DNA of 64,000 bases, taken from contig NZ_CP109479.1 in NCBI RefSeq assembly GCF_036227485.1, positions 5,146,001 through 5,210,000 on the forward strand, in the 5' to 3' direction. The position numbers and the translations under genes were made by a program. This DNA is from Streptomyces sp. NBC_01451 (GTDB lineage Bacteria > Actinomycetota > Actinomycetes > Streptomycetales > Streptomycetaceae). Of this stretch, positions 1 to 64,000 are shown in pieces. Each line of letters starts with the position of its first letter. Positions within the stretch are counted from its first letter, which is position 1. The notes under the pieces are model-generated. The model worked only from the letters and a program-made list of their open reading frames with translations, was not told the DNA's origin and made no database searches.

Positions 1-405
1 TGTACGCCTCGGCACTGCTGTCCTGGAGGAACTGCCAGCAGCGCGCCGCCTCTTCGGTCTCGCTGATGGCGTCGGCCGCGCGGGCGAGGGCGGCGAGGCA
101 GCGCAGGAAGCCGCGGTTGGCCTGATGGCTGTAGGGGATGGGCCCGTGCCCCTTCCATCCCGAGCGGCGCAGCGCGTCGAGCCCCCGGTGGTATCCGGTG
201 CGGGCGTACGCGTAGGACTCCACGGTCCGGCCGGCCTCGAAGGCGTCCTCGGCGAGCATGGCCCAGGCGAGCGAGAAGGTGGGGTGGGCGGCCGCGACCT
301 CGGCGGGTGAGGCGGACTTCTCCTCCAGCATCCGGTAGGCCTCGGTGTTCTCCGGCAGGTGGGTGGGGGGCGGTCCGCCGAGCAGGTTCTCGTGAAGGTT
401 CATGC
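1..405 (-). CDS. DUF3151 family protein (3' end outside window)
   Basis: Reading leftwards from an ATG at 405 gives 135 codons with no stop before the window edge. The protein begins MNLHENLLGGPPPTHLPENT and contains AYARTGYHRGLDALRRSGWK and a HQANRGFLRCLAALARA stretch, which I recognise as the actinobacterial DUF3151 family of about 137 residues. Only a few residues should be missing. Function is unknown in the family. It is helix-rich with no signal peptide or membrane segment. Confidence 0.85.
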
Positions 406-462
406 CCGCAGTCTGCCAGTTGCCTCTGTTGCTCTGCCGGGCGCCGGACAGGTGTTCCCCGC

Positions 463-2712
463 TCAGGAGACCGCCGCCTCCTGGTACTGGCCCAGGTACC
501 GGAACGCGCCGTCGGCGGCCTGGAACTCGAACATCGCGTCGTGGTTGTAGCCGTAGCCCTTCTCGTACTTGATGGTCCGGCTGATGCCGGAGTACGTGAT
601 CTCGGACATCCGGCGGGCGATGGCACCCCGCTCCGTCACCGCCGAGCCGTCCTTGGTGCAGGCCTCCGCCAGGAACATCACGGCGTCGTAGGCCTCCGCC
701 GCGTACCAGCCGGGGCCGGTGCCGAAGCGGGCGCGGTAGGCCGCGGTGAAGGCGCGGGCGGACGGGCGGGCCGTCGGGTCGGTGAAGGAGGTGGCGAATA
801 CCCAGTCGGCTCCGGCGGCTCCGGCGGATTCGAGGAACCGCGGGTCGAAGGCTCGTTCCGTCGCCATCCGGGTTCCCCTGAACCGGGCGGTGCTCAGTGC
901 CGATGCGAGTCCGGCGGCCCGTGCCGCGTCGCCGGTGAACAGGACCGCGTCGGCACGGGCGGACATCACCTGGGCGGCGAGGGACGCGTAGTCGATCTTC
1001 CCGGCGGCGACAGTGGTCACCGTGGAGTCCCGGTTGGCCTGGCGCAGTGCCCGCCCGGTCTGGTCGCACAGCGTCCAGGCGAAGTCGCCCTGCGCCCGGT
1101 CGTCCACGAGGAACACCTGACGGGCGTCGACGTGGTTGCTGAGGTAGCGGACGCAGGGGGCGGCGAGGAGCCCGTCGGTGACGCGCAGCGCCGCGTGCGA
1201 GTGGAACACGTTCGTGCCGATCGCCGAGTTCTGCGTGTCGGCGCCCACCGAGACGGACACGACGGGCATCACCGCCTTGGTGTACGTGACCTCGGTCGCG
1301 AGGAAGCAGGCGTCGGTGGTGGGTCCCAGTACGGCGCTGACGTCGGCGTCCTTCACCAACCGGCCGGCCAGCTCGCCGGCCCGCTTGGTGTCGCCGCCGT
1401 CGTCGTACGTCGGCAGTTTCAGCCGGAAGGGGTGGCCGCCCTTGGCGTTGATCTGCTCCACGGCCAGCCGGGCGCCGTTGAGCTGGGCGTTCCCGCGCAC
1501 CTTCCGGGCCCCGGTCAGGTCGCCGTGGAACGCCACGACCAGCTCGGGGCGCGGAGGACCGGTCCCGGACGGTGTGGCCGCCGCCTTCTTCGGGCGGGTG
1601 GTCCACCACCAGGCGCCGCCACCGCCCGCCGCCAGGACGCCCGCCGTCGAGCCGAGGCGCAGGAAGCCGCGGCGGTCGACGGCGCGGGGGGCGGGCCGGG
1701 TGGCGGTGACGGCCGTCAGGGTCGCGGCCTCCGGTGACGCCGTGCCCGCCGACGCTGCCGACGTGGACGACGTCGCCGATGTGGACGACGCGGACACCTG
1801 GGTCGGCTCGATCGCGCCGATGGTGAGTACGGCGGCGGACCGGTCGTTGATCAGCCGGGTGACCGGCGCGGGCAGCCAGCCCGACCGCTGGGCGGAGTCG
1901 GGCTCCGTACCTTCCGTGAGCGTCTCACGGAGTTCGGCGAGTGAGGGCCGGGCGGGCGGATCCTTGTGCAGGCACGCCCTCACCAGGGGCGACAGGTCGT
2001 CCGGGATCGCCGTCGGGTCCGGTTCGTCGTAGACGGTGCGCAGCAGCATGCCGGCGGCCCCGCCGCCGCCGAACGGCCGTACGCCGGTCGCGGCGAACGC
2101 CAGCACACACCCCAGGGAGAACACGTCACTGGGCGGGCCGATCTCCCCGCCCCTCGCCTGCGCCTGCTCGGGCGACAGGAAGCCGGGCGAGCCGACGATC
2201 ACGCCGCTGGAGGTGAGCGCGGTGGCCTCGGGCGCTCGGGCGATGCCGAAGTCGATGAGCCGTGGCCCGTCCGGGGCCAGCAGGACGTTGCCCGGCTTCA
2301 CATCGCGGTGCACGAGACCGGCCCCGTGCACCGACTCCAGCGCCTCGGCGAGCCGCAGGCCGAGCACCCGTACGGAGGCCGGCGACAGCGGTCCGAAGCC
2401 GTCCACCGCCTCGGCGAGCGAGGGTCCCGGCACGTACGAGGTGGCCAGCCACGGGGTCTCCGCGTCGGGGTCCGCGTCCAGCAACGGGACCACCCACCGG
2501 CTGTCCACCTGCCGGGCGGCCTCGATCTCACGGCGGAACCGGGTCCGGAAGCCCGCCTCCTCGGCGTACGAGGACCGCACCACCTTCACCGCGGCGATGG
2601 CACCGCCCGGCGCGTGGGCCAGGAAGACCACCCCCATGCCGCCGGTGCCCAGCCGCCGCAGCAGACGGTAGCGGCCCAGCCGGGACGGGTCGCCGGTGCG
2701 CAGCGGCTCCAT
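463..2712 (-). CDS. Receptor-like Ser/Thr kinase fused to a solute-binding domain (copy A)
   Basis: 749 residues. The N-terminal 270 residues are a PknB-type kinase: glycine loop GTGGMGVVFLA, catalytic loop HRDVKPGNVLL, and DFGIA at the activation segment. A Ser/Thr/Ala-rich linker leads to one membrane segment near residues 350-370 (GVLAAGGGGAWWW). The remaining 370 residues, outside the cell, look like a branched-chain amino-acid-binding (Peripla_BP_6/ANL) domain, with FHGDLTGARKVRGNAQLNGARLAVEQINAKGG and VLGPTTDACFLA. The likely role is a transmembrane sensor that couples ligand binding to phosphorylation; the ligand is unknown. The ATG overlaps the stop of the upstream paralogue, so the two are translationally coupled. 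Confidence 0.9.
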   Translation of the reverse strand: MEPLRTGDPSRLGRYRLLRRLGTGGMGVVFLAHAPGGAIAAVKVVRSSYAEEAGFRTRFRREIEAARQVDSRWVVPLLDADPDAETPWLATSYVPGPSLAEAVDGFGPLSPASVRVLGLRLAEALESVHGAGLVHRDVKPGNVLLAPDGPRLIDFGIARAPEATALTSSGVIVGSPGFLSPEQAQARGGEIGPPSDVFSLGCVLAFAATGVRPFGGGGAAGMLLRTVYDEPDPTAIPDDLSPLVRACLHKDPPARPSLAELRETLTEGTEPDSAQRSGWLPAPVTRLINDRSAAVLTIGAIEPTQVSASSTSATSSTSAASAGTASPEAATLTAVTATRPAPRAVDRRGFLRLGSTAGVLAAGGGGAWWWTTRPKKAAATPSGTGPPRPELVVAFHGDLTGARKVRGNAQLNGARLAVEQINAKGGHPFRLKLPTYDDGGDTKRAGELAGRLVKDADVSAVLGPTTDACFLATEVTYTKAVMPVVSVSVGADTQNSAIGTNVFHSHAALRVTDGLLAAPCVRYLSNHVDARQVFLVDDRAQGDFAWTLCDQTGRALRQANRDSTVTTVAAGKIDYASLAAQVMSARADAVLFTGDAARAAGLASALSTARFRGTRMATERAFDPRFLESAGAAGADWVFATSFTDPTARPSARAFTAAYRARFGTGPGWYAAEAYDAVMFLAEACTKDGSAVTERGAIARRMSEITYSGISRTIKYEKGYGYNHDAMFEFQAADGAFRYLGQYQEAAVS

Positions 2713-4943
2713 CAGACGGTGAGCGGCGCGGGACCGCCGTACACGAAGTCGCCCTGTTCGACCCGCCAGAGGAAGCCGCCGGTGCCGTCGATGACCATCA
2801 TGCCGGTGGCCTCGAAGGCGAACGCCTTCGTGATGCCCTCGTACTTCCCCGCCCGCACGGCCGCGAGCAGCTTCTCCCGGGTACGGTCCTTCGCCGGCAG
2901 CCCGGCCAGGGCCTTCAGCAGCATCCCGGTCACGTCGTACGCCTCCGCCGCGTACCGGGGCGGCGCCTCCTGCCAGCGCTCGCGGTAGGCCGCGGCGAAC
3001 TTCTGGGCCTCGGGCTTGCGGGTCGCGTCGATCACCGGAGCCACCATCGCCCAGCCCTCGGCCGCTTCCTGAGCCTGCGTCAGGAACCGCCCGTCGAGCA
3101 GCGCGGGACCGGAGACGCGTGCACCCTTGAAGGCGCGCTTCCGCAATGTCTCGGCGATCAACGCCCCCCGGTCGGGCAGACCGGCGAAGAACACGGAGTC
3201 GGCGCCGGCGGAGAGCAGCGCGTCCACCGAGACGCCGAAGTCGCGGCGCATCGCGCTGACCACTTCCGGAACCGACGGCTGCTGCACGCTGTTGAGCGTG
3301 TTGCTGAGGGAACTGACCAGGTCCGAACCGTAGTTGCCGGCCGGGCGGTCGAGGACGATGCCGACCTTGCGTGAACGGGCCGTCCCGCGAAGGTAGTTGC
3401 TGACGTAGATGGGAAGCACCGAGTCGGGCAGCCGGCCGAGCAGGAACGAGCGGAACCCCTGGATGACGAGGCTGATTCCGCCGGGGGACACGGCGACGAC
3501 CGGCAGCAGCCCGGTGTCGTACTTGGCGAGCGCCGCCTGCGCCGTGGCGTCGGTGGTCGGGCCGACCACGGCGAGGACCGCCGGATCGTCGGTGAGTTCC
3601 GCGGCGAGCCGGGCCGAGGCCGTCGGATCGCCCGCGTCGTCGACGACCCTGACCTTCACGGTGAACGGGGCGTCGTCGCGCGCGTTGAACTCCGCGACGG
3701 CCAGCCGCAGTCCGCGCTCCTGGGCCTTGCCCGTCTCCCGCTGCGGGCCGGTGAGGTCACCGTGCAGCGCGACGGTGTGCACCGGGCGCCGCGGAGACGC
3801 GGTGGCGACGGGGCTGTCGTCCGCCGAGTCGTTGTCCCGGGCGACCGCCCACCAGGTCGCGCCCGCGCCCGCCGCCAGCACCACGGCGCCACCGGCGAGC
3901 AGGAGGAAACGGCGCCGGCCGGCCGGGTCGGCGTCCTGCGGCTCCGGCGAATCGGACGTCTCACGCGTCTCGTGCGTCTCGGGCTCCGTGGGCCCGGAGT
4001 CCGGCGGCGCGTCGGACGGCGCCAGCGTGTGCTCGATGTCCGGCAGCGTGAGCGCGGCGGCCGATCGCTCCGCGATCAGCCGGGTGACCGGCTCGGGCAG
4101 CCACTCGGACGCCTCCGCGTCCTGCGCGTCGCTGTCGGCGGCCAGCTCCCGCACCAGTTCCTCGGCATCCGGCCGCCGGGCCGGATCCTTCTCCAGACAG
4201 CGGCCCAGCACCTCCAGCAGTCCCGCCGGTACCCCTTCGAGGTCCGCCGGATCGTGCACGGCCCGGTACAGCAGGGCGTCGACCGCTCCGCTGCCGAACG
4301 GCGCCCGGCCGGTCGCCGCGTATGCCAGGACGCACCCGAGGGAGAACACGTCGCTCGCCGGCCCGATACCGCCGTCCGCAGCGCGCCCCTCGGCCTGTTC
4401 GGGCGACAGATAGCCGGGCGTGCCGACCACCACCCCGGTCGCCGTGAGCGTCGTGTCCTCCGGCGCCCGGGCGATGCCGAAGTCGATGAGCCGTGGCCCG
4501 TCGTGGGCGATCAGCACGTTGCCCGGCTTCAGGTCCCGGTGGACCAGCCCGGCCCGGTGCACCTCGCTCAGCGCCTCGGCCAGCCGGGCGCCGAGCAGCC
4601 GCAGCCCGTGCTCCGCCAGCGGCCCGTACGCGGCCACCGCCTCGCCCAGGGACGGGCCGGGTACGTACGAGGTCGCCAGCCACGGTGCCTCCGCGTCCGC
4701 GTCGGCGTCCACCAGCGGCACCGCCCAGGGGCTGTCGACCTGGCGGGCGACCTCGACCTCGCGGCGGAACCGGTCCTTGAAGCCCGGCTCCTCGGCGTAC
4801 TCGGCGAGCAGCACCTTGAGCGCCACCAGGGCGCCGCGCGGCGTGCGCGCCAGGTACACCACGCCCATGCCTCCGGCGCCGAGCCGCCCGAGCAGGCGAT
4901 GGTCCGCGATACGCGCGGGATCGGACGAACGCAGTGGCTCCAT
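2712..4943 (-). CDS. Receptor-like Ser/Thr kinase fused to a solute-binding domain (copy B)
   Basis: 743 residues with the same architecture as the downstream gene: kinase domain (GAGGMGVVYLA, HRDLKPGNVLIA, DFGIA), acidic Pro/Thr linker, one membrane segment around residues 350-370 (LLLAGGAVVLAAGAGATWWAVA), then an extracellular Peripla_BP_6-like domain (LHGDLTGPQRETGKAQERGLRLAV, AVVGPTTDATAQAAL). It starts with ATGGAGCC as copy A does, and the kinase halves are near-identical in motif order, so this is a tandem duplication. The extracellular halves differ more, as expected if the two bind different ligands. The ATG overlaps the stop of the upstream lipoprotein gene. Confidence 0.9.
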   Translation of the reverse strand: MEPLRSSDPARIADHRLLGRLGAGGMGVVYLARTPRGALVALKVLLAEYAEEPGFKDRFRREVEVARQVDSPWAVPLVDADADAEAPWLATSYVPGPSLGEAVAAYGPLAEHGLRLLGARLAEALSEVHRAGLVHRDLKPGNVLIAHDGPRLIDFGIARAPEDTTLTATGVVVGTPGYLSPEQAEGRAADGGIGPASDVFSLGCVLAYAATGRAPFGSGAVDALLYRAVHDPADLEGVPAGLLEVLGRCLEKDPARRPDAEELVRELAADSDAQDAEASEWLPEPVTRLIAERSAAALTLPDIEHTLAPSDAPPDSGPTEPETHETRETSDSPEPQDADPAGRRRFLLLAGGAVVLAAGAGATWWAVARDNDSADDSPVATASPRRPVHTVALHGDLTGPQRETGKAQERGLRLAVAEFNARDDAPFTVKVRVVDDAGDPTASARLAAELTDDPAVLAVVGPTTDATAQAALAKYDTGLLPVVAVSPGGISLVIQGFRSFLLGRLPDSVLPIYVSNYLRGTARSRKVGIVLDRPAGNYGSDLVSSLSNTLNSVQQPSVPEVVSAMRRDFGVSVDALLSAGADSVFFAGLPDRGALIAETLRKRAFKGARVSGPALLDGRFLTQAQEAAEGWAMVAPVIDATRKPEAQKFAAAYRERWQEAPPRYAAEAYDVTGMLLKALAGLPAKDRTREKLLAAVRAGKYEGITKAFAFEATGMMVIDGTGGFLWRVEQGDFVYGGPAPLTV

Positions 4944-5827
4944 CAGTTCTGCCCTCCGAGCTCGAACTTCACGCGGTCGAGCATCGTGTTGAGGGCTTGT
5001 GACGCGTACCGGGTCAACTCGTCGTCCGTGTAACCCTTGGCGCCCTTCACCGACACGGTCACGATCACCGTGCCGAGCCGGGCGACCTCCCAGCGGTATG
5101 TCTGCTCGCTGTTCCCGGTGAGGTACTTGCCTATCTCCAGGACCTGGTCGTCCGCGTAGGTGTTGCCGCCCTGGCCGTAGGTGGCGCCGACCGACATGAG
5201 CCCGGATATCCGTTCATCGGTACGGACCTGCTGTTCCCGGCAGCGCAACGGCTCCTCCAGCGTGGTGGACACCTGGTCGTCGGCGTCGAGCACCGTGGCG
5301 TGCACGGTGACCGCCGCGGTCACCCTGACCTCGCCCTTGGCTCCGCTGCCGGGAATCTCGCTGTAGAGGGACCGGGAGGCCAGGACACTCTTGGGGAGGG
5401 CCCGGCGTTCCCATCGGCACTGTTCGTTGAGCACGGCGACGGTGCCGGGGGTGCTCGCGGCGGGCTGCTGAGCCCGGAAGTCCGCGCCCCACGCCGCCGG
5501 TTGCAGTGCGACAGCCGTCGCCAGCTTCTCGGCCTGCTGCTTCGTCCGGGGCACCTGGGCGGGGTCCGCCCGGAACGGCGTCAGCGACGACGCGTCACCA
5601 CCCGTGGACGGCGAAGACGGCGAAGACGACGGTGACGACGGAGTCGAGGGAGTTGAGGGAGAACCGGACGCGGTCGGAGTCGCGGACGGGCCGGACGCCG
5701 AAGGGCTGGGTCCGGTCGCCTTCTCGTCCCCGGAACCGCAGCCGCCGAGCAGTACGGCCGTCGCGGCAACCGACGTCACGGTCCTCAGCCGCCAAGTCGC
5801 CCTGCGTCTACCTGCGTTGTCGGCCAT
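4943..5827 (-). CDS. Secreted lipoprotein co-transcribed with the receptor kinases
   Basis: 294 residues from an ATG at 5827 preceded by GGAGGGG. The signal peptide has an Arg-rich n-region (GRRRATWRLR), a short hydrophobic core and the lipobox LLGGC. A Ser/Pro/Thr-rich linker of about 50 residues follows, then a globular domain of about 190 residues. I do not recognise a named family for that domain. As the first gene of the operon, its product should sit on the outer face of the membrane next to the two sensor kinases, so an accessory or ligand-presenting role is a reasonable inference. The longer frame to 6208 runs into the divergent promoter region and lacks a better start. Confidence 0.8.
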   Translation of the reverse strand: MADNAGRRRATWRLRTVTSVAATAVLLGGCGSGDEKATGPSPSASGPSATPTASGSPSTPSTPSSPSSSPSSPSTGGDASSLTPFRADPAQVPRTKQQAEKLATAVALQPAAWGADFRAQQPAASTPGTVAVLNEQCRWERRALPKSVLASRSLYSEIPGSGAKGEVRVTAAVTVHATVLDADDQVSTTLEEPLRCREQQVRTDERISGLMSVGATYGQGGNTYADDQVLEIGKYLTGNSEQTYRWEVARLGTVIVTVSVKGAKGYTDDELTRYASQALNTMLDRVKFELGGQN

Positions 5828-6137
5828 CCACGCCCCTCCGCCTAGGCACCCCCCCCGGGTGCGGTGATCGTACAAAAGTACGTGAGGAGGGGGTGGAAGA
5901 TCCGGTGAACAGGGCGACAGGGAGGCAGGGGGACAGAGGGGCTCGGCGGAGGGCTCCTCGGTCGCGGCGGCCCGGACGCTCGGCGGGCGACCGTTCGGCT
6001 GTACACAGGGCCCGTCCGTGAACAGGCGGGCCTTGCGGATTCGGGGCACGATTGTGTTGAATGCCCCGGGGACCGGGGCCCCCGTGTCGGAATTCGGCAG
6101 GGGCGGACCGCTACCCTGAGTACAACAGGAGACAGCG
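5828..6137. other. Divergent intergenic region between the kinase operon and kynA
   Basis: About 310 bp without a credible gene. It must hold the divergent promoters of the lipoprotein/kinase operon and of tryptophan dioxygenase. AACAGGAGACAGCG just before 6138 is a good ribosome binding site for the latter. I could not identify a convincing operator. Confidence 0.6.
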
Positions 6138-6983
6138 ATGTCCCTCCAGGCCCAGCCCCCCGAGGCTTCGGAGCCCGAGACCCCGCATCTCGACTTCGCC
6201 GGTACCACCCCGTACGAGGACTATGTCCAGGCCGACGTCCTCACCCACCTCCAGCACACCCTCTCCGACGACCCCGGAGAGATGGTCTTCCTGGTGACCA
6301 CCCAGGTCATGGAGCTGTGGTTCACGGTCATCGTGCACGAGTGGGAGACCGCAGCGAAGGCGCTGCGCGGGGACGACGTGCCCACCGCCGTCGCCGCGCT
6401 CAAGCGTTCCGTGCGTGAGCTGGACGCGCTCAACGCCTCGTGGCGTCCCCTCGCCCAGCTCACCCCCGCCCAGTTCAACTCGTACCGTGCCGCCCTCGGT
6501 GAGGGTTCCGGGTTCCAGTCCGCGATGTACCGGCGGATGGAGTTCCTGCTCGGCGAGAAGTCCGCTTCGATGCTCGTGCCCCATCGGGCCGCTCCCCGCG
6601 TGTACGCCGAGCTGGAGAAGGCGTTGCACGAACCGAGCCTGTACGACGAGGTGTTGGGGCTGCTCGCGCGGCGCGGGTACCCCGTTCCGGACGCCGTCCT
6701 GTCCCGGGACGTGTCCCAGCGGTACGAGCCGTCGGCCGAGGTCGAGGCCGCCTGGACCGCGCTCTACTCCGGTGACCCCGAGGCCGAACTCGCCCGCCTG
6801 GGTGAGGCGTTGACGGACGTCGCCGAGCTGGTGTGGCGCTGGCGCAACGACCATCTCGTCGCCACCCGGCGGGCCATGGGCGCCAAGACCGGTACGGGCG
6901 GCTCCGCCGGGGTGGCCTGGCTGGAGAAGCGGGCGCAGAAGAACGTGTTCCCCGAGCTGTGGACGGCGAGGTCTCATGTCTGA
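6138..6983 (+). CDS. kynA: Tryptophan 2,3-dioxygenase
   Basis: 281 residues, the normal length. It oxidises L-tryptophan to N-formylkynurenine with a heme cofactor in the cytosol, the first step of the kynurenine route. Family hallmarks are YEDYVQADVLTHLQHTLSDDP, QVMELWFTVIVHEWE (heme-pocket helix), and a C-terminal WRWRNDHLVATRRAMGAKTG with GTGGSAGVAWLEK. The AGGAGA site supports the ATG at 6138. The stop overlaps the kynureninase start by 8 bp, so the two are one transcription and translation unit. Confidence 0.95.
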   Translation: MSLQAQPPEASEPETPHLDFAGTTPYEDYVQADVLTHLQHTLSDDPGEMVFLVTTQVMELWFTVIVHEWETAAKALRGDDVPTAVAALKRSVRELDALNASWRPLAQLTPAQFNSYRAALGEGSGFQSAMYRRMEFLLGEKSASMLVPHRAAPRVYAELEKALHEPSLYDEVLGLLARRGYPVPDAVLSRDVSQRYEPSAEVEAAWTALYSGDPEAELARLGEALTDVAELVWRWRNDHLVATRRAMGAKTGTGGSAGVAWLEKRAQKNVFPELWTARSHV

Positions 6984-8190
6984 GCTGCTGCGCTCGAAGA
7001 CCGAGGTCGCCTCGGAACTGGACTCGCGCGACGAACTGGCCAAGGTGCGCGCTCAGTTCGTGCTCGACTTCGGCGTCACCTACCTGGACGGGAACTCGCT
7101 CGGCGCGCTGCCCGCGTCCGTCCCCGGCCGGCTCGACGACGTAGTGCGCCGGGAGTGGGGCGAGCTGCGCATCCGGTCCTGGGACGAGAGCGGGTGGTGG
7201 ACCGCGCCCGAGCGGATCGGTGACCGCATCGCTCCGCTGGTGGGAGCGGCGGCCGGTCAGGTCGTCGTCGGCGACTCGACAAGTGTCAATGTTTTCAAGG
7301 CGGTTGTGGGTGCGGTGCGGCTGGCGGGGGGTGGCAGGGGGAGCGGCCGGGACGAGATCCTCGTCGACGCCGGCACTTTTCCCACCGACGGCTACATCGC
7401 CGAGTCCGCCGCCCGGATGACCGGCTGTACCCTGCGCGCCATCGAACCGGGCGCCGTACCGGGGGAGTTGAGCGAGCGTACCGCCGCCGTGCTGCTCAAC
7501 CACGTCGACTACCGCACCGGCCGGCTGCACGACCTGCCCGCCCTCACGGCCGCGATCCACGCGTCCGGCGCCCTGGCCGTCTGGGACCTGTGCCACAGCG
7601 CGGGCGCCCTGCCGGTCGGGCTGGACGAGCACGGGGTCGACCTCGCCGTCGGCTGCACCTACAAGTACCTGAACGGCGGCCCGGGTTCGCCCGCCTACCT
7701 GTACGTGAACCAGGCGCACCAGGAGCGGTTCGACTCCCCGCTCCCCGGCTGGACCTCGCACGCCGACCCCTTCGGCATGCGGCCCGAGTACGCCCCCGCC
7801 CCGGGTGCGACGCGCGGTCGGGTCGGTACGCCGGACATCCTCTCGATGCTCGCCCTGGAGTCGGCCCTTGAGGTCTGGGACGGGGTCGGCATCGACGCCG
7901 TACGGGCCAAGTCCCTCGCCCTGACCGACTTCTTCCTGGAGTGCGTCGACGAGTACGTCCCGGAGGGGCGCGTCGAGTGCGTGACGCCGGTCGCGCATGC
8001 CGAGCGCGGCAGTCAGATCGCCCTGCGGTGCGAGGACGCGGGGGAGGTCATGAGCCGGCTCATCGAGCGGGGCGTCGTGGGCGACTTCCGTCGGCCGGAC
8101 GTACTGCGGTTCGGGTTCACCCCGCTGTACGTCGGGTTCGCGGACGTGGAGCGGGCGGCCCGGGTACTGGGCGAGGTCGTGGCCGGCTGA
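6976..8190 (+). CDS. kynU: Kynureninase
   Basis: 404 residues, a PLP-dependent fold-type I enzyme that cleaves kynurenine to anthranilate and alanine. The PLP-binding region VGCTYKYLNGGPGSPAYLYV contains the Schiff-base lysine (YKYLNGGPGSP is the family signature). YLDGNSLGALP near the N-terminus and the GDSTSVNVFKAV phosphate-contact segment are also typical. It overlaps kynA and the pair forms an operon. Anthranilate produced here could feed secondary metabolism or tryptophan recycling. Confidence 0.95.
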   Translation: MSELLRSKTEVASELDSRDELAKVRAQFVLDFGVTYLDGNSLGALPASVPGRLDDVVRREWGELRIRSWDESGWWTAPERIGDRIAPLVGAAAGQVVVGDSTSVNVFKAVVGAVRLAGGGRGSGRDEILVDAGTFPTDGYIAESAARMTGCTLRAIEPGAVPGELSERTAAVLLNHVDYRTGRLHDLPALTAAIHASGALAVWDLCHSAGALPVGLDEHGVDLAVGCTYKYLNGGPGSPAYLYVNQAHQERFDSPLPGWTSHADPFGMRPEYAPAPGATRGRVGTPDILSMLALESALEVWDGVGIDAVRAKSLALTDFFLECVDEYVPEGRVECVTPVAHAERGSQIALRCEDAGEVMSRLIERGVVGDFRRPDVLRFGFTPLYVGFADVERAARVLGEVVAG

Positions 8191-8317
8191 GGACCCGGCC
8201 GCGGGACGCGTGATCCACCCCCGCTGATTCCTGTGCCCCACCCGTACAACGTCTGTGCTTCGGCGTGAGTCTGACGGGGTGGAACGGGCTGAAGGAACAC
8301 AACGGGGGGTGGGAAGC

Positions 8318-11300
8318 GTGAGAAGCACGACTCCGCGCACGGTGCCGAGAAGAAGACGGTCGAGGGCCGGGGTCGTCCCGGTCGCGGCGGCCCTGGCCTT
8401 GTTGGCCGGGCTGTTGCAGCTCGCGTCCGGGCCCGCTGTGGCCGCCGACAGCGCCGACAGCGGGGAGATGCCGTCCGTCACGCTGACCGGCCCGCACCGG
8501 GAGTGGCCCCGGGCCGTGGCCCTGGCCGCCGCGGACGGCACGGGGTACCTGTCCGCAGGAAGGGACGTGGGGCCCGGCAGCCTGGCGACATGGGTCGGCT
8601 ATGACGGCTCGACCCGGTCGACGCCCGCCGTGCATGTGTACGCGTACAACGGCGGCTTCGGGCTGGAAGGGGTCCCGGGGACATCGAACGTGTACCAGAT
8701 CCGGCGCTATTCCACCGGGGCGGTGACGCGGTTCTCCCTGTCGCCCGATGACCGGGTCAGCTATGTCTTCGCCGAGAACCGCCTGTTGGTCTCCCGTAGG
8801 AGCGGGGGGAAGTGGACGCTCCACCTGCTGGAGGTGCCGAAGGGAGGCGGGCAGCCGGTCGACCGGCTCGTGACCGGTGTCGCGGACGACTTCGCCGGGA
8901 ACGTCTACGAGGGGGCGTCGGACACGCGGGGGGCCGCGTTCTGGTACAAACCGGCCGACGACTCCAGCCCCTGGCGCACCGTGCTGCTCGACTTCGACAC
9001 CGCGTCGGTGAAATACGTTCCGAGCGACGGATTCGGTGTCGTGGAAAGCCCCCGCCTGGCCGGCGACACGGTGTACTTCCTGGCTGTGGACAAGGCCTTC
9101 AGTTCCATACGCGGGTACGTCGTCGACCGCGAGCACCCGGAGGCGCCCGGTCAGCTGGTGGATCTTCCGGATCCTGTCCTCCGCCAGGCCCGTGCGATCG
9201 GCGACTGGGTGGTGTACCCGGCGAACCCGGACACCACCCCCAGCGCGATCGTTGCGGTGCCGGTGACCGGCGGCCCGGCCCGGACGGTGCTGCCCGCCGC
9301 GAACGGCGGTTTCGTCGACGGCGACGACGGCGGTTTCTACATCCAGGGCGGTACGGACGCGGAGCACTGGGCGCTCCAGCGCATCGCCCTGGGCCCGGAC
9401 GGGACCCCGGTCGCCGAACCGGTGACGCCGCTGCCCGCCGTCTCGGTGTACGAGGTCGGCGGCGTCGCGGTCGACCAGGGGCGGGTGCTGCTCGGCACCG
9501 AGCGGTCGGACGGGTCCAGCACCGATCTCTCGGCCTCGGCGCTCTCCCTCACCGCCGACGGCACGCTGACCGCCGCACCGCCGCAGAACCTGGGCGACCT
9601 CGGATACGAGGTGGAGGACCCCTTCGGCAGCCCCGTCCACGTCACGTGCAGCGGCGAGTGCCTGCGGTTCACCGGCACGGGAGAGGGCACCGTCCGCCAC
9701 TCGGACGACGAGGTGTCGGCGGTCCTGGCGGCGTCCGGTTCGTACTCGGTGGTCCGGGCAGGGCGCAGCCAGCAGGTGCGGGACGGGAGCAAGGTGCTGG
9801 CCTCCGGTGACTGGCCGGTTGTCGCCCTGTGGGGGAACACCCTGTGGGCGGCCCGGACCGACTTGCCGGGCGCCGCCGTGTACGACAGGTTCTCGCTGCC
9901 GTCGATGCGGAAGCTGGACAGCCTGTCCCTCGGCAACTGCCTCCCGTCGGATCTGCAGGTCGTGGGCCGGTACGTCTACTGGTCCTGTGGGCCGGGAAAA
10001 CCCGCGGGCGTCTACAACCAGTCGACACACGTGGAACAGGACGTGCCGCGGGGCTACGCGCGGCTCGGCGACGGCTACCTGGTCTCCCAGGACGAAGACG
10101 CCGGCAAGCTGCTGATCACGTACCTGAAGGGCGCGGTCCCCTCCAACCAGGTCCGTACGGAGGAGCTCGGTCCGTTGCCGTCGCCGCTGAACGCTCCGGC
10201 CGACCGGCGCGGCCGGTTCTGGAACGTGGACCGGTTCGGCGGGCCGGTCGCCTACCAGACGGCGTCCGGTGACGTGACGGTGAAGTGGCCGCAGGTGACC
10301 CTCTCCCCGCTCACGGCGACCCACTCCACCGTTCCCACCTCCGTCGACGTGCGCCAGGGCGGCGTCTTCGAGGGCGTCTGGCACCTGACCCGGCCGACCG
10401 CGAGCTGGAAGCTGACCGTCACGACCTCCGCCGGCGCCGTGGTGCGGACGTTCACCGGCGGCCCGGCGAGCGGGAGGATCGCCGCGGCCTGGGACGGCCG
10501 CACCGAGAACGGGACACTGGTCCGTACCGGCACCTACCGGGTGAAGCTGACCGCCCGGGCCGCGAACGGTGCGACGACAGACACAGTGATCCATGACAAG
10601 CCGGTGTCGGTCCGGTCGCCGGAGCGTCATGACTTCGGCCGGGACGGCATCGGTGACCTGGTCACCTTCGACGGCGCGGGCCGTCTCGCGATCCAGCCCG
10701 GTACCGGGCGCGGCACCGTCGACAGCGCGCACAAGGCCCTGGCGGGTGGCTGGCCCGCCGCGTCGGTCTTCGTGCCGTTCGGCGATCTGAGCGGCGACGC
10801 GTGCAACGACCTGCTCGTCCGGGACTCCGCCGGGCGCCTGACCCGGTACGACGGAAGCTGCGGCAAGGCGTTCACGCCGAAGAGCCCGCCGCACCGGGTG
10901 ATCGGCACCGGTTTCGGCGGGTACGACGTGCTGACCTCGCCCGGTGACCTCACCGGTGACGGCCGTGCCGACCTGGTCGCCCGGGACAGGGCGGGTGTGC
11001 TGTGGCGGTACTCCGCCGACGGTGAGGGCGGTCTGGCCGGGCGGGTCCGGCTGGTCGCGGGTCAGGGTGGCTACACCCGGCTGGTCGGTGCCGGTGACCT
11101 GAACGCCGACGGGATCGGCGACATGGTCGGCCTGGACCGCGCGGGTGTGCTGTGGCGGTGGCTCGGCAACGGCAAGGGTGCCTTCGGTGCGAGGGTCCGG
11201 ATCGCGGGCGGTATCAGGGTCGACGCCCTGGCCGTGGCCGGTGATCTGAGCGGCGACGGCCGCCCCGACCTCGTCGGCCGGGACGGCGCGGGTGCCCTGT

Positions 11301-11386
11301 GGCGCTGGAACGGAACATCGGCCGGCGCCTTCGGCACGAAGGTCCGTATCGCCACCGGCTGGCAGGGCTACACCGGCCTGTACTGA
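8318..11386 (+). CDS. Secreted FG-GAP/VCBS repeat protein with FlgD-like Ig segment
   Basis: 1022 residues from a GTG at 8318 behind GGGGGGTGGGAAGC; this start gives a proper signal peptide (RRRRSRAGVVPVAAALALLAGLLQLASGPAVAA). A long beta-propeller-like region follows (to about residue 690). Next is an Ig-like segment (VRTFTGGPASGRIAAAWDGRTENGTLVRTGTYRVKL, reminiscent of FlgD-like domains), then at least four FG-GAP/VCBS repeats of the form DLTGDGRADLVARDRAGVLW. Such proteins are exported and bind calcium or cell-surface partners. No enzyme domain is visible. The gene is followed by a strong hairpin. Confidence 0.85.
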   Translation: MRSTTPRTVPRRRRSRAGVVPVAAALALLAGLLQLASGPAVAADSADSGEMPSVTLTGPHREWPRAVALAAADGTGYLSAGRDVGPGSLATWVGYDGSTRSTPAVHVYAYNGGFGLEGVPGTSNVYQIRRYSTGAVTRFSLSPDDRVSYVFAENRLLVSRRSGGKWTLHLLEVPKGGGQPVDRLVTGVADDFAGNVYEGASDTRGAAFWYKPADDSSPWRTVLLDFDTASVKYVPSDGFGVVESPRLAGDTVYFLAVDKAFSSIRGYVVDREHPEAPGQLVDLPDPVLRQARAIGDWVVYPANPDTTPSAIVAVPVTGGPARTVLPAANGGFVDGDDGGFYIQGGTDAEHWALQRIALGPDGTPVAEPVTPLPAVSVYEVGGVAVDQGRVLLGTERSDGSSTDLSASALSLTADGTLTAAPPQNLGDLGYEVEDPFGSPVHVTCSGECLRFTGTGEGTVRHSDDEVSAVLAASGSYSVVRAGRSQQVRDGSKVLASGDWPVVALWGNTLWAARTDLPGAAVYDRFSLPSMRKLDSLSLGNCLPSDLQVVGRYVYWSCGPGKPAGVYNQSTHVEQDVPRGYARLGDGYLVSQDEDAGKLLITYLKGAVPSNQVRTEELGPLPSPLNAPADRRGRFWNVDRFGGPVAYQTASGDVTVKWPQVTLSPLTATHSTVPTSVDVRQGGVFEGVWHLTRPTASWKLTVTTSAGAVVRTFTGGPASGRIAAAWDGRTENGTLVRTGTYRVKLTARAANGATTDTVIHDKPVSVRSPERHDFGRDGIGDLVTFDGAGRLAIQPGTGRGTVDSAHKALAGGWPAASVFVPFGDLSGDACNDLLVRDSAGRLTRYDGSCGKAFTPKSPPHRVIGTGFGGYDVLTSPGDLTGDGRADLVARDRAGVLWRYSADGEGGLAGRVRLVAGQGGYTRLVGAGDLNADGIGDMVGLDRAGVLWRWLGNGKGAFGARVRIAGGIRVDALAVAGDLSGDGRPDLVGRDGAGALWRWNGTSAGAFGTKVRIATGWQGYTGLY

Positions 11387-11403
11387 GCCCGCTGACCGCC
11401 CGC

Positions 11404-11450
11404 CACGACCGGGCCCGGCCGCACCACCCCCGCGGCCGGGCCCGGTCGTG
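11404..11450 (+). terminator. Strong hairpin terminator after the FG-GAP gene
   Basis: CACGACCGGGCCCGGCCGC at 11404-11422 pairs perfectly with 11432-11450 (19-bp stem, 9-nt loop). There is no T-tract, as is usual for Streptomyces hairpin terminators. Confidence 0.8.
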
Positions 11451-11619
11451 TTCTGCCAGGTCGGCCGGGTCGGGGGGGCGAGCCCGGCAGAGCCGTTCGG
11501 CCCTCACCGGGGGCGACATCCGTGTGTCGGCGGGCCCCGCCGGGCCTGATAGCGTCCCCGGCAACGGCCGTGATCTCTCCCGGTCCGCCAAATCCGTTTC
11601 GTCGCTGAGAGGTTGGAGC

Positions 11620-12492
11620 ATGCCGGACGATGCCGTGGCCGCGCGCGCGGCGGAGGAGGAGCGGTCCGCCTTCTCGCACCCGCCCGTCGAACCCGACGCC
11701 ACCGCCGCGTACGGCGACCACGCCGACCAGGTGATCGACTTCTACGCCCCGCGCGGCCCCGAGCCGCTGCCGGACGACGCGAGCGTGCCGCTGGTCGTCG
11801 TACTGCACGGGGGTGCCTGGCGGGCGCCGTACGACCGTCGGCACATCACGCCATTCGCCGCCTTCCTGGCCCGGCGCGGGTTCGCCGTGGCCAACGTGGA
11901 GTACCGGCGGGGCGGGGACGCCCCCGCTGTCGCCGGCCGCTGGCCCGACACCTTCGACGACGTCGCGGCGGCGCTGGACGCCCTGCCCGCGCTCGCGGCG
12001 GCCCACCTCCCGCAGGCCGACCCGCGCCGCACGGTCGTCACCGGGCACTCGGCGGGCGGACACCTGGCCCTGTGGGCCTCCGCCCGGCACCTCCTCCCCG
12101 CCGACGCGCCCTGGTTCCTGGCCCGTCCCGCCCCGCTGCGCGGCGTGGTCGCGCTCGCCCCGATCGCGGACTTCACCGTCGCCGAGAAGCTGGACGTCTG
12201 CTCCGCCGCAGCCCGTCAACTCCTGGGCGGAGAAGGGCACTTCGCCGAACGTCAGCCCTACGCCGACCCGGCGCTGCTGCTCCCCACCGGCATCGCGACC
12301 ACGCTCGTGCAGGGGCGCGCCGACACGGTCGTACCGGAGATCGTCGCCGAGTCGTACGCGGACGCGGCGGCGAAGGCCGGTGAGGTGGTCGGTGTGACGC
12401 TGCTGGCGGACGTCGGTCACTTCCCGCTGATCGACCCGGTGGCGGACGCGTGCGCGGTGGTCGCGGAGGAGATCGCCCAGCTCGCGTGGTGA
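11620..12492 (+). CDS. Alpha/beta hydrolase, candidate kynurenine formamidase
   Basis: 290 residues from an ATG at 11620 with GAGAGGTTGGAG upstream. It has the alpha/beta hydrolase fold with an HGGAW oxyanion-hole motif, nucleophile elbow GHSAGGH, and a late DVGHFPLIDP supplying the histidine. HGG-W plus GHSAGG is the pattern of BNA7-type arylformamidases. It lies 3.4 kb downstream of tryptophan dioxygenase and kynureninase, and the missing middle step (N-formylkynurenine to kynurenine) would be this reaction. The link is inference: the FG-GAP gene and a terminator lie between, and a generic esterase is the alternative. Confidence 0.75.
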   Translation: MPDDAVAARAAEEERSAFSHPPVEPDATAAYGDHADQVIDFYAPRGPEPLPDDASVPLVVVLHGGAWRAPYDRRHITPFAAFLARRGFAVANVEYRRGGDAPAVAGRWPDTFDDVAAALDALPALAAAHLPQADPRRTVVTGHSAGGHLALWASARHLLPADAPWFLARPAPLRGVVALAPIADFTVAEKLDVCSAAARQLLGGEGHFAERQPYADPALLLPTGIATTLVQGRADTVVPEIVAESYADAAAKAGEVVGVTLLADVGHFPLIDPVADACAVVAEEIAQLAW

Positions 12493-12619
12493 GCGCGGCA
12501 GGGGCGCACCGGAGGCGGGCACGGGCGCCGCGGCAGGCGCCGTAGTACCTGAGACGGATGCCGGAGAACCCCTCTCACTGCGGACGACCGTCGCCCGCCC
12601 GGCGCCTACCGTGCTGTAT

Positions 12620-14011
12620 GTGACTGAGACGACCCCTACGCAGACGAACCCCAGGCCGAAGACGGCGGGCGACGGTCTGTCGCGCAGCCCCGAGTTCCGC
12701 GTGGCCATGGAAGCGCTGGCGGGACTGCGCGCGGACCTGTTGGACGACCCCTTCGCCTACCGCCCGCTGCCCCCGAGGGACAAGCCCGGCCGGATCGCCC
12801 GGGTGCTGCCCCGGCGGCTGCGCCCGTACGCGGTCTGGGCGCCGCACGCCCTGGTGGGCGCGGCCGGGATGCTGGCGATGCTGGTTGCCTTCGAGGGCAG
12901 CAGGGGCGACCTGATCGAAGCGCTGGTGATAACCGTCTTCTCGCTGGGGCCGATCCTGCTGACGCTGGTCCGGCCGGTCGGGGCCTTCTGGTTCTCCCTG
13001 GGCTCGATCCCGGTCGTCGCCATCGTCGGCCAGAACTGGGACGGCGACTACGGGAGCGGCGACTACCCCTGGAAGCCCGCGAGTTTCATCGCTCACCTGG
13101 TGGTGCTGACGGTCGTCGCCGCCCGGACCCGGCCGCGTACGGCCGCCTGGATGTGGACGCTGACGGCGGCGTACGCCATGTGCGCCGAGATCCTCTTCGG
13201 GGACCGCTACTTCAGCACCAACGCCCTGCCCTTCCTCTTCCTCTCCGCGCTGTCGCTGCTCGTGGTGACCGTGCTACTGGTGCGCCGGGCCGCCGAGCAG
13301 GAGGTGACCGCCCAGCAGACGGTGACCGCGCACGAGCGTTCCAAGCGCACCCTGCTGGAGGAGCGCACGACCATCGCGCGTGAGCTGCACGACGTCGTCG
13401 CGCACCACATGTCGGTCGTCGCCATCCAGGCGGAGGCGGCCCCCTACCGGGTGGAGAACCCGCCCGAGGAGCTGACGAAGGCCTTCGCGACGATCCGCGA
13501 GAACGCGGTGGCCGCGCTCACCGAACTGCGCCGGGTCCTGGGCGTCGTACGGGCGGAGGACTACGAGGCTCCCGACGCCCCGCAGCCCACCCTGGCCGAC
13601 CTCGACGGGCTGCTCGCCAACGTGCGCGAGGCGGGCCTCGCCGTCGACAAGGTGGTGACGGGCGCGGTGCGTGAACTCCCGCAGGGCGTCGAGCTGTCGG
13701 CGTACCGGATCGTGCAGGAGGCGCTGAGCAACACGTTGCGGCACGCGCCGGGTGCGAGCGCGCGGGTCGAGATCGGTTACGTGCTGGGCGGGTTGGGTCT
13801 GCGGGTGGTCAACGGCCCCGCGGCGGAGGTGTCGTTCGTGAAGCAGACGCCGACGGAGGGCGCGGGGCACGGTCTCACGGGGATGCGTGAGCGGGTCACC
13901 ATGCTCGGCGGCGAGATGACGACGGGCCCGGCGGCCGACGGGGGTTACGAGGTCACGGTCTTCCTCCCGGTCGCGAGCGTCACGGACGAGGACGGAACGG
14001 GAGAGGCATGA
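12620..14011 (+). CDS. Sensor histidine kinase (NarL/DesK type)
   Basis: About 463 residues from a GTG at 12620 (an in-frame ATG lies at 12611). The N-terminal half has several hydrophobic membrane segments (HALVGAAGMLAMLVAF, FSLGPILLTLV, FLFLSALSLLVVTVLLV). The phosphoacceptor motif ERTTIARELHDVVAHHMSVV is HisKA_3 type, followed by a HATPase domain (EALSNTLRHAP, GHGLTGMRERVTMLGG). The response regulator gene follows with a 4-bp ATGA overlap. The signal is unknown. Confidence 0.93.
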   Translation: MTETTPTQTNPRPKTAGDGLSRSPEFRVAMEALAGLRADLLDDPFAYRPLPPRDKPGRIARVLPRRLRPYAVWAPHALVGAAGMLAMLVAFEGSRGDLIEALVITVFSLGPILLTLVRPVGAFWFSLGSIPVVAIVGQNWDGDYGSGDYPWKPASFIAHLVVLTVVAARTRPRTAAWMWTLTAAYAMCAEILFGDRYFSTNALPFLFLSALSLLVVTVLLVRRAAEQEVTAQQTVTAHERSKRTLLEERTTIARELHDVVAHHMSVVAIQAEAAPYRVENPPEELTKAFATIRENAVAALTELRRVLGVVRAEDYEAPDAPQPTLADLDGLLANVREAGLAVDKVVTGAVRELPQGVELSAYRIVQEALSNTLRHAPGASARVEIGYVLGGLGLRVVNGPAAEVSFVKQTPTEGAGHGLTGMRERVTMLGGEMTTGPAADGGYEVTVFLPVASVTDEDGTGEA

Positions 14012-14682
14012 GCGCCCCCACGATCCGTGTGCTGATCGCGGACGACCAGATGATGGTCCGCGAGGGCTTCTCGGTGCTGCTGAACGCGATGCCGGACATC
14101 GAGGTCGTCGGCGAGGCGGTGAACGGCCGCGAGGCGGTGGACCGGGTGCGTGAACTCGCCCCGGACGTCGTCCTGATGGACATCCGGATGCCCGAACTGA
14201 ACGGTATCGAGGCGACCCGGGAGATCGTCGCGGCGGACGGCACGGCGAAGGTGCTGGTGCTGACGACGTTCGACCTGGACGAGTACGTGTACCAGGCGCT
14301 GCGGGCGGGCGCGTCGGGGTTCCTGCTGAAGGACGCGTCGGCACGCCAACTGGCCGAGGGGGTCAGGGTGGTGGCGGCCGGGGAGGCGCTGCTCGCCCCC
14401 TCGGTCACCCGGCGCCTGATCACGGAGTTCTCGAAGATCTCCGAGGCGCCGCGGGTCATGGCGGGCGCGCAGTCGGCGTACGGCGAACTGACCGACCGGG
14501 AGACCGAGGTGCTGGTGCTCATCGCGCAGGGCCTGTCGAACGTGGAGATCGCGGGGCGGCTGGTGGTCGCCGAGTCGACGATCAAGACGCACGTCAGCCG
14601 CATCCTGGTGAAACTGGGCCTGCGGGACCGTACCCAGGCGGCGGTGTTCGCGTACGAGGCGCGGCTGGTGACGCCCGGGTGA
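14008..14682 (+). CDS. NarL-family response regulator
   Basis: 224 residues. The receiver domain has DD near the N-terminus (IADDQMMVREGF), the phosphorylated Asp in VVLMDIRMPELNGIEATR, and conserved Thr and Lys (LTTFD, LLKDAS). The C-terminal LuxR-type HTH is LTDRETEVLVLIAQGLSNVEIAGRLVVAESTIKTHVSRILVKLGLRDRTQ. It is coupled to the preceding kinase and should act as its cognate regulator. Confidence 0.95.
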   Translation: MSAPTIRVLIADDQMMVREGFSVLLNAMPDIEVVGEAVNGREAVDRVRELAPDVVLMDIRMPELNGIEATREIVAADGTAKVLVLTTFDLDEYVYQALRAGASGFLLKDASARQLAEGVRVVAAGEALLAPSVTRRLITEFSKISEAPRVMAGAQSAYGELTDRETEVLVLIAQGLSNVEIAGRLVVAESTIKTHVSRILVKLGLRDRTQAAVFAYEARLVTPG

Positions 14683-14742
14683 GGGGCGGCGCGGGGCGGT
14701 GAGGTGAGGGGGAGGAGCGGCGGAGGGCTCCCGGTCAGGGGG

Positions 14743-15891
14743 TCATCTGCGGCCGAGGTAGATCCGCAGTGCCCGCTGGAGCATTCTGCCCTGGCTGCCG
14801 ACCGGTAGTTCCCACTCCCCGAGGTACTCCACGGGCCGGCCGCCGGCCCCCGTCTTGAAGTGGAGGCGGCCGAGGAGGCGGTCCCCGGTGAGGGCGGGGG
14901 TGATGGAGCGCAGGTCGTACGTCTCGACGCCGGACGCCAGCGCGTCGCACAGCATGCGCCACAACAGCGCGCTGCTGGGCCGGAGTTGACGCCCCCGGCG
15001 GCCGGACGCGGGGTACGAGTGCCAGGCCCGGGAGCCGAAGTTGATCATGAGCGCCCCGGAGAGCACCTCGTCCTCGTACTCGGCGACGTAGAGGCGGAGC
15101 CGGTCGTCGTCCTCGGCGTTCAGGGCCTGCCACATGCGCCGGAAGTAGTCCAACGGGCGTGCCTTGAAGCCGTCGTGGGCGGCGGTCGCGGTGTACAGAC
15201 GGTGGAACTCTGGAAGGTCGGCGTCCGACACCCAGGAGACCCGGACGTCCGCCAGCTCGGAGGTGCGCAGGGCCTGTTCCCAGTGCGGGGCGAGGGCGGC
15301 GCGCAGGTCGTCCTCCGAGCGGCCCGCCAACGGGATGTGGCAGCCGTAGCGCGGCTGGCCGAGGCCGAAACCGCTGCCGTCGTCCTCCTCGCACGGCCGC
15401 CACCCGAGCCGCCGCAGCCGTTCCGCGGCGTCGAGCGCGTGGCCGTCGATGCCGGCGGCGGGCAGCTCGCGCAGATGCCGTACGGCGGGGTCGGCGAGGC
15501 CCGCCGTCACGGTGGCCGCGTCCCAGTGACGCACGACCAGGGGTGGCCCGATCCGTACCGAGAACGCCCCGGTCCGCTCCAGATGGGCGACGAGCGGGTC
15601 CAGCCAGCGCTCCAGGCGAGGGGTCCGCCAGTCGATCGCCGGTCCGTCGGGAAGGTACGCGAGGTAGCGCCGCGTCCCGGGCAGCGGCCGGTACAGGACG
15701 AGCGCCGCCGCGACCATCGCGTCGCCCACCCCTTGATCCGTCTCCTCGCCCTCGAACCAGCCGATGCTCTCCGGCAGCCAGTCGGGCTTCACACCGCCCC
15801 ACTCGGGGATCTGGAGATGGCTCGCGTCGGGATGCTGCCGCAGGTGGGCCAGATGCTCCTCGCGCGTGATCTCCCGCACGTACAGGCTGCT
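14743..15891 (-). CDS. FemAB-type peptidoglycan bridge aminoacyltransferase
   Basis: 382 residues starting MSSLYVREITREEHLAHLRQ at 15891. This is the family that adds the first bridge amino acid (glycine in Streptomyces) to lipid II at the cytoplasmic face of the membrane. Family features are SHLQIPEWGGVKPDW near the start, the tandem GNAT-like fold and the C-terminal LGRLHFKTGAGGRPVEYLGEWELPV. It is monocistronic, transcribed towards the response regulator. Substrate identity (glycine, alanine or other) cannot be read from sequence. Confidence 0.88.
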   Translation of the reverse strand, partial: SSLYVREITREEHLAHLRQHPDASHLQIPEWGGVKPDWLPESIGWFEGEETDQGVGDAMVAAALVLYRPLPGTRRYLAYLPDGPAIDWRTPRLERWLDPLVAHLERTGAFSVRIGPPLVVRHWDAATVTAGLADPAVRHLRELPAAGIDGHALDAAERLRRLGWRPCEEDDGSGFGLGQPRYGCHIPLAGRSEDDLRAALAPHWEQALRTSELADVRVSWVSDADLPEFHRLYTATAAHDGFKARPLDYFRRMWQALNAEDDDRLRLYVAEYEDEVLSGALMINFGSRAWHSYPASGRRGRQLRPSSALLWRMLCDALASGVETYDLRSITPALTGDRLLGRLHFKTGAGGRPVEYLGEWELPVGSQGRMLQRALRIYLGRR

Positions 15892-16060
15892 CATGGGTGG
15901 GGTACTCCTGTTCGGGGCGGCCACCGTAAGCCGGGGATCACCGGGCAGGTCAATAGTTCACGGCAGTGAACTGCGCCCACACGAACTCCGCCTGTCGGCG
16001 GCCTGCCGTGCGGTGGGACATGCCTGGTCAGATGGGGGTGGCTCGGGCTAGCGTCCGTGC

Positions 16061-17278
16061 ATGGCAGCTGCTTCCGACCTTGCTTTCGACCCCTGGGACC
16101 CGGCGTTCGTCGCGGACCCGTACCCCGCGTACGCACAACTGCGCGCCCGGGGCCGGGTCGTGTACTACGAACCCACGAACCAGTGGCTGGTCCCGCACCA
16201 CGCGGACGTCTCGGCGCTGCTGCGCGACCGCCGCCTGGGCCGGACCTACCAGCACCGTTTCACCCACGAGGACTTCGGCCGCACGGCACCCCCGCCGGAA
16301 CACGAGCCGTTCCACACCCTCAACGACCACGGCATGCTGGACCTGGAGCCGCCGGACCACACCCGTATCCGCCGGCTGGTGTCGAAGGCGTTCACACCGC
16401 GCACGGTGGAGGGCCTGAAGCCGTACGTGGAGCAGCTGGCGGGCGACCTGGTGTCGGCGCTCGTGAAGGCGGGCGGCGGCGACCTGCTGACGGACGTGGC
16501 GGAGCCGCTGCCGGTGGCGGTGATCGCGGAGATGCTGGGCATCCCGGAGTCCGACCGTGCCCCTCTCCGCCCCTGGTCGGCGGACATCTGCGGCATGTAC
16601 GAGCTCAGTCCGTCCGAGGAGACGGCGGCGAAGGCGGTACGCGCGTCGGAGGAGTTCACGGAGTACCTGCGGGAGCTGATCGCGGCCCGCCGCGAGGAGC
16701 CCGGCGACGACCTGATCTCGGGCCTGATCGCCGCGTACGACGAGGGCGACCGCCTGACGGAACAGGAAATGATCTCGACGTGCGTGCTCCTGCTCAACGC
16801 GGGCCACGAGGCGACGGTCAACGCGACGGTGAACGGCTGGTGGGCCCTGTTCCGCAACCCGGCCCAGCTGGCGGCGCTGCGCGCGGACCCCTCCCTGATC
16901 CCCTCCGCCGTGGAGGAGCTGATGCGGTACGACACCCCGCTCCAGCTCTTCGAACGCTGGGTACTGGACGACATCGAGATCGACGGGACGGTGATCCCGA
17001 GGGGGAGCGAGGTGGCGCTGCTCTTCGGCGCGGCCAACCACGACCCTGCGGTGTTCGCCGACCCCGGCACACTGGACCTGACGCGGGCGGAGAACCCGCA
17101 CATCTCGTTCAGCGCGGGGATCCACTACTGCATTGGGGCTCCGCTGGCCCGGATCGAGCTGGCCGCGTCGATGAGGGCACTGCTGGAGGGCGCGCCGAAC
17201 CTGGGACTGGCGGCGGAGCCGGTGCGCAAGCCGAACTTCGTGATCAGGGGGCTGGAGGGGCTGAGCGTCGAGATCTGA
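16061..17278 (+). CDS. Cytochrome P450
   Basis: 405 residues, class I soluble bacterial P450. Present are the I-helix oxygen-binding motif (LLNAGHEATVN), the ExxR pair in EELMRY, and the heme-thiolate loop FSAGIHYCIGAPLARIE. It resembles CYP107-like proteins. No ferredoxin or reductase gene is adjacent, so electron partners are encoded elsewhere, and the substrate is unknown. Confidence 0.95.
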   Translation: MAAASDLAFDPWDPAFVADPYPAYAQLRARGRVVYYEPTNQWLVPHHADVSALLRDRRLGRTYQHRFTHEDFGRTAPPPEHEPFHTLNDHGMLDLEPPDHTRIRRLVSKAFTPRTVEGLKPYVEQLAGDLVSALVKAGGGDLLTDVAEPLPVAVIAEMLGIPESDRAPLRPWSADICGMYELSPSEETAAKAVRASEEFTEYLRELIAARREEPGDDLISGLIAAYDEGDRLTEQEMISTCVLLLNAGHEATVNATVNGWWALFRNPAQLAALRADPSLIPSAVEELMRYDTPLQLFERWVLDDIEIDGTVIPRGSEVALLFGAANHDPAVFADPGTLDLTRAENPHISFSAGIHYCIGAPLARIELAASMRALLEGAPNLGLAAEPVRKPNFVIRGLEGLSVEI

Positions 17279-17615
17279 GCCGGGTGCCGAGGCCCCGCGG
17301 GACCGCCCGGACGACCAGGCCACCGGCGGTTCCGGCGAGGATCGGCAACGGCGGCTCGGCGCGGAGGACGCTCCAGCCGGGGCCCTGCTCGAAGCGGCGG
17401 ACCAGGCCCTGGCCCTGACAGTCCACACCGTCAGTCCGGCAGCCACTCCGAGGACGGCGGTCGGACATCCTGCGCGGCCTGTGCGCGTTGTCCATGCCCT
17501 GGGGGACGCGGTCGCACGGCCTGGGATTCCGGCCGCCGACTTCCCTGCGGGCGCTGCTTGTCGAGCGTCCTGGGGGGACACCCCAGGTGCGGCTGCGGCC
17601 GACGGTCGCCTTCCC
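17279..17615. other. Intergenic region, convergent genes
   Basis: About 340 bp between the P450 and permease stop codons. The small ORFs here have no recognisable product. I see no gene or strong hairpin. Confidence 0.5.
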
Positions 17616-19232
17616 TCACGTGCTCAGATCGCGCCTCCGCAGCCCGGCCAGCCCGGCCGAGACCAGCCCCGCCGCCACCCCCATGAGCACCAGCACCGGC
17701 GCCCAGGCCATCTCCCCGCCCGGCAGCTTCGGCAGATGCCCGAACGGCGACAGGTCCAGCACCGCCTGCGGTACGTCCAGCGCCGGTCCGATCCACCCCA
17801 CCAGCAGCACGAACCCGGCAACACCCCAGGCCCCGGAGGCCAGTCGGGGCGACACCCCGTACAGCAGAACCGTCAGGCCGCCCAGCACCCACACCGCCGG
17901 GACCTGCACCAGGCTCGCCGCCATGATCGGGCCCGGCTCCTGCCCGTACCCGAGTGCCAGGCCCAGGCCGCTCAGCAGCAGGATCAGCACCGCGCCGCCG
18001 AAGGCGATCACCAGGTGGCCGCCGGCCCAGCGCAGTCGTCCCACCGCGTTGGCGAGGACCGGCTCGGCCCGTTGTGAGGTCTCCTCCGCGTGGAGGCGGA
18101 GCACCGACGAGACGACGTACAGCGCCGCCACCATGCCGAACATGCCGGCCATCGTGCCGAGGAACGCGTCCTCGATGCCCGACCGGCCGCCCATCCGCTC
18201 GATGATCTCCCGGGTCCCGGCGTTGTCGCCGACCAGGTCGGCCACGCCCTTCGTCAGTCCGCCGAAGGCGACCCCGGACGCGAGGAACCCGATGCTCCAG
18301 CCGAGGACGGCGCCCCGTTGCAGTCGCCAGGCCAGTGCGTCCGTCGTGTTCAGGCGGCCGGTCGCCGGTCCCGGCCGGGTCGGGAGGAAGCTCATGCCGA
18401 CGTCCCGGCGGCCCGCCAACTCGTAGGCCAGCCAGCCCTGTAGCGCGGTCGCGGCCACGAACAGGCCCAGCACCCACCAGCGTTCGTCCGCGAACGGCCG
18501 GACGTTCTCCAGCCAGCCGATCGGTGAGATCCAGGTCAGCGGTGACGAACCGTCGTCGGTCGCGGAGTCGCCCGCCGCGCGCAGCACGAACGCCGCGCCG
18601 AGCAGGCCGCCCGTCAGGCCCTTCGCCAGCCGCGCGCTCTCCGTGAACTGGGCGACGATCGCCGCGAGGGTGGCGAACACCGCTCCCACGCCCCCGACGC
18701 CCAGACCCAGTGCCAGCGCCCCCGACAGGCCCCGGCCGGCCAGCCCGCCCGCGATCAGCAGCGCCAGCGCGGTGTTGGCGACCAGGGCGGTGAGCAGGGC
18801 AGCCGTCAGTGGGGCGCGGCGGCCCACCATCGCCGACGAGACGAGTTCCTGGCGTCCGCTCTCCTCCTCGTCGCGGGTGTGCCGTACGACGACGAGCAGG
18901 CTCATGACGCAGGCGAGGATCGCGGCGAAACCGCCGATGCGCCAGACGGTCAGGCCGCCGATCGAGTCGCTGAACACCGGCCCGTACGTGGCCCGCAGGG
19001 AGCTACTGGCGAGCAACTGGCGCGCGAGGGCGGCACGTTCGGCGGGGGTGGAGTACAGGCTCTCCAAGGAGGCCGGGAGGGAGACGACCATCAGGGCCGT
19101 CACCGCCACCCACACCGGGATCATCACCCGGTCGCGCCGCAGGTTGAACCTCAACAGGGCTGCCGTGCCCGCCAGTTGCTGCGACCTGCCGATGTGCGGT
19201 GCCTTGAAGGGCGTGGCCGTCGTCGCGCTCAT
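17616..19232 (-). CDS. ABC-2 type exporter permease
   Basis: 538 residues with about twelve hydrophobic segments (two sets of six), matching the large permeases of Streptomyces antibiotic-type ABC exporters. The ATG at 19232 overlaps the stop of the ATPase fragment by 4 bp, so originally ATPase and permease were one operon. With the ATPase gene split by the prophage, the permease probably has no working partner and lacks its native promoter, so the exporter is likely inactive in this lysogen. Confidence 0.88.
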
Positions 19233-20056
19233 CGCCCCGACGCCTCTCCACTTGTTACGTCCCGTTCGTCCCGCCCGCTCCGCTCGTCCGGTCCGTTCGG
19301 CCCCTCCTGGTAGTGGCGCAGGAACAGCTCCTCCAGTGTGGGCGGTGTCGACCGCAGCGACCGCACGCCCGACTCGGTGAGCGAACGCAGAACCGCGTCC
19401 AACTTGTCTGTTTCCACCTGGAGTTGGACCCGCTTTCCCTGTACGGCGAGGTCGTGGACGCCGGGCAGGCCCGCCAACCCGTTCGGAGCGCCGGCCAGTT
19501 CCGCCGTGATGCTCGTCCGTGTGAGGTGGCGCAGGTCGGACAGTGAGCCGGTCTCCACCGTGCGGCCCTTGCGGATGATGCTGACGCGGTCGCACAGCTC
19601 CTCGACCTCGCTGAGGATGTGGGAGGAGAGCAGGACCGTACGGCCCCTGTCCCGTTCCTCCTCCACGCAGGTCTGGAAGACCTCCTCCATCAACGGGTCG
19701 AGTCCTGACGTCGGTTCGTCGAGGATCAGCAGGTCCACGTCCGAGGCGAACGCCGCCACCAGCGCCACCTTCTGGCGGTTGCCCTTGGAGTACGTCCGGC
19801 CCTTCTTGGTCGGGTCCAGCTCGAACCGTTCGAGCAGGGCGGCGCGGCGTGCCGGGTCGAGGCCGCCTCGGAGCCTGCCGTACAGGTCGATGACCTCGCC
19901 GCCGGAGAGGTTGCGCCAGAGGGTGACGTCGCCGGGGACGTACGCGATCCGGCGGTGCACCTCCACCGCGTCCGCCCACGGGTCCCGGCCCAGGATCCGC
20001 GCGGCGCCGGAGTCGGCGCGCAGCAGGCCGAGCAGGACGCGGATGGTCGTGGACTT
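19229..20056 (-). pseudogene. ABC exporter ATPase, C-terminal part, split by prophage
   Basis: From the junction at 20055-20056 leftward the frame reads [13 protein letters not shown], then the signature YSKGNRQKV, Walker [14 protein letters not shown] and switch [15 protein letters not shown]. That is about 275 residues of a DrrA-like ATPase. Its first 45 codons are now at 59058-58924. A phage-derived ATG at 20092 opens a hybrid frame ([16 protein letters not shown]), but it lacks the GPNGSG half of the P-loop, so the product would not bind ATP normally. The rejoined gene would code for about 320 residues. Confidence 0.9.
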
Positions 20057-20077
20057 CCCCACTACAGGCTTGGGGCT
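20036..20077. other. attL (host half-site + phage half-site)
   Basis: Crossover core TT at 20055-20056. To the left is the host ATPase gene; to the right is the phage arm 20057-20077, which contains TACAGGCTTGGGGCT (20063-20077). The same 15 bases occur in inverted orientation at attR. Placing both phage arms around the TT/AA core rebuilds a symmetrical attP of about 44 bp, as large serine integrases need. Confidence 0.85.
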
Positions 20078-20090
20078 TAGTTTGGGTGGC

Positions 20091-21782
20091 ATGACCCATC
20101 AAAGTATACCGAACCGGACAAGCGGGACGTTCTCAGGCTCCAAGCCTCTGACCAGCAAGGATGATCGGCTGGACGTCGCCTATGACCGCGTGTCGCTCGA
20201 TGAGCAACAGACAGGGGGCACCACAGAGTCCCAGTGGGGCGAGAACCAAGGATGGTTCCAAGACACCTTTGAGCGTCCGCTCACGCGCAGGTACTCAGAC
20301 GTCGGTATCTCCGCGTACTCAGGCGTTGAGCGCCCGGATTTCAACCGCCTGTGCGCGGACATGGCGGCGCGGAGCGTGCGCACTGTGACCGTGTGGCATG
20401 CGGACCGCCTCACGCGTGACCCTGCCCAGGCGCTCTATTTCATTGACCTGTGCATTGCGCACAGTGTCCGGCTGTATTCAACGCAGCGTGGCGGAGAGTA
20501 CAACTTTCACAACCCGCAGCAACACGCAGACTTCCTCACGGACGTCGTCAACGCCCGGAAAGAGTCCGCCCTCAAGGCCAAGCGGGTTGGCCTTGCTCGC
20601 TTGCGGCAAGCGCGCAATGGCGAGTGGGGCGGAGGCGTCCGCCCGTTCGGTTGGGGCGTCGACACTGGGCGCGTCACTAACAAGTGCCTCAACCCAAAGG
20701 CGCCCATTGCCGAACGTCAGTATGTCGAGCGTCCCGTGTTGGACATGACCCAGCACAACAAGGGTGAGGCTGCGGAAATCCAGACCTGGGCGACAGAGCT
20801 ACCGGGCACCCAAGGGAACATTGCGGCCCTCATTCGCAGTCTCAAGGCGCGAGGCGTCGAGACTGTCTCAACGAAAGAGGGTCGGACGTACAAGCACGGC
20901 AAGAAAGAGTTCACGGGTTCGCAGTGGAGTAGTCGGACTATCGTCCAAATTCTCCTGAGTCCGCGTACGTCCGGTCACTCCGTCTACAAGGGAGAAATCG
21001 TCAAGTACAACGCCTTCCCAGCGATCATCTCTGACGAACAACGCAAGGCGCTCTTGATCCTCTTGAAAGACCCTGCGCGCCGGAAGCAAACCGGCAATCA
21101 GCCTAAGTGGCTTGGCTCGCTCATCTATGAGTGCCCACACTGCACAACAGACGAGAACGATCCGGCAATCATGACCGTGCGGAAGTCGGCTACGGGAGTC
21201 GACGTGTACCGCTGTAGGAACTGCGGCAGGGGGCGACAGTCCGCGGAGTTGCTAGACGATTTCGTAGCGCGCCTGTGCATCACTCGCCTGTCACGCCCGG
21301 ACGTTTCCAGTCTCGTCAAGCCTGTCAAGGAAGTGGACTTTAAGGGCCTGCGCGAGGAATTGACGGAGCTTGAGGCAGCCAAGACAGAGGCTGCGCAGGC
21401 GTTCGGCGCGAGGCTCATCAAGTTGCCTGAGTTCACAACGGCGTGCGCTACGTCAGACCTGCGGATAGCAGAGATCAACAAGGAACTAGCGGAGGCGGTA
21501 CAGGATGATCCCTTGGCGCCGTTCGCAGTCAACTACGGGAATGCGGAGCAAGTTTGGAAGGGGCTAAGCCTCGCGAGGAAGCGGGAAACGGTTCGTCTCC
21601 TGTACCGCATCGAGCTACAGCCGTTGATGCGTCGAGCCGGTAGGCCACCCAAGAACGCGCCCAAGCGAGAGCTTGACCTCTCCAAGCTCATCATCACGCC
21701 AAGGGGCAAGGGCGCCAAGCCCATTGACCTCTCACGGTTCAAGGTCAAGGCATGGACCGAAGGTAATCAGCAAGCTGCGTAA
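20091..21782 (+). CDS. int: Large serine integrase
   Basis: 563 residues from an ATG at 20091, only 34 bp from the attL core. The catalytic domain has [11 protein letters not shown] (nucleophile Ser in YxRVS) and [12 protein letters not shown] recombinase domain follows ([51 protein letters not shown]). Next come a zinc ribbon (CPHC and CRNC, about residues 347-385) and a C-terminal coiled-coil ([21 protein letters not shown]). It recombines attP with an attB in the ATPase Walker A codons. In the circular phage its promoter would have to lie across attP; after integration that DNA is separated from int. Confidence 0.96.
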
Positions 21783-21791
21783 GGGGTAGAC

Positions 21792-22091
21792 ATGGCCGAA
21801 CGACGAAACGCATGTGACTGGACTTTCACTCACCACGCGCTAAGTCGAGCGGTTGATATGGCCATTGATCCTCAAGAACTGCGAGAGGCCATCGATAGCC
21901 CCGTAAGGCCCCTGCCGCACGGTTCACGCCCAGGGGTTCACTACATCCATACGGACCGGATCACGCTTACCGTGAATCTAGAGACGCGAGAGGTAATCAC
22001 GGTTCAATGGAACACGTTCAACGGACGCGGATACGCCCCTTGGACGCGCGACACTCCCGAAGATATCGAGCGTTGCCGGGACGGTAGCTAG
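21792..22091 (+). CDS. Small phage protein downstream of int (DUF4258-like)
   Basis: 99 residues, 9 bp after int, with AAGGGG before the ATG. FTHHALSRAVDMAIDPQELREAIDSP followed by beta-rich HYIHTDRITLTVNLETREVITVQW resembles DUF4258/BrnT-like small folds. Position suggests co-expression with int; it is one candidate for the recombination directionality factor, but nothing in the sequence proves it. It is followed by a bidirectional hairpin. Confidence 0.65.
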   Translation: MAERRNACDWTFTHHALSRAVDMAIDPQELREAIDSPVRPLPHGSRPGVHYIHTDRITLTVNLETREVITVQWNTFNGRGYAPWTRDTPEDIERCRDGS

Positions 22092-22101
22092 TACGACGTC
22101 A

Positions 22102-22138
22102 GTAAGGCCCCTGCCTGTGCGAGTGGCAGGGGCCTTAC
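22102..22138. terminator. Bidirectional hairpin terminator
   Basis: GTAAGGCCCCTGCC (22102-22115) pairs perfectly with 22125-22138 across a 9-nt loop. It separates int and its partner from the convergent minus-strand gene. Its right arm and flank recur in the terminator at 36761. Confidence 0.85.
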
Positions 22139-22145
22139 GCATGCC

Positions 22146-22430
22146 CTAGCTAGCCCGTGTACGGGGCTTACGGTGCCTCGCACCCCCACCCTGGGCGTCC
22201 GCCTCGCCTGCGCCCTCGTCGGCTGCGAGAGGGGCGAGGAACACGCCCCACGTGGCGACCTTGACCCAACCACCCCCGCGCCTCGCGTGATCCTCTTTGA
22301 TGCATCGCGCCACTAGTCCCTGCCCCCATTCCTGTGCGCGCTCAAACAAGGGCCCTTCCCGTGTGGCGCGTTCGGCTGCCTCGTGGGCACCCTTACCCGT
22401 CCATGTCTCGATCACGCTTTTCGTGTCCAT
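22146..22430 (-). CDS. Small hypothetical phage protein, minus strand
   Basis: 94 residues starting MDTKSVIETWTGKGAHEAAE at 22430, with GAGAGGGG about 10 bp upstream. It is alpha-helical and charged with no recognised family. It is one of the few minus-strand genes, and a GCAACGTTGC palindrome lies 58 bp upstream, as for the minus-strand gene at 31413. It may therefore be expressed in the lysogen or controlled by the same regulator. Confidence 0.55.
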   Translation of the reverse strand: MDTKSVIETWTGKGAHEAAERATREGPLFERAQEWGQGLVARCIKEDHARRGGGWVKVATWGVFLAPLAADEGAGEADAQGGGARHRKPRTRAS

Positions 22431-22488
22431 GGCCGCGCGCCCCTCTCTATGCGTTCTCTGCGCCTCGCTATCCATCCTCCGACGACTC

Positions 22489-22498
22489 GCAACGTTGC
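22489..22498. promoter_or_regulatory. GCAACGTTGC palindrome in divergent promoter region
   Basis: Perfect 10-bp palindrome between the minus gene starting at 22430 and the plus gene starting at 22523. On the minus strand its right half forms a TTGCGA -35-like box followed after 16 bp by TAGCGA. The same core occurs at 31477-31486 and, with one mismatch each, at 56586-56595 and 56613-56622. Confidence 0.6.
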
Positions 22499-22522
22499 GC
22501 CACTCGACACAGGGACCGACCC

Positions 22523-22792
22523 ATGATCTGTACCCCTTGCGCCCAGGCTGCGGACCGGAAGCTACCTCCCACCGCATGCGCCACATGTGGGCGCACAGTG
22601 GCGCTCGCCAAACCCGGTAGCGCCGTACTCAGCAAGCATTGCGGCCCTCGTATGGCCATCACTACCCCAGACGGGAAAGAGCGCAGCTTTCGCCCATGGT
22701 GCCCAGGCAAAACGCCTGCGCCTCGCGGCCATGAGGCATGCGAGGGATGCGACTGCCAACACAGAAAGACCGTCAGAAAGACCCGTAAATGA
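22523..22792 (+). CDS. Cys-rich zinc-ribbon-like early protein
   Basis: 89 residues starting MICTPCAQAADRKLPPTACA, with AGGGA upstream. Two CxxC pairs (CTPC, CATC) suggest a zinc ribbon, with more Cys near the C-terminus (CEGCDC) and a basic tail. First gene of the left early operon. Its stop overlaps the next start (ATGA). Confidence 0.6.
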   Translation: MICTPCAQAADRKLPPTACATCGRTVALAKPGSAVLSKHCGPRMAITTPDGKERSFRPWCPGKTPAPRGHEACEGCDCQHRKTVRKTRK

Positions 22793-22968
22793 CCCTCCGC
22801 CGGCTAAGTCATGAACACGTTTGGTACTCCGTCATAAAGGCTCGCTCAAGGGTCGTTGCGCATGACTGGTGTGTTTGTTGTGGGGACGCGCGCCCCAACC
22901 CTGTAGGCACTCACGAGAAAGGCGCGAACGTTGGGCAACCGGAACAAAGCAAAGGGGACGGCCGCTGA
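22789..22968 (+). CDS. Small early protein with CVCC motif
   Basis: 59 codons starting MTLRRLSHEHVWYSVIKARS and including DWCVCCGDARPNP, so a possible half zinc finger. The ATG overlaps the preceding TGA and the 3' end overlaps the nuclease gene by 38 bp. Supported by tight coupling only; function unknown. Confidence 0.45.
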   Translation: MTLRRLSHEHVWYSVIKARSRVVAHDWCVCCGDARPNPVGTHEKGANVGQPEQSKGDGR

Positions 22969-23404
22969 AACCTCCGTTGTCAATTGGCTGCGGGAGAGCT
23001 GCGGGTATGCGGACGCGAGGCGTAACACTCTGGGCGGAACATTCGACCCTGGGGACGTCGAGCCGATTCCGGCCGCAGTTCCCCCGGTAATCATCTCTGT
23101 CAAGGATGGCAAAGAGGGCGCCTACTGCGCGCACTGTCGCCAACGACACGAACTCCACATGCAGACTGCGCTATTCGAAAAGTGGTGGGACGAACTCACG
23201 TCGACCATTGCGCGCCGTAGTCCGCTCGCCCTGCCCCTACTCGTACACAAGCGCGCAGGGAAAGCCACTCCCGAAGAATGGAAGTGGTATGTAGACCTGT
23301 CCTTTGCGCACATAACCCGGTATCGCCTGGGGCCGATTGCCATTACCGGACCGCAAGCGCGATTCGTCATGAGGCGCCACACAGCAAGTTGGGCGGAACA
23401 GTGA
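22931..23404 (+). CDS. PD-(D/E)XK resolvase/VRR-NUC-like nuclease
   Basis: 157 residues from a TTG at 22931 placed 9 bp after GAAAGG. It starts GNRNKAKGTAAETSVVNWLRES, then ARRNTLGGTFDPGD and PVIISVKDGK. E in the first helix, GD and the later ExK-like VK match the Hjc/VRR-NUC branch of the PD-(D/E)XK superfamily seen in actinophages. Expected role: structure-specific DNA cleavage during replication or recombination. Its stop overlaps the GTG of the next gene. Confidence 0.7.
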   Translation: MGNRNKAKGTAAETSVVNWLRESCGYADARRNTLGGTFDPGDVEPIPAAVPPVIISVKDGKEGAYCAHCRQRHELHMQTALFEKWWDELTSTIARRSPLALPLLVHKRAGKATPEEWKWYVDLSFAHITRYRLGPIAITGPQARFVMRRHTASWAEQ

Positions 23405-23634
23405 AGAGAACGCAGCCACGGAACCGTAAGCCGCGCGTCGAGCGGGCGGCCCCTCCGGATCTATCGGGGGATCTCATGACGCCAATTCAGGTAGCCCAAT
23501 ATTTCGGTGTGCGCATGCGGCGCGTCCACTATTGGGAAAGGCGCCGGTTTCTCACGCCCGTACGTACAGCGCGAGGCGAGCGGGTCTACATGACTATGGA
23601 AGTTGAGCACTTGGCGGGAATGCATGGCCGATAA
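23401..23634 (+). CDS. MerR-like helix-turn-helix protein
   Basis: 77 residues from a GTG overlapping the previous stop. A basic N-terminus is followed by MTPIQVAQYFGVRMRRVHYW and ERRRFLTPVRTARGERVYMTMEVEHL, a single MerR/excisionase-type winged HTH. It could be a transcription factor of the early operon or a DNA-bending accessory factor for excision. It overlaps the downstream nuclease gene by 11 bp. Confidence 0.7.
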   Translation: MKRTQPRNRKPRVERAAPPDLSGDLMTPIQVAQYFGVRMRRVHYWERRRFLTPVRTARGERVYMTMEVEHLAGMHGR

Positions 23635-25066
23635 ATTCAGGTGCCCTGTCTGCCGCAAGGACATAGCTCCGACTGCGGCAGGAAAGTTCCGCAAGCATGA
23701 CAAGACATCGGGCGTCGAGTGTGACATGTCCGGGGTCATCATGCCTGCGCACGTTCTTGAGGCAGGGCCATCGGACAACTCAGACGTCCCGGTAAAGGGC
23801 CGTGACTATGCCGACTGCCCTGTCTGCGGACGCACGCCCATTCTCGATAAAGAGGGGCGCTACGGACGTCACTTGATAGTGCACAGGGGCAGCGATGAAT
23901 GCCCCATGAGCGGCAAGGAATACGCCCAGGCCGGCGAACCCGGAAAGGACGCGGAGGAATGCCCAGAGACCCAATCCCAGGCGTTGACGACTACGCCCAG
24001 GCCATCGAGCGAGCCAAGCTCAGACACCCTGCCGGACAAGGACTCCCGCCCGGAGAGTGTCCGCACCCCGGACAGCACAACGACCGATGCTCCCCAGACA
24101 CCTGCGGTTGTCCATCCCATACCGACAGAGGCACTGGAGGCGCTGAGAGCACTCAACGCGCGCAGGGCTACCAACGCACAGACGTCTACTGTCCTTTCTC
24201 AGGCGACGGGAACTGTACGGGCGGATGCCCCAGCAACCGAGAACGCGCCTGCGTTGACGGGAGCGTATGAGTTCCGCCAACCGGCGCCCCCGTACGAGCA
24301 ACCGGGGCGGACCGCTCGCGTACTCGCCCAGGCCGTACCCATGACGGAACACGGGAGAGAGATTGCCGCGCGCCTCAAGGAAACCTTTTACGCATATTCG
24401 AATCGACTCGACCGCAGTCAACAGACGTCGTTGGGTCCAAGCCAAATCGGTTCGCCCTGTGACAGGCGTATTGCAATGCACCTACTGCGGGTCGCCCCTT
24501 CAAACCCTGGGGGCGATAACTGGGCTTCATTCGTCGGCACCTGCGTTCACGTTGGTCTTGCCGATATGTTTGTGTGGGCGAATGCCGGTACGGGTCGCTA
24601 CGCCGTTGAGGTACCCCTAGAGTTCCCCAACGCCTATGTCCCCAAGGGCACAGGGGACCTACTCGACCGCACGCTACTGATGTTCCTTGACCATAAGTTG
24701 ATGGGGCGTTGGTCGCTCGACAAGCTCTCCACTAAAGGCGCCTCGCCCACCTATCGCGTACAGGTACACACGTACGCCTACGGGGCGAGGCTCAAGGGCG
24801 AGAAAGTTGAGCACGTGGCAATCGTGGGTTGGCCGCGCGAGGCGTCGACCCTCGATGACCTTTACGTGTGGACCGAACCCTATGACGCTTCCATAGCCAT
24901 TGACGCGCTCGCTCGCGTCGAGCGGATAGCGGAGGCCATCAAGCGGTATGAGGGCGAGCCTCAACAGATAGCGCGCAAGTTCCTCGTAGCCGACGATTGC
25001 CGATTCTGCCCCTTCCATGCGCCCGGAGATAGCAAGGGCGAGAGGGGGTGCAATGGGAAAGCCTGA
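23624..25066 (+). CDS. RecB/Cas4-like iron-sulfur exonuclease with N-terminal zinc fingers
   Basis: 480 residues; the ATG at 23624 (MADKFRCPVCRKDIAP) follows GGCGGGA. The N-terminus has CPVC pairs at about residues 6-9 and 61-64, each with later Cys/His. A disordered Pro/Thr linker runs to about residue 200. The C-terminal nuclease has SPCDRR (first cluster Cys), GTGDLLDRT, FLDHK (D-x-K), QVHTYAYG (QxxxY) and three final Cys in CRFCPF...GC, the Cas4/AddB-type Fe-S layout. Likely a 5'-3' DNA exonuclease for phage recombination or replication. Confidence 0.85.
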   Translation: MADKFRCPVCRKDIAPTAAGKFRKHDKTSGVECDMSGVIMPAHVLEAGPSDNSDVPVKGRDYADCPVCGRTPILDKEGRYGRHLIVHRGSDECPMSGKEYAQAGEPGKDAEECPETQSQALTTTPRPSSEPSSDTLPDKDSRPESVRTPDSTTTDAPQTPAVVHPIPTEALEALRALNARRATNAQTSTVLSQATGTVRADAPATENAPALTGAYEFRQPAPPYEQPGRTARVLAQAVPMTEHGREIAARLKETFYAYSNRLDRSQQTSLGPSQIGSPCDRRIAMHLLRVAPSNPGGDNWASFVGTCVHVGLADMFVWANAGTGRYAVEVPLEFPNAYVPKGTGDLLDRTLLMFLDHKLMGRWSLDKLSTKGASPTYRVQVHTYAYGARLKGEKVEHVAIVGWPREASTLDDLYVWTEPYDASIAIDALARVERIAEAIKRYEGEPQQIARKFLVADDCRFCPFHAPGDSKGERGCNGKA

Positions 25067-25313
25067 GTGCGGTTGGCGCCTAGGTCTGTGCGCCGGTTGC
25101 GAGTTGTGCGCCTATCGGCACGACGTCATTGATCACCCGAAACAAAACTTGAAAGGAATTACCCAAATGGAAACCCAGCTTGCGAGTTTGAAGGACGTCC
25201 GGGAATTCTTCGGAATGGACGTAACGTCGTTCCGTGTCGAGTGGACTGCACTTGACAGCAACTCAAAGACGCAGATACGGGAGGGCATAGCGAAAGGGAC
25301 GTATTCCTACTGA
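25053..25313 (+). CDS. Small early protein; internal start likely
   Basis: Frame opens MGKPECGWRLGLCAGCELCA (87 residues, Cys pairs) behind GAGGGGG and overlaps the nuclease stop. A second in-frame ATG at 25168 (METQLASLKDVREFFGMDVT) has an excellent GAAAGGA site and would give a 48-residue protein of the kind common in actinophages. Both starts may be used. Function unknown. Confidence 0.6.
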   Translation: MGKPECGWRLGLCAGCELCAYRHDVIDHPKQNLKGITQMETQLASLKDVREFFGMDVTSFRVEWTALDSNSKTQIREGIAKGTYSY

Positions 25314-25314
25314 C

Positions 25315-25446
25315 ATGCTCGCAACCGCATTGCGTGCGCTAGTTCATTGGGTAGCGCCGTGGCGCCACTCTTGGATAGAGACTTCCGCAGGGCCGCTCAA
25401 GTGGACATGCCGAACGTGTGGGGCCATTGAGCACGAGTTGCCGTGA
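25315..25446 (+). CDS. 43-residue protein with CxxC
   Basis: Starts MLATALRALVHWVAPWRHSW and ends TCRTCGAIEHELP. It fills the gap exactly and its TGA overlaps the GTG of the methyltransferase gene, the same coupling seen along this operon. A truncated zinc-ribbon-like peptide of unknown role. Confidence 0.45.
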   Translation: MLATALRALVHWVAPWRHSWIETSAGPLKWTCRTCGAIEHELP

Positions 25447-25967
25447 TCCTCTCCCTGTGTTCGGGCATAGGCGCGCTTGATTACGCCGTTGAGCGCCTTA
25501 CAGGCGAGCGCGTAACCCTCTATGCGGAAAAGGCGTATTGGCCATCACTGGTCATGGCTCGCAGGTTCCCGGACGCTCACAACCTGGGCGACGTAACGCA
25601 GGTTGATTGGGCAGCCGTGGCGGTCGAGCATCCAGAAATCACAACTATCGTGGCGGGTTTCCCCTGCCAAGACATAAGCCATGCAGGCACTCGCAGGGGG
25701 ATACGTGGGAGACGTTCGGGAGTATGGGCGTCCGTTGCCCAGGCCATTCGCGAGATACGACCACGAATCGCGTACTTGGAAAACGTCGCAGGGCTGCGAG
25801 GAAGGGGCCTTGACGTCGTTTCAGGGGACTTGGCCGGTTGCGGGTATGACCTTGAATGGGTATGCCTACCGGCTGCCTCCGTGGGCGCCTCTCACCTGCG
25901 CAACAGATGGTTTGCCGTTGCCTCTCCTGCCAACTCCAACCGCAGCCGACAACATCCGGGGCCCTGA
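25443..25967 (+). CDS. Cytosine-5 DNA methyltransferase, alpha part (catalytic motifs I-VIII)
   Basis: 174 residues from a GTG overlapping the previous stop. Motif I is LSLCSGIGALDYAVE; the catalytic PC loop is GFPCQDIS (Cys75); motif VI is LENVAGL (113-115 ENV); motif VIII-like HLRNRWF is at 151-157. It transfers a methyl group from AdoMet to C5 of cytosine. The protein stops right after motif VIII and lacks the target-recognition domain and motifs IX-X, which are in the overlapping +1-frame gene that begins at or after 25681. Together they look like a two-subunit enzyme of the M.AquI kind or a frameshift fusion. Confidence 0.85.
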   Translation: MILSLCSGIGALDYAVERLTGERVTLYAEKAYWPSLVMARRFPDAHNLGDVTQVDWAAVAVEHPEITTIVAGFPCQDISHAGTRRGIRGRRSGVWASVAQAIREIRPRIAYLENVAGLRGRGLDVVSGDLAGCGYDLEWVCLPAASVGASHLRNRWFAVASPANSNRSRQHPGP

Positions 25968-26301
25968 TTATGCGCGCGCCTCTCGCCCTGATTCAGGGGG
26001 CGACGACTTGGTAACCACGCTCGCGCGCCTGGGCGAAACGGGTTGGGGCAAGTACGGCCCTGCGGTCGAGCGTTGGGAGCGCGTCACGCGTTGCCCTGCC
26101 CCTGCCCCCATCGAGATAGGGCCGCGAGGCGGTAAGCGCCTGTCACCCCGTTTCGTCGAGTGGCTTATGGGTCTACCCGCAGCCTGGGTTATGGGCGTCC
26201 GGGGGATGGACCGGACAGAGGCACTACGCGCCATCGGTAATTCAGCCGTACCGCTACAGGCTTACAGGGCGTATCGGTACCTCACGAGAGAGAGAAAGTG
26301 A
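25681..26301 (+). CDS. Cytosine-5 DNA methyltransferase, beta part (recognition region, motifs IX-X)
   Basis: 206 residues in the +1 frame relative to alpha, overlapping it by 287 bp. FARYDHESRTWKTSQ and TSFQGTWPVAGMTLNGYAYR (residues 23-64) match a block I know from the C-terminal halves of phage C5 methylases. RLSPRFVEWLMGLPAAWV is the IX-like region and RTEALRAIGNSAVPLQA is motif X. The ATG at 25681 has a weak ribosome site and a TAA 3 bp upstream; later GTG/TTG starts are possible. Because the block at 25747-25890 overlaps alpha's ENV motif, both frames of the same DNA appear to be under protein constraint. Confidence 0.8.
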   Translation: MQALAGGYVGDVREYGRPLPRPFARYDHESRTWKTSQGCEEGALTSFQGTWPVAGMTLNGYAYRLPPWAPLTCATDGLPLPLLPTPTAADNIRGPDYARASRPDSGGDDLVTTLARLGETGWGKYGPAVERWERVTRCPAPAPIEIGPRGGKRLSPRFVEWLMGLPAAWVMGVRGMDRTEALRAIGNSAVPLQAYRAYRYLTRERK

Positions 26302-26302
26302 T

Positions 26303-27007
26303 TTGTCGAACTACCAGCAACCCGGCAAGGCGGATAAGTTTGCGCCTCGCGATAACCCAACTTGGTTGGGGCGTCTGTTTCTGATCTATCCGGACAGTTG
26401 CACGCCGCAGACTTTCAATCGTCCCGATGGCACGCAAGAAACGTCGGACGTCGTCACGGCAGACGTGATCATCATCGATCTGCCTGACCCGCAGACAGGG
26501 CAGCCGACCCGGTTGGAAGGGGCGCGCATTGGCGGTAAGGGATTGGTTCCCCAGTTGCGCAAGGCGGTTGGCGCAATGGTGCTGGGGCGCCTCTCCAAAC
26601 TCCCCTCACAGGGCCAGAAAGATGGTGCGTACGTCCTACAGGATTGGACGCCCCAGGATGCAGCCATGGCGGATGCCTATACGGAGCGAAACCCGCGCCC
26701 GTCGCCCTACGCCCAACCGGCTGCGCAGCCGGTAGCCCAGGCCCCAGCGCCCCAGGCGCCCCCGCTCCCCTATGACCAGTGGCAGAACACACAGGCTGCC
26801 CCTGCGGCTGCGTACGTGCCTCCGCCTGCCCAGGCGCCCCCTGCGCAGGCGTACGTGCCCCCTCCGCAGGGTTACGCGCCTCCGCCTCCCGCAGCTCCCT
26901 CCCCCCTCGCTGACTTCCTCACGAGTAAGGGCGTACCCGTGGCCGGAATGGGAGAGCAGCAAATGCACATGATTGCGGCCACGTTCCCGGACAACCCCTT
27001 TAAGTAA
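26303..27007 (+). CDS. Early protein with Pro/Ala/Gln-rich tail, possible ssDNA-binding role
   Basis: 234 residues from a TTG at 26303 following GAGAGAGAAAG. Residues 1-130 look globular (KFAPRDNPTWLGRLFLIYPD, beta-rich, compatible with an OB-like fold). About 75 low-complexity residues (PPPAQAPPAQAYVPPPQGYA) follow, and a conserved-looking C-terminal tip ends FPDNPFK. Folded domain, flexible tail and short acidic/hydrophobic tip is the layout of SSB-like proteins, and the location in the DNA-metabolism operon fits; no direct motif proves it. Confidence 0.55.
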   Translation: MSNYQQPGKADKFAPRDNPTWLGRLFLIYPDSCTPQTFNRPDGTQETSDVVTADVIIIDLPDPQTGQPTRLEGARIGGKGLVPQLRKAVGAMVLGRLSKLPSQGQKDGAYVLQDWTPQDAAMADAYTERNPRPSPYAQPAAQPVAQAPAPQAPPLPYDQWQNTQAAPAAAYVPPPAQAPPAQAYVPPPQGYAPPPPAAPSPLADFLTSKGVPVAGMGEQQMHMIAATFPDNPFK

Positions 27008-27121
27008 CCGAGCAAGTGGGCCGGAGGCCACGCCCCAACGTGGCGGAGGAATGCCAACGTCCGGAGGCGCAGGGGAAGGCACTGCGCGCTTACCGAGTAA
27101 CCCAACCAATGGAGTCCCCTA

Positions 27122-27517
27122 ATGGTCGTTCGTCGCAAGGCAAAGGAAGCATCGGAGGCAGTAGACATGACGGAGGTACAGGCGCAGGCGTACGAGGAAG
27201 ACCCCGAATGGGATGGCGCCGTTGAGGGCGAGCCGGCTGAATCAGACGACGTCGTTGACGTGCCCAAGCGCCGTGGCCGCGCGCCTCTCACGCTGCCCAC
27301 ACTCGCAGGGAAGTACGAGCGCGCAAAGGTCCGTGTCGAGCGGCTTGAGGACACGGACGTTGAGGCGGAGCGGGACAAGGTAAGGGTTCAAATGGAGCGC
27401 CTTACCGAACGCCTCGCGCGGCTCGATGGCCATGAGGCGGAGATCAAGGAAGCGCGCGCGGAACTCACGGACGCGGAGCGCGAGTTTCACGCTGCGCTCG
27501 CAGCCGTACAAGGCTGA
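27122..27517 (+). CDS. Charged coiled-coil early protein
   Basis: 131 residues. An acidic N-terminal half precedes a short RRGRAPLTLPT segment and a long heptad-rich helix (KYERAKVRVERLEDTDVEAE onward to the end). A scaffold or partner protein is plausible; no family recognised. A terminator hairpin follows at 27531. Confidence 0.65.
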   Translation: MVVRRKAKEASEAVDMTEVQAQAYEEDPEWDGAVEGEPAESDDVVDVPKRRGRAPLTLPTLAGKYERAKVRVERLEDTDVEAERDKVRVQMERLTERLARLDGHEAEIKEARAELTDAEREFHAALAAVQG

Positions 27518-27530
27518 GCGACACATGACG

Positions 27531-27567
27531 CGTAGGGGCCTGCCTCGCCTGGGGACAGGCCCCTACG
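27531..27567. terminator. Hairpin terminator inside the early region
   Basis: CGTAGGGGCCTG (27531-27542) pairs perfectly with CAGGCCCCTACG (27556-27567), 13-nt loop. It may attenuate transcription into the primase segment. Confidence 0.8.
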
Positions 27568-27585
27568 CCTTACCTAAGAGGACGA

Positions 27586-27888
27586 ATGGACCGACAGACT
27601 ATCCACGCACTCATAGACGCTGGGTTTGACTCTGTGGAGTGCGAGCCGTGTAAGCAGGAGTATCTAAACCGGGTTGCCGTGTACGTCGTGAACACGGTTG
27701 GCGTCCATGCCGCCAATGAGGCAGCCATCAAGGTACGTAACCGAGAACTCACGCCCATGCAGGCTTATGACGCTCTCGTCAAATCCGTGGCGCACGTGTA
27801 TTCCATTGCCGGGCATCCGATACCGGACAGTGAGCGCGAGCACGTCCGTAATCGCCTTGAGTCCATTCTCAACGCAGGCAACAACTAG
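27586..27888 (+). CDS. Hypothetical helical early protein
   Basis: 100 residues starting MDRQTIHALIDAGFDSVECE, with AAGAGGAC before the ATG. Mostly alpha-helical with a single CEPC pair. No recognised family; directly upstream of the primase-polymerase gene. Confidence 0.6.
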   Translation: MDRQTIHALIDAGFDSVECEPCKQEYLNRVAVYVVNTVGVHAANEAAIKVRNRELTPMQAYDALVKSVAHVYSIAGHPIPDSEREHVRNRLESILNAGNN

Positions 27889-27890
27889 GC

Positions 27891-28784
27891 GTGAGCGTGA
27901 ACCTGATTTCGTATGCGCTACAGGCGCGAGCGCGAGGTTTCCATATCTTCCCGGTTGAGCCGTACGAGAAAACGCCTCACAGACTCTCCCCTGGGCAGCC
28001 GTACACGCTCCGTTGGGGCGAGGCTGCCACGAACGACGTAGGCAGGATCATTGACTATTGGACGCGTTGGCCGGACAGCAATATCGGAGTGGCTTGTAAA
28101 CCGTCACGCATACTCGTCGTCGATTGCGACATTCCAAAGCGGGAATACGCGTTGGCGGGTACTCAGTACGCGGGACTACATGACACTTTTGGGTCTCTCG
28201 TTGATGGGACTGACGTGTTCAGACATGTCTGTGAATCCCTGGGGCAGTCTTGGCGAGAGGCATACGACACCTACCGCGTCTGTACGGGGTCACTCGGCTG
28301 CCACTATTACTATCTCTGGCCGGAACACGTTCGGCCCCGTGAGGCGTCTCAGGCTTCTCTAGTCAAGGGCCTAGTCGACATTCGCTGTAACGCAGGTGAA
28401 TGGGGCGGCTATGTGCTGGGCGCCGGAAGTGTCACGGCCAAGGGTGCATACGTCTCAGAAAACGCGTCCGCAGTTAGGCCGGCGCCCCCGTGGCTAGTCG
28501 AATTGTGCCGCAGACGCGAGCCTGTAAGGGTGTCCGCGACTTACCGGCAGCCTGGGCGCCTGGGCAGCCTCGCGGGGCTTGTGTCGACCGTAGAGAACGC
28601 TCAAGAGGGCAACCGCAATCAGGCGCTCTTGTGGGCGGCTAGAGCGGCCTGCGCGGACGGAGTAGCCCTAGACGACGTCCTAGACGCCCTAGCGGACGCG
28701 TACGCAGCCGCAGGGGGGGACGGAGGGCACAGGCAGGCGGAGGCGACCATACGGAGCGCCTACCGGCTACAGGAGAGGAAGTGA
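27891..28784 (+). CDS. Bifunctional primase-polymerase (Prim-Pol, PF09250-like)
   Basis: 297 residues from a GTG at 27891. The N-terminal domain has ALQARARGFHIFPVEPYEKT, the metal-binding DxD in ILVVDCDIP, and a late GSVTAKGAYV strand, the archaeo-eukaryotic-primase-like fold found in phages and plasmids. The C-terminal 80 residues (NRNQALLWAARAACADGVAL...) match the small helical domain that usually follows. It should synthesise primers for replication with the helicase at 33804. Confidence 0.85.
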   Translation: MSVNLISYALQARARGFHIFPVEPYEKTPHRLSPGQPYTLRWGEAATNDVGRIIDYWTRWPDSNIGVACKPSRILVVDCDIPKREYALAGTQYAGLHDTFGSLVDGTDVFRHVCESLGQSWREAYDTYRVCTGSLGCHYYYLWPEHVRPREASQASLVKGLVDIRCNAGEWGGYVLGAGSVTAKGAYVSENASAVRPAPPWLVELCRRREPVRVSATYRQPGRLGSLAGLVSTVENAQEGNRNQALLWAARAACADGVALDDVLDALADAYAAAGGDGGHRQAEATIRSAYRLQERK

Positions 28785-28788
28785 ACGC

Positions 28789-28965
28789 GTGAGAAACCTA
28801 GTCCGCTACCTACTGCATCTGTTGCACGACAAGTGTTGCCCCTGCCATAGCGTGATCTGTGATGGGTGGGAGTGCGACGACTGCGGCATGTTGAACAGTC
28901 CGCGGAATGAGTGGTGCGGCCAAGAGGAATGCCGTTCCCCTGCGCCCAGCAATCCCTATGCCTGA
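28789..28965 (+). CDS. 58-residue Cys-rich protein
   Basis: GTG start behind GGAGAGGAA, 4 bp after the primase stop. It contains KCCPCH, CDGWECDDCG and WCGQEEC, four Cys clusters suggesting two zinc sites. Last gene of the left early operon; convergent with the MarR gene one base away. Confidence 0.55.
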   Translation: MRNLVRYLLHLLHDKCCPCHSVICDGWECDDCGMLNSPRNEWCGQEECRSPAPSNPYA

Positions 28966-28966
28966 G

Positions 28967-29464
28967 TTACCAACTCGGTAGGAACTGCCTAGGCTCATGT
29001 CCGCTCACCTTGACGAACTCGTGCAGTCCCTTGATGAAATTGTTTTGCATATCTTCTGACATGCGTTCGACGATTGCGCACATGGCTTGCTCTCTCATGT
29101 ACAGTCCGCGCACAACCAAATGATGCCCCCTAGGGGTGAGGAGAATTACGGTCTCCCGCTTGTCTATCGGGGAAACCCCTTTAACGGCTAGGCGCCTGCC
29201 TTCTAGACGGTCGATCATTCGCATAGCCGTTGATGGACGTACGTCCAATGCCTTTGCCAAGTCGGAAAGGCTCATAGCCCCTAGTGTCTCGACCGCTGCG
29301 AGAGTGCGAAACTGTGGAATGGTCAATGACTCGTCCAGCGCTTCAAGCATTCTCGTTGTTGCCTCAACCAACACGTGTTCACACGTGATCAACGATGTGG
29401 TCAACGCTTGCGCGTCCTCGTCGGGAAGGGGGCAAATCTCGTTGAGTGGGTAGCTTGGTTCCAT
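28967..29464 (-). CDS. MarR-family transcriptional regulator of the prophage
   Basis: 165 residues with a MarR winged HTH: IPQFRTLAAVETLGAMSLSD, LAKALDVRPSTAMRMIDRLE and the wing GVSPIDKRETVILLTPRG. It lies opposite to the early operons between them. There is no ribosome binding site; the ATG coincides with the expected transcription start of a -35/-10 pair at 29499-29471, so it is probably translated from a leaderless mRNA. Candidate regulator of early genes, or a lysogenic-conversion gene acting on the host. Confidence 0.88.
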   Translation of the reverse strand: MEPSYPLNEICPLPDEDAQALTTSLITCEHVLVEATTRMLEALDESLTIPQFRTLAAVETLGAMSLSDLAKALDVRPSTAMRMIDRLEGRRLAVKGVSPIDKRETVILLTPRGHHLVVRGLYMREQAMCAIVERMSEDMQNNFIKGLHEFVKVSGHEPRQFLPSW

Positions 29465-29470
29465 ACATCT

Positions 29471-29499
29471 GTGATACGCCTACGCCTTGCAGAACGCAA
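29471..29499 (-). promoter_or_regulatory. Predicted promoter of the prophage marR gene (leaderless)
   Basis: On the minus strand: TTGCGT (29499-29494), 17-bp spacer, TATCAC (29476-29471), then AGATGT and the ATG at 29464. A start 6-7 bp after the -10 box would begin transcription at the initiation codon. Confidence 0.6.
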
Positions 29500-29536
29500 C
29501 ACAGGGCCCCTCGCTAAGCAACGAGGGGCCCTGTGT
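29499..29536. terminator. Perfect 15-bp hairpin terminator
   Basis: ACACAGGGCCCCTCG (29499-29513) pairs with 29522-29536 across an 8-nt loop. It ends the minus-strand operon 31413-29576 and insulates the marR promoter, whose -35 box abuts the stem. Confidence 0.85.
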
Positions 29537-29575
29537 GGTCGAGCTATAGGCCTTGCCTGATTGGGAGTTGGGCGG

Positions 29576-29776
29576 CTACGGCTCGCGCGTCTGAATCGCC
29601 ACGAGTTTCCGCCAAAGGCTCTTGTGCCTCTCAGCAAGGGCCGTGGCCTCTCGCCCTGCCTCGCTCGCCCCGTTCACCTCTGCGCGCTTGGCGTCGAGCC
29701 GCGAGGCTTGCATTTGCTTGATCACTGCGGAGGTCAACAGGATCAATTCTTCCGGGGTGAAATCTTGGTCAGTCAC
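29576..29776 (-). CDS. Small hypothetical protein
   Basis: 66 residues from a GTG at 29776 (VTDQDFTPEELILLTSAVIK), with AGAGG upstream. Two helices rich in charged residues. It follows the repeat-containing protein gene by 38 bp and ends before the terminator. No family recognised. Confidence 0.55.
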   Translation of the reverse strand: MTDQDFTPEELILLTSAVIKQMQASRLDAKRAEVNGASEAGREATALAERHKSLWRKLVAIQTREP

Positions 29777-29814
29777 TGCAACCTCTTTCGAGTAGGGCGG
29801 AGTGGGGGACGTGA

Positions 29815-31413
29815 TCAGACGCCGTATCCGTCGACGAGGGCGCCACACTGTCGGGACGCCCATTCGTCCGCGAGATCATCGAACGCCTTGATGGCGCCCT
29901 CAACCGTCGAGACGTCAAGCTCATTGAGGTAGGCGAGGATTTCGGCATCCTCGTACGCCTCAACCACTGTGTCCCAACCCAAGTCGTAATTGGCCTGGGC
30001 GTGCGCCTTGACGGTTTCCACCATCGAGTAGGTGAGGCAACGGCGCTTCCACCATGCGCGAGCCTTTTCCGTGTTCGCGTGCCAAGCAAGGTCACGGAAG
30101 TTGGCAGGGGCCTTGACTACGGGAACCGTGACCGTAAGGGCCTTACGGTTCCGCAGCCGCTCAGCCTGGGCGCGTGCACGCTCAAGCGCCTCGCGCTCCG
30201 CTTTGTTCGCCTGGGCGTGCGCAGCCGCCCTGTCCCTCTCGCCCTCCGTAAGCCGCAGGGCCGGACGCGCGTCCCCTGAATCGACCGGCGCAGCCCATGA
30301 CGCACTCGCGTGGACATTCCCAACGGACATGCCGGTTTCGACGCTCAGCAAGTGAACGGTTCCGCCATGCCTCACGACTCGCACGCGAGTAACGGAGGAC
30401 GCAGGGCGCCCGTTCATGCCGCCCCAGAAAATTTCGCCATCCTCGTTGGCGAGCGATTCCAATTCGGCAGGCGTGACAAGCCGCATGGCACGCGCCTGGG
30501 CGTCCGCAACCTGTGCGTCGGTCCACTCGCACTCTCCGGAGGCAAGGGCGGCATCCGCCATGTCCTGGGCGCTCACGGCCTCCGCGTCCGCCTGGGCGAG
30601 CGGAGCGGCCCAAATGAGCGTTGATGGACCGACAGTCGTAAGCGCCTGTCCGTTGTCCGCATCAACGATTCGCATGCGGTTGTTAGCGGCATTCTCGAAC
30701 CGCGCGCGCAGGGGATAGCCGTCAAAGTTCTTGCGGGTTTCCCGACCGCCAAACCAGAATTCCCCCGCACCCATGATGGTGCGGACCTTGACCAAATCCA
30801 TGCGCGCCTGGGCGTGAGCGCGTCCCGCCCGGGCGTCGAGCTGCGGGACGTCCGTCTCGCGCTCCGCCTGGGCGACGGGGGCGACTACCTCAACGAGGGT
30901 CACGGCCTCCGTGTCGCTGTCAAGGTCCGCAAGGGCCTCCGCCTGCGCCTGGGCGACGCGCGAGGCGTAGCCGTCCGGGACCGACCGAACGAAGAACTTG
31001 TGATCGGCGCGGACGCGCTTGTACGTGTTCCCGTCCGTGTCGACAAGGGCCACCATGCGCCCGTTGGACTCAGGCACAAACCGAACGATCTTCGGGAAAC
31101 CCTGGGGGCGCTTGTATTCCTTGGCGCTCCCGAACTCAAGGACGTGCCCCTCGCTGTTGGCGAGCGCCTGAGCGTCCGCAGGGGCGAGCGTCTGAATCGG
31201 GTTGGCCTCCGCCTGCGCCTTGCGCTCAAGGTGCGCCATGCGGAACTCGCAGCGCTCGCACAGGTGCGTCATGGGCTGCGCCTTTGCCGCGTCCGCAGTG
31301 ACGTAGTCACCCTCGTTGGGCTTGATCCGCTTGTTGCACAGGGCCGCACCCTCCGGGAACGCGTGGAAGAGAAGATCGTTGCTGCGCGTGTTCCGCCAGA
31401 CCTGAGTGTTCAT
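29815..31413 (-). CDS. Large minus-strand phage protein with three degenerate repeats
   Basis: 532 residues starting MNTQVWRNTRSNDLLFHAFP at 31413 after GAGAGGGA. The N-terminus has a likely zinc site (ALCNKRIKP...HLCERCEF). Three segments follow the same pattern of beta strands: GHVLEFGSAKEYKR, GEFWFGGRETRKNFDG and GEIFWGGMNGRPASS. Each is followed by a Val/Arg-rich strand, a D-G or E-T turn and a Trp or Phe end. Helical Ala/Gln-rich linkers (AQAEALAD, AQANKAE) separate them. No enzyme motif. An operator-like palindrome overlaps its predicted -35 box, so it may be a lysogenically controlled gene. Confidence 0.75.
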   Translation of the reverse strand: MNTQVWRNTRSNDLLFHAFPEGAALCNKRIKPNEGDYVTADAAKAQPMTHLCERCEFRMAHLERKAQAEANPIQTLAPADAQALANSEGHVLEFGSAKEYKRPQGFPKIVRFVPESNGRMVALVDTDGNTYKRVRADHKFFVRSVPDGYASRVAQAQAEALADLDSDTEAVTLVEVVAPVAQAERETDVPQLDARAGRAHAQARMDLVKVRTIMGAGEFWFGGRETRKNFDGYPLRARFENAANNRMRIVDADNGQALTTVGPSTLIWAAPLAQADAEAVSAQDMADAALASGECEWTDAQVADAQARAMRLVTPAELESLANEDGEIFWGGMNGRPASSVTRVRVVRHGGTVHLLSVETGMSVGNVHASASWAAPVDSGDARPALRLTEGERDRAAAHAQANKAEREALERARAQAERLRNRKALTVTVPVVKAPANFRDLAWHANTEKARAWWKRRCLTYSMVETVKAHAQANYDLGWDTVVEAYEDAEILAYLNELDVSTVEGAIKAFDDLADEWASRQCGALVDGYGV

Positions 31414-31451
31414 GTTGTGTCCCTCTCTCGTGTGCGTGCCTTGCGAGACCC

Positions 31452-31489
31452 AAGTTAGCGCGCCACAAGGGGACTTGCAACGTTGCAAG
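31452..31489 (-). promoter_or_regulatory. Predicted promoter with overlapping 16-bp operator palindrome
   Basis: CTTGCAACGTTGCAAG at 31474-31489 is a perfect palindrome. On the minus strand its half TTGCAA (31480-31475) is a -35 box, with a 17-bp spacer and TAACTT (31457-31452) as -10. A protein bound to the palindrome would block this promoter directly. Confidence 0.65.
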
Positions 31490-31506
31490 CCTCATTCCCA
31501 GTGTGT

Positions 31507-31535
31507 TTGTCGCACAACCGTTACGTTCGTATGCC
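31507..31535 (+). promoter_or_regulatory. Predicted promoter of the second early operon
   Basis: TTGTCG (31507-31512), 17-bp spacer, TATGCC (31530-31535), about 50 bp upstream of the first gene at 31586. Weak by consensus but well placed. Confidence 0.4.
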
Positions 31536-31585
31536 CAAAACGGCCGCTAAAGCGTTGGCCGGCTAGACCACGCAAGGAAATTTTG

Positions 31586-31819
31586 ATGCCCGTATCGACC
31601 GGTCCTGACAGCTACATAGTCACCCTCGCGACCACTTGGAAGGGGGAACGTGTGTACGCCCAACAAGCCTGTCCGGCTGAGATGTGGTCGGAAAAAATCG
31701 CTCGCGAGGCACTGCGGGAATACCTACTCAACGCGCTAGGCGTCGAGATAGCCAAGCGGCTAGACGTCGAGCTAACTGCGCGTCCCGTCACGCCCTGGGA
31801 AATGGGGCCCTGCCCGTGA
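31586..31819 (+). CDS. Hypothetical early protein
   Basis: 77 residues starting MPVSTGPDSYIVTLATTWKG behind AAGGAAA. Mixed alpha/beta, no known domain. First gene of the second early operon; its stop overlaps the next GTG. Confidence 0.6.
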   Translation: MPVSTGPDSYIVTLATTWKGERVYAQQACPAEMWSEKIAREALREYLLNALGVEIAKRLDVELTARPVTPWEMGPCP

Positions 31820-32028
31820 AAATTGATCATGATGGCGAACACGTAGTCGTGAGCATCGGGAATGAGTTGTGCGTGTTGAACGTCCGCGAGGCATTCGACG
31901 CAACGACAGACCTACTCAGAGCCATCGAGGGGGCGCGCGCTCACGGCGCCTTCCTCCGGGGTGAGGTTCCCGACCCTGATTCACGGACCAACCCAAACCG
32001 CCGTAGGAACAGACGGAGGACGTCATAG
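31816..32028 (+). CDS. Hypothetical early protein with basic tail
   Basis: 70 residues from a GTG overlapping the previous stop. A beta-rich start (VKIDHDGEHVVVSIGNELCV), a helix, then an Arg-rich tail (NRRRNRRRTS) that could bind nucleic acid. No recognised family. Confidence 0.55.
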   Translation: MKIDHDGEHVVVSIGNELCVLNVREAFDATTDLLRAIEGARAHGAFLRGEVPDPDSRTNPNRRRNRRRTS

Positions 32029-32030
32029 CA

Positions 32031-32222
32031 ATGCAACCACTCGTCATGGCCGAACTGCGTAAGCGCCTCACGGACCTTGAGCTACGCGCGGCACAACTCC
32101 AACCCATACCCGGACAGGCAGCCTCGCGCACTACAGCCAACCGGTATTGGGAGCGCACGCGCATACAGGGCATGGCTGCGGACTACCGAGCAATCATCGA
32201 GTGGGCGGAGGATTCAGGGTGA
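32031..32222 (+). CDS. Hypothetical helical early protein
   Basis: 63 residues starting MQPLVMAELRKRLTDLELRA. Predicted coiled-coil helices (LRKRLTDLELRAAQLQ, MAADYRAIIEWAED). The stop overlaps the next GTG start. Confidence 0.55.
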   Translation: MQPLVMAELRKRLTDLELRAAQLQPIPGQAASRTTANRYWERTRIQGMAADYRAIIEWAEDSG

Positions 32223-32401
32223 GCAAGACAACGGGTTTTGGCACGCGCGTATATATCGACGGGCTAGAAATTTCCGACGCAGTGTTTAACGTCGACCTAC
32301 ACCTATCGCCAAAGGACGTGCGAACGGCAGACGTACGCCTAGAGATTGAGCGCGTCACCACAGACACAGAGGGGCGATTGCGCGTCTACCTAAGAGGCTG
32401 A
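32219..32401 (+). CDS. Small beta-rich early protein
   Basis: 60 residues from a GTG at 32219 (VSKTTGFGTRVYIDGLEISD). Alternating beta strands, including DVRTADVRLEIERVTTDTEG. A hypothetical protein type repeatedly seen in actinophage genomes. Function unknown. Confidence 0.55.
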   Translation: MSKTTGFGTRVYIDGLEISDAVFNVDLHLSPKDVRTADVRLEIERVTTDTEGRLRVYLRG

Positions 32402-32402
32402 C

Positions 32403-32606
32403 ATGCCTAAGCGCTATTACTGCCCTGGGTGCGGACAGGTGGCAGGGAGATCACAGACCACACATATAGCCACTGTGCGAGAGGGCAGGGTGCACCCCCA
32501 TTTCATGATCTCTCGTCTGTTCGCCATAGCTCCAGGGATGGAAGACGCGTTCAACGCAATGTGTTCGGGCGGAATCGTCGACAAGGAAAGGGACAGGGCC
32601 CCATGA
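32403..32606 (+). CDS. Zinc-ribbon-like early protein
   Basis: 67 residues starting MPKRYYCPGCGQVAGRSQTT. The N-terminal CPGC and a later Cys/His give an incomplete ribbon. The stop overlaps the next ATG. Confidence 0.55.
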   Translation: MPKRYYCPGCGQVAGRSQTTHIATVREGRVHPHFMISRLFAIAPGMEDAFNAMCSGGIVDKERDRAP

Positions 32607-32800
32607 GATGCAAGAACTGTAGGCAATGGGTAGTCCGCGGATGGCCTAGGCGCGAGTCGCACACGTGGCGCCACGGCAGGACAGGGCTATACACGTGCGA
32701 CGTGGTCGCCATTGGTTGGAAGGGCGACGAGTGGCCTATGGCCGTTCCCGCTGTAGGGGTCATGAGTCCGCAGGTTCTGCCCCTCGATGGCTGCGAGTAG
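32603..32800 (+). CDS. Small protein with CKNC motif
   Basis: 65 residues starting MRCKNCRQWVVRGWPRRESH, then HTWRHGRTGLYTCDV. Two Cys and two His near the N-terminus could form a zinc knuckle. Coupled to its neighbour by an ATGA overlap. Confidence 0.5.
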   Translation: MRCKNCRQWVVRGWPRRESHTWRHGRTGLYTCDVVAIGWKGDEWPMAVPAVGVMSPQVLPLDGCE

Positions 32801-32814
32801 GAAGGGAAGCGAGC

Positions 32815-33594
32815 ATGCCCAGGGCGAGGCAGGACATGTGCGGGAACGGACTACATAGCTTTGATGACCCTGCGAACTATCGCGAGTATTTCGACAAGGG
32901 GCGCGGACAGTGGCGCCGTAGGTGTCGCCCCTGTACCAACGCCCGTAAGAGCGAGGCGGACGCCCGGAAGCGCGAGGCTAGGCGCCTCGCAAAGGCGTGG
33001 TGGGAACAACTCGAATGGACCGGACCGCACAGGCCCCAGCATGCCGCTACGCGCGCAGGCCGGCGCAAGCGCACTAGACAAAAATACGTGGTCAGAGGGC
33101 ATCCGATTGCCTATCGGGTCACGGCCCAACAACTCGACTTCCTACAGGGTGCGGCCAACGGAGAGACGTTCCAAGAGACTGCGGAGCGCCTGTCTGTCAA
33201 CGCCCAGGCGGTACGGAACGGGTTGCTTGAGGTACGGCGCAAGTACGGCGTGACGTCGAATGCGGCAGCCGTGGCGCAAGGCCTCAAGAGAGGCGTGATA
33301 CGGGCGGACAGGGTCACAGCTAAGCGGCTGCCTGCGAGGGTCGCGCGCGCACACGTCGACTCCATACGGGCGCTCATCAAGGGCGAGCGCTCGCCCTACA
33401 AGTCACACAGAATTAGCCGGTTGCTCGATGCCTGTATGGCATGGACCGAACCTCACGCCGTGAGTGTCCTATGGGCAGCCGGAAAGATCACGTCTAGGGA
33501 CGTCCCCCAGACGCGGAACCAATACCGGAGGCGCCCAGGTAAGCGCGCGGAGGATGCGGCCACATGGACAACAACAATGGGGGCGCCTACGTGA
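32815..33594 (+). CDS. Phage regulator with LuxR-type HTH
   Basis: 259 residues, ATG after AAGGGA. A basic N-terminus with a Cys pair (CRPCTNARKSEADARKREAR) precedes an HTH of the LuxR/GerE type: YRVTAQQLDFLQGAANGETF, QETAERLSVNAQAVRNGLLE and VRRKYGVTSNAAAVAQGL. A further helical region follows. There is no receiver domain. It is positioned just before the replication helicase and late genes, so it is a candidate activator for the early-to-late switch. Confidence 0.72.
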   Translation: MPRARQDMCGNGLHSFDDPANYREYFDKGRGQWRRRCRPCTNARKSEADARKREARRLAKAWWEQLEWTGPHRPQHAATRAGRRKRTRQKYVVRGHPIAYRVTAQQLDFLQGAANGETFQETAERLSVNAQAVRNGLLEVRRKYGVTSNAAAVAQGLKRGVIRADRVTAKRLPARVARAHVDSIRALIKGERSPYKSHRISRLLDACMAWTEPHAVSVLWAAGKITSRDVPQTRNQYRRRPGKRAEDAATWTTTMGAPT

Positions 33595-33791
33595 TCGCAG
33601 TCAACGGCAAGCTACGCGGTATAGCGGATGACGCCGACACGGCGCGCAAGTACGCCATGCGGTATTGCCTTGACCCCGAATACAAGGGTGCCAAATTCAA
33701 GTGGACCGACACGCACAAGCTATTCGCCCAACGGCGTAGGCGCCCCTGGGCATGGATCGGAATAGAAATCGTCCCTGTCCCATACGTCTAG
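33564..33791 (+). CDS. Small hypothetical protein
   Basis: 75 residues starting MDNNNGGAYVIAVNGKLRGI, overlapping the HTH gene by 31 bp. A beta-alpha-beta fold is likely, with DADTARKYAMRYCLDPEYKG and a Trp-rich C-terminus. Unknown function. Confidence 0.5.
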   Translation: MDNNNGGAYVIAVNGKLRGIADDADTARKYAMRYCLDPEYKGAKFKWTDTHKLFAQRRRRPWAWIGIEIVPVPYV

Positions 33792-33803
33792 ACAGGGGCA
33801 GGG

Positions 33804-35144
33804 GTGACCGTGTCGATTGAACCGCAGGGGAGTAGCGAACTCCCCCAATCGGAGATAAATGCGCGCCTCGCCCTTTGGTGGCTACTCAACCCGGAGGCCG
33901 CTCCGCTTGAGTCATTCAACGAGGACGTACAGCGCCTAGTGAGCGTTCTCTCTGCCAAGCTCCCTGCGACCAATGCGGACGACAGAACGCAGGCGCTCAT
34001 AGAGGCACAGAGACGCGAGGCGGCCGAACTAGACAAAGCCAAAGAGATAGCGTCATTCAACAGGGCCAAGGAGAGGGCCCTAACCCTTGAGGAAGAAACC
34101 CAACGAGCCCAGGTGTCCGCAATGGTGGACGCCCTCATGTCAGAGACCCTTACGACACAGGGGCTAGACGACATTGAGGAACTGTCCCCAGTGGTCGACG
34201 GACTCTTGTACCGCTCGACAGTCGCGCGCATCAATGGACGCCCAGGGACGATGAAATCTTTCGTGGCGCTTGACATAGCCGGATGCGTCGCGAATGGCCT
34301 GTCATGGGCAGGGCGAGACGTCACCAAAGGGGAAGTGATCTACCTAGTGGCAGAGGGCGCAGGGGGCATCAAAAAACGCGTACGCGCATGGGAGCAAGAA
34401 CACGGCTGCCGCATGGATGGCGTTAGGTTCCTGCCTCGCCCTATTCAGGTGTCTGGTATCGAGTGGCTTGTATTGGAGGAAGCGTGTAAGCGCCTCCGCC
34501 CTGCGCTAGTGGTCGTCGATACGCAGGCGCGCGCAACTGTGGGCATTGAAGAGTCGAGCAATGAGCGTATGTCTGTGATCTTCAACAGAATCGAGCGGCT
34601 TGCGAGGGAGTCGGAGGCGTGCGCCACGTTGGTTCACCACACAGGGCATGCAGGGGAGCATGGGCGCGGAGCGTCCAACATGCTGGGCGCCGTACAGACA
34701 GAGCTACTGATCAAAAAGGAAGGCAAGGGCGCGGACCGCGTAATAAGCATCCGCATCGATAAGACCAAGGATGATGACGACTCCCAAGAGATACGGCTCC
34801 TGCCTCGCGTGGTGGCCGTACAGGGCATGTACAGAAAGAACGGCGCTCAAGAAACGTCGGTAGTCCTCGTACCGGAACGGCAGGCTGTTTTCTCCGTACC
34901 GGGTTTGGACCCTGCCGTAAGTCACGCTGTCCAGATGCTCGATAAGCACAACGCGCCCATGGACCTGGGCAGAGACAGGATGCGCGCATGGCTCACAGAC
35001 AGGCAGATAGCCATAGGGAACACTGTTCTTGCCCCTGCCATTGCGTACCGGAAAAAGCGAGAGGCCGCGAGGCAGCCGGAAACGGACGCCCAGGTTATGA
35101 GCGTCGAATTGCAGCTACCGGAGGGCGAAAAATACGGAGAGTAG
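33804..35144 (+). CDS. RepA-like hexameric replicative helicase/ATPase (AAA_25)
   Basis: 446 residues from a GTG. An N-terminal helical part of about 130 residues precedes a RecA-fold ATPase: Walker A INGRPGTMKSFVALDIA, Walker B ALVVVDTQARAT, sensor ATLVHHTGHAGEHGRGASNM. This is the RSF1010-RepA/AAA_25 group used as replicative helicases or loaders by plasmids and phages. The iteron-like array at 35151 begins immediately after its stop, a layout expected for an initiator/origin pair. Confidence 0.85.
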   Translation: MTVSIEPQGSSELPQSEINARLALWWLLNPEAAPLESFNEDVQRLVSVLSAKLPATNADDRTQALIEAQRREAAELDKAKEIASFNRAKERALTLEEETQRAQVSAMVDALMSETLTTQGLDDIEELSPVVDGLLYRSTVARINGRPGTMKSFVALDIAGCVANGLSWAGRDVTKGEVIYLVAEGAGGIKKRVRAWEQEHGCRMDGVRFLPRPIQVSGIEWLVLEEACKRLRPALVVVDTQARATVGIEESSNERMSVIFNRIERLARESEACATLVHHTGHAGEHGRGASNMLGAVQTELLIKKEGKGADRVISIRIDKTKDDDDSQEIRLLPRVVAVQGMYRKNGAQETSVVLVPERQAVFSVPGLDPAVSHAVQMLDKHNAPMDLGRDRMRAWLTDRQIAIGNTVLAPAIAYRKKREAARQPETDAQVMSVELQLPEGEKYGE

Positions 35145-35150
35145 TCGAAA

Positions 35151-35317
35151 ACCTGTCCCGGATCATGGGGACAGGTCGAAAAGTGACCTGTCCCGGATCA
35201 TGGGGACAGGTTTTGCCATTTGCCCAGGTCAGACCTGTCCCGGACAGGTTTCTAAAACCTGTCCGCACGAATTCACGACCTGTCCGTCCGGTCCCCCCCC
35301 CTATAGGGGGGACAGGT
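35151..35317. repeat. Iteron-like ACCTGTCC array, candidate replication origin
   Basis: Nine copies of the octamer ACCTGTCC (either strand) in 167 bp. They are arranged as two identical 26-bp units (35151-35176 and 35186-35211, each an inverted pair around GGATCAT), a perfect 17-bp palindrome (35233-35249), single copies at 35257 and 35278, and an inverted copy at 35310-35317 after a C-run/TATA/G-run. A CAGGTCAGA element (35225-35233) is embedded. There is no credible gene over it, and it lies between the helicase and the next operon. Confidence 0.75.
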
Positions 35318-35353
35318 GGGACGGATTACGCGGACAGTGAGGGTAAATGATCT

Positions 35354-35893
35354 ATGGTGCATTACTTGATAGATACGCCTCCGCGCCTGGGCAGATGCGT
35401 TAGGTGTGGCGCCTGGGTACTAACGGCCCTGTCCGCAGGTACCTGGGCGGGAGTCGACACAGTGCCCCTGTCCCCTACCGAGCTGCGCGCGCGCCTCATG
35501 GCCGGACAGGCGGCCTACCGCATGACGTACGCAGCCGGACACGCCCAGGCGCTCCGCGTCGCCTCACGGGGCGACGTAGGGCGCGGGACGCCCCTACTGG
35601 GCGTTCACGTGTGCGGAGGTCACCCCATGGACGCGCACGCCTTCCAAGAGGCTGCGCAGGTCCCTCCGCGTCCCCCTGCGAGCGCTACTGGGCGCCCAGC
35701 GTCCCTGTCTGTCTCAGAGACTCGCAGGGGGGCGAACAGACGTCGTGCAACACCTGCGACCCGCCACCTTTCTAGGCGCGTCCGTTGCGACACGTGCCGC
35801 AGGCTCATTGAGCCTCGCGAGCCTTATTGGGGCATCGAATGTGGAACGTACCTATGGGCCGTTCATGATGCATGCCCGGAAGTCGAGAGGTAA
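35354..35893 (+). CDS. Zinc-finger-containing early protein
   Basis: 179 residues, ATG at 35354 after GAGGGT. CVRCGAW near the N-terminus, Pro/Arg-rich middle, then RCDTCRRLIEPREPYWG and two more Cys, a possible treble-clef or LIM-like site. No named family. Its TAA overlaps the ATG of the next gene. Confidence 0.6.
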   Translation: MVHYLIDTPPRLGRCVRCGAWVLTALSAGTWAGVDTVPLSPTELRARLMAGQAAYRMTYAAGHAQALRVASRGDVGRGTPLLGVHVCGGHPMDAHAFQEAAQVPPRPPASATGRPASLSVSETRRGANRRRATPATRHLSRRVRCDTCRRLIEPREPYWGIECGTYLWAVHDACPEVER

Positions 35894-36450
35894 TGAGCAC
35901 TGACCTTGAGTACGTGATCAGACTCTTTGAGCCCCTACTGAGTGGCTTCAACGAGCGCGTTGAATACTCCCTGCGCGTGGTGACGCACACGGAAGAATGC
36001 AGGCGCCTGTACGGGTACGCCACGGTTGATGCGTGCGGTTGCCCCAGCACTGTAGAGAGGCGCGCTAAGACAGTCCGCCATGCTCCATTGGTCGCCCAGT
36101 TGCAAGCCGCAATAAGCGCGCCGGCTACCTCGCAAGGGGAAAACGGGCGCTCCGCAACGAGGGTCGATAGTCCCTTTCCTGGGGACCTTGAGGCACTGGA
36201 CTTGATCGACGAGATACGGCGCACTGCGCAGACCTGGGTACGTCGCGCGCGCGGAATACTCGGCTATGACGTACCCCCCTCGTCAATCGTGCGAGGCGCT
36301 GTCTGTCATAACTGCATGGGGGCGCTCAAGCTGCACAATGGCGCAGCCGTCTGTATCGGCCGCATAGGCGAGTCCGCGCCATGCGGCATGGAATACACGT
36401 GGCAACAGATAGAGGACTATTACAGGGGCGTGAATGAGCAAGCCAATTAA
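35893..36450 (+). CDS. Hypothetical protein with C-terminal zinc ribbon
   Basis: 185 residues starting MSTDLEYVIRLFEPLLSGFN. An N-terminal helical region has several Cys/His (HTEECRRLYGY, VDACGCPS), and CHNCMGALKLHNGAAVCIGR near the end looks like a ribbon. Coupled to both neighbours by overlaps. Role unknown. Confidence 0.6.
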   Translation: MSTDLEYVIRLFEPLLSGFNERVEYSLRVVTHTEECRRLYGYATVDACGCPSTVERRAKTVRHAPLVAQLQAAISAPATSQGENGRSATRVDSPFPGDLEALDLIDEIRRTAQTWVRRARGILGYDVPPSSIVRGAVCHNCMGALKLHNGAAVCIGRIGESAPCGMEYTWQQIEDYYRGVNEQAN

Positions 36451-36712
36451 ACCGCGTCTCGTCGATACCGCCTGTGCTGAGATGTGGACCGGTCGACCAA
36501 GGGACGTGCTCTATCGCTGGGCGCGAGAGGGGCGCATACACAGGCATGGCACACGGGGTCACTGGGGCGCTCGCTGGGACCTAGACGAACTCCCCCGATA
36601 CGCCCACCTGTGCGGCCCTGGGTGCCTCACAGAGGCTGCCTGTCCCCCCTTGCCGGAACCTCCCCCCGTCCGCCTTCCTCGCCCCAGGCAGGCGCTTGAC
36701 GACTGCACCTGA
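36434..36712 (+). CDS. Excisionase-like helix-turn-helix protein
   Basis: 92 residues starting MSKPIKPRLVDTACAEMWTG. RPRDVLYRWAREGRIHRHGT plus a beta hairpin and WDLDELPRYA match the HTH_17/MerR-like excisionase fold; a Pro-rich tail with Cys pairs follows. Candidate for transcriptional control of late genes or a directionality factor. A terminator follows. Confidence 0.65.
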   Translation: MSKPIKPRLVDTACAEMWTGRPRDVLYRWAREGRIHRHGTRGHWGARWDLDELPRYAHLCGPGCLTEAACPPLPEPPPVRLPRPRQALDDCT

Positions 36713-36760
36713 TCAAGCGCACTATGGGGCGGCATCCGGCATGCCCGGAAACACGCAGAC

Positions 36761-36793
36761 AAGGCCCCTGGGAACTCGCACCCCAGGGGCCTT
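36761..36793. terminator. Hairpin terminator before the packaging module
   Basis: AAGGCCCCTGGG (36761-36772) pairs with CCCAGGGGCCTT (36782-36793). The right arm and flank CAGGGGCCTTACGCATGCCC (36784-36803) repeat exactly 20 bases of the terminator at 22127-22146. Confidence 0.8.
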
Positions 36794-36815
36794 ACGCATG
36801 CCCGGAGGGGGCGCC

Positions 36816-37106
36816 ATGTCCGGCCGTAAGGAACTCACGGAACGGCGCTACAGAGAGAACCGCGCACAGGTACTCGCAGCCTCCGACGCGTGCATGTGGT
36901 GCGGACACCCAGGCGCAGACGCAGCCGATCACATCATCCCCGTAAGCAAAGGGGGAGACCCTTACGCACTCGACAACCTAGGCCCCATACACGGGGTGCG
37001 AGGCTGCCCAACATGCTTGAGGAAATGCAACAACCTCAAGGGCGACAAGTTGCCTAGCGAGTGCGATCAACTCCGCACGTCGATCGATTGGTACCGGGCA
37101 CCATGA
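36816..37106 (+). CDS. HNH endonuclease
   Basis: 96 residues starting MSGRKELTERRYRENRAQVL after GGAGGGGG. The HNH core is CMWCGHPGADAADHIIPVSK followed by LDNLGPIHGVRGCPTCLRKC and NNLKGDKLP, with four Cys for a structural zinc. HNH proteins beside the terminase genes are standard in HK97-type phages and assist cos cleavage. Confidence 0.92.
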   Translation: MSGRKELTERRYRENRAQVLAASDACMWCGHPGADAADHIIPVSKGGDPYALDNLGPIHGVRGCPTCLRKCNNLKGDKLPSECDQLRTSIDWYRAP

Positions 37107-37146
37107 CGACAAGGGCGAGCCATGGCGCAGGCGGGAGAGGTCACCC

Positions 37147-37233
37147 ATGTACGCAGCTCAAGTAATCGCGTGGATATGTGCAGCCATCATCGGAGTGTGG
37201 GCAGTGCTGCATTACGTGTTCGGGTTGGTCTGA
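37147..37233 (+). CDS. 28-residue membrane peptide
   Basis: MYAAQVIAWICAAIIGVWAV then LHYVFGLV, a single transmembrane helix with almost no soluble part. GGGAGAGG precedes the ATG at the proper distance. Unknown role; its place between HNH and terminase is unusual for a holin-like peptide. Confidence 0.5.
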   Translation: MYAAQVIAWICAAIIGVWAVLHYVFGLV

Positions 37234-37681
37234 GCGAGGGGCACGCACCCTTGGCCGGCTAACCGCGGTCGACAAACCCGCAGGTCAGAAGGGGTGCGCG
37301 CGTCGGGACGTTGAGCGCCTGGCCGTGACACACGGCATACCCGCACCCCTTCTGACCTGCACTTATGCGAGCACATGCGCAAAAGCCCAGGTCAGAAGCG
37401 TGCAACGTGTCGGCGCAGGGGCGAGTTTCCCCCCGCCACCTGCATATAGCTGCGCGCAGGCAAAACCAGACCACGCACACCACAAACACAAGCCTTTGAC
37501 CTGCGGAAATACGCAACGCACCATGCGACCGCAGGTCAGAGGCACCCCGTTTTTTGAGGGCGCCCCTTGGACAGCCCCGGCCCCAACTGGCTTTTTTTTG
37601 CGGGGGGCGAGTTCGGCTGAGCGATCAAGGTTCGCTAAGTGCCCGCGAATCTTCCGGCGCGTATTACGGAGGGGGGAACTC
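37234..37681. repeat. Non-coding region with CAGGTCAGA repeats upstream of terminase (candidate cos/late promoter)
   Basis: About 450 bp without a supported gene. It holds a perfect 19-bp inverted repeat (37280-37298 with 37342-37360) and CAGGTCAGA at 37281, 37388 and 37532, inverted at 37351, plus a partial inverted copy at 37496-37504. A T8-GC-G6 tract lies near 37590-37606. Position between HNH and small terminase is where cos sites and late promoters lie in this phage type. Confidence 0.6.
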
Positions 37682-37921
37682 ATGGGTCCCATTGAGCGCG
37701 CCGTGAGAGCAGACGTAGGCGCCCTGGGGGAACTCATGGGCACAGACTCAACCCTTGCGGAACTCGCCTACCGAGTAGCCCAGGAAATCGACAACGGAGC
37801 GAGCGAGGGGCGCCAAATGGCTGCCCTTTCTCGTGAGCTGCGCCTCTCTCTGCACCAACTTGCGGACGGACATGCGGGGGGCGCGGATGACTTCCTTGGT
37901 GACCTGGGCGCCCCCGACTGA
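37682..37921 (+). CDS. terS: Small terminase subunit
   Basis: 79 residues starting MGPIERAVRADVGALGELMG behind GGAGGGG. Wholly helical (LAELAYRVAQEIDNGASEGR, LSRELRLSLHQLADGHAGG) with an acidic end, as in the short terminase small subunits of actinophages. It overlaps the large subunit gene by 35 bp. It recognises packaging-site DNA. Confidence 0.75.
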   Translation: MGPIERAVRADVGALGELMGTDSTLAELAYRVAQEIDNGASEGRQMAALSRELRLSLHQLADGHAGGADDFLGDLGAPD

Positions 37922-39431
37922 CTACGTCGACGAGTTGCGCGAGCGGTACGGATTGACGTGCCCCCCTCGATGGGGGACGCCTCGCAACTGGGCTCGCCCA
38001 ACACTGGGTGGCAAGGCAGCAAAGGTAATGACTGCGCTTGTCGGCTCGCCCCCTATGCCGTGGCAAAGGTACGTCCTAGACGTCGCTCTAGAGATTGATC
38101 CGGCTACCGGGTGCCTCGCCTATCGCAAGGTTGGCTTGAGCGTTCCTCGCCAACAGGGGAAAACCGAAACGATCCTTACCGTCATGGTGCATCGCATCAT
38201 GGCTTGGGAACGGCAACACGTCACGTACACGGCGCAGACGCGCATAGACGCGCGTAGGCGCTGGGAGGACGAGTTCCTTGTAAAGCTCGATGAGTCGAAA
38301 CTCAAGGGCAAATACCATCCGCGTAAGACAACCGGTAATGAGGCCATCATTTGGCGGTCGACGCGCAGCCGGTTGGGCATTACGTCGACCACTGAAAAGG
38401 CGGGACACGGACCGCCTCTTGATTGCGGCATGATCGATGAGGCGTTCGCCCATAAGGACGATCGGGTTGAGCAAGCCATGAGTCCCGCCATGTTGACTCG
38501 CGGTAATGCACAGATGTGGTGGGCGAGCGCAGGCGGAACAGATCAGGCAGTGTTCCTCAATGAGAAACGGAAGCAGGGGCGCGAGCTAATCGAGCGTGCT
38601 TGGCTTACGGGGGATTGGCCTGCGGTCGCTTATTTCGAGTGGTATGCGCCGGACCAATTGCGACGTGATGACCCTGCCACTTGGTACGTGTGTATGCCTG
38701 CGCTTGGCTACACGGTCACCCCTGAAATCATCCGGACCGAACTCGCATCACTGGACGCGAGCGAGTTCGACCGGGCGTACCTCAACCGCACCAAAGAGGC
38801 TCGCCCCCCTGCCGATCCGAACGTTCCTCGCGACGAGTGGGCGCGCTGCGTGGTGGCGGAATCCCGCCCGGATACATCCCGCCTCGCCTTTGCTGCGGAG
38901 GTTTCGACCCTGCGCGATTGGTCTTCCATATCTGCCGCGTCTCTACTGCCGGACGGACGCATACACGTCGAACTAGTGGACAGGCGCCCCGGTACGGATT
39001 GGGTGGCGCCTGCGCTCGCGAGGCTGCGGGATGTGTGGGACCCAATGGCCGTGGCCATCGACTCCAAAGGCCCTGTTGCCTCTCTCGCAGGCGAGTTGGC
39101 CGGCTACGGCATAACTCCCCCGGAGGACGAGGAAAAGCCGCTACGAGGGGACCTAGCCCTACTGCGCACGCCCGATGTAGCGGTTGCCTGCGGACAGTTC
39201 GCAGACGCCGTGAGGCGAGGCACTGTCGTGCATATCGATCAACCCGCCCTAACCGGGGCTATCAACGGCGCGAGAACGCGCCCCTTGACGGATGCCTGGG
39301 CGTGGTCGCGCTCGCGTAGTGAGTCCGTTGATATCTCCCCTCTCGTTGCTGCGACGCACGCCCTATGGGTCTTGCGTCTGCGCGCAGACGTCGCCCAGGC
39401 GGAATACGACGTTCTTGATTCAGTGCTCTAA
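37887..39431 (+). CDS. terL: Large terminase subunit
   Basis: 514 residues from the ATG at 37887 (GGGGGGCG upstream; the longer frame is not needed). The ATPase has Walker A SVPRQQGKTET, Walker B CGMIDEAFAH and the coupling motif near WWASAGGTD. The C-terminal RNase H-like nuclease includes AAEVSTLRDWSSI and VAIDSKGPVASLA. It powers genome packaging into the procapsid. Confidence 0.95.
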   Translation: MTSLVTWAPPTDYVDELRERYGLTCPPRWGTPRNWARPTLGGKAAKVMTALVGSPPMPWQRYVLDVALEIDPATGCLAYRKVGLSVPRQQGKTETILTVMVHRIMAWERQHVTYTAQTRIDARRRWEDEFLVKLDESKLKGKYHPRKTTGNEAIIWRSTRSRLGITSTTEKAGHGPPLDCGMIDEAFAHKDDRVEQAMSPAMLTRGNAQMWWASAGGTDQAVFLNEKRKQGRELIERAWLTGDWPAVAYFEWYAPDQLRRDDPATWYVCMPALGYTVTPEIIRTELASLDASEFDRAYLNRTKEARPPADPNVPRDEWARCVVAESRPDTSRLAFAAEVSTLRDWSSISAASLLPDGRIHVELVDRRPGTDWVAPALARLRDVWDPMAVAIDSKGPVASLAGELAGYGITPPEDEEKPLRGDLALLRTPDVAVACGQFADAVRRGTVVHIDQPALTGAINGARTRPLTDAWAWSRSRSESVDISPLVAATHALWVLRLRADVAQAEYDVLDSVL

Positions 39432-39441
39432 GGGGGCGCGC

Positions 39442-40617
39442 ATGTCTCGCCTATCGGTAACGTTCCGGCGCACGTGGGCGCGACTCATTGAGTCACGCGC
39501 GATTACCTCCCTGCCCTGGGTTTCAGGCGGACCTAGGGACGCGTCTCTCGTGACCTCCGAACGCGCCGTTATGCTCATTCCCCTATTCGCTAGCGTGCGC
39601 ATCCTTGCGGACTCCATAGCCTCCCTGCCGATACAGCTATACCGGCGAGGCTTTGGGACGCGTGAACCAATCACGTTCGTACCTCAACTCTTTTTCCAAC
39701 CTGCCGCGCGAGACAACCTCTTTCAGTGGCTGCATAAATGCGTAGTCTCCCTAGCCCTGCGAGGGAACGCGTACGGACTTGTAACCCTGCGCGATAACCT
39801 TGACTTTCCGATCATGATCGAATGGCTAAACCCGGATGAGATTTGGGTGGACGACTCGCGCCCCACCATGCCCGTGTACTACTGGCTAGGCAATGAGGTC
39901 CCACGAGAAGACATCGTTCATATCCCTTGGGTGGCCATGCCTGGGCGCGTTAAGGGACTGTCACCAGTTGCCGCATTCGCCCAGACAATCGGAGTCGGAT
40001 TGGCCGTAACCGACTACGGTAAGTCTTGGTACGACAACGGGGGCACCCCTCCGGCCACAATGAAGAACTCTGCCAAGACAATCAACCCGCAAGAGTCACG
40101 CGAGATACAGGGGCGACTGTCCGCAGCAATGCGCAGCCGTAAGCCACTCGTGTTCGGTAGTGACTGGGACTTTACCGCGCTGCAAGTTAGCCCGGAAGAA
40201 AGTCAATTCATTGAGACAATGAAACTCAACGCCACTCAGATTGCGGCCATCTGGGGAATCCCGCCGGAAATGGTGGGCGGAGATCAAGGCGGACCACTCA
40301 GCTATAGCTCACCCGAACAGAACATGATTCACCTAGTCTCTGTCACCCTGCGCCCTTGGCTAGTCCGACTGGAAACAGTGTTCTCCGACTTGATGCCTGG
40401 GCGTGAGTTCGTCAAGTTCAACGTCGACGCCATGATTAGAACCTCATTGCTCGACCGCTACACGGCGCATGGAATGGCGCTCGCGCAGGGTTGGCGAAAC
40501 GTCGATGAAATCAGGGCCATTGAGGATCTTCCGCCCCTGCCGAATGGGCAAGGCGCGGGTTACGGGTCGGCTGCGCTTCCGGCCCCAGCGCCACCCAACA
40601 ACGACAACTCAGCGTAA
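39442..40617 (+). CDS. Portal protein (HK97 type)
   Basis: 391 residues, ATG at 39442 after AAGGGGGCG. Typical features are LFASVRILADSIASLPIQLY, LRGNAYGLVTLRDN, PREDIVHIPWVAMPGRVKGL, NGGTPPATMKN and GIPPEMVGGDQGG near the C-terminus. It forms the dodecameric portal that connects head, terminase and tail. Confidence 0.94.
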   Translation: MSRLSVTFRRTWARLIESRAITSLPWVSGGPRDASLVTSERAVMLIPLFASVRILADSIASLPIQLYRRGFGTREPITFVPQLFFQPAARDNLFQWLHKCVVSLALRGNAYGLVTLRDNLDFPIMIEWLNPDEIWVDDSRPTMPVYYWLGNEVPREDIVHIPWVAMPGRVKGLSPVAAFAQTIGVGLAVTDYGKSWYDNGGTPPATMKNSAKTINPQESREIQGRLSAAMRSRKPLVFGSDWDFTALQVSPEESQFIETMKLNATQIAAIWGIPPEMVGGDQGGPLSYSSPEQNMIHLVSVTLRPWLVRLETVFSDLMPGREFVKFNVDAMIRTSLLDRYTAHGMALAQGWRNVDEIRAIEDLPPLPNGQGAGYGSAALPAPAPPNNDNSA

Positions 40618-40630
40618 GGGGTTGCTAGCC

Positions 40631-41290
40631 ATGGCTGAAATCGAACGGCGCTTCACAAAAGTTCCCGTAGAACTGCGCGCCCGTAAGGAACGATCGTCCA
40701 TAGGTGGATATGCCGCCGTATTCAACCGGCAGAGTCACAACATGGGTGGATTCGTTGAGGCTGTCGACCCTGCCGCATTCAATGCGAGCCGAGGTGACGG
40801 TTGGCCGGACGTAATTGCCAGGTACAACCATGATGACAATATGTTGCTCGGCTCGACCGGTGGCGGAACCCTGCGCCTCGCCATTGACGGAACGGGACTT
40901 GACTACGAAGTAGAACCACCGGCCGCGCGCGCGGACATTCTCGAACTGGTGCAACGTGGTGACGTCCGTAAGTCGAGCTTTGCGTTTCGGATGATTGACG
41001 ACGAGTGGGGAACGACCGATCAAGGCTTTCCCCTCCGCACCCTCCGCAAGGTTCAGCTAGTCGACGTCGCCCCCGTCAACGTCCCTGCCTACCCGGATTC
41101 AACGGCGGGACTGCGCTCCCTCGCTCGCCACGTTGGAGCGGACTTCCAAGAGGTTCAGGCAATGGCGGAGCGGGACGAACTACGCAGGTTCTTTGTCCGC
41201 ACAGACGGCCCTTCCGCGCCTAAGAAAAAGGTCTATGGCGCAGCCGCGCGCATGGCCTTGCTCGCGCGACGCGAGGACCCTTACGCATAA
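40631..41290 (+). CDS. HK97-type prohead protease
   Basis: 219 residues; AAGGGG precedes the ATG. IGGYAAVFNRQSHNMGGFVE, VIARYNHDDNMLLGSTGGGT (catalytic His region) and SSFAFRMIDDEWG are the family pattern. It matures the capsid by removing the delta domain of the major capsid protein. Confidence 0.93.
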   Translation: MAEIERRFTKVPVELRARKERSSIGGYAAVFNRQSHNMGGFVEAVDPAAFNASRGDGWPDVIARYNHDDNMLLGSTGGGTLRLAIDGTGLDYEVEPPAARADILELVQRGDVRKSSFAFRMIDDEWGTTDQGFPLRTLRKVQLVDVAPVNVPAYPDSTAGLRSLARHVGADFQEVQAMAERDELRRFFVRTDGPSAPKKKVYGAAARMALLARREDPYA

Positions 41291-41498
41291 CAACTGAATT
41301 CCATTGGTGCGCCTGCCTAGCGGCAGGGGCCGGCTAGATATGGCCTGCCTATCGATTGGCTAACCCGTCGATACGTACAGCACGGTTGAGCAACCGGACG
41401 ATCGTTGATTGCAGCACGCGTCAACCACCGGCGCCCGTAAGGGCGCGAGGCGTCACGGACTCCCGTTGGAAATCCACACTTTCAACGGGAGTCCCCTC
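41291..41498 (+). promoter_or_regulatory. Structured leader of the capsid gene; hairpin covers the ribosome binding site
   Basis: GGACTCCCGTTG (41458-41469) pairs perfectly with CAACGGGAGTCC (41483-41494) across a 13-nt loop. The 3' arm contains the GGGAG ribosome site of the capsid ATG at 41499. A smaller GCGCCC-GTAA-GGGCGC hairpin lies at 41431-41446. There is no other gene in the 208-bp leader. Confidence 0.7.
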
Positions 41499-42719
41499 AT
41501 GTCTGAAATCGTCAAGCGGCTGCGCGAGCGGCGCGCGAATGTATGGGAGTCGGCAAAGGCTCTTGCCGATGCTGCGGCAGAAGAGAACCGCGCGTTGTCC
41601 GGCGAGGAAGAGGGACAGTGGCAATCCCTCAATGCCGAACTAGACGCGCTGGACAAGCGCATTAAGAACGTCATCGAGGGCGAGCAGCGCGCAAAGGACA
41701 CGGAGGACTCTATGGCCAAGCTGCGCGGGGAACCGCGTAAGCAAGGTCCGGGGGCGCAGCCGTCCTACGGTTCCGAGGAACTGCGCGCATTCATGCGAGG
41801 GGAAGGGGGACGGTATTACGACGTCGTACCCAACGGCCCTGTCAATTACCGTGACCTCTCCAAGCTGTCCGCAGGCGCAGGCGCCAACGTAGTTCCGACG
41901 TCCTTTTACGATCGGCTCATGGCGCATCTCATCGAGAATTCAGCCGTCATGCAAACCGGCCCCACTGTGCTTAACACGGCGTCCGGTGAAAACGTGCAGG
42001 TGCCCAAGACAACGGCGCACAGTTCCGGCGCGCTGTTTGCGGAGGCGGCCACAATCACAGAGTCCGACCCGGCATTCGGTCAGATCACGCTTGGTGCATT
42101 CAAGTACGGCACGCTTATTCAGGTGTCGCGCGAATTGCTCACGGACTCTGGGGTTGACCTTGAGGGTTACCTCTCCATGCAAGCTGGGCGCGCGCTGGGT
42201 AACGCGTTCGGGACTCACATGGTTACCGGCGACGGAACGGCAAAGCCGCGCGGAATCGTGACGGATGCGACCGTGGGCAAGACAGGACTTACCGCCGCAG
42301 GCCTAGTGACTGCGGATGACTTGATCGATTTGCAGTATTCCGTGATTGCGCCTTACCGCGCGTCTAGTTCCTGCTACTGGGTGGTCAAGGACGCGACGCT
42401 CGCGACCATTCGGAAGTTCAAGGGAACTGACGGACAGTACATCTGGCAGCAATCGCTAGTAGCAGGCGCCCCGGATATGTTGCTCGGTAAGCCGATCGTT
42501 ACCGACCCGAACGTTGCGGCTGTAGCCACAACCGCCAAGTCTGTAATCTTCGGCGATTTCTCGCAGTATTTCGTGCGCATCGCAGGTGGAATCCGATTCG
42601 AGCGGTCGGATGATTTCGCATTCAACACGGATCTCGTTACGTTCCGCGCATTGCTCCGCGCGGACGCTGCGCTCATCGACCTTACCGGCGCAGTCAAGGT
42701 TTTCCAGGGCGCTGCGTAA
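41499..42719 (+). CDS. Major capsid protein (HK97 fold)
   Basis: 406 residues. Residues 1-110 form the coiled-coil delta scaffold (LRERRANVWESAKALADAAA, LDALDKRIKNVIEGEQRAK) removed by the protease. Then come the N-arm, spine and domains with VVPTSFYDRLMAHLIENSAV, ALGNAFGTHMVTGDGTAKPR and IVTDPNVAAVATTAKSVIFG. A terminator follows, so the capsid mRNA can be made in excess. Confidence 0.95.
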   Translation: MSEIVKRLRERRANVWESAKALADAAAEENRALSGEEEGQWQSLNAELDALDKRIKNVIEGEQRAKDTEDSMAKLRGEPRKQGPGAQPSYGSEELRAFMRGEGGRYYDVVPNGPVNYRDLSKLSAGAGANVVPTSFYDRLMAHLIENSAVMQTGPTVLNTASGENVQVPKTTAHSSGALFAEAATITESDPAFGQITLGAFKYGTLIQVSRELLTDSGVDLEGYLSMQAGRALGNAFGTHMVTGDGTAKPRGIVTDATVGKTGLTAAGLVTADDLIDLQYSVIAPYRASSSCYWVVKDATLATIRKFKGTDGQYIWQQSLVAGAPDMLLGKPIVTDPNVAAVATTAKSVIFGDFSQYFVRIAGGIRFERSDDFAFNTDLVTFRALLRADAALIDLTGAVKVFQGAA

Positions 42720-42733
42720 CAGTCGCGTTTATC

Positions 42734-42769
42734 GGTCCGGCCGTGTTCGCTACGGCCGGACCTTTCTTT
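42734..42769 (+). terminator. Rho-independent terminator after the capsid gene
   Basis: GGTCCGGCCGT (42734-42744) pairs with ACGGCCGGACC (42752-42762), 7-nt loop, followed by TTTCTTTC. Confidence 0.85.
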
Positions 42770-42783
42770 CGGGAGGAATCGAA

Positions 42784-42960
42784 ATGCCTGAACCAACCGT
42801 GTTCGACGAGGACACATCCGCAATGGTGCACTCTGCGCACATCGCTACCCCTGCGTCACCTGGGGGGGCATACGTGCAAGCGGAAGTAGTCGCCCTGCGT
42901 ACCGCAATCGCGAGCATTCTTACGGCCCTGCGTAGCGCCGGAATCATCGCCCAGGACTAA
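42784..42960 (+). CDS. Small head-associated hypothetical protein
   Basis: 58 residues starting MPEPTVFDEDTSAMVHSAHI after GGGAGGA. The C-terminal helix is VVALRTAIASILTALRSAG. Sits between capsid and connector genes; unknown function. Confidence 0.6.
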   Translation: MPEPTVFDEDTSAMVHSAHIATPASPGGAYVQAEVVALRTAIASILTALRSAGIIAQD

Positions 42961-42971
42961 TGGGGGGAACC

Positions 42972-43184
42972 ATGTTGGTTCGCATTCTGGGTGACATCTC
43001 AGGCACGCGTAACGGCAAGCCATGGCCCCAGCGTGGCGCAGTCGTCAACTTGCCCCAGGGCGAGGCGGACTCACTCTGTGGCTGCGGCATGGCGGAGCGC
43101 GTGCCCGACGATCCTCCCGCCTCGCCTCGCCCCATCGAAAAGGCCACGGCTGCGCGCAACAGACGGAAGCCTGAAACCCGTTAG
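42972..43184 (+). CDS. Small hypothetical protein of the head module
   Basis: 70 residues from an ATG at 42972 (MLVRILGDISGTRNGKPWPQ) behind GGGGGAA; an alternative ATG at 42960 overlaps the previous stop. LRG-x-W-P and acidic strands resemble small phage SH3-like proteins; the tail is basic. Unknown function. Confidence 0.6.
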   Translation: MLVRILGDISGTRNGKPWPQRGAVVNLPQGEADSLCGCGMAERVPDDPPASPRPIEKATAARNRRKPETR

Positions 43185-43195
43185 GGGGCGCAGCC

Positions 43196-43789
43196 GTGGC
43201 GAATGAGTACACGACTACAGCAACCCTCAAGCTAGCGCTTAACTCAAGCGACTCAACAAGGGACGATTTGCTCACGGCTGCCATTGCGGCAGCCTCGCGC
43301 GGAATAGACAAGAACTGCGGACGTCGCTTTTATCTCGATGGCGCCGTGAGCGTCCGGACCTATAACCCGGAGATTCGGACTGTCTGTTACGAGACAGGTG
43401 AACTCCTGATAGTTGATGACATCGGTTCGGCTACAGGGTTGGTAGTCGAGACAGGCAATGTGGGCGGGACCTATACCGCCGTTACCGATTACGAGACCTG
43501 GCCGGAAAACGCGCTCGCTCAAGGGGCCCCGATAACCGGGTTGCTCCGCTATTCCGGAACCTGGGGATCAAGCGGTACGGCACGCATCCAAGTGACTGCG
43601 AAATGGGGTTGGCCGGCTACTCCAGAGGAGATTACGCAGGCCACCATTTTGCAAGCCTTGCGTCTCTACAAGCGTAAGGACTCTCCGGAGGGCGTACTAG
43701 GTTCTGCGGAATGGGGGGCGGTCCGGGTTGGACGAGTAGACCCGGACGTCTACGAACTCTGTAAGCGCTTCATGCTGCCGGGTTTCTAG
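43196..43789 (+). CDS. Head-tail connector protein (HK97 gp6-like)
   Basis: 197 residues from a GTG. LKLALNSSDSTRDDLLTAAI and AAASRGIDKNCGRRFYLDG start the protein, and the helical end reads EEITQATILQALRLYKRKDS. This is the adaptor family that docks on the portal ring. Confidence 0.8.
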   Translation: MANEYTTTATLKLALNSSDSTRDDLLTAAIAAASRGIDKNCGRRFYLDGAVSVRTYNPEIRTVCYETGELLIVDDIGSATGLVVETGNVGGTYTAVTDYETWPENALAQGAPITGLLRYSGTWGSSGTARIQVTAKWGWPATPEEITQATILQALRLYKRKDSPEGVLGSAEWGAVRVGRVDPDVYELCKRFMLPGF

Positions 43790-43797
43790 GGGGACGC

Positions 43798-44241
43798 GTG
43801 GATATCTATAACGTACGGGCGCAATTGGCGCTCGCAGCCTCCGCAGTCGCCCTACCTAAAGCCTCGCTCACATGTACCGGTTACATGCCGGACGCTGTGA
43901 ATGAGCCGTGTTTCTTTATCGCTGACTACACGATTGATTTCGACAAGGTCATGCAGCGAGGACTAGACGCCATTACGTTCACCGCGCGCGTTCTCGTGAG
44001 TCGAGCCGACGACTTGGCAGGGCAAAAGCTACTCGACAACATGATGAGCGGTTCGGGTACTGCGTCCCTCAAGGACGTTATCGAGAACGCGCGAGGCGCC
44101 CCCGGTAGTGCTGCCCTCAATGGCTATGCCCATGACTTCCGTGTCTCCCGTATGCAAGGGATACGCCTGTACGAACACAACGGACTGCAATACCTAGGGG
44201 CCGAAATCACCATTGACGTGATCGGTGACGGGAGCGCGTAA
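43798..44241 (+). CDS. Tail terminator/completion-like protein
   Basis: 147 residues from a GTG (MDIYNVRAQLALAASAVALP). Size, mixed alpha/beta pattern (FDKVMQRGLDAITFTARVLV) and location before the tail-tube gene fit the tail-terminator group. Assignment by synteny. Confidence 0.6.
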   Translation: MDIYNVRAQLALAASAVALPKASLTCTGYMPDAVNEPCFFIADYTIDFDKVMQRGLDAITFTARVLVSRADDLAGQKLLDNMMSGSGTASLKDVIENARGAPGSAALNGYAHDFRVSRMQGIRLYEHNGLQYLGAEITIDVIGDGSA

Positions 44242-44976
44242 ATGTCTTTCCTCACGCTTACTAACGTGCGCCTGTTTGCCGTAGGCGCAGACCTAACGGG
44301 CGCCTCAAACAAAGTCGAGCTGTCCGCAGAGGTTGAAGAAAAGGACAGGACTACCTACGGGTCTAACGGCTGGAAAGAGGTCATGGGGGGACTAGGGTCC
44401 GCCCAGGTGACCGGAGAGGGTTTCTGGGAGGCAGGGTCAAGCGCCCTTGTCGATGATGCCAACTGGGCGAACAACGGCGGTACGGGGCCATGGTCGGTTG
44501 GGCCGGTAGGTGGCGCCGTTGGGGATCTTGCCTATTTCGTCAAGGCCTTGCAGTCGGAATACAAGTTCCTTGGCCAAGTGGGAGATATAGCCCCTTGGTC
44601 CGGCAAGGCGTCAAGTACGTGGCCGCTTGTCCGTGGGGCGTTCGGCCACCACTACGGAACCGCGCGCACGTCGACCGGTACGGCAACGGGCGTCCAACTG
44701 GGTGCGGCAGACGTAGACGAACGGCTGTATGCCTCGCTACATGTTTTGTCCGTGGCGGGTACGACTCCCACTCTCAACGTTGAGATAGAGAGCGACACGG
44801 ACAACACGTTTGCGTCTTCCCTTACTCAACTGACGTTCACTCAAGCCAACGCCATAAGCGGCCAAATCCTCCGGACCGATGGCACTGCAATCACTGACAC
44901 TTGGTACCGGGTCAAGTACACGATTTCAGGAACTAACCCTTCCTTTCTATTTGCCGTGGCATTCGGAATCAAGTAA
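44242..44976 (+). CDS. Major tail protein-like, long paralogue
   Basis: 244 residues. The N-terminal 60 residues (VELSAEVEEKDRTTYGSNGW, KEVMGGLGSAQVTGEGF) match the next gene's product almost motif by motif. The C-terminal 120 residues (TASTGTATGVQLG-like and WYRVKYTISGTNPSFLFAVA) are an extra beta-rich domain. Either this or its neighbour, or both, form the tail tube. Confidence 0.75.
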   Translation: MSFLTLTNVRLFAVGADLTGASNKVELSAEVEEKDRTTYGSNGWKEVMGGLGSAQVTGEGFWEAGSSALVDDANWANNGGTGPWSVGPVGGAVGDLAYFVKALQSEYKFLGQVGDIAPWSGKASSTWPLVRGAFGHHYGTARTSTGTATGVQLGAADVDERLYASLHVLSVAGTTPTLNVEIESDTDNTFASSLTQLTFTQANAISGQILRTDGTAITDTWYRVKYTISGTNPSFLFAVAFGIK

Positions 44977-44990
44977 AAGGGTGATCCCTC

Positions 44991-45401
44991 ATGGCCTTTA
45001 TGGTACTCACGACTGAATACGTTTCACTCAATGCAAGCGACCTAAGCGCCTACGCGAATAAGGCGGAGCTTACGGTTGAGGTTGACGAAAAGGACGTCAC
45101 TACATACGGGAGCGCCGGATGGAAGCAGGTCATAGGTGGCCTCAAGAGTGGCGGATTGTCCATTGAGTTCAAGCAAGACTTTGCGGCTGCCGCTCTTGAC
45201 TCCATTCTCTGGCCCCTATTCGGCACAGTGGTTGCATTTGAGGTACGCCCCACCTCCGCAGCAATGGGCGCCTCAAACCCCAAGTGGACCGGAAGCGTAC
45301 TAATCAAGGAACTCAAGCCCATTAGCGGAGGCGTTGGAGACGAGGCCTCGCAGTCCGTGAGTTTCCCGACGTCCGGCGCTGTCACGCGCGCCGTGGCGTA
45401 A
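44991..45401 (+). CDS. Major tail protein-like, short paralogue
   Basis: 136 residues. AELTVEVDEKDVTTYGSAGW then KQVIGGLKSGGLSIEFKQDF aligns with the upstream gene, and VGDEASQSVSFPTSGAVTRA ends the protein in place of its extra domain. The compact size is that of a basic tail-tube protomer. The 14-bp gap and tandem order point to duplication. Confidence 0.75.
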   Translation: MAFMVLTTEYVSLNASDLSAYANKAELTVEVDEKDVTTYGSAGWKQVIGGLKSGGLSIEFKQDFAAAALDSILWPLFGTVVAFEVRPTSAAMGASNPKWTGSVLIKELKPISGGVGDEASQSVSFPTSGAVTRAVA

Positions 45402-45404
45402 GCC

Positions 45405-45908
45405 ATGGCCAACGGGCCCGTTGGCGTTGAGGTCACCCAAGAGGGGTTGCGTTCCCTACTGCGCGCCCTCCGTAGCGAGGCGGACGGTAAGGACCTGCGT
45501 AAGGAACTCAGGAAAGAGCTAAAGGACGTCCTAAAGCCTCGCGCGGACCGTGCGAAGAACGGGGCCCTAGCCATCCCATCGCAGGGCGCTGGGACGTCCC
45601 CAGCGCTTAGGCCGGCTATCGCGCGAGGCATTCAACCGCGCATAGACCTAGCCCTTAGAAACCCTGGGGCGAGCATCCGCGCAAAGCGCACGCCACGTAT
45701 CCGCGGGTTTGCCAACGCCCCCAAGCGGACGAACTCGCGCAAGGGGTGGCGTACGCAGTCATGGGGCAATGACGAATGGCGCGTGCAGTTCGGAAAAATT
45801 GGTTGGTTCGATAACGCCCTACAGGGCGTAGGCCCGGAGGCGCGCGAGGCAGTAGCCAAAGTCATCAATGACATGGCGGAGCGCATAGCCAACCGGGTTC
45901 GGGAGTAA
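45405..45908 (+). CDS. HK97 gp10-like tail/neck protein
   Basis: 167 residues starting MANGPVGVEVTQEGLRSLLR. The highly basic middle, the pattern FGKIGWFDNALQGVGPEARE and the final helix KVINDMAERIANRVRE are typical of gp10-type proteins. Confidence 0.65.
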   Translation: MANGPVGVEVTQEGLRSLLRALRSEADGKDLRKELRKELKDVLKPRADRAKNGALAIPSQGAGTSPALRPAIARGIQPRIDLALRNPGASIRAKRTPRIRGFANAPKRTNSRKGWRTQSWGNDEWRVQFGKIGWFDNALQGVGPEAREAVAKVINDMAERIANRVRE

Positions 45909-45912
45909 GCCT

Positions 45913-46323
45913 ATGTACCTGATCTATCACCCCGAAGGTTCCGACGAACCTACGCGGTTCAAGTACAACCCTCGCAAGTTGATGAGTGCCGAGCGAGAGA
46001 TGTTGGAACGGAAGACCGACAAGGACTTTTCCGATTTCACAAGCGCAGTCCTGTCCGGGAATTCCCTCTGCCGTAGGGCCTTGCTTTACATGTATCTCAA
46101 GCGTGAGCATCCCGGCATCAAGTGGGATGCGGTCGACTTCTCTTGGGATGAACTCAAGCTCGAATACTCCAAGCAAGAGCTTACGAAAATGCGCGAGGCA
46201 GTCTCAGAGAACACGTCTGGGGATGAGCGCGCGGCCACTCTCGCCAACCTTGATGAGCAGATAGAAACGGCCATCGACGAGAGCGAAGACGGGGGAAAAG
46301 TCGATCTGCCGATCGCAGGCTAG
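45913..46323 (+). CDS. Tail assembly chaperone, short form (gpG-like)
   Basis: 136 residues starting MYLIYHPEGSDEPTRFKYNP; the helical C-terminal part is acidic (TAIDESEDGGKVDLPIAG). Directly upstream of the tape measure, as expected. The slippery GGGAAAA at 46293-46299 allows a longer form. Confidence 0.88.
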   Translation: MYLIYHPEGSDEPTRFKYNPRKLMSAEREMLERKTDKDFSDFTSAVLSGNSLCRRALLYMYLKREHPGIKWDAVDFSWDELKLEYSKQELTKMREAVSENTSGDERAATLANLDEQIETAIDESEDGGKVDLPIAG

Positions 46324-46472
46324 CCCAGCTAGGGAACGCAGCTCACTTGTTGGGCGTGCGCCCCTGGGAATGGGACCTGCTTACGGTCGAGCAAACGGAC
46401 TCCCTTTTGGGTTGGCTTGACGACTACAAGAGACAACTTGATGAGGCAGAAGCCCAGTTGAAACGGAGGTGA
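45913..46472 (+). CDS. Tail assembly chaperone, -1 frameshift product (gpGT-like)
   Basis: At 46293-46299 the codons GGG GGA AAA contain the X XXY YYZ heptamer GGGAAAA. A -1 slip avoids the TAG at 46321 and continues SRSADRRLAQLGNAAHLLGV, RPWEWDLLTVEQTDSLLGWL and DDYKRQLDEAEAQLKRR to a TGA at 46470-46472. The WEWD...GWLDDYKRQ tail is the normal T-domain of tail chaperones, and nothing else encodes it. Confidence 0.85.
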
Positions 46473-46476
46473 CGGA

Positions 46477-48837
46477 GTGGCCTCCGATACCTCGCTTGTG
46501 TTCCGACTCATTGCACGCGATGAGGCTAGTCCCGAACTATCGGCCATGCAGGAACGGCTATCTACGGCCTCTGCCGGTATCGGTATGGGAGTTGCCGCAG
46601 CACTCGGAGTAGGCATTGCGGAAAACCTCAACACAGAGGCAGCCAACGCCAAGCTAACGGCACAACTGGGCGTTGGGCCGGCGGAGGCTGCCGAGCTTTC
46701 TAAGGTGTCCGCAAACGTCTACGCGAACGCCTGGGGCGATTCGACGGCGACCGTCAATGAGGCAGTCAAAGGTGTTTATCAAAACATCGGAGATACCTCT
46801 AAGGCGGAGGGCGGACTAGAAGGGGTCACAACTAAAGTCCTCGCTCTCGCGGAAACGTTTGATCAGGACCTTGCAATGACCACCGCTGCGACTGGTCAAC
46901 TCCTGCGCACGGGGCTAGCAAAGGATGCTGACCAAGCCCTAGACATTATCGCTAAAGGCCTGTCCTCCGGTGCCGATAAGGCGGGCGATTTTCTCGAAAC
47001 CCTTAACGAGTACTCGACGCAATGGCGCCGCGTTGGTCTCGATGCCCAAACCGCAACGGGCCTACTCGCGCAGGGCCTCAAGGGTGGCGCGCGCGATGCG
47101 GATCAAGTCGCGGACGCTATCGGCCAATTCGGCGAGTTGTCTTTGGCGGGAGGCTCGACGGTTGAGGCCGCGTTCAAAAGCATCGGTCTAAACGCGGGCG
47201 ACATGGCAACGATGATTGGCAAGGGTGGGGAGTCCTCTAAGCAAGCGCTTCAGATGACGCTAGACGCGATGCGAGGCACCAAGAATGAACAGATAAAGCT
47301 CAATGCGGCGACTGCGCTATTTGGAGATCCGGGCGCCGTTATGGGTGACGCGCTTTACGCGCTGGACCCTGCTAGCGCCGCCGCGTCTTCCGGCATGAAC
47401 AAGGTTACCGGCGCAGCTAATAAGGTCGCGAAGACTGCCGGAGGTACGGCGGCCTCCTCGCTCGAATCTTTTAAGCGCAAGGCGATACACGCGCTAGGCG
47501 AGGCAGGCGGAGTAGTCGTCAAGTTTGGGATGAAAAATCAGGGCCTAATGAAAGGCTTGGGAATCGTCCTAGCTGTCGTCGCAGGGCTTGTGATGACGGT
47601 CGCCGTAGCCCAGAAGATTTATGCCACATATACGGCTATCGCGACGGTAGCGACCAACATACATAACAGCGCGCTCTATCGAACCGTGGCCGGATACCTG
47701 CGACTTATGGCGGTTGGCCTTATGGCCATGGCGCGGATTGCTGCCGCATCCGTTGCCTCCGCAGCAACTACCGCAGCCGCATGGGTAGGAAGCGCCCTTG
47801 TCTCTATCGGCACGTGGATAGCCGCTGTGGTGCGCGCAGGCGCCACGGCCCTTGTGCAATTCACCCTCATGGCCGCGAGGGCAGTTATATGGGCAGCAAC
47901 CATGGCCGCTCAATGGCTAATCGCCATGGGTCCCATTGGTTGGATCACCATTGCCGTAATCGCAATCGTCGCGCTCATTGTCGCCAACTGGGACAAGATC
48001 AAAGAGTGGACAGTCAAAATCTGGACATGGCTTTGGGGGCACATTAAGAGCATCGCCGCCAAGCTCTGGAATATCTTTCTTAATTGGACTATTGCCGGAT
48101 TGATCATCAAGCATTGGGACAAGATCAAGGCGGGAACGGTCCGCGTCTGGAATGTCACAATGACTTGGATCAAGAGTATCCCTGGGAAGGTCGTTTCGTT
48201 CTTCCTGAATTGGACTCTATACGGGTTGATCATCAAGCATTGGGGCCGGATAAAGAGCGGCAGTATTCAGGTCGCAACGGCCCTTGTGACTTGGGTAAAG
48301 GGTCTACCTGGGCGCATCTCTAGGGCCGTAGGAAGTCTCGGATCACTGCTGTACAACAAGGGAACCAACGTTGTCCGTGGGCTTTGGAATGGCATTAAGG
48401 CCATGGGGCCATGGATCGTTTCTCAGATCAGTAGTTGGGCGAAATCCGTAATCCCTGGGCCGGTCGCTAAAGCGCTAGGCATTTCGTCGCCCTCGCGCCT
48501 CATGGCCGAACGCGTCGGTAGGCACGTGCCTACGGGCGTCATGCTGGGCGTACGAGCGCGTACAGCCGCCCTGAAAGCCAACATGCACGCATGGGCGGTA
48601 GAGGTTGTCTCGCCTGTCCGCAGGGCCGCAGAAAGGGCTATGGATAGGGGCGACGGGTCGGGTTCCTCCCATTCCTCCTACGCGCCCAGCGCAGCCGCAC
48701 CCATGCGACCGCTACAGGCAAACCTAGTGGTTGACGCACGCGTGTTGGCTTCCGTTCTCATTGACCCATTGCGCGGAGAGATTCAGCGGATATCCGGGGG
48801 CAACGTACAGAAAGCTCTAGGGAAGGGGAGTCGGTGA
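46477..48837 (+). CDS. Tape measure protein
   Basis: 786 residues from a GTG. The N-terminal half is a minor-tail/TMP core (TEAANAKLTAQLGVGPAEAA, TGQLLRTGLAKDADQALDII). Hydrophobic segments run from about residue 350 to 500, followed by three degenerate NWDKIK/KHWDKIK/KHWGRIK modules with NWTIAGLII and NWTLYGLII, and a C-terminal region with RAVGSLGSLLYNKGTNVVRG. It sets tail length and helps DNA enter the cell. A short TMP implies a short flexible siphovirus tail. Confidence 0.92.
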   Translation: MASDTSLVFRLIARDEASPELSAMQERLSTASAGIGMGVAAALGVGIAENLNTEAANAKLTAQLGVGPAEAAELSKVSANVYANAWGDSTATVNEAVKGVYQNIGDTSKAEGGLEGVTTKVLALAETFDQDLAMTTAATGQLLRTGLAKDADQALDIIAKGLSSGADKAGDFLETLNEYSTQWRRVGLDAQTATGLLAQGLKGGARDADQVADAIGQFGELSLAGGSTVEAAFKSIGLNAGDMATMIGKGGESSKQALQMTLDAMRGTKNEQIKLNAATALFGDPGAVMGDALYALDPASAAASSGMNKVTGAANKVAKTAGGTAASSLESFKRKAIHALGEAGGVVVKFGMKNQGLMKGLGIVLAVVAGLVMTVAVAQKIYATYTAIATVATNIHNSALYRTVAGYLRLMAVGLMAMARIAAASVASAATTAAAWVGSALVSIGTWIAAVVRAGATALVQFTLMAARAVIWAATMAAQWLIAMGPIGWITIAVIAIVALIVANWDKIKEWTVKIWTWLWGHIKSIAAKLWNIFLNWTIAGLIIKHWDKIKAGTVRVWNVTMTWIKSIPGKVVSFFLNWTLYGLIIKHWGRIKSGSIQVATALVTWVKGLPGRISRAVGSLGSLLYNKGTNVVRGLWNGIKAMGPWIVSQISSWAKSVIPGPVAKALGISSPSRLMAERVGRHVPTGVMLGVRARTAALKANMHAWAVEVVSPVRRAAERAMDRGDGSGSSHSSYAPSAAAPMRPLQANLVVDARVLASVLIDPLRGEIQRISGGNVQKALGKGSR

Positions 48838-51800
48838 CTTTCCCCAATACTCCTCTCACGTCAAAAGCGGAACTCTACATAGACAGCGCGTGGACCGACA
48901 TAACAACGGACGTCTACCAGCGTGATCCCATCACCATCACTCGCGGCCGGACCAACAATGGTGATGACGTCGACCCAACGCGCTGTACGCTCACGCTGAA
49001 TAATCGTTCCGGTAAATACTCCCCTCGCAATCCCACCGGTACATATCACGGGAAGATCGGTCGGAATACTCCTCTTAGGGTTTCCGTCAATGCAGGCTCT
49101 ATGGCGCTCGACCTACCGGGCGCCGTAGGCGATTGGGCTAGCACTCCCGATACCGCCTCATTGGATATCACAGGTGACCTTGACGTGAGGGTAGACGCGT
49201 CGCTAAGTAATTGGCTCGACCCTTCTAGTGATGCATCCGTGTCGGAGCACATCGACCTAATTGCCAAGTACGGCACTTCCCCACAGAAATCTTGGATGCT
49301 GGGCATTCGCGGTTACGACCTTTATTTTGATTGGTCGGCAGACGGAACCAACACAATTACGGCTCGCTCGACTGTCCCTTTCCCTGCCTCACCTACAGCG
49401 CGCATAGCGGTACGGGTAACCCTCGATGTCAACAATGGCGCCTCCGGGAATACCGTGACGTTCTATACGTCTGACTCGCTAAGTGGCACATGGGCCCAAC
49501 TGGGTGACCCTGTAACACAAGCGGGAACAACCTCAATATTTGCCTCAACGACAGCTCTAAAGATTGGCGACGCTACGCCGTTCACGTTTGGTCGTGCCGC
49601 AGGGTCTGTGCATGCCGCCCAGGTCCGAAACGGCATCGCAGGCACCATCGTTGCCAACCCGGATTTCAGTGCGCAGGCGAGCGGCACGACGTCCTTTGCG
49701 GACAGTGCGGGGCTCACGTGGACCCTCGCGGGGAATACCTCCATAACTAATCGCAAGGTGCGTTTCGTGGGTGAGGTGAGCGAATGGCCGGCTGAATGGG
49801 ACATCTCCGGAGAGGACGTCTATACGCAGGTCACGGCGTCGGGAGTGCTCCGCAGACTGTCTCAAGGGAACTCGCCGATTAAGTCGACGCTCACTCGTCG
49901 GCTGCCCACTCTTGACCCTGTCGCATATTGGCCTATGGAGGAAGGCGCTAACGCGATACTTGCGTACTCGCCCATAGAGGGTGTCGACGCCATGATTACG
50001 AGTGGCGTGTCATGGGGGGAACTAGACACCCTGCCCGGATCAAGTGCGCTTCCGACCATGCCGCTAGGGTCGACTAGTTCAGGCAATGTGCCTGCGCCGG
50101 ACGGTAGTCCTACGTCATGGCAAGTGGAGTTCGTCTATAACCTGAGTGAGGCGCCTACGGACTTTATCCGTATGTGGCAATGGAACACTACGGGAACCGT
50201 TGCCACATGGGCCGTGCAGCTCGAATCGTTTGCAGGGATATACACGCGCATACTTATCGTCAACCGTGAGGGCGTCATTCTTGCAACGTCGTCAGTTGCT
50301 GCCGGAACTGATACCTATACAGGCGGTTGGAATCGTTGGCAGATTACCGCCACCCAGAATGGCGGAAACGTTGACTGGGTGTCGAAAATCCTTAACGGTA
50401 ACGGTCCGGTGGTCACGGATAGCGGCAGTTTTGCCGGGACGGTCGGACGCGTTCGGCAGGTCTATTCTCGTGAGTCGACGGGATGGAACCCGGAGAATTC
50501 CACCCTGTCAACCGGTCACATAAGCGTGTTCTCTCCCAGCGATACTGACGCATACACGGATGTATATACGGGGCTGGCAGGGGAGCGAGCGGGTACGCGC
50601 CTCGCGCGCCTCGCAGAAGAAGAGTCCGTAACCGTAGCCGTATTCGGGAACCCGGAAATACAGGCGCAGCTAGGGCCGCAGAAGTCTGCGACTTTGCTTG
50701 ACATTCTGAGGGACTGCGCGGAGGCGGATGGCGGCATTCTGTACGAACAGAGACACGCTAGCGGATTGATATACCGTGACGCGTCCTCCCTCTATAACCA
50801 GCGAGTCAGGTTGGCGCTTGATTACGAAACGGCGGGACATGTAGCGCCCCCATTCCAGCCGGTTGATGATGACCAGTTGGTAAAGAATGAAATCGTGGTA
50901 AGCCGCAGAAATGGTGCCTCTGCCGTTGCCGAACTCAGCACGGGCACCCTGTCCACGCAGGCGCCCCCGGAGGGCGTAGGGCGCTATCAAGACTCCCGTG
51001 AGTTCAACTTCTATGACGACACTCAACCCGCCAACATGGCCGAATGGCTCTTGATGCTGGGCACCTGGGACGAGGCGCGTTACCCGACACTGCACGTGGA
51101 CTTGGCCGCAGGCCCCTCGCTCATTGATGACGCTACGGCGGTCGATATTGGCGACAGAGTCACAGTGTCCAATCCTCCGGAATGGTTGCCACCGGACGAC
51201 ATAGACCTATTGGTTCAAGGCTACTCGGAGGTCATCAAAGAGTACGAGTGGGATATCACTTACAACTGCACGCCCGGCGCCCCTTGGTCGAGCATTGCCC
51301 AGGTGGGTACGGCGCGAGCGGACACGTCCGGCTCGACGTTGGCAGCCGCCATGACGTCTAGCGCCACGACTGCATATGTCCTCACCTCAACCGGTCCCGA
51401 ATGGGTTGACAGCTCCAATCACCCCTCCGATTTCCCCTTTGATATCAGGTTGGCCGGCGAACGCGTAACGGTTAGCGCGTGCACTGGTAATGCGGTCGAC
51501 GCATTCGGCCGGTCGGTTTCCAACGCATGGGGGACTGCCGATATCGGAGGCGCTTGGAGTACGGGCGGGGGCACGTCTGCCGATTACGCCGTTGGTAGTG
51601 GCATAGGCACTCACACGCTCGCCACGGCCAACTCGTCACGGCGCACGTTCATGAGTAGCACGTTCGCCGATTTCGATATGTACGTTTCGATAGCGACTAG
51701 TGCACTTGCGACCGGCGGGTTTCTTTCCGGCGGCATTACCGCGCGCCATGTTGACGGCGACAACCTCTATACGGCTAGGGCCGCATTCAATACCGATGCG

Positions 51801-52220
51801 AGTATCACTCTGTCCATTCGTAAGCGCGTAACAGCAACTGAGACAGAGCTAGTCGCAGGAACGATTCCGGCCCTTACGCACGTGGCAGGGACGTTCTATC
51901 GAATGCGCTTCAACGGTAGCGGAACGACCCTTAGAGCGAAGCTCTGGCTAGCCACGGATGATGAGTCCGTGGCATGGGACCTAAGCACAACGGACGCTAG
52001 TTTCGCAGCGGCCAATCTCGTCGGCATACGTTCCATTTCTGCGAGCGCCAATACGAACGTTAACCCTGTCATGCGTTACGACAATTTCGTGAACATGAGT
52101 CCGCAGGTAATGACCGTTAGTCGATCTGTGAACGGCGTAACTAAGGCGCAGAGTTCAGGCGCAGCCGTAAAGCTCTGGACGCCTTCCTATGTGCCGTACC
52201 TACAGGGGGGTACAGAATGA
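48834..52220 (+). CDS. Large tail tip protein with lectin-like domains
   Basis: 1128 residues from a GTG overlapping the TMP stop. The N-terminus (TSKAELYIDSAWTDITTDVY, TLNNRSGKYSPRNPTG) is the distal-tail type found in actinophages. Two LamG/concanavalin-like segments follow (around residues 110-320 and 860-1080). Between them lies a baseplate-hub-like middle (DILRDCAEADGGILYEQRHA, LLMLGTWDEARYPTLHVDLA). It probably combines hub and carbohydrate-binding roles at the tail tip. Confidence 0.8.
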   Translation: MTFPNTPLTSKAELYIDSAWTDITTDVYQRDPITITRGRTNNGDDVDPTRCTLTLNNRSGKYSPRNPTGTYHGKIGRNTPLRVSVNAGSMALDLPGAVGDWASTPDTASLDITGDLDVRVDASLSNWLDPSSDASVSEHIDLIAKYGTSPQKSWMLGIRGYDLYFDWSADGTNTITARSTVPFPASPTARIAVRVTLDVNNGASGNTVTFYTSDSLSGTWAQLGDPVTQAGTTSIFASTTALKIGDATPFTFGRAAGSVHAAQVRNGIAGTIVANPDFSAQASGTTSFADSAGLTWTLAGNTSITNRKVRFVGEVSEWPAEWDISGEDVYTQVTASGVLRRLSQGNSPIKSTLTRRLPTLDPVAYWPMEEGANAILAYSPIEGVDAMITSGVSWGELDTLPGSSALPTMPLGSTSSGNVPAPDGSPTSWQVEFVYNLSEAPTDFIRMWQWNTTGTVATWAVQLESFAGIYTRILIVNREGVILATSSVAAGTDTYTGGWNRWQITATQNGGNVDWVSKILNGNGPVVTDSGSFAGTVGRVRQVYSRESTGWNPENSTLSTGHISVFSPSDTDAYTDVYTGLAGERAGTRLARLAEEESVTVAVFGNPEIQAQLGPQKSATLLDILRDCAEADGGILYEQRHASGLIYRDASSLYNQRVRLALDYETAGHVAPPFQPVDDDQLVKNEIVVSRRNGASAVAELSTGTLSTQAPPEGVGRYQDSREFNFYDDTQPANMAEWLLMLGTWDEARYPTLHVDLAAGPSLIDDATAVDIGDRVTVSNPPEWLPPDDIDLLVQGYSEVIKEYEWDITYNCTPGAPWSSIAQVGTARADTSGSTLAAAMTSSATTAYVLTSTGPEWVDSSNHPSDFPFDIRLAGERVTVSACTGNAVDAFGRSVSNAWGTADIGGAWSTGGGTSADYAVGSGIGTHTLATANSSRRTFMSSTFADFDMYVSIATSALATGGFLSGGITARHVDGDNLYTARAAFNTDASITLSIRKRVTATETELVAGTIPALTHVAGTFYRMRFNGSGTTLRAKLWLATDDESVAWDLSTTDASFAAANLVGIRSISASANTNVNPVMRYDNFVNMSPQVMTVSRSVNGVTKAQSSGAAVKLWTPSYVPYLQGGTE

Positions 52221-52612
52221 CCGCATGGAAATCAGGGATGCTGGTTACGGCTGCGCGCCTACTCGATGACACTCCTACAACCACGACGTCCGGTATCACC
52301 ATGGCCACCGGATTTACGCTCAATGATTTCTCCGCATATCGGGTGGGCAACCTGATTGAGTTCCGCGCCTATATCCAACGGTCCGGCGCGGACATAACGC
52401 AGACGTCCGGCAACATAGCCGACACAGCTATATGCACTCTCCCCAGCGGTTGGCGCCCTACGTCGGGAACGACACAGGGTTTCTGGGGAAGTGGCGTCGA
52501 GGGCGGAGATTACGTCTACGGAACGGATGGCATCTGTACTCTGCGTACCGCCTCCGGAGATATCAATACCGGCGCCAACATCCGGCTACATGGCGTGTTC
52601 GTTGTCGACTAG
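52217..52612 (+). CDS. Tail fibre/receptor-binding-like protein
   Basis: 131 residues, ATGA overlap with the tip gene. A short N-terminal anchor (MTAWKSGMLVTAARLLDDTP) precedes a beta-rich jelly-roll-like domain with ICTLPSGWRPTSGTTQGFWG. Such small proteins after the tip gene usually bind host receptors. Confidence 0.65.
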   Translation: MTAWKSGMLVTAARLLDDTPTTTTSGITMATGFTLNDFSAYRVGNLIEFRAYIQRSGADITQTSGNIADTAICTLPSGWRPTSGTTQGFWGSGVEGGDYVYGTDGICTLRTASGDINTGANIRLHGVFVVD

Positions 52613-52621
52613 GGGGCGCTA

Positions 52622-52864
52622 GTGAATGATGCGTTCCTGCAATACGGCGCCGTAGGTGCGATAGCCCTATTTGCTCTTGCAGCTGTAAGGGTCATGTACG
52701 CCAACGCGCAAAAGGTGTACGAGCAAGAGCGGGAAAGGGCGGACCGGCTAGAGGCAGAGTTGAGAGAGCTTAACCATGCAGTGCGAGGTGAATACCTCAC
52801 GACCATTTCGTCTGCTACGCGCGCTATAGCGGATGCTCTTGCTTCTATCAGAAGGGGCGCCTAG
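52622..52864 (+). CDS. Membrane protein with coiled coil, lysis-module candidate
   Basis: 80 residues from a GTG. The N-terminal transmembrane helix AVGAIALFALAAVRVMYA is followed by a long charged coiled coil (EQERERADRLEAELRELNH). This resembles single-span holins or pinholins; it could equally be a tail-associated membrane protein. Confidence 0.55.
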   Translation: MNDAFLQYGAVGAIALFALAAVRVMYANAQKVYEQERERADRLEAELRELNHAVRGEYLTTISSATRAIADALASIRRGA

Positions 52865-53049
52865 TGGGAAATGTTGACGCCCTCGTTGCGGAATCGCAGC
52901 GCCTGCGTGATGAGTTGCTGCGGACGGCTGCCCGGTTGGATGCATTCTGCGAGCAACTTAACGATGCCGTGACGGCTATGGGTGGCGGTGAATGTGGCGA
53001 CGGATCAAGAGATCAGGGATCTAGTGATACAAGCGAACGAATTGATTGA
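52864..53049 (+). CDS. Small coiled-coil protein
   Basis: 61 residues from a GTG overlapping the previous stop (VGNVDALVAESQRLRDELLR, TAARLDAFCEQLNDAV). Helical then disordered. Overlaps the next gene in another frame by about 60 bp. Confidence 0.45.
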   Translation: MGNVDALVAESQRLRDELLRTAARLDAFCEQLNDAVTAMGGGECGDGSRDQGSSDTSERID

Positions 53050-53401
53050 GAGGGTCAACGCGCTAGTTGGTGGGACCGGCGATCAGATGGTTTCGCTAGC
53101 CCAGACAGCGAAACGTAACCGGCGCATGATTTGGGTTCTCTGGGTTGGTTTCGTTCTCGACATAGCACTTACCGTTGCCATGAGTTTTGGTTTCGTCACC
53201 TTGCACAGTGTCGCTAGTCGAGTCGACGAAACGCAGCGGCTCACACAGACACAGGTGTTGTGCCCCCTCTATCAACAGTTCATCAATTCGGACACTCCTG
53301 CCGCTCGCGCATTGGCCGCAGAGAACGGCCAAGACATGACCAGACGTGCGGAGGCTTTCAGGGTGATACGACAGAGTTACGCAGTGCTCAACTGCGAGTA
53401 G
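52982..53401 (+). CDS. Single-span membrane protein of the lysis region
   Basis: 139 residues; GTG at 52982 chosen, but GTG at 52988 or 52994 is also possible. A helical N-terminus (DLVIQANELIERVNALVGG) precedes one membrane helix (IWVLWVGFVLDIALTVAMSF) and an outside domain with two Cys. Immediately before the endolysin; may be a holin partner or membrane-linked lysis regulator. Confidence 0.6.
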   Translation: MAVNVATDQEIRDLVIQANELIERVNALVGGTGDQMVSLAQTAKRNRRMIWVLWVGFVLDIALTVAMSFGFVTLHSVASRVDETQRLTQTQVLCPLYQQFINSDTPAARALAAENGQDMTRRAEAFRVIRQSYAVLNCE

Positions 53402-53409
53402 GGGACGTC

Positions 53410-54333
53410 ATGGCCGAACTCATAAGAGGCGTCGACGTCGCCTCATACCAGCCATCGAGCTACGAGGTAAAGGGCCTTGACTTTGTGTTCGTCAAGGCCA
53501 CGGAAGCGACCGGATACGTGAACCCTAAGTTGGCTGCGCAGGCTGCGAGGGGGCGTGACTCAGGCCTCGTCGTTGGCTTCTATCACTTCCTGAGAAAGGG
53601 CAACCCGGAGGCACAAGCGGCCTACTTCCTCAAGCGGGCCGGCGCACGCGCAAACGAAATTTTGGCGTGCGATTGGGAGTCTGCGCCGGACGGGAGTACG
53701 CCCAGCAACGACGAGAAAGACAGGTTCATTCGGGAGTGTGTGAGGCTCGCCCCCAGGCATCGAGTGATCCTGTATTGCAACCGTGACTATTGGCTGAACC
53801 GTGAGCGATCGAACTACGCGGGTGATGGCTTGTGGATAGCCGACCCAAGCGCCCCGGAGGGGCATCCGCGGATCTCTCACCCGTGGCTGTTTCACCAATA
53901 TTCGATTAGCGGCGGCATGGACCGGAACCTAGGCAACTTCCCGACGCGCGCAGCGCTCCAAGCCTGGGCAAAGGGATCTGAGCCGGCGAGCACAGGCGGA
54001 ATAGGAGGGGGCGCAATGGCGCTCACGGCAGATCAGACGTACGCAGCCGTATGGAAGACAGACAAGGTCCCGACCCTCGCGGACGCATCGGACGCCCAGG
54101 CCAACCCGACGTGGCAACCCGTGAGTGTCCTCCGGGACGTGTGGGCGAGTACACGGGACACGCAGGCGCGCGTACGGGCCCTTGAGGGCGAGGTGGCTGC
54201 CCTCCGCGCGCAGCTCGACGCCATGGCCGCGAGCCTCACGCAGCTCGACGTGTCCGGCGCCCTGGGCGCCCTACAGGCAGCCATCAACGCAACGACAATC
54301 ACCCTGTCCGCAGGGGGAGGTAACACGCCATGA
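53410..54333 (+). CDS. Endolysin, GH25 muramidase
   Basis: 307 residues. The catalytic domain (1-200) has RGVDVASYQP, FVFVKATEATGYVNP, GFYHFLRKGNPEAQAAYFL, CDWESAP (acid pair) and WLFHQYS, all GH25 hallmarks. It cleaves the MurNAc-GlcNAc bond of peptidoglycan. The C-terminal 100 residues form a helical linker/coiled coil (TQARVRALEGEVAALRAQLD) rather than a known wall-binding domain. No signal peptide, so it needs a holin. Confidence 0.95.
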   Translation: MAELIRGVDVASYQPSSYEVKGLDFVFVKATEATGYVNPKLAAQAARGRDSGLVVGFYHFLRKGNPEAQAAYFLKRAGARANEILACDWESAPDGSTPSNDEKDRFIRECVRLAPRHRVILYCNRDYWLNRERSNYAGDGLWIADPSAPEGHPRISHPWLFHQYSISGGMDRNLGNFPTRAALQAWAKGSEPASTGGIGGGAMALTADQTYAAVWKTDKVPTLADASDAQANPTWQPVSVLRDVWASTRDTQARVRALEGEVAALRAQLDAMAASLTQLDVSGALGALQAAINATTITLSAGGGNTP

Positions 54334-54527
54334 ACGTCTATCTCAAGAGGCTCGCCGAGCAGGCCTTTGCTACGGCCCTGGGTGGCTTCCTCGCGGCCTG
54401 GGCGGCATCCGGTTGGGACTTGTCACAGGCTGCCTTTGGCGCAGCCATAGGCGCCGGTTTGCGCGCCGTGTACGGCATGGCTGCGGCACCCTTTGGGGAC
54501 AAGGACTCCCCCAGCGTGGTCAAGTAG
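54330..54527 (+). CDS. Holin
   Basis: 65 residues, ATGA overlap with the endolysin gene. Two hydrophobic stretches (FATALGGFLAAWAA, AAFGAAIGAGLRAVYGMAA) and a charged C-terminus, with MNVYLKRLAEQAFATALGGF typical of actinophage holins after GH25 lysins. Confidence 0.82.
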   Translation: MNVYLKRLAEQAFATALGGFLAAWAASGWDLSQAAFGAAIGAGLRAVYGMAAAPFGDKDSPSVVK

Positions 54528-54540
54528 GCCAGACAGCAAA

Positions 54541-54572
54541 ACGCCCCCCTGCCTTTCCTGGCAGGGGGGCGT
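54541..54572. terminator. Late operon terminator (bidirectional)
   Basis: ACGCCCCCCTGCC (54541-54553) pairs perfectly with GGCAGGGGGGCGT (54560-54572), followed by TCCTTGC. Confidence 0.88.
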
Positions 54573-54586
54573 TCCTTGCGTTGTGG

Positions 54587-54784
54587 CTATTGACACAAGC
54601 GGCACGTATCTAGGTGACGGTTAAGCGCAACCGCCTGCGCGCGGCGCGCGCTGTCTACGCTTCCGGCCGCTGCGATAGCGGACGCGTCCCGCTTATGATT
54701 TGCCGCTATGTCTGCATCCCGGTTGATGCGCCGTTGATAGCTTGCTGCGATTCGTTCGAATGTCTGGCATCGATAGCGATTCAT
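54587..54784 (-). CDS. Small basic minus-strand protein
   Basis: 65 residues starting MNRYRCQTFERIAASYQRRI at 54784, with GGGAA just upstream. Helical, ending in RHLDTCRLCQ (CxxC). No family recognised; expressed convergently to the late operon. Confidence 0.5.
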   Translation of the reverse strand: MNRYRCQTFERIAASYQRRINRDADIAANHKRDASAIAAAGSVDSARRAQAVALNRHLDTCRLCQ

Positions 54785-54815
54785 CGTTCCCAATCTCTGA
54801 GTCCGAAAAATAAAA

Positions 54816-54855
54816 CCCGCCACCTTGCTCGGTCCAATACGAGCAAGGTGGCGGG
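54816..54855 (-). terminator. Rho-independent terminator of the minus-strand right operon
   Basis: 16-bp perfect stem (54816-54831 with 54840-54855, 8-nt loop). On the minus strand it is followed by TTTTATTTTTC, so it ends transcription coming from 56511-54978. Confidence 0.9.
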
Positions 54856-54977
54856 AGTCTGTATTCCCTTGAGGTACTTCCTGCCCAGCGCAAGGGAAGC
54901 GCGTTCCCGCCCTAGTTCGGTCGAGCCGATTTCGGGTGGCACATCGGAGCGGCAGCCATCGAGTGTTCAGCTAGGGG

Positions 54978-55229
54978 TTACGCCTGTATGTCGTTGCGGA
55001 CGCGCTCAAGCTCCGCGCGCAGCTCGGGGGAGTTCGGGTCTGTGCCGAACCGCTCAATGAGGTCACGCACGCGCTGTAGGTTTGCGCGCAGGGTGACAGC
55101 TTCCGGGCAGTCACGGCCCAACCAACGACACTGTCTGTCGCACTTGCCCACGTGCTCAAGCCACTTGAGCCATTCCGGCTCGTCGGCAATCACGCGCGGC
55201 TCAACGTGGTCGCGAGGGTCATGCGTCAT
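54978..55229 (-). CDS. Hypothetical protein of the right minus operon
   Basis: 83 residues starting MTHDPRDHVEPRVIADEPEW after GGAGGAA. It contains CDRQCRWLGRDCPEAVTLRA and a C-terminal helix LRAELERVRNDIQA. Four-base overlap with the upstream gene. Unknown function. Confidence 0.6.
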   Translation of the reverse strand: MTHDPRDHVEPRVIADEPEWLKWLEHVGKCDRQCRWLGRDCPEAVTLRANLQRVRDLIERFGTDPNSPELRAELERVRNDIQA

Positions 55230-55618
55230 GACTGCCGTTCCTCCGTAATGGGGTGCGTGACAAAGCGCCGGACGTCCTCCGGGTTGGCGTAGGCGTCGCC
55301 CACGTAGGGCCGCTCGTACGTCTCTGGCTTGAACCATCGGGACCGGCCCTCAAGGTGGGCGCCTGTCCAATCCGGCGCGAGGGGCGCCAACTCCCTACCC
55401 GTTGTGGCGTGTTCCTCTTGCCACCTCTTATCCCAGCGCCCTTGACGCGCCTCGCGAGGGTCCGGCAGGGCGCCCAGCGCCTGGGGCGCCTGCTCCTGGG
55501 GCGCTGGGGCGTCGCTGGGCGCCCTGTGCTTGCCCTGGGGGCGACTCTTGGCCAAGAGCCACCATCCGACGACTGCGGCACCCAACACGGCTGCCACGTA
55601 GCCGATAAGATCTCTCAT
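55226..55618 (-). CDS. Membrane-anchored protein of the right minus operon
   Basis: 130 residues; AAGGAAGG precedes the ATG. One N-terminal membrane helix (LIGYVAAVLGAAVVGWWLLA), then a Pro/Gln/Ala linker and a soluble domain with LEGRSRWFKPETYERPYVGD. Possible superinfection-exclusion or envelope protein, by position and topology only. Confidence 0.6.
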   Translation of the reverse strand: MRDLIGYVAAVLGAAVVGWWLLAKSRPQGKHRAPSDAPAPQEQAPQALGALPDPREARQGRWDKRWQEEHATTGRELAPLAPDWTGAHLEGRSRWFKPETYERPYVGDAYANPEDVRRFVTHPITEERQS

Positions 55619-55686
55619 TGTTCGTACCTTCCTTGATCAAGGTTCGGACGTCCCCCAAGCGCCTCTGCCGGGCACAAGGGGGGAAC

Positions 55687-55720
55687 ACGCGCCCAGGTGA
55701 ACGCACTCACCTGGGCGCGT
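55687..55720. terminator. Hairpin between minus-strand genes
   Basis: ACGCGCCCAGGTGA (55687-55700) pairs perfectly with 55707-55720, 6-nt loop. Could partly terminate transcription leaving the 56084 gene. Confidence 0.65.
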
Positions 55721-55736
55721 GCGAGGTTCAACGCAC

Positions 55737-56084
55737 CTAGTCGGGGGCGCCTGGGCGCGGAACCTCTGACCCGTTGAGGGGCGCCACCTGGGCGCGCTCA
55801 ACGGGCGCTGGGGGTAGGTGTTCAAGCAACCTGGGGCGAATCGGCTCGATGCGGAATCGTTGCCGCTCGCCCTTTGCCATGACTGCGAGTTCGTAGGCCT
55901 TGCCATGCCAGAGAGCAAGACCGACGGAGCGGTAATTGCGCCACTCAAACCAGGCGTTGAATGCGCGCGCCTCGCCTCTCGTCATTTCTAACGCCCGGAT
56001 CATTCCCGCCATTGCTCGAATGGCGGGACCGGAGGTTATGTGTGTCTGGCCCTCCGGATCATCGATGTGTCTTACGCGGTACAT
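55737..56084 (-). CDS. Hypothetical protein next to the GHKL ATPase
   Basis: 115 residues starting MYRVRHIDDPEGQTHITSGP. Helix EMTRGEARAFNAWFEWRNY, strands GLALWHGKAYELAVMAKGE, then a Pro-rich tail. It starts 2 bp after the GHKL gene, so it is co-expressed. No named family. Confidence 0.6.
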   Translation of the reverse strand: MYRVRHIDDPEGQTHITSGPAIRAMAGMIRALEMTRGEARAFNAWFEWRNYRSVGLALWHGKAYELAVMAKGERQRFRIEPIRPRLLEHLPPAPVERAQVAPLNGSEVPRPGAPD

Positions 56085-56085
56085 G

Positions 56086-56511
56086 TCACCCTGCCAACTC
56101 TGTAGGTGTCTTGACTTCCACCTCTGCCCAAACTGTCTTGCCTACAACTTCCGGAATCCACCCCCAGGCGCTCGCAACCGTCTCGACAAGAAATAGGCCC
56201 CTGCCACTTTCCGCATGTGTGGTCGCGGTACGAGCCTGCGGCCCTAGCCCAAGAGGGGCGTCTACGTGATCCCTCACAGAGACATGGAATATGTCTCCCA
56301 CAAACTCAAAGGACACGTAGAACGCCAACCCGGATTCGCTATGCCGGACAGCGTTCGTCGCGAGTTCGCTAACGACAAGCTCAATAGCGCTTGCAGAATC
56401 GCTAGCGTCAGAAATTCCACGCTCTATGAGGAAGGCTCGTACGTCCGTACGCACTTGGCGTACGGCTGCGGCTTGAGTGGGATACTGGCGACGCGTGGAC
56501 TGTTCGGGCAT
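56086..56511 (-). CDS. RsbW-like GHKL (HATPase_c) serine/threonine kinase or ATPase
   Basis: 141 residues. N-box ELVVSELATNAVRHS, G1-like VSVRDHVDAPLG and G2-like SGRGLFLVETVASAWG give the single-domain anti-sigma-factor kinase fold. In Streptomyces chromosomes such proteins accompany XRE-DUF5753/DUF397 pairs, exactly as here. It may phosphorylate or sequester a partner to tune host or phage transcription. Confidence 0.85.
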   Translation of the reverse strand: MPEQSTRRQYPTQAAAVRQVRTDVRAFLIERGISDASDSASAIELVVSELATNAVRHSESGLAFYVSFEFVGDIFHVSVRDHVDAPLGLGPQARTATTHAESGRGLFLVETVASAWGWIPEVVGKTVWAEVEVKTPTELAG

Positions 56512-56585
56512 AGCTCACCCCTAGGTGCCTCATGGGGACCTGTGTGCGGACGGTTGGCGTCCGGTCACAGGCGGTTGGGCGGCTA

Positions 56586-56622
56586 ACAACGTTGCACATG
56601 CGGGGGCGCCTTTGCAACGTTG
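56586..56622. promoter_or_regulatory. Paired GCAACGTTGC-type operators in the XRE/GHKL divergent region
   Basis: ACAACGTTGC (56586-56595) and GCAACGTTGT (56613-56622), one mismatch each to the perfect palindromes at 22489 and 31477, with centres 27 bp apart. They lie between the GHKL start (56511) and the XRE start (56720). A 15-bp TTTGCCCAGGTCAGA element at 56687-56701 lies even closer to the XRE ATG. Confidence 0.65.
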
Positions 56623-56719
56623 TTGGCGAACCTCCCCCACATGGGGGATGCTCAAGTGCCCTGGGCCGGCTACAGGGTTGACACTGTTTGCCCAGGTCAG
56701 AGACGGGAGGACACACGGC

Positions 56720-57619
56720 ATGGCGTCACGCTTCACAGAGCCAACGGCGCGTCAAGTACGCCTAGGGCACGCCCTTGAGGCACTGCGGCTTGAGCGGCTG
56801 CCTGCGGAGGATCGCTCTCTACGCAAGGTGGCGGGAGTCCTAGGTTGGGACCCTTCCAAGCTGTCCCGCATCGAGACTGGGCGCCTGGGGATCTCAGAGG
56901 TAGACCTAGAGCGGTTGTTCACCCTGTACGGGGTCAAGGACAAGGGGCCGGACGGAACCGTTCGGCTCAAGATCATTGAACTCAAACGCAAGGGGAATGA
57001 GCGCGGTTGGGAGACCCAAGTGCGTGACGTGGTCAACGTCGAATACGCGGACTACATCGCATACGAGGGCGACGCTGAAAGCATGTATAGCGCCCAACCA
57101 ATGCTTGTGCCAGGTTTGTTGCAGACGCATGACTACGCGTCCGCAGTGCTGGGCGAGCACTTGACGGATATCCCAACGGAGGAACGCGAGGAACGGCTAG
57201 CAATTCGTGCGCGCAGGCAAGAGGTTTTCGAACGCCCTAACCCTCCCATGTTTTGGGGCGTGATAAGTGAGTCCGTGCTCCGTCACGTGATCGGCTCGCC
57301 CGAAATCATGGCGGATCAACTCGACCGCTTGCTAGAGCGATGCGCCAACAACCCGCATAACACAAATATTCAAGTGCTGCGTGAGGAGTCATCAACTCAC
57401 GCGTCACTCTTCGGCCCGTTCGTTATCTTGTCTTTTCCCGAACGCTGGGAACCTGACATTGTGTATGTGGAGGGGTACACAGAGAACCGATTTCTTGAGG
57501 ACGCCAAACGGGTCAAGTGGCATAGCGACCTATTCCGGCGCCTTATGAAAGAGGCACTTACAGGGCCGGAATCAGTACAGATGATCGGCAGATACGCAGA
57601 CCGTTACCGCAAGGGGTAA
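56720..57619 (+). CDS. XRE-family regulator with DUF5753 domain
   Basis: 299 residues, ATG after GGGAGGA. The HTH is RSLRKVAGVLGWDPSKLSRI followed by ETGRLGISEVDLERL. The C-terminal DUF5753 domain contains YSAQPMLVPGLLQTHDYASA and RRQEVFERPNPPMFWGVISE, and ends near DLFRRLMKEALTGPESVQMI. No other classical repressor gene is visible in the prophage, so it is the best candidate for maintaining lysogeny through the palindromes upstream. In chromosomes this family controls development and antibiotic genes. Confidence 0.92.
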   Translation: MASRFTEPTARQVRLGHALEALRLERLPAEDRSLRKVAGVLGWDPSKLSRIETGRLGISEVDLERLFTLYGVKDKGPDGTVRLKIIELKRKGNERGWETQVRDVVNVEYADYIAYEGDAESMYSAQPMLVPGLLQTHDYASAVLGEHLTDIPTEEREERLAIRARRQEVFERPNPPMFWGVISESVLRHVIGSPEIMADQLDRLLERCANNPHNTNIQVLREESSTHASLFGPFVILSFPERWEPDIVYVEGYTENRFLEDAKRVKWHSDLFRRLMKEALTGPESVQMIGRYADRYRKG

Positions 57620-57621
57620 TA

Positions 57622-57849
57622 GTGGAACACATCATCAAGGATGCTTCGGCGCTTGACGTCGAATGGCAGAAGGCATCCGCGTCCGGGGCCAACGGCGATT
57701 GCGTCGAGACTGCGCCTCACGCTGGGGGCGTCGCTGTCCGACACAGCAAGGTCCCGACCGGTCCGGCGCTCGCCTACACGGAGGCTGAGTTCCGGGCGTT
57801 CGTTGCAGGCGTCAAGGCAGGCGAGTTCGATCACTTGCTTGGCGAGTAG
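57622..57849 (+). CDS. DUF397 protein
   Basis: 75 residues from a GTG, 2 bp after the XRE gene. WQKASASGANGDCVETAPHA, VRHSKVPTGPALAYTEAEF and FVAGVKAGEFDHLL are the DUF397 signature. In chromosomal pairs it binds or antagonises its XRE partner, so this could be an anti-repressor of the prophage. Confidence 0.93.
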   Translation: MEHIIKDASALDVEWQKASASGANGDCVETAPHAGGVAVRHSKVPTGPALAYTEAEFRAFVAGVKAGEFDHLLGE

Positions 57850-57861
57850 CTAGCCGCACCC

Positions 57862-57900
57862 AGGCGCCTCCCGTCCGTTGCTGGGCGGGGGGCGCCTTTG
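57862..57900 (+). terminator. Hairpin terminator after the XRE/DUF397 operon
   Basis: AGGCGCC (57862-57868) pairs with GGCGCCT (57891-57897) with additional CCCG/CGGG pairing inside, then TTGCG. Confidence 0.7.
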
Positions 57901-58297
57901 CGTTGTCTGCCTATGGCCTGCGGAACATGGCGGACAGGCGTTGTCCCCTTTCCCCAGGGGCGTACGAGCCTCAATACTTGCGCATTCAAGATTGCCTGCG
58001 CTTTAAGATTTTTTGGGGCGTGATTCCCTTTGGCCGCTGGGGAGTTGGGGCCCCTCTCCCTTGATCGGCAAATTTACTTGCCTGTGACGGTTGACACATG
58101 CCACCAGCAGTTTCAAGGTTGTTCGCAGAGAGACGGTTTGCAGACTGCAAGCCGCAGAGTCGCTAAACGGAACGGCCAACCTAGGACCGACGTTTAGGGC
58201 CCCTCTACATACCCACATATCTTGGGCCGGTTGAAAGAGCCGCTTGGGGATACACCTATGCCCCTTGCCAGACTGTTACCGGTAGGTCTGCCAGGAC
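57901..58297. promoter_or_regulatory. Gene-free region with palindrome and TTGACA box
   Basis: About 400 bp with no supported gene. TTGACA at 58091-58096 has no clear -10. A near-perfect 19-bp palindrome (58135-58153, GGTTTGCAG-A-CTGCAAGCC) could be an operator. It probably drives the three right-end genes and, in the circular phage, int. Confidence 0.45.
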
Positions 58298-58432
58298 ATG
58301 GCGCGCAAGTGGGCACAGGTGGCAGACAGCAAGCGGCAGGGCCGCGCGCACAAGCCTCGCGCACTCAAGCTAGCGAGAACGGCGCGCGACCCTGTCACAA
58401 CATTGATAAGCAAGTTTGGAGTAATCCAATGA
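58298..58432 (+). CDS. 44-residue basic peptide
   Basis: MARKWAQVADSKRQGRAHKP, then RALKLARTARDPVTTLISKF and GVIQ; net charge strongly positive. TGA overlaps the ATG of the next gene. GGTAGG lies 11 bp upstream. Could bind DNA; a small accessory (directionality) factor is conceivable because of the position near attP. Confidence 0.45.
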   Translation: MARKWAQVADSKRQGRAHKPRALKLARTARDPVTTLISKFGVIQ

Positions 58433-58638
58433 CTATCACCATGACTGCGGGGGGAATCGCAAATGGTGACGTGATCTGCACGCAGGCCGGCTATCCGATA
58501 GCGCGTGTGAGCGCGCACAGTAAAGCCCAGCGAGGCAAAGTCGTTCGATGCTGCATGACGAATTGTGCGACCGGAGAGATTGAATCTCTCGTTGACTACC
58601 CGGCCACTCAGACAGTCCACGTGGACCGAGAGAGGTAA
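58429..58638 (+). CDS. Small hypothetical protein
   Basis: 69 residues starting MTITMTAGGIANGDVICTQA, with TTGGAG upstream. Beta-rich with three Cys (VVRCCMTNCATG). No known family. Confidence 0.55.
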   Translation: MTITMTAGGIANGDVICTQAGYPIARVSAHSKAQRGKVVRCCMTNCATGEIESLVDYPATQTVHVDRER

Positions 58639-58640
58639 CC

Positions 58641-58889
58641 GTGTATCAAGGTCCCTCGCGCGACTGCGACATGCCCCCTGGGGAGGCGTCGAGCCGCGCC
58701 CCTGGGCGCCCTCTCGCAGCCTCTCAGGTCGAGCATGGGCAGCCGGACCGGACGGAGGGCGAGCGCGTCAGAGACGCGGCCATAGCCGCTATCGTCGACG
58801 CGTCGCCCCCACTGTCAGACGCCCAACGAGCAAGGCTGACAGTCCTGTTGGAACCCGGACAAAGCCACACAGACCTTGATCACAAGTAG
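58641..58889 (+). CDS. Hypothetical protein at the right end
   Basis: 82 residues from a GTG after GAGAGG. Disordered first half, then a helical end DAAIAAIVDASPPLSDAQRA followed by RLTVLLEPG, a pattern common in actinobacterial mobile elements. Ends 12 bp before the attR phage arm, so in the circular form it reads directly through attP into int. Confidence 0.6.
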   Translation: MYQGPSRDCDMPPGEASSRAPGRPLAASQVEHGQPDRTEGERVRDAAIAAIVDASPPLSDAQRARLTVLLEPGQSHTDLDHK

Positions 58890-58890
58890 G

Positions 58891-59058
58891 TCACAAATTG
58901 AGCCCCAAGCCTGTAATCGGGTTTCCGGAGCCGTTGGGGCCGAGGAAACCGTGCACTTCGCCGGTCTCGACGGTGAGGTCGAGGCCGTCCAGGGCATGCG
59001 TCTTCCCGAACGACTTGTGGAGTCCGGACACCTCGACAGCGGGGCTGGCCTTCGTCAT
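58891..59058 (-). pseudogene. ABC exporter ATPase, N-terminal fragment
   Basis: ATG at 59058: [45 protein letters not shown], then phage-encoded [10 protein letters not shown] and a TGA. It carries the A-loop and the first half of Walker A only. The native exporter promoter therefore now drives a useless 55-residue peptide, and the 275-residue remainder lies 38.9 kb away. Confidence 0.92.
58901..58943. other. attR (phage half-site + host half-site)
   Basis: Phage arm 58901-58921 starts with AGCCCCAAGCCTGTA, the inverse of the attL arm; crossover core TT at 58922-58923; host Walker A codons follow. Rejoining host halves around the core restores Gly-Ser-Gly-Lys-Ser-Thr-Thr in frame. Confidence 0.85.
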
Positions 59059-59076
59059 GTTTCCGAACGTACGCTT

Positions 59077-59096
59077 ACTTCAGAAATTTGTGAAGT
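59077..59096. promoter_or_regulatory. Inverted repeat in the exporter/regulator divergent promoter
   Basis: ACTTCA (59077-59082) and TGAAGT (59091-59096) around GAAATTTG; weaker symmetry extends outward (TTACTTCA/TGAAGTTAA). Likely operator of the adjacent MarR-like repressor acting on both divergent promoters. Confidence 0.6.
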
Positions 59097-59131
59097 TAAG
59101 GAAGTGTATGAATGACAGTTACACTCGGCGT

Positions 59132-59638
59132 ATGACGGAACCGGGTGCGGCAGAGAGCGGGCGGGACCCCGACGCGGTGTCCAAGTTCGTCGAGGGCTTC
59201 GCCGCCCAGCTCGTCGAGGGCGGGATGCAGCGCATGGCGGCCCGGGTCTTCGCGGCACTGCTCGCCTCTGACGCCGGCGCCCTTACCTCGGCCGAACTCG
59301 GCGAACAGCTCCGGGTCAGCCCGGCCGCGGTGTCCGGCGCCGTGCGGTATCTGTCCCAGGTGCACATGGTCTCGCGGGAGCGCGAACCCGGCTCGCGGCG
59401 CGAGCGGTACCGGGTGCACAGCGACCAGTGGTACGAGGCGCTGACCAACCGCGACGCCATCCTGAAACGCTGGGAGCAGACCCTGCGCGTCGGCGTCGAC
59501 AGCCTCGGCGCCGAGACACCCGGCGGCCGGCGCATCGCCGAGACGCTCGCCTTCTTCGAGTACCTGGAGGGCGAGCTCACCCGGCTGATGGACCGGTGGC
59601 ACGAGGAGCGCGCAAAGACCTTCGGGCAGGGTTCCTGA
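59132..59638 (+). CDS. MarR/GbsR-like transcriptional regulator
   Basis: 168 residues from ATG 59132 (MTEPGAAESGRDPDAVSKFV; an in-frame ATG at 59108 is an alternative). The winged HTH is MQRMAARVFAALLASDAGAL, TSAELGEQLRVSPAAVSGAV and RYLSQVHMVSREREPGSRRE. A helical dimer domain follows. It is divergent from the ABC exporter, the classical arrangement for a drug-responsive repressor of its own exporter. Confidence 0.88.
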   Translation: MTEPGAAESGRDPDAVSKFVEGFAAQLVEGGMQRMAARVFAALLASDAGALTSAELGEQLRVSPAAVSGAVRYLSQVHMVSREREPGSRRERYRVHSDQWYEALTNRDAILKRWEQTLRVGVDSLGAETPGGRRIAETLAFFEYLEGELTRLMDRWHEERAKTFGQGS

Positions 59639-59738
59639 CGCGCGGTGGCGGCGCGTCGGGGCCCTGCCCGAAGGTCCTGGCTGTGCTCAGTCCACGTTCA
59701 CGTTCATGTGCACGTTCATGTGCTCAACTCGCCTACCG

Positions 59739-61268
59739 TTACCGCTCCTTGGTCTCCTCCAGCACCGTCCGCCCCAGCAGTGCGTACCGCTCGGGGGCGC
59801 GGTGCTTGAGGTAGGTGGCGTAGCCGATGCCGCCCGCCGCGATCAGGGCGACCAGCCATGGCGTCGACTTGAGGACGAGTGAGCCGGACTCCGTGCCCGC
59901 CGCGACGCCCATGTTGGACACCAGCAGCACCACCACCGCGAGCATCGCCAGGCCGCCGATGAGCGGGGCCGTGAACGTCCGGAACCAGTGGCGGCTCTCG
60001 GGGTGGTTCTTGCGGAAGTAGGCCAGGACCGCGAAGGAGCAGATCGCCTGGACGACGAGGATCGCCATGGTGCCGAGAATGGCCAGCAGGACGTACGTAC
60101 CCGTGTACGGGTCCTTGTGCGCGGCCCAGAAGCCGAGCAGCAGGAGGGCGCTGATGATCGTCTGGACGAAGCCCGCGACGTGCGGGGAGCCGTGGTCGGG
60201 GTGGGTGCGGCCGATGGTCCGCTTGAGGGAGGGGAGTACGCCCTCGCGGCCCAGGGCGTACATGTAGCGGGCGGCGCAGTTGTGGAAGGCCATGCCGCAG
60301 GCCAGTGAGCCGGTGATCATGAGCCACTGCATGACGACGACCGCCCAGTGGCCGACGTAGTGCTCGGTGGGGTTGAAGAACAGGGCGAGGGGGTTCGAGG
60401 ACGAGGCCGCCTTGACCGCCTCCGCCTCGCCGTTGCCCGTGATGGCCATCCAGGAGACGAAGACGTAGAAGACGCCGACGCCCAGGACGCTGATCATCGT
60501 CGCCTTGGGGATGATCTTCTTCGGGTCGCGGGACTCCTCGCCGTACATCGCGGTCGACTCGAAGCCGACCCACGACCAGAAGGCGAAGAAGAGGCCGAGG
60601 CCGGCGCTGGTGCCCTGGAAGGCGTTGACGGGGTTGACCGGGCCGAAGGTGAAGCCGTTCGGGCCGCCGCCGTGCAGGGCGACCGAGATCGCCATCGCGG
60701 CGAGGATCGTCACCTCGGTGCCGAGGAGGACGACCAGCAGCTTTTCGGCCACCGACACCCCGAACCAGGTACCCGTGGCATTGATCGCGAGCATGACGAT
60801 CGCGAACACCCACCAGGGGACGTGGACGCCCGTCTGGTCCTCCACGGTCGTGGTCGCGAAGACCGAGAAGATGCCGATCAGGGCGGGCTCGAAGACGACG
60901 TACGCGAAGGTGGCGAGCAGCCCGGAGGCGAGGCCGACCGTGCGGCCGAGGCCGTAGGAGATGAAGCCGTAGAAGGCGCCGGTGGACGTGATGTGCTTCG
61001 CCATCGAGGTGAAGCCGACGGCAAAGATTGCCAGGACGACCATTGCGACCAGATAGCTCGCGGGGGCGCCGATGCCGTTGCCGGACGACACCATGAAGGG
61101 CACGTTGCCCGTCATCGCGGTGATCGGCGCGGCCGTGGCGACGGCCATGAAGACCACGCCCAGCAGGCCGATAGCGTTCGGCTTCAGCCGGTGAACCGTG
61201 CCGCCGTCGCCGGGAGTTGTCCCCGTGCCCGTCTCTTCCGCCGGGGCTACGCCCTCGTCCACTGCCAT
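59739..61268 (-). CDS. APC-family amino acid/amine permease, candidate ethanolamine transporter
   Basis: 509 residues with about twelve membrane helices. It starts LKPNAIGLLGVVFMAVATAA after a short polar N-terminus; TSTGAFYGFISYGLG and FFAFWSWVGFESTAMYGEES are APC signatures. It is divergently arranged with eutB/eutC, which suggests that it imports ethanolamine for the lyase. Amino acid import is the alternative. Confidence 0.88.
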   Translation of the reverse strand: MAVDEGVAPAEETGTGTTPGDGGTVHRLKPNAIGLLGVVFMAVATAAPITAMTGNVPFMVSSGNGIGAPASYLVAMVVLAIFAVGFTSMAKHITSTGAFYGFISYGLGRTVGLASGLLATFAYVVFEPALIGIFSVFATTTVEDQTGVHVPWWVFAIVMLAINATGTWFGVSVAEKLLVVLLGTEVTILAAMAISVALHGGGPNGFTFGPVNPVNAFQGTSAGLGLFFAFWSWVGFESTAMYGEESRDPKKIIPKATMISVLGVGVFYVFVSWMAITGNGEAEAVKAASSSNPLALFFNPTEHYVGHWAVVVMQWLMITGSLACGMAFHNCAARYMYALGREGVLPSLKRTIGRTHPDHGSPHVAGFVQTIISALLLLGFWAAHKDPYTGTYVLLAILGTMAILVVQAICSFAVLAYFRKNHPESRHWFRTFTAPLIGGLAMLAVVVLLVSNMGVAAGTESGSLVLKSTPWLVALIAAGGIGYATYLKHRAPERYALLGRTVLEETKER

Positions 61269-61422
61269 CGGGTGGCCCCTTCCTGGTTGCTTTTCCGCAT
61301 ACTGCCGGTGGGGTGGAACTCTGTAGCCCGAATGAGTCGGTCAAGGGTGTCGGCGCGTTAAATGTTTGTCAACCAGACCTTTAGAAATCTGACCGCAACA
61401 CGTGGCTCGTACGGTCGTCGCC
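61269..61422. promoter_or_regulatory. Divergent promoter region permease/eutB
   Basis: About 150 bp, locally AT-richer (TTAAATGTTTGTCAACCAGA near 61358-61377), which must contain both promoters. No clear operator or riboswitch was recognised. Confidence 0.45.
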
Positions 61423-62826
61423 ATGAGCACGTACAGCACGTACACCTCCACTCTTGGCGGCCACAGCTACCGCTTCGACTCCCTCGCGCGCCTGCTCGCC
61501 GCCGCGAGCCCCGAGCGCTCCGGCGACCGGCTGGCCGGCCTCGCCGCAGACTCGGCGCAGCAGCGGGTCGCGGCGCGCTGGGCGCTGGCGGAGGTGCCGC
61601 TGGCTCAATTTCTCGCCGAGCCGGTGATTCCGTACGAGGACGACGACGTGACCCGGCTGATCGTGGACACGCACGACCTGGCCGCCTTCGCGCCGGTGGC
61701 CGCGCTGACCGTGGGCGGGTTCCGGGAGTGGCTGCTGTCGGAGGCGGCGGACGCCCAGGCGCTGGCCGCCGTGTCGCCGGGGCTGACGCCCGAGATGGTG
61801 GCGGCGGTGTCCAAGCTGATGGGGAACGCCGATCTGGTCGCGGTGGCGAGGAAGGTGCGGGTGGTGACCGCCTTCCGGTCGACCATCGGGCTGCCCGGGC
61901 GGCTGGCCACCCGCCTCCAGCCCAACCACCCGACCGACGACCCGGCGGGCGTCGCGGCAGCGCTGCTGGACGGCCTGCTGCTGGGGTCGGGCGACGCCGT
62001 GATCGGGATCAACCCGGCGACGGACAGCCCCAAGGCCGTACGCGACCTGCTGGAACTGCTGGACGGGGTCATCCAGCGCTACCGGATCCCCACCCAGTCC
62101 TGCGTGCTGTGCCATGTCACGACGAGCGTGGACCTGATGGAGCGGGGAGCGCCGGTCGACCTGGTCTTCCAGTCCATCGCGGGTACGCAGGCCGCGAACG
62201 CCTCGTTCGGAGTGACCCTGGGGCTGCTGGACGAGGCGTACGCGGCGGCGGGGGAGCTGAACCGGGGGACGGTCGGACGCAACGCCCTGTACTTCGAGAC
62301 CGGGCAGGGCAGCGCACTGTCCGCCGGCGCCCATCACGGGGTCGACCAGCAGACCGTGGAGGCGCGGGCCTACGCGGTCGCCAGGCGCTACGACCCCCTG
62401 CTCGTGAACACCGTGGTCGGCTTCATCGGCCCCGAGTACCTCTACGACGGCCGCCAGATCCTCCGCGCCGCCCTGGAGGACCACTTCTGCGGCAAGCTGC
62501 TCGGCCTGCCCATGGGCCTGGACATCTGCTACACGAACCACGCCGACGCCGATGACGACGACGTGGCGACGATGCTCACCATGCTCGGGGTCGCGGGCGC
62601 GTCCTTCGTGATCTGCACGCCGGGCGGCGACGACATCATGCTCAACTACCAATCCGCCTCGTACCACGACGCGTTGTACCTCCGCGAGGTCCTCGGGCTG
62701 CGCCCGGCGCCGGAGTTCGAGGCGTGGCTGGACGGCATCGGCCTGCTGGACGAGCGGGGAGCGATCCGGGACGTCTCCGGTACGGCACATCCGCTGACGG
62801 CGATCGGAAAGGAACTGGCGGCATGA
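61423..62826 (+). CDS. eutB: Ethanolamine ammonia-lyase heavy chain
   Basis: 467 residues from ATG 61423 (GTG 61402 is an upstream alternative). It is the TIM-barrel subunit that, with adenosylcobalamin and the small subunit, converts ethanolamine to acetaldehyde and ammonia. Features: GINPATDSPKAVRDLLELLD, QSCVLCHVTTSVDLMERG, YFETGQGSALSAGAHHGVDQ and GLPMGLDICYTNHADADDDD. The small subunit gene overlaps its stop. Confidence 0.95.
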   Translation: MSTYSTYTSTLGGHSYRFDSLARLLAAASPERSGDRLAGLAADSAQQRVAARWALAEVPLAQFLAEPVIPYEDDDVTRLIVDTHDLAAFAPVAALTVGGFREWLLSEAADAQALAAVSPGLTPEMVAAVSKLMGNADLVAVARKVRVVTAFRSTIGLPGRLATRLQPNHPTDDPAGVAAALLDGLLLGSGDAVIGINPATDSPKAVRDLLELLDGVIQRYRIPTQSCVLCHVTTSVDLMERGAPVDLVFQSIAGTQAANASFGVTLGLLDEAYAAAGELNRGTVGRNALYFETGQGSALSAGAHHGVDQQTVEARAYAVARRYDPLLVNTVVGFIGPEYLYDGRQILRAALEDHFCGKLLGLPMGLDICYTNHADADDDDVATMLTMLGVAGASFVICTPGGDDIMLNYQSASYHDALYLREVLGLRPAPEFEAWLDGIGLLDERGAIRDVSGTAHPLTAIGKELAA

Positions 62827-63683
62827 CGGATCGTCAACTGACTGCTGTGGCCGATGACTTCACGATGTGGGCGGCGCTACGGCGGCACACGCAGGCCCGG
62901 ATCGGCCTCGGCCGCGCGGGCTCTGCCCTCCCCACCCGCCACCGCCTGGAGTTGCAGGCCGCGCATGCCGCCGCCCGGGACGCGGTGCACTCGCCCTTCG
63001 AACCGGAGGTCGTCGCCGCCGCCCTGACGGGCGAACCGACGGTACGGGTGCGCAGCGCCGCCGGCGACCGGCTGACCTACCTCCAGCGCCCCGACCTGGG
63101 GCGCCGCCTCGACGACATCGACCGCGCCCACCTCCCCGGCGGCGACTGGGACCTGGTGTTCGTCGTGGCCGACGGCCTGTCCAGCCGGGCTGTGCACGAG
63201 CACGCGGCACCGATGGTGCGGGCGACGACGGCACTGCTGGAACCGGGGCTGCGGGTGGCCCCGGTGATCCTGGCCGAGCAGGCGCGGGTGGCCCTCGGCG
63301 ACGACGTGGCCCACGCGATGGGCGCCGCGATGGTGGTCGTCCTGATCGGCGAACGCCCCGGCATGTCGGCGGCGGACTCATTGGGCGCGTATCTGACGTA
63401 CGCCCCGCGCCCGGGCACGACCACGGACGCGGACCGCAACTGCCTGTCCAACATCCGCCCCCCGCTGGGCCTGACCTACGAGACGGCGGCGGCGAAACTG
63501 GCGACACTGATGGCGAGGGCGCGGGAGCTGGGGCTGACGGGGGTGGCCCTGAAGGACGAGTCGGACTCGCCCCCGCCGCTCCTGCCCCCGAACCCCCGCT
63601 CCTCGAACGCCGGAGGGGCTGACATGTCGGCGCCGGCCGGCATCTCCGGCCCTTCCGGGGGTCCCCCCTCCGGGGGAGTTTGA
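62823..63683 (+). CDS. eutC: Ethanolamine ammonia-lyase light chain
   Basis: 286 residues, ATG overlapping the eutB stop. HTQARIGLGRAGSALPTRHR, FVVADGLSSRAVHEHAAPMV, VVLIGERPGMSAADSLGAYL and DRNCLSNIRPPLGLTYETAA are conserved B12-binding-subunit segments. The last 40 residues (SPPPLLPPNPRSSNAGGADM onward) are Pro/Gly-rich and appear to be read-through of a GC-rich intergenic element, so the functional protein may effectively end near residue 245. Confidence 0.95.
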   Translation: MTDRQLTAVADDFTMWAALRRHTQARIGLGRAGSALPTRHRLELQAAHAAARDAVHSPFEPEVVAAALTGEPTVRVRSAAGDRLTYLQRPDLGRRLDDIDRAHLPGGDWDLVFVVADGLSSRAVHEHAAPMVRATTALLEPGLRVAPVILAEQARVALGDDVAHAMGAAMVVVLIGERPGMSAADSLGAYLTYAPRPGTTTDADRNCLSNIRPPLGLTYETAAAKLATLMARARELGLTGVALKDESDSPPPLLPPNPRSSNAGGADMSAPAGISGPSGGPPSGGV

Positions 63684-63713
63684 GGACGAGGCCCCTTCAG
63701 GGCCGAAGCGGGG

Positions 63714-63736
63714 TCCTGGGGGCGCAGCCCCCAGGA
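63714..63736 (+). terminator. Terminator after eutBC
   Basis: TCCTGGGGGC (63714-63723) pairs with GCCCCCAGGA (63727-63736) across a 3-nt loop, a frequent Streptomyces hairpin. Confidence 0.75.
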
Positions 63737-63790
63737 ACGGGACGGGGCGGGTGAGGGCGGCGGGGGCGAAACCCTCCAGGCCAGATCTGG

Positions 63791-64000
63791 CTAGCCCGGC
63801 AACGTCAGCCCCCAAGCCCCCTCCCGCACCACCCACGTCCGCCGTCGCACAGGCCCGCTCACCAGGCCCGCGTCCGCCCGATACCGGAAATCCGCCCCGG
63901 ACACCGTCACCCGCACCCCCACCGCCCCCAGCGGGGACGCCTCCGCGCCCACCGACACCGGACGGACCTCCACCCGGGCGCCCCCGGACAGGCTTGGCCT
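63791..64000 (-). CDS. Unidentified protein, C-terminal 69 residues only
   Basis: Open from the right window edge to a stop at 63791-63793. The readable end contains VEVRPVSVGAEASPLGAVGV, DFRYRADAGLVSGPVRRRTW and VVREGAWGLTLPG, beta-rich. The start lies outside the window and no family can be assigned. Confidence 0.5.
   Translation of the reverse strand, partial: RPSLSGGARVEVRPVSVGAEASPLGAVGVRVTVSGADFRYRADAGLVSGPVRRRTWVVREGAWGLTLPG

Follow-up and report, generated by a model that had tools for sequence, protein, structure and literature searches.

The locus analysed here very probably (at roughly four chances in five) makes a two-subunit C5 DNA methyltransferase whose beta subunit is overprinted on the gene of the catalytic alpha subunit, on the same strand and in the +1 frame. 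The window, i.e. the whole stretch of 64,000 nucleotides that was analysed, comprises bases 5146001-5210000 of the Streptomyces sp. NBC_01451 genome, a single contig of 10.27 Mb. Its relatives suggest that selection preserves both readings of the overlap; the evidence for this dual selection spans several phage lineages, and both products belong to one enzyme. To our knowledge, long same-strand overlaps with recognisable family motifs in both proteins are rare. Two-polypeptide C5-methyltransferases are already known, and what is new, as far as we found, is the dual-selection evidence put together here. The features of the locus are as follows, in window coordinates and with the motif numbers that we take to apply.

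25443..25967, + strand: alpha, catalytic half of the C5-methyltransferase, motifs I-VIII (PF00145, phrog_363)
25665..25667, + strand: catalytic cysteine codon of alpha, in FPCQD, presumably motif IV (sequence)
25681..25704, + strand: in-frame ATG extension upstream of beta, probably unused (matching ATG in the relative L110, then a stop)
25705..26301, + strand: beta, +1-frame subunit with block B, a TRD-like module and motifs IX and X (phrog_1008 for the longer ORF, L110 alignment)
25738..25878, + strand: block B of beta, dual-coded, in +1 over alpha from motif VI to just before VIII (shuffle test, synonymous constraint in relatives, alignment of 73 sequences)
25779..25787, + strand: ENV of alpha, presumably motif VI, whose +1 reading is part of the WKTS of beta (sequence)
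25890..25913, + strand: SHLRNRWF of alpha, presumably motif VIII (sequence)
25924..26031, + strand: module of beta with a putative TRD role, LLPTPTAADNIRG...LVTTLARL (alignment)
26137..26187, + strand: presumed motif IX in beta (alignment)
26230..26283, + strand: presumed motif X in beta (alignment)

The alpha ORF has a GTG start and 174 amino acids, and matches positions 3-162 of PF00145 (5.6e-29) as well as phrog_363 (1.5e-50). Motifs I, IV (PCQ), VI (ENV) and VIII of the C5-methyltransferase family are all found in it, and its catalytic motifs are intact. The longer ORF in the +1 frame, from ATG 25681 to 26301, matches phrog_1008 at 1.6e-42 and PF00145 only weakly (positions 270-313, E 0.32). 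Its motifs IX, which reads RLSPRFVEWLMGLPAAW, and X, which reads AIGNSAVPLQA, are accordingly faint against PF00145 and clear in the protein alignment with relatives and phrog_1008. The sequence-only reading had described a methyltransferase split over two frames with family motifs in both, and both the ORFs and the motifs are borne out by these matches. It had also proposed searching the two products against phage proteins, which yields homologues in 1012 (alpha) and 571 (beta) of 50,697 phage records. The predicted structure of beta is of moderate confidence (pLDDT 76.8), and block B forms four strands in the models, with a mean pLDDT per ten residues of 66 to 83 and of 52 in the last ten.

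The overlap of 287 bp given in that reading corresponds to a start at ATG 25681 and has to be shortened to 263 bp, since beta probably starts at GTG 25705, which leaves a chain of 198 amino acids (25705-26301) that extends 334 bp beyond the end of alpha. This assignment follows from two comparisons. In the nearest relative found, the locus L110 of Streptomyces sp. SID13726 (beta 71% identical, both frames kept), the codon that matches ATG 25681 opens only MQAPGVE and then meets a TAG, and the GTG directly after that TAG aligns with GTG 25705 of the window. In addition, when the first start codon within 30 bases is used, every one of the 21 distinct beta products of phiBT1 type that were listed has a GTG 18 bases 5' of its block-B match. 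The Shine-Dalgarno match at the beta start is weak.

Concerning the layouts found among relatives, 216 of 238 loci were retained, namely those whose alpha match reaches 90 bits and spans no fewer than 120 model positions, and the other 22 were dropped. The split form of the window occurs in 61 of them (some phages are included twice, and 53 differ near the alpha stop), and 99 are fused, with IX and X in the alpha frame (class F). In another 19 (class N) IX is read in +1 and X in the alpha frame, in 29 IX is read in +1 and X is unassigned, and the last 8 are of other or unclear type. The window layout is also present in L110, L081, phiBT1-type Streptomyces phages, mycobacteriophages and Arthrobacter phages, and relatives of the mycobacteriophage Phanphagia occur in both split and fused forms, with the core constrained in both. 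Block B matches of at least 20 bits number 206, in 204 loci, and all 206 overlap the alpha VI-VIII region in +1. Among these matches in the fetched loci none lies in the frame of alpha VI-VIII or apart from it, so that homologues carrying both blocks in one intact frame, named beforehand as the finding that would speak for an assembly deletion, did not turn up; such a deletion is further contradicted by L110, which has the same layout. Nested forms also exist at moderate GC: the gene has 47% GC in Paenibacillus phage Shelly and 45% in Escherichia phage Delraymugoa, hence GC richness is not the reason for the open frames there. The record of Shelly calls the +1 gene 'g55 internal gene', and that of Delraymugoa leaves it unannotated.

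Block B is more than a +1 echo of the conserved letters of alpha. It should be noted that these letters do force part of the +1 reading: in many loci ENV becomes W(K/R)TS, and DLADLGYDAQW becomes TWPTSGMTRNG, so a resemblance between the block B sequences of different phages is no proof on its own. The alpha protein was therefore held fixed while its synonymous codons were shuffled 1000 times, and the block-B score in +1 was compared, using two profiles that were both trained without the window. The window scores 45.9 bits (shuffles: mean 9.5, sd 6.9, maximum 34.1) with the profile from mycobacteriophage-type, Arthrobacter and other loci, and 47.3 bits (mean 9.7, sd 7.5, maximum 38.8) with that from phiBT1-type loci, so that with each profile its score is reached by 0 of 1000 shuffles. 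Over all 23 such tests, which cover 17 different loci, the observed score is reached by 0 to 2 of 1000 shuffles. A stop-free overlap is kept in 45 and 38 of 1000 shuffles in two runs. In the relatives, the +1 frame over the core is free of stops in 206 of the 216 loci and the +2 frame in 46, and the protein consensus of block B is kept over 73 sequences.

Synonymous change in alpha is reduced over the stretch shared with beta in relatives, which suggests an overprinted pair and bears out the expectation, raised in the sequence-only reading, that homologous loci would change less at such sites. In the phiBT1-type split set, fourfold differences are 0.53 upstream, 0.22 over the core and 0.54 at motif VIII (column permutation p 5e-5). 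The drop is also found in the L003-type mycobacteriophage split set (p 5e-4), in the Phanphagia-type split and fused sets (p 5e-5 each) and in two more fused sets (p 0.0036 and 0.0042); the set-wise test covers 7 of 11 sets, the other four being fused sets. At motif VIII the fourfold sites of alpha vary freely once more in both the phiBT1-type and the Phanphagia-type sets. The pair of the window and L110 taken alone gives 0.52 upstream, 0.38 over the core and 0.33 at VIII, which is not significant (permutation p 0.26).

A broader comparison of disjoint pairs from the 216 loci, restricted to those with alpha identity above 0.55 whose fourfold sites upstream differ by 0.12 or more, gives lower core differences in 87 of 98 pairs (Wilcoxon 9e-15), which are not perfectly independent by descent. 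By class, the core is lower in 25/26 split-split, 35/39 fused-fused, 8/8 fused-split and 7/9 N?-N? pairs, in 3/4 N-N and 1/4 N-N? pairs, which are divergent and show no clear trend, and in 8/8 of the remaining mixed classes. Differences fall by more than half, from 0.43 to 0.18 in split and from 0.38 to 0.15 in fused pairs. Over the core, third positions of alpha drop and first positions stay free, as coding in +1 predicts and unlike what a recently exchanged patch would give.

Ordinary C5-methyltransferases of the same genus served as a small control. A first pattern found 15 of 30 loci, 14 of them usable, which gave 6 disjoint pairs with the core lower in 4 (0.39 upstream, 0.35 core), and a second pattern found 12 of 30 loci and gave 4 pairs with the core lower in 2 (0.39 against 0.37). 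None of the 14 or 12 parsed control loci has a block-B match, and all 12 of the second pattern carry at least one stop in +1 over the block-B stretch. Pooling all 47 control pairs above 50% identity gives 0.62 upstream and 0.49 over the core, a drop of a fifth, which counts against the overprinted reading.

The results above bear on several other explanations. That block B is a mere +1 echo of alpha motifs, with beta starting downstream (e.g. at ATG 25846) and only a short coding overlap, would agree with the forced W(K/R)TS and TWPTSGMTRNG readings, with the RemusLoopin record, which starts beta after block B for an overlap of 32 bp, and with P0006 and P0009, which likewise begin after block B. 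We regard it as very unlikely, given that no codon shuffle reaches the +1 score of the window, that synonymous sites of alpha are held over the core and released at VIII in the phiBT1-type and Phanphagia-type sets, and that in the same-genus control the drop is far smaller among disjoint pairs and block B is absent. Constraint by an RNA or DNA element instead of a second protein draws on the fact that synonymous constraint alone does not name its cause, yet it is highly improbable: the constraint sits on third positions of alpha with first positions free, the pooled pattern after VIII in fused pairs follows the +1 frame (which alignment in the beta frame may favour), and a protein consensus of block B holds over 73 sequences.

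A programmed +1 frameshift near the alpha stop, yielding a single chain like the in-frame fused relatives, was the other option offered by the sequence-only reading. The 99 fused loci, and the window alpha ending in CCC TGA, a shape known from +1 shifting, would fit it. However, the 53 split loci with distinct ends show 24 different codons before the alpha stop, with CCC in the window only, so that no conserved shift site is found there; the beta start codon is conserved, and a chain fused near that stop would lack block B, the conserved part. Recoding is thus quite unlikely, and of that reading's two options it is the two-subunit enzyme with an overprinted gene that the phage homologues and the constraint on alpha over block B support. 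A sequencing or assembly error, or a decaying frameshifted pseudogene, could be suspected from fused relatives that differ by an apparent indel between VIII and LLPTP, but is hardly credible with the split form common to 61 of 216 loci, with both frames kept in L110, and with the catalytic motifs intact.

In the proposed overprinted enzyme, alpha would bind SAM and supply the catalytic residues through motifs I-VIII, and beta would be translated in +1 from GTG 25705, inside the alpha message. The overprinted, beta-rich block B may then dock on alpha, the LLPTP module of beta would read the target, and motifs IX and X would close the fold by supplying the missing parts of the small domain and of the large-domain helix. 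The assembled subunits could methylate phage DNA and so protect it from host restriction. We infer that beta carries specificity because its module lies between VIII and IX and because the modules vary in number. According to the available parts of PMC3404938 and PMC5944983, bisected C5-methyltransferases complement best if cut between VIII and the TRD. The alpha/beta split falls between VIII and the TRD-like stretch, i.e. at the efficient split site of the bisected enzymes.

Among known systems, the beta gene of M.EcoHK31I is nested in the alpha gene in another frame, and the M.AquI genes barely overlap. As far as the available part of PMC3404938 describes them, M.EcoHK31I consists of two polypeptides, with I-VIII and X on the larger alpha and IX on the smaller beta. 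In M.AquI, alpha has I-VIII, and beta has IX-X together with what remains of the variable region. M.AquI had been cited beforehand as the precedent for a split enzyme; it does stand as a two-subunit precedent but is not the sole one, M.EcoHK31I being a two-polypeptide enzyme as proposed for the window. The motif layout of M.EcoHK31I (IX on beta, X on alpha) is that of the class N relatives (19/216 loci), whereas alpha of the window stops after VIII, and its beta holds X as well as IX and overlaps alpha without being nested in it, running 334 bp further. At the sequence level the window resembles M.AquI, with I-VIII and IX-X on separate chains, and differs from it in the 263 bp read in two frames and in block B, which precedes the TRD-like stretch of beta.

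The 'DNA methylase' pairs of phiBT1-type Streptomyces phages (RemusLoopin 34/35, Vash 32/33) are split in the same way and likewise contain block B, the TRD-like module and motifs IX and X. The number of TP modules differs, with two in RemusLoopin (LLPTPTVAD, LFKTPTANL) and one in the window, and the beta annotated in RemusLoopin begins downstream of block B. The phiBT1 record annotates alpha but not beta and remarks of alpha 'DNA methylase may be inactive', a comment that would suit half an enzyme. PHROG families 363 and 1008 include alpha and beta, are named only 'DNA methyltransferase' and are silent on the overlap. Two papers on actinophage methylases (PMC9957025, PMC11855218) deal, in the parts available, with inteins and out-of-frame HNH insertions and not with an alpha/beta overlap, and no description of this overlap was found in the literature searched, which was covered incompletely.

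We lean slightly towards a wider reading, in which the whole of this branch of C5-methyltransferases, in phages and prophages alike, has a dual-coded specificity beta, even where the enzyme is annotated as one complete chain. With the same slight preference, block B and the LLPTP/WPTP modules would lie in +1 across alpha VI-VIII and beyond, and only IX and X would wander between frames. In fused loci the +1 product runs past block B into LLPTP modules: at least one TP module is present in +1 in 93 of 95 fused loci, and 50 of 95 have no LLPTP-type motif in the alpha frame after VIII, the alpha-frame pattern being stricter than the +1 pattern. After VIII, differences at the three +1 positions are 0.22, 0.23 and 0.37 in 24 pooled fused pairs and 0.24, 0.23 and 0.38 in 6 pooled nested pairs, under an alignment in the +1 frame that somewhat favours that frame and with several single fused pairs flat (for example L193-L194 and L190-L207). 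Pooled, these stretches of fused and nested loci vary as if they were +1-coded.

If the wider reading is true, hundreds of phage methylases depend for activity or specificity on a partner that is often unannotated, and many phage 'DNA methylase' annotations denote half an enzyme. Paired or overlapping methylase calls in actinobacteriophages would be explained, and there would be a natural stock of bisected C5-methyltransferases, which are sought after for targeted methylation, divided at the best-working place. With split, fused and nested forms now catalogued, it can be tested directly how an overprinted gene arises and is resolved.

Concerning the genomic setting, the methylase sits in a probable prophage. 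A large serine recombinase at 19338-21782 of the window (PF00239, PF07508) is likely its integrase, an exonuclease gene (phrog_1674) lies upstream of the methylase, and downstream follow Prim-Pol and AAA genes and then terminase, portal and tape measure. The same genome has six PF00145 matches, as well as a second match to the C-terminal part of beta at 5428102-5428335 on the minus strand (L080; 47%, in an open frame of 324 amino acids).

Several relatives show further arrangements. A nested +1 beta with motif IX is seen at 1105-1809 of L269 and within 1152-1991 of L271 (Paenibacillus and Escherichia phage, 45-47% GC). In some nested-type loci (L053, +1 ORF 678-2192; also L056, L050 and L070) the +1 product contains a long tandem series of (L/W)xTP modules, some ten of them in L053, and these resemble target-recognition units arranged one after another. 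Gordonia phage Rabbitrun (L005, 1230-2093) has one alpha-frame ORF of 287 amino acids with IX and X, with block B and a PTP...GGDDLVT stretch remaining in +1, and is a halfway form. Alpha is seemingly broken into two frames in L133, L137 and L186, with block B still in +1 to the VI-VIII piece, and two alpha-like genes, each with a +1 block B, share one region in L204 (1-534 and 984-2201) and in L205. Finally, the nested +1 product of the fused-type locus L009 matches 339 phage records, and 58 of the 60 listed have a single annotated feature at the matching place, so that one of the two readings is often unannotated.
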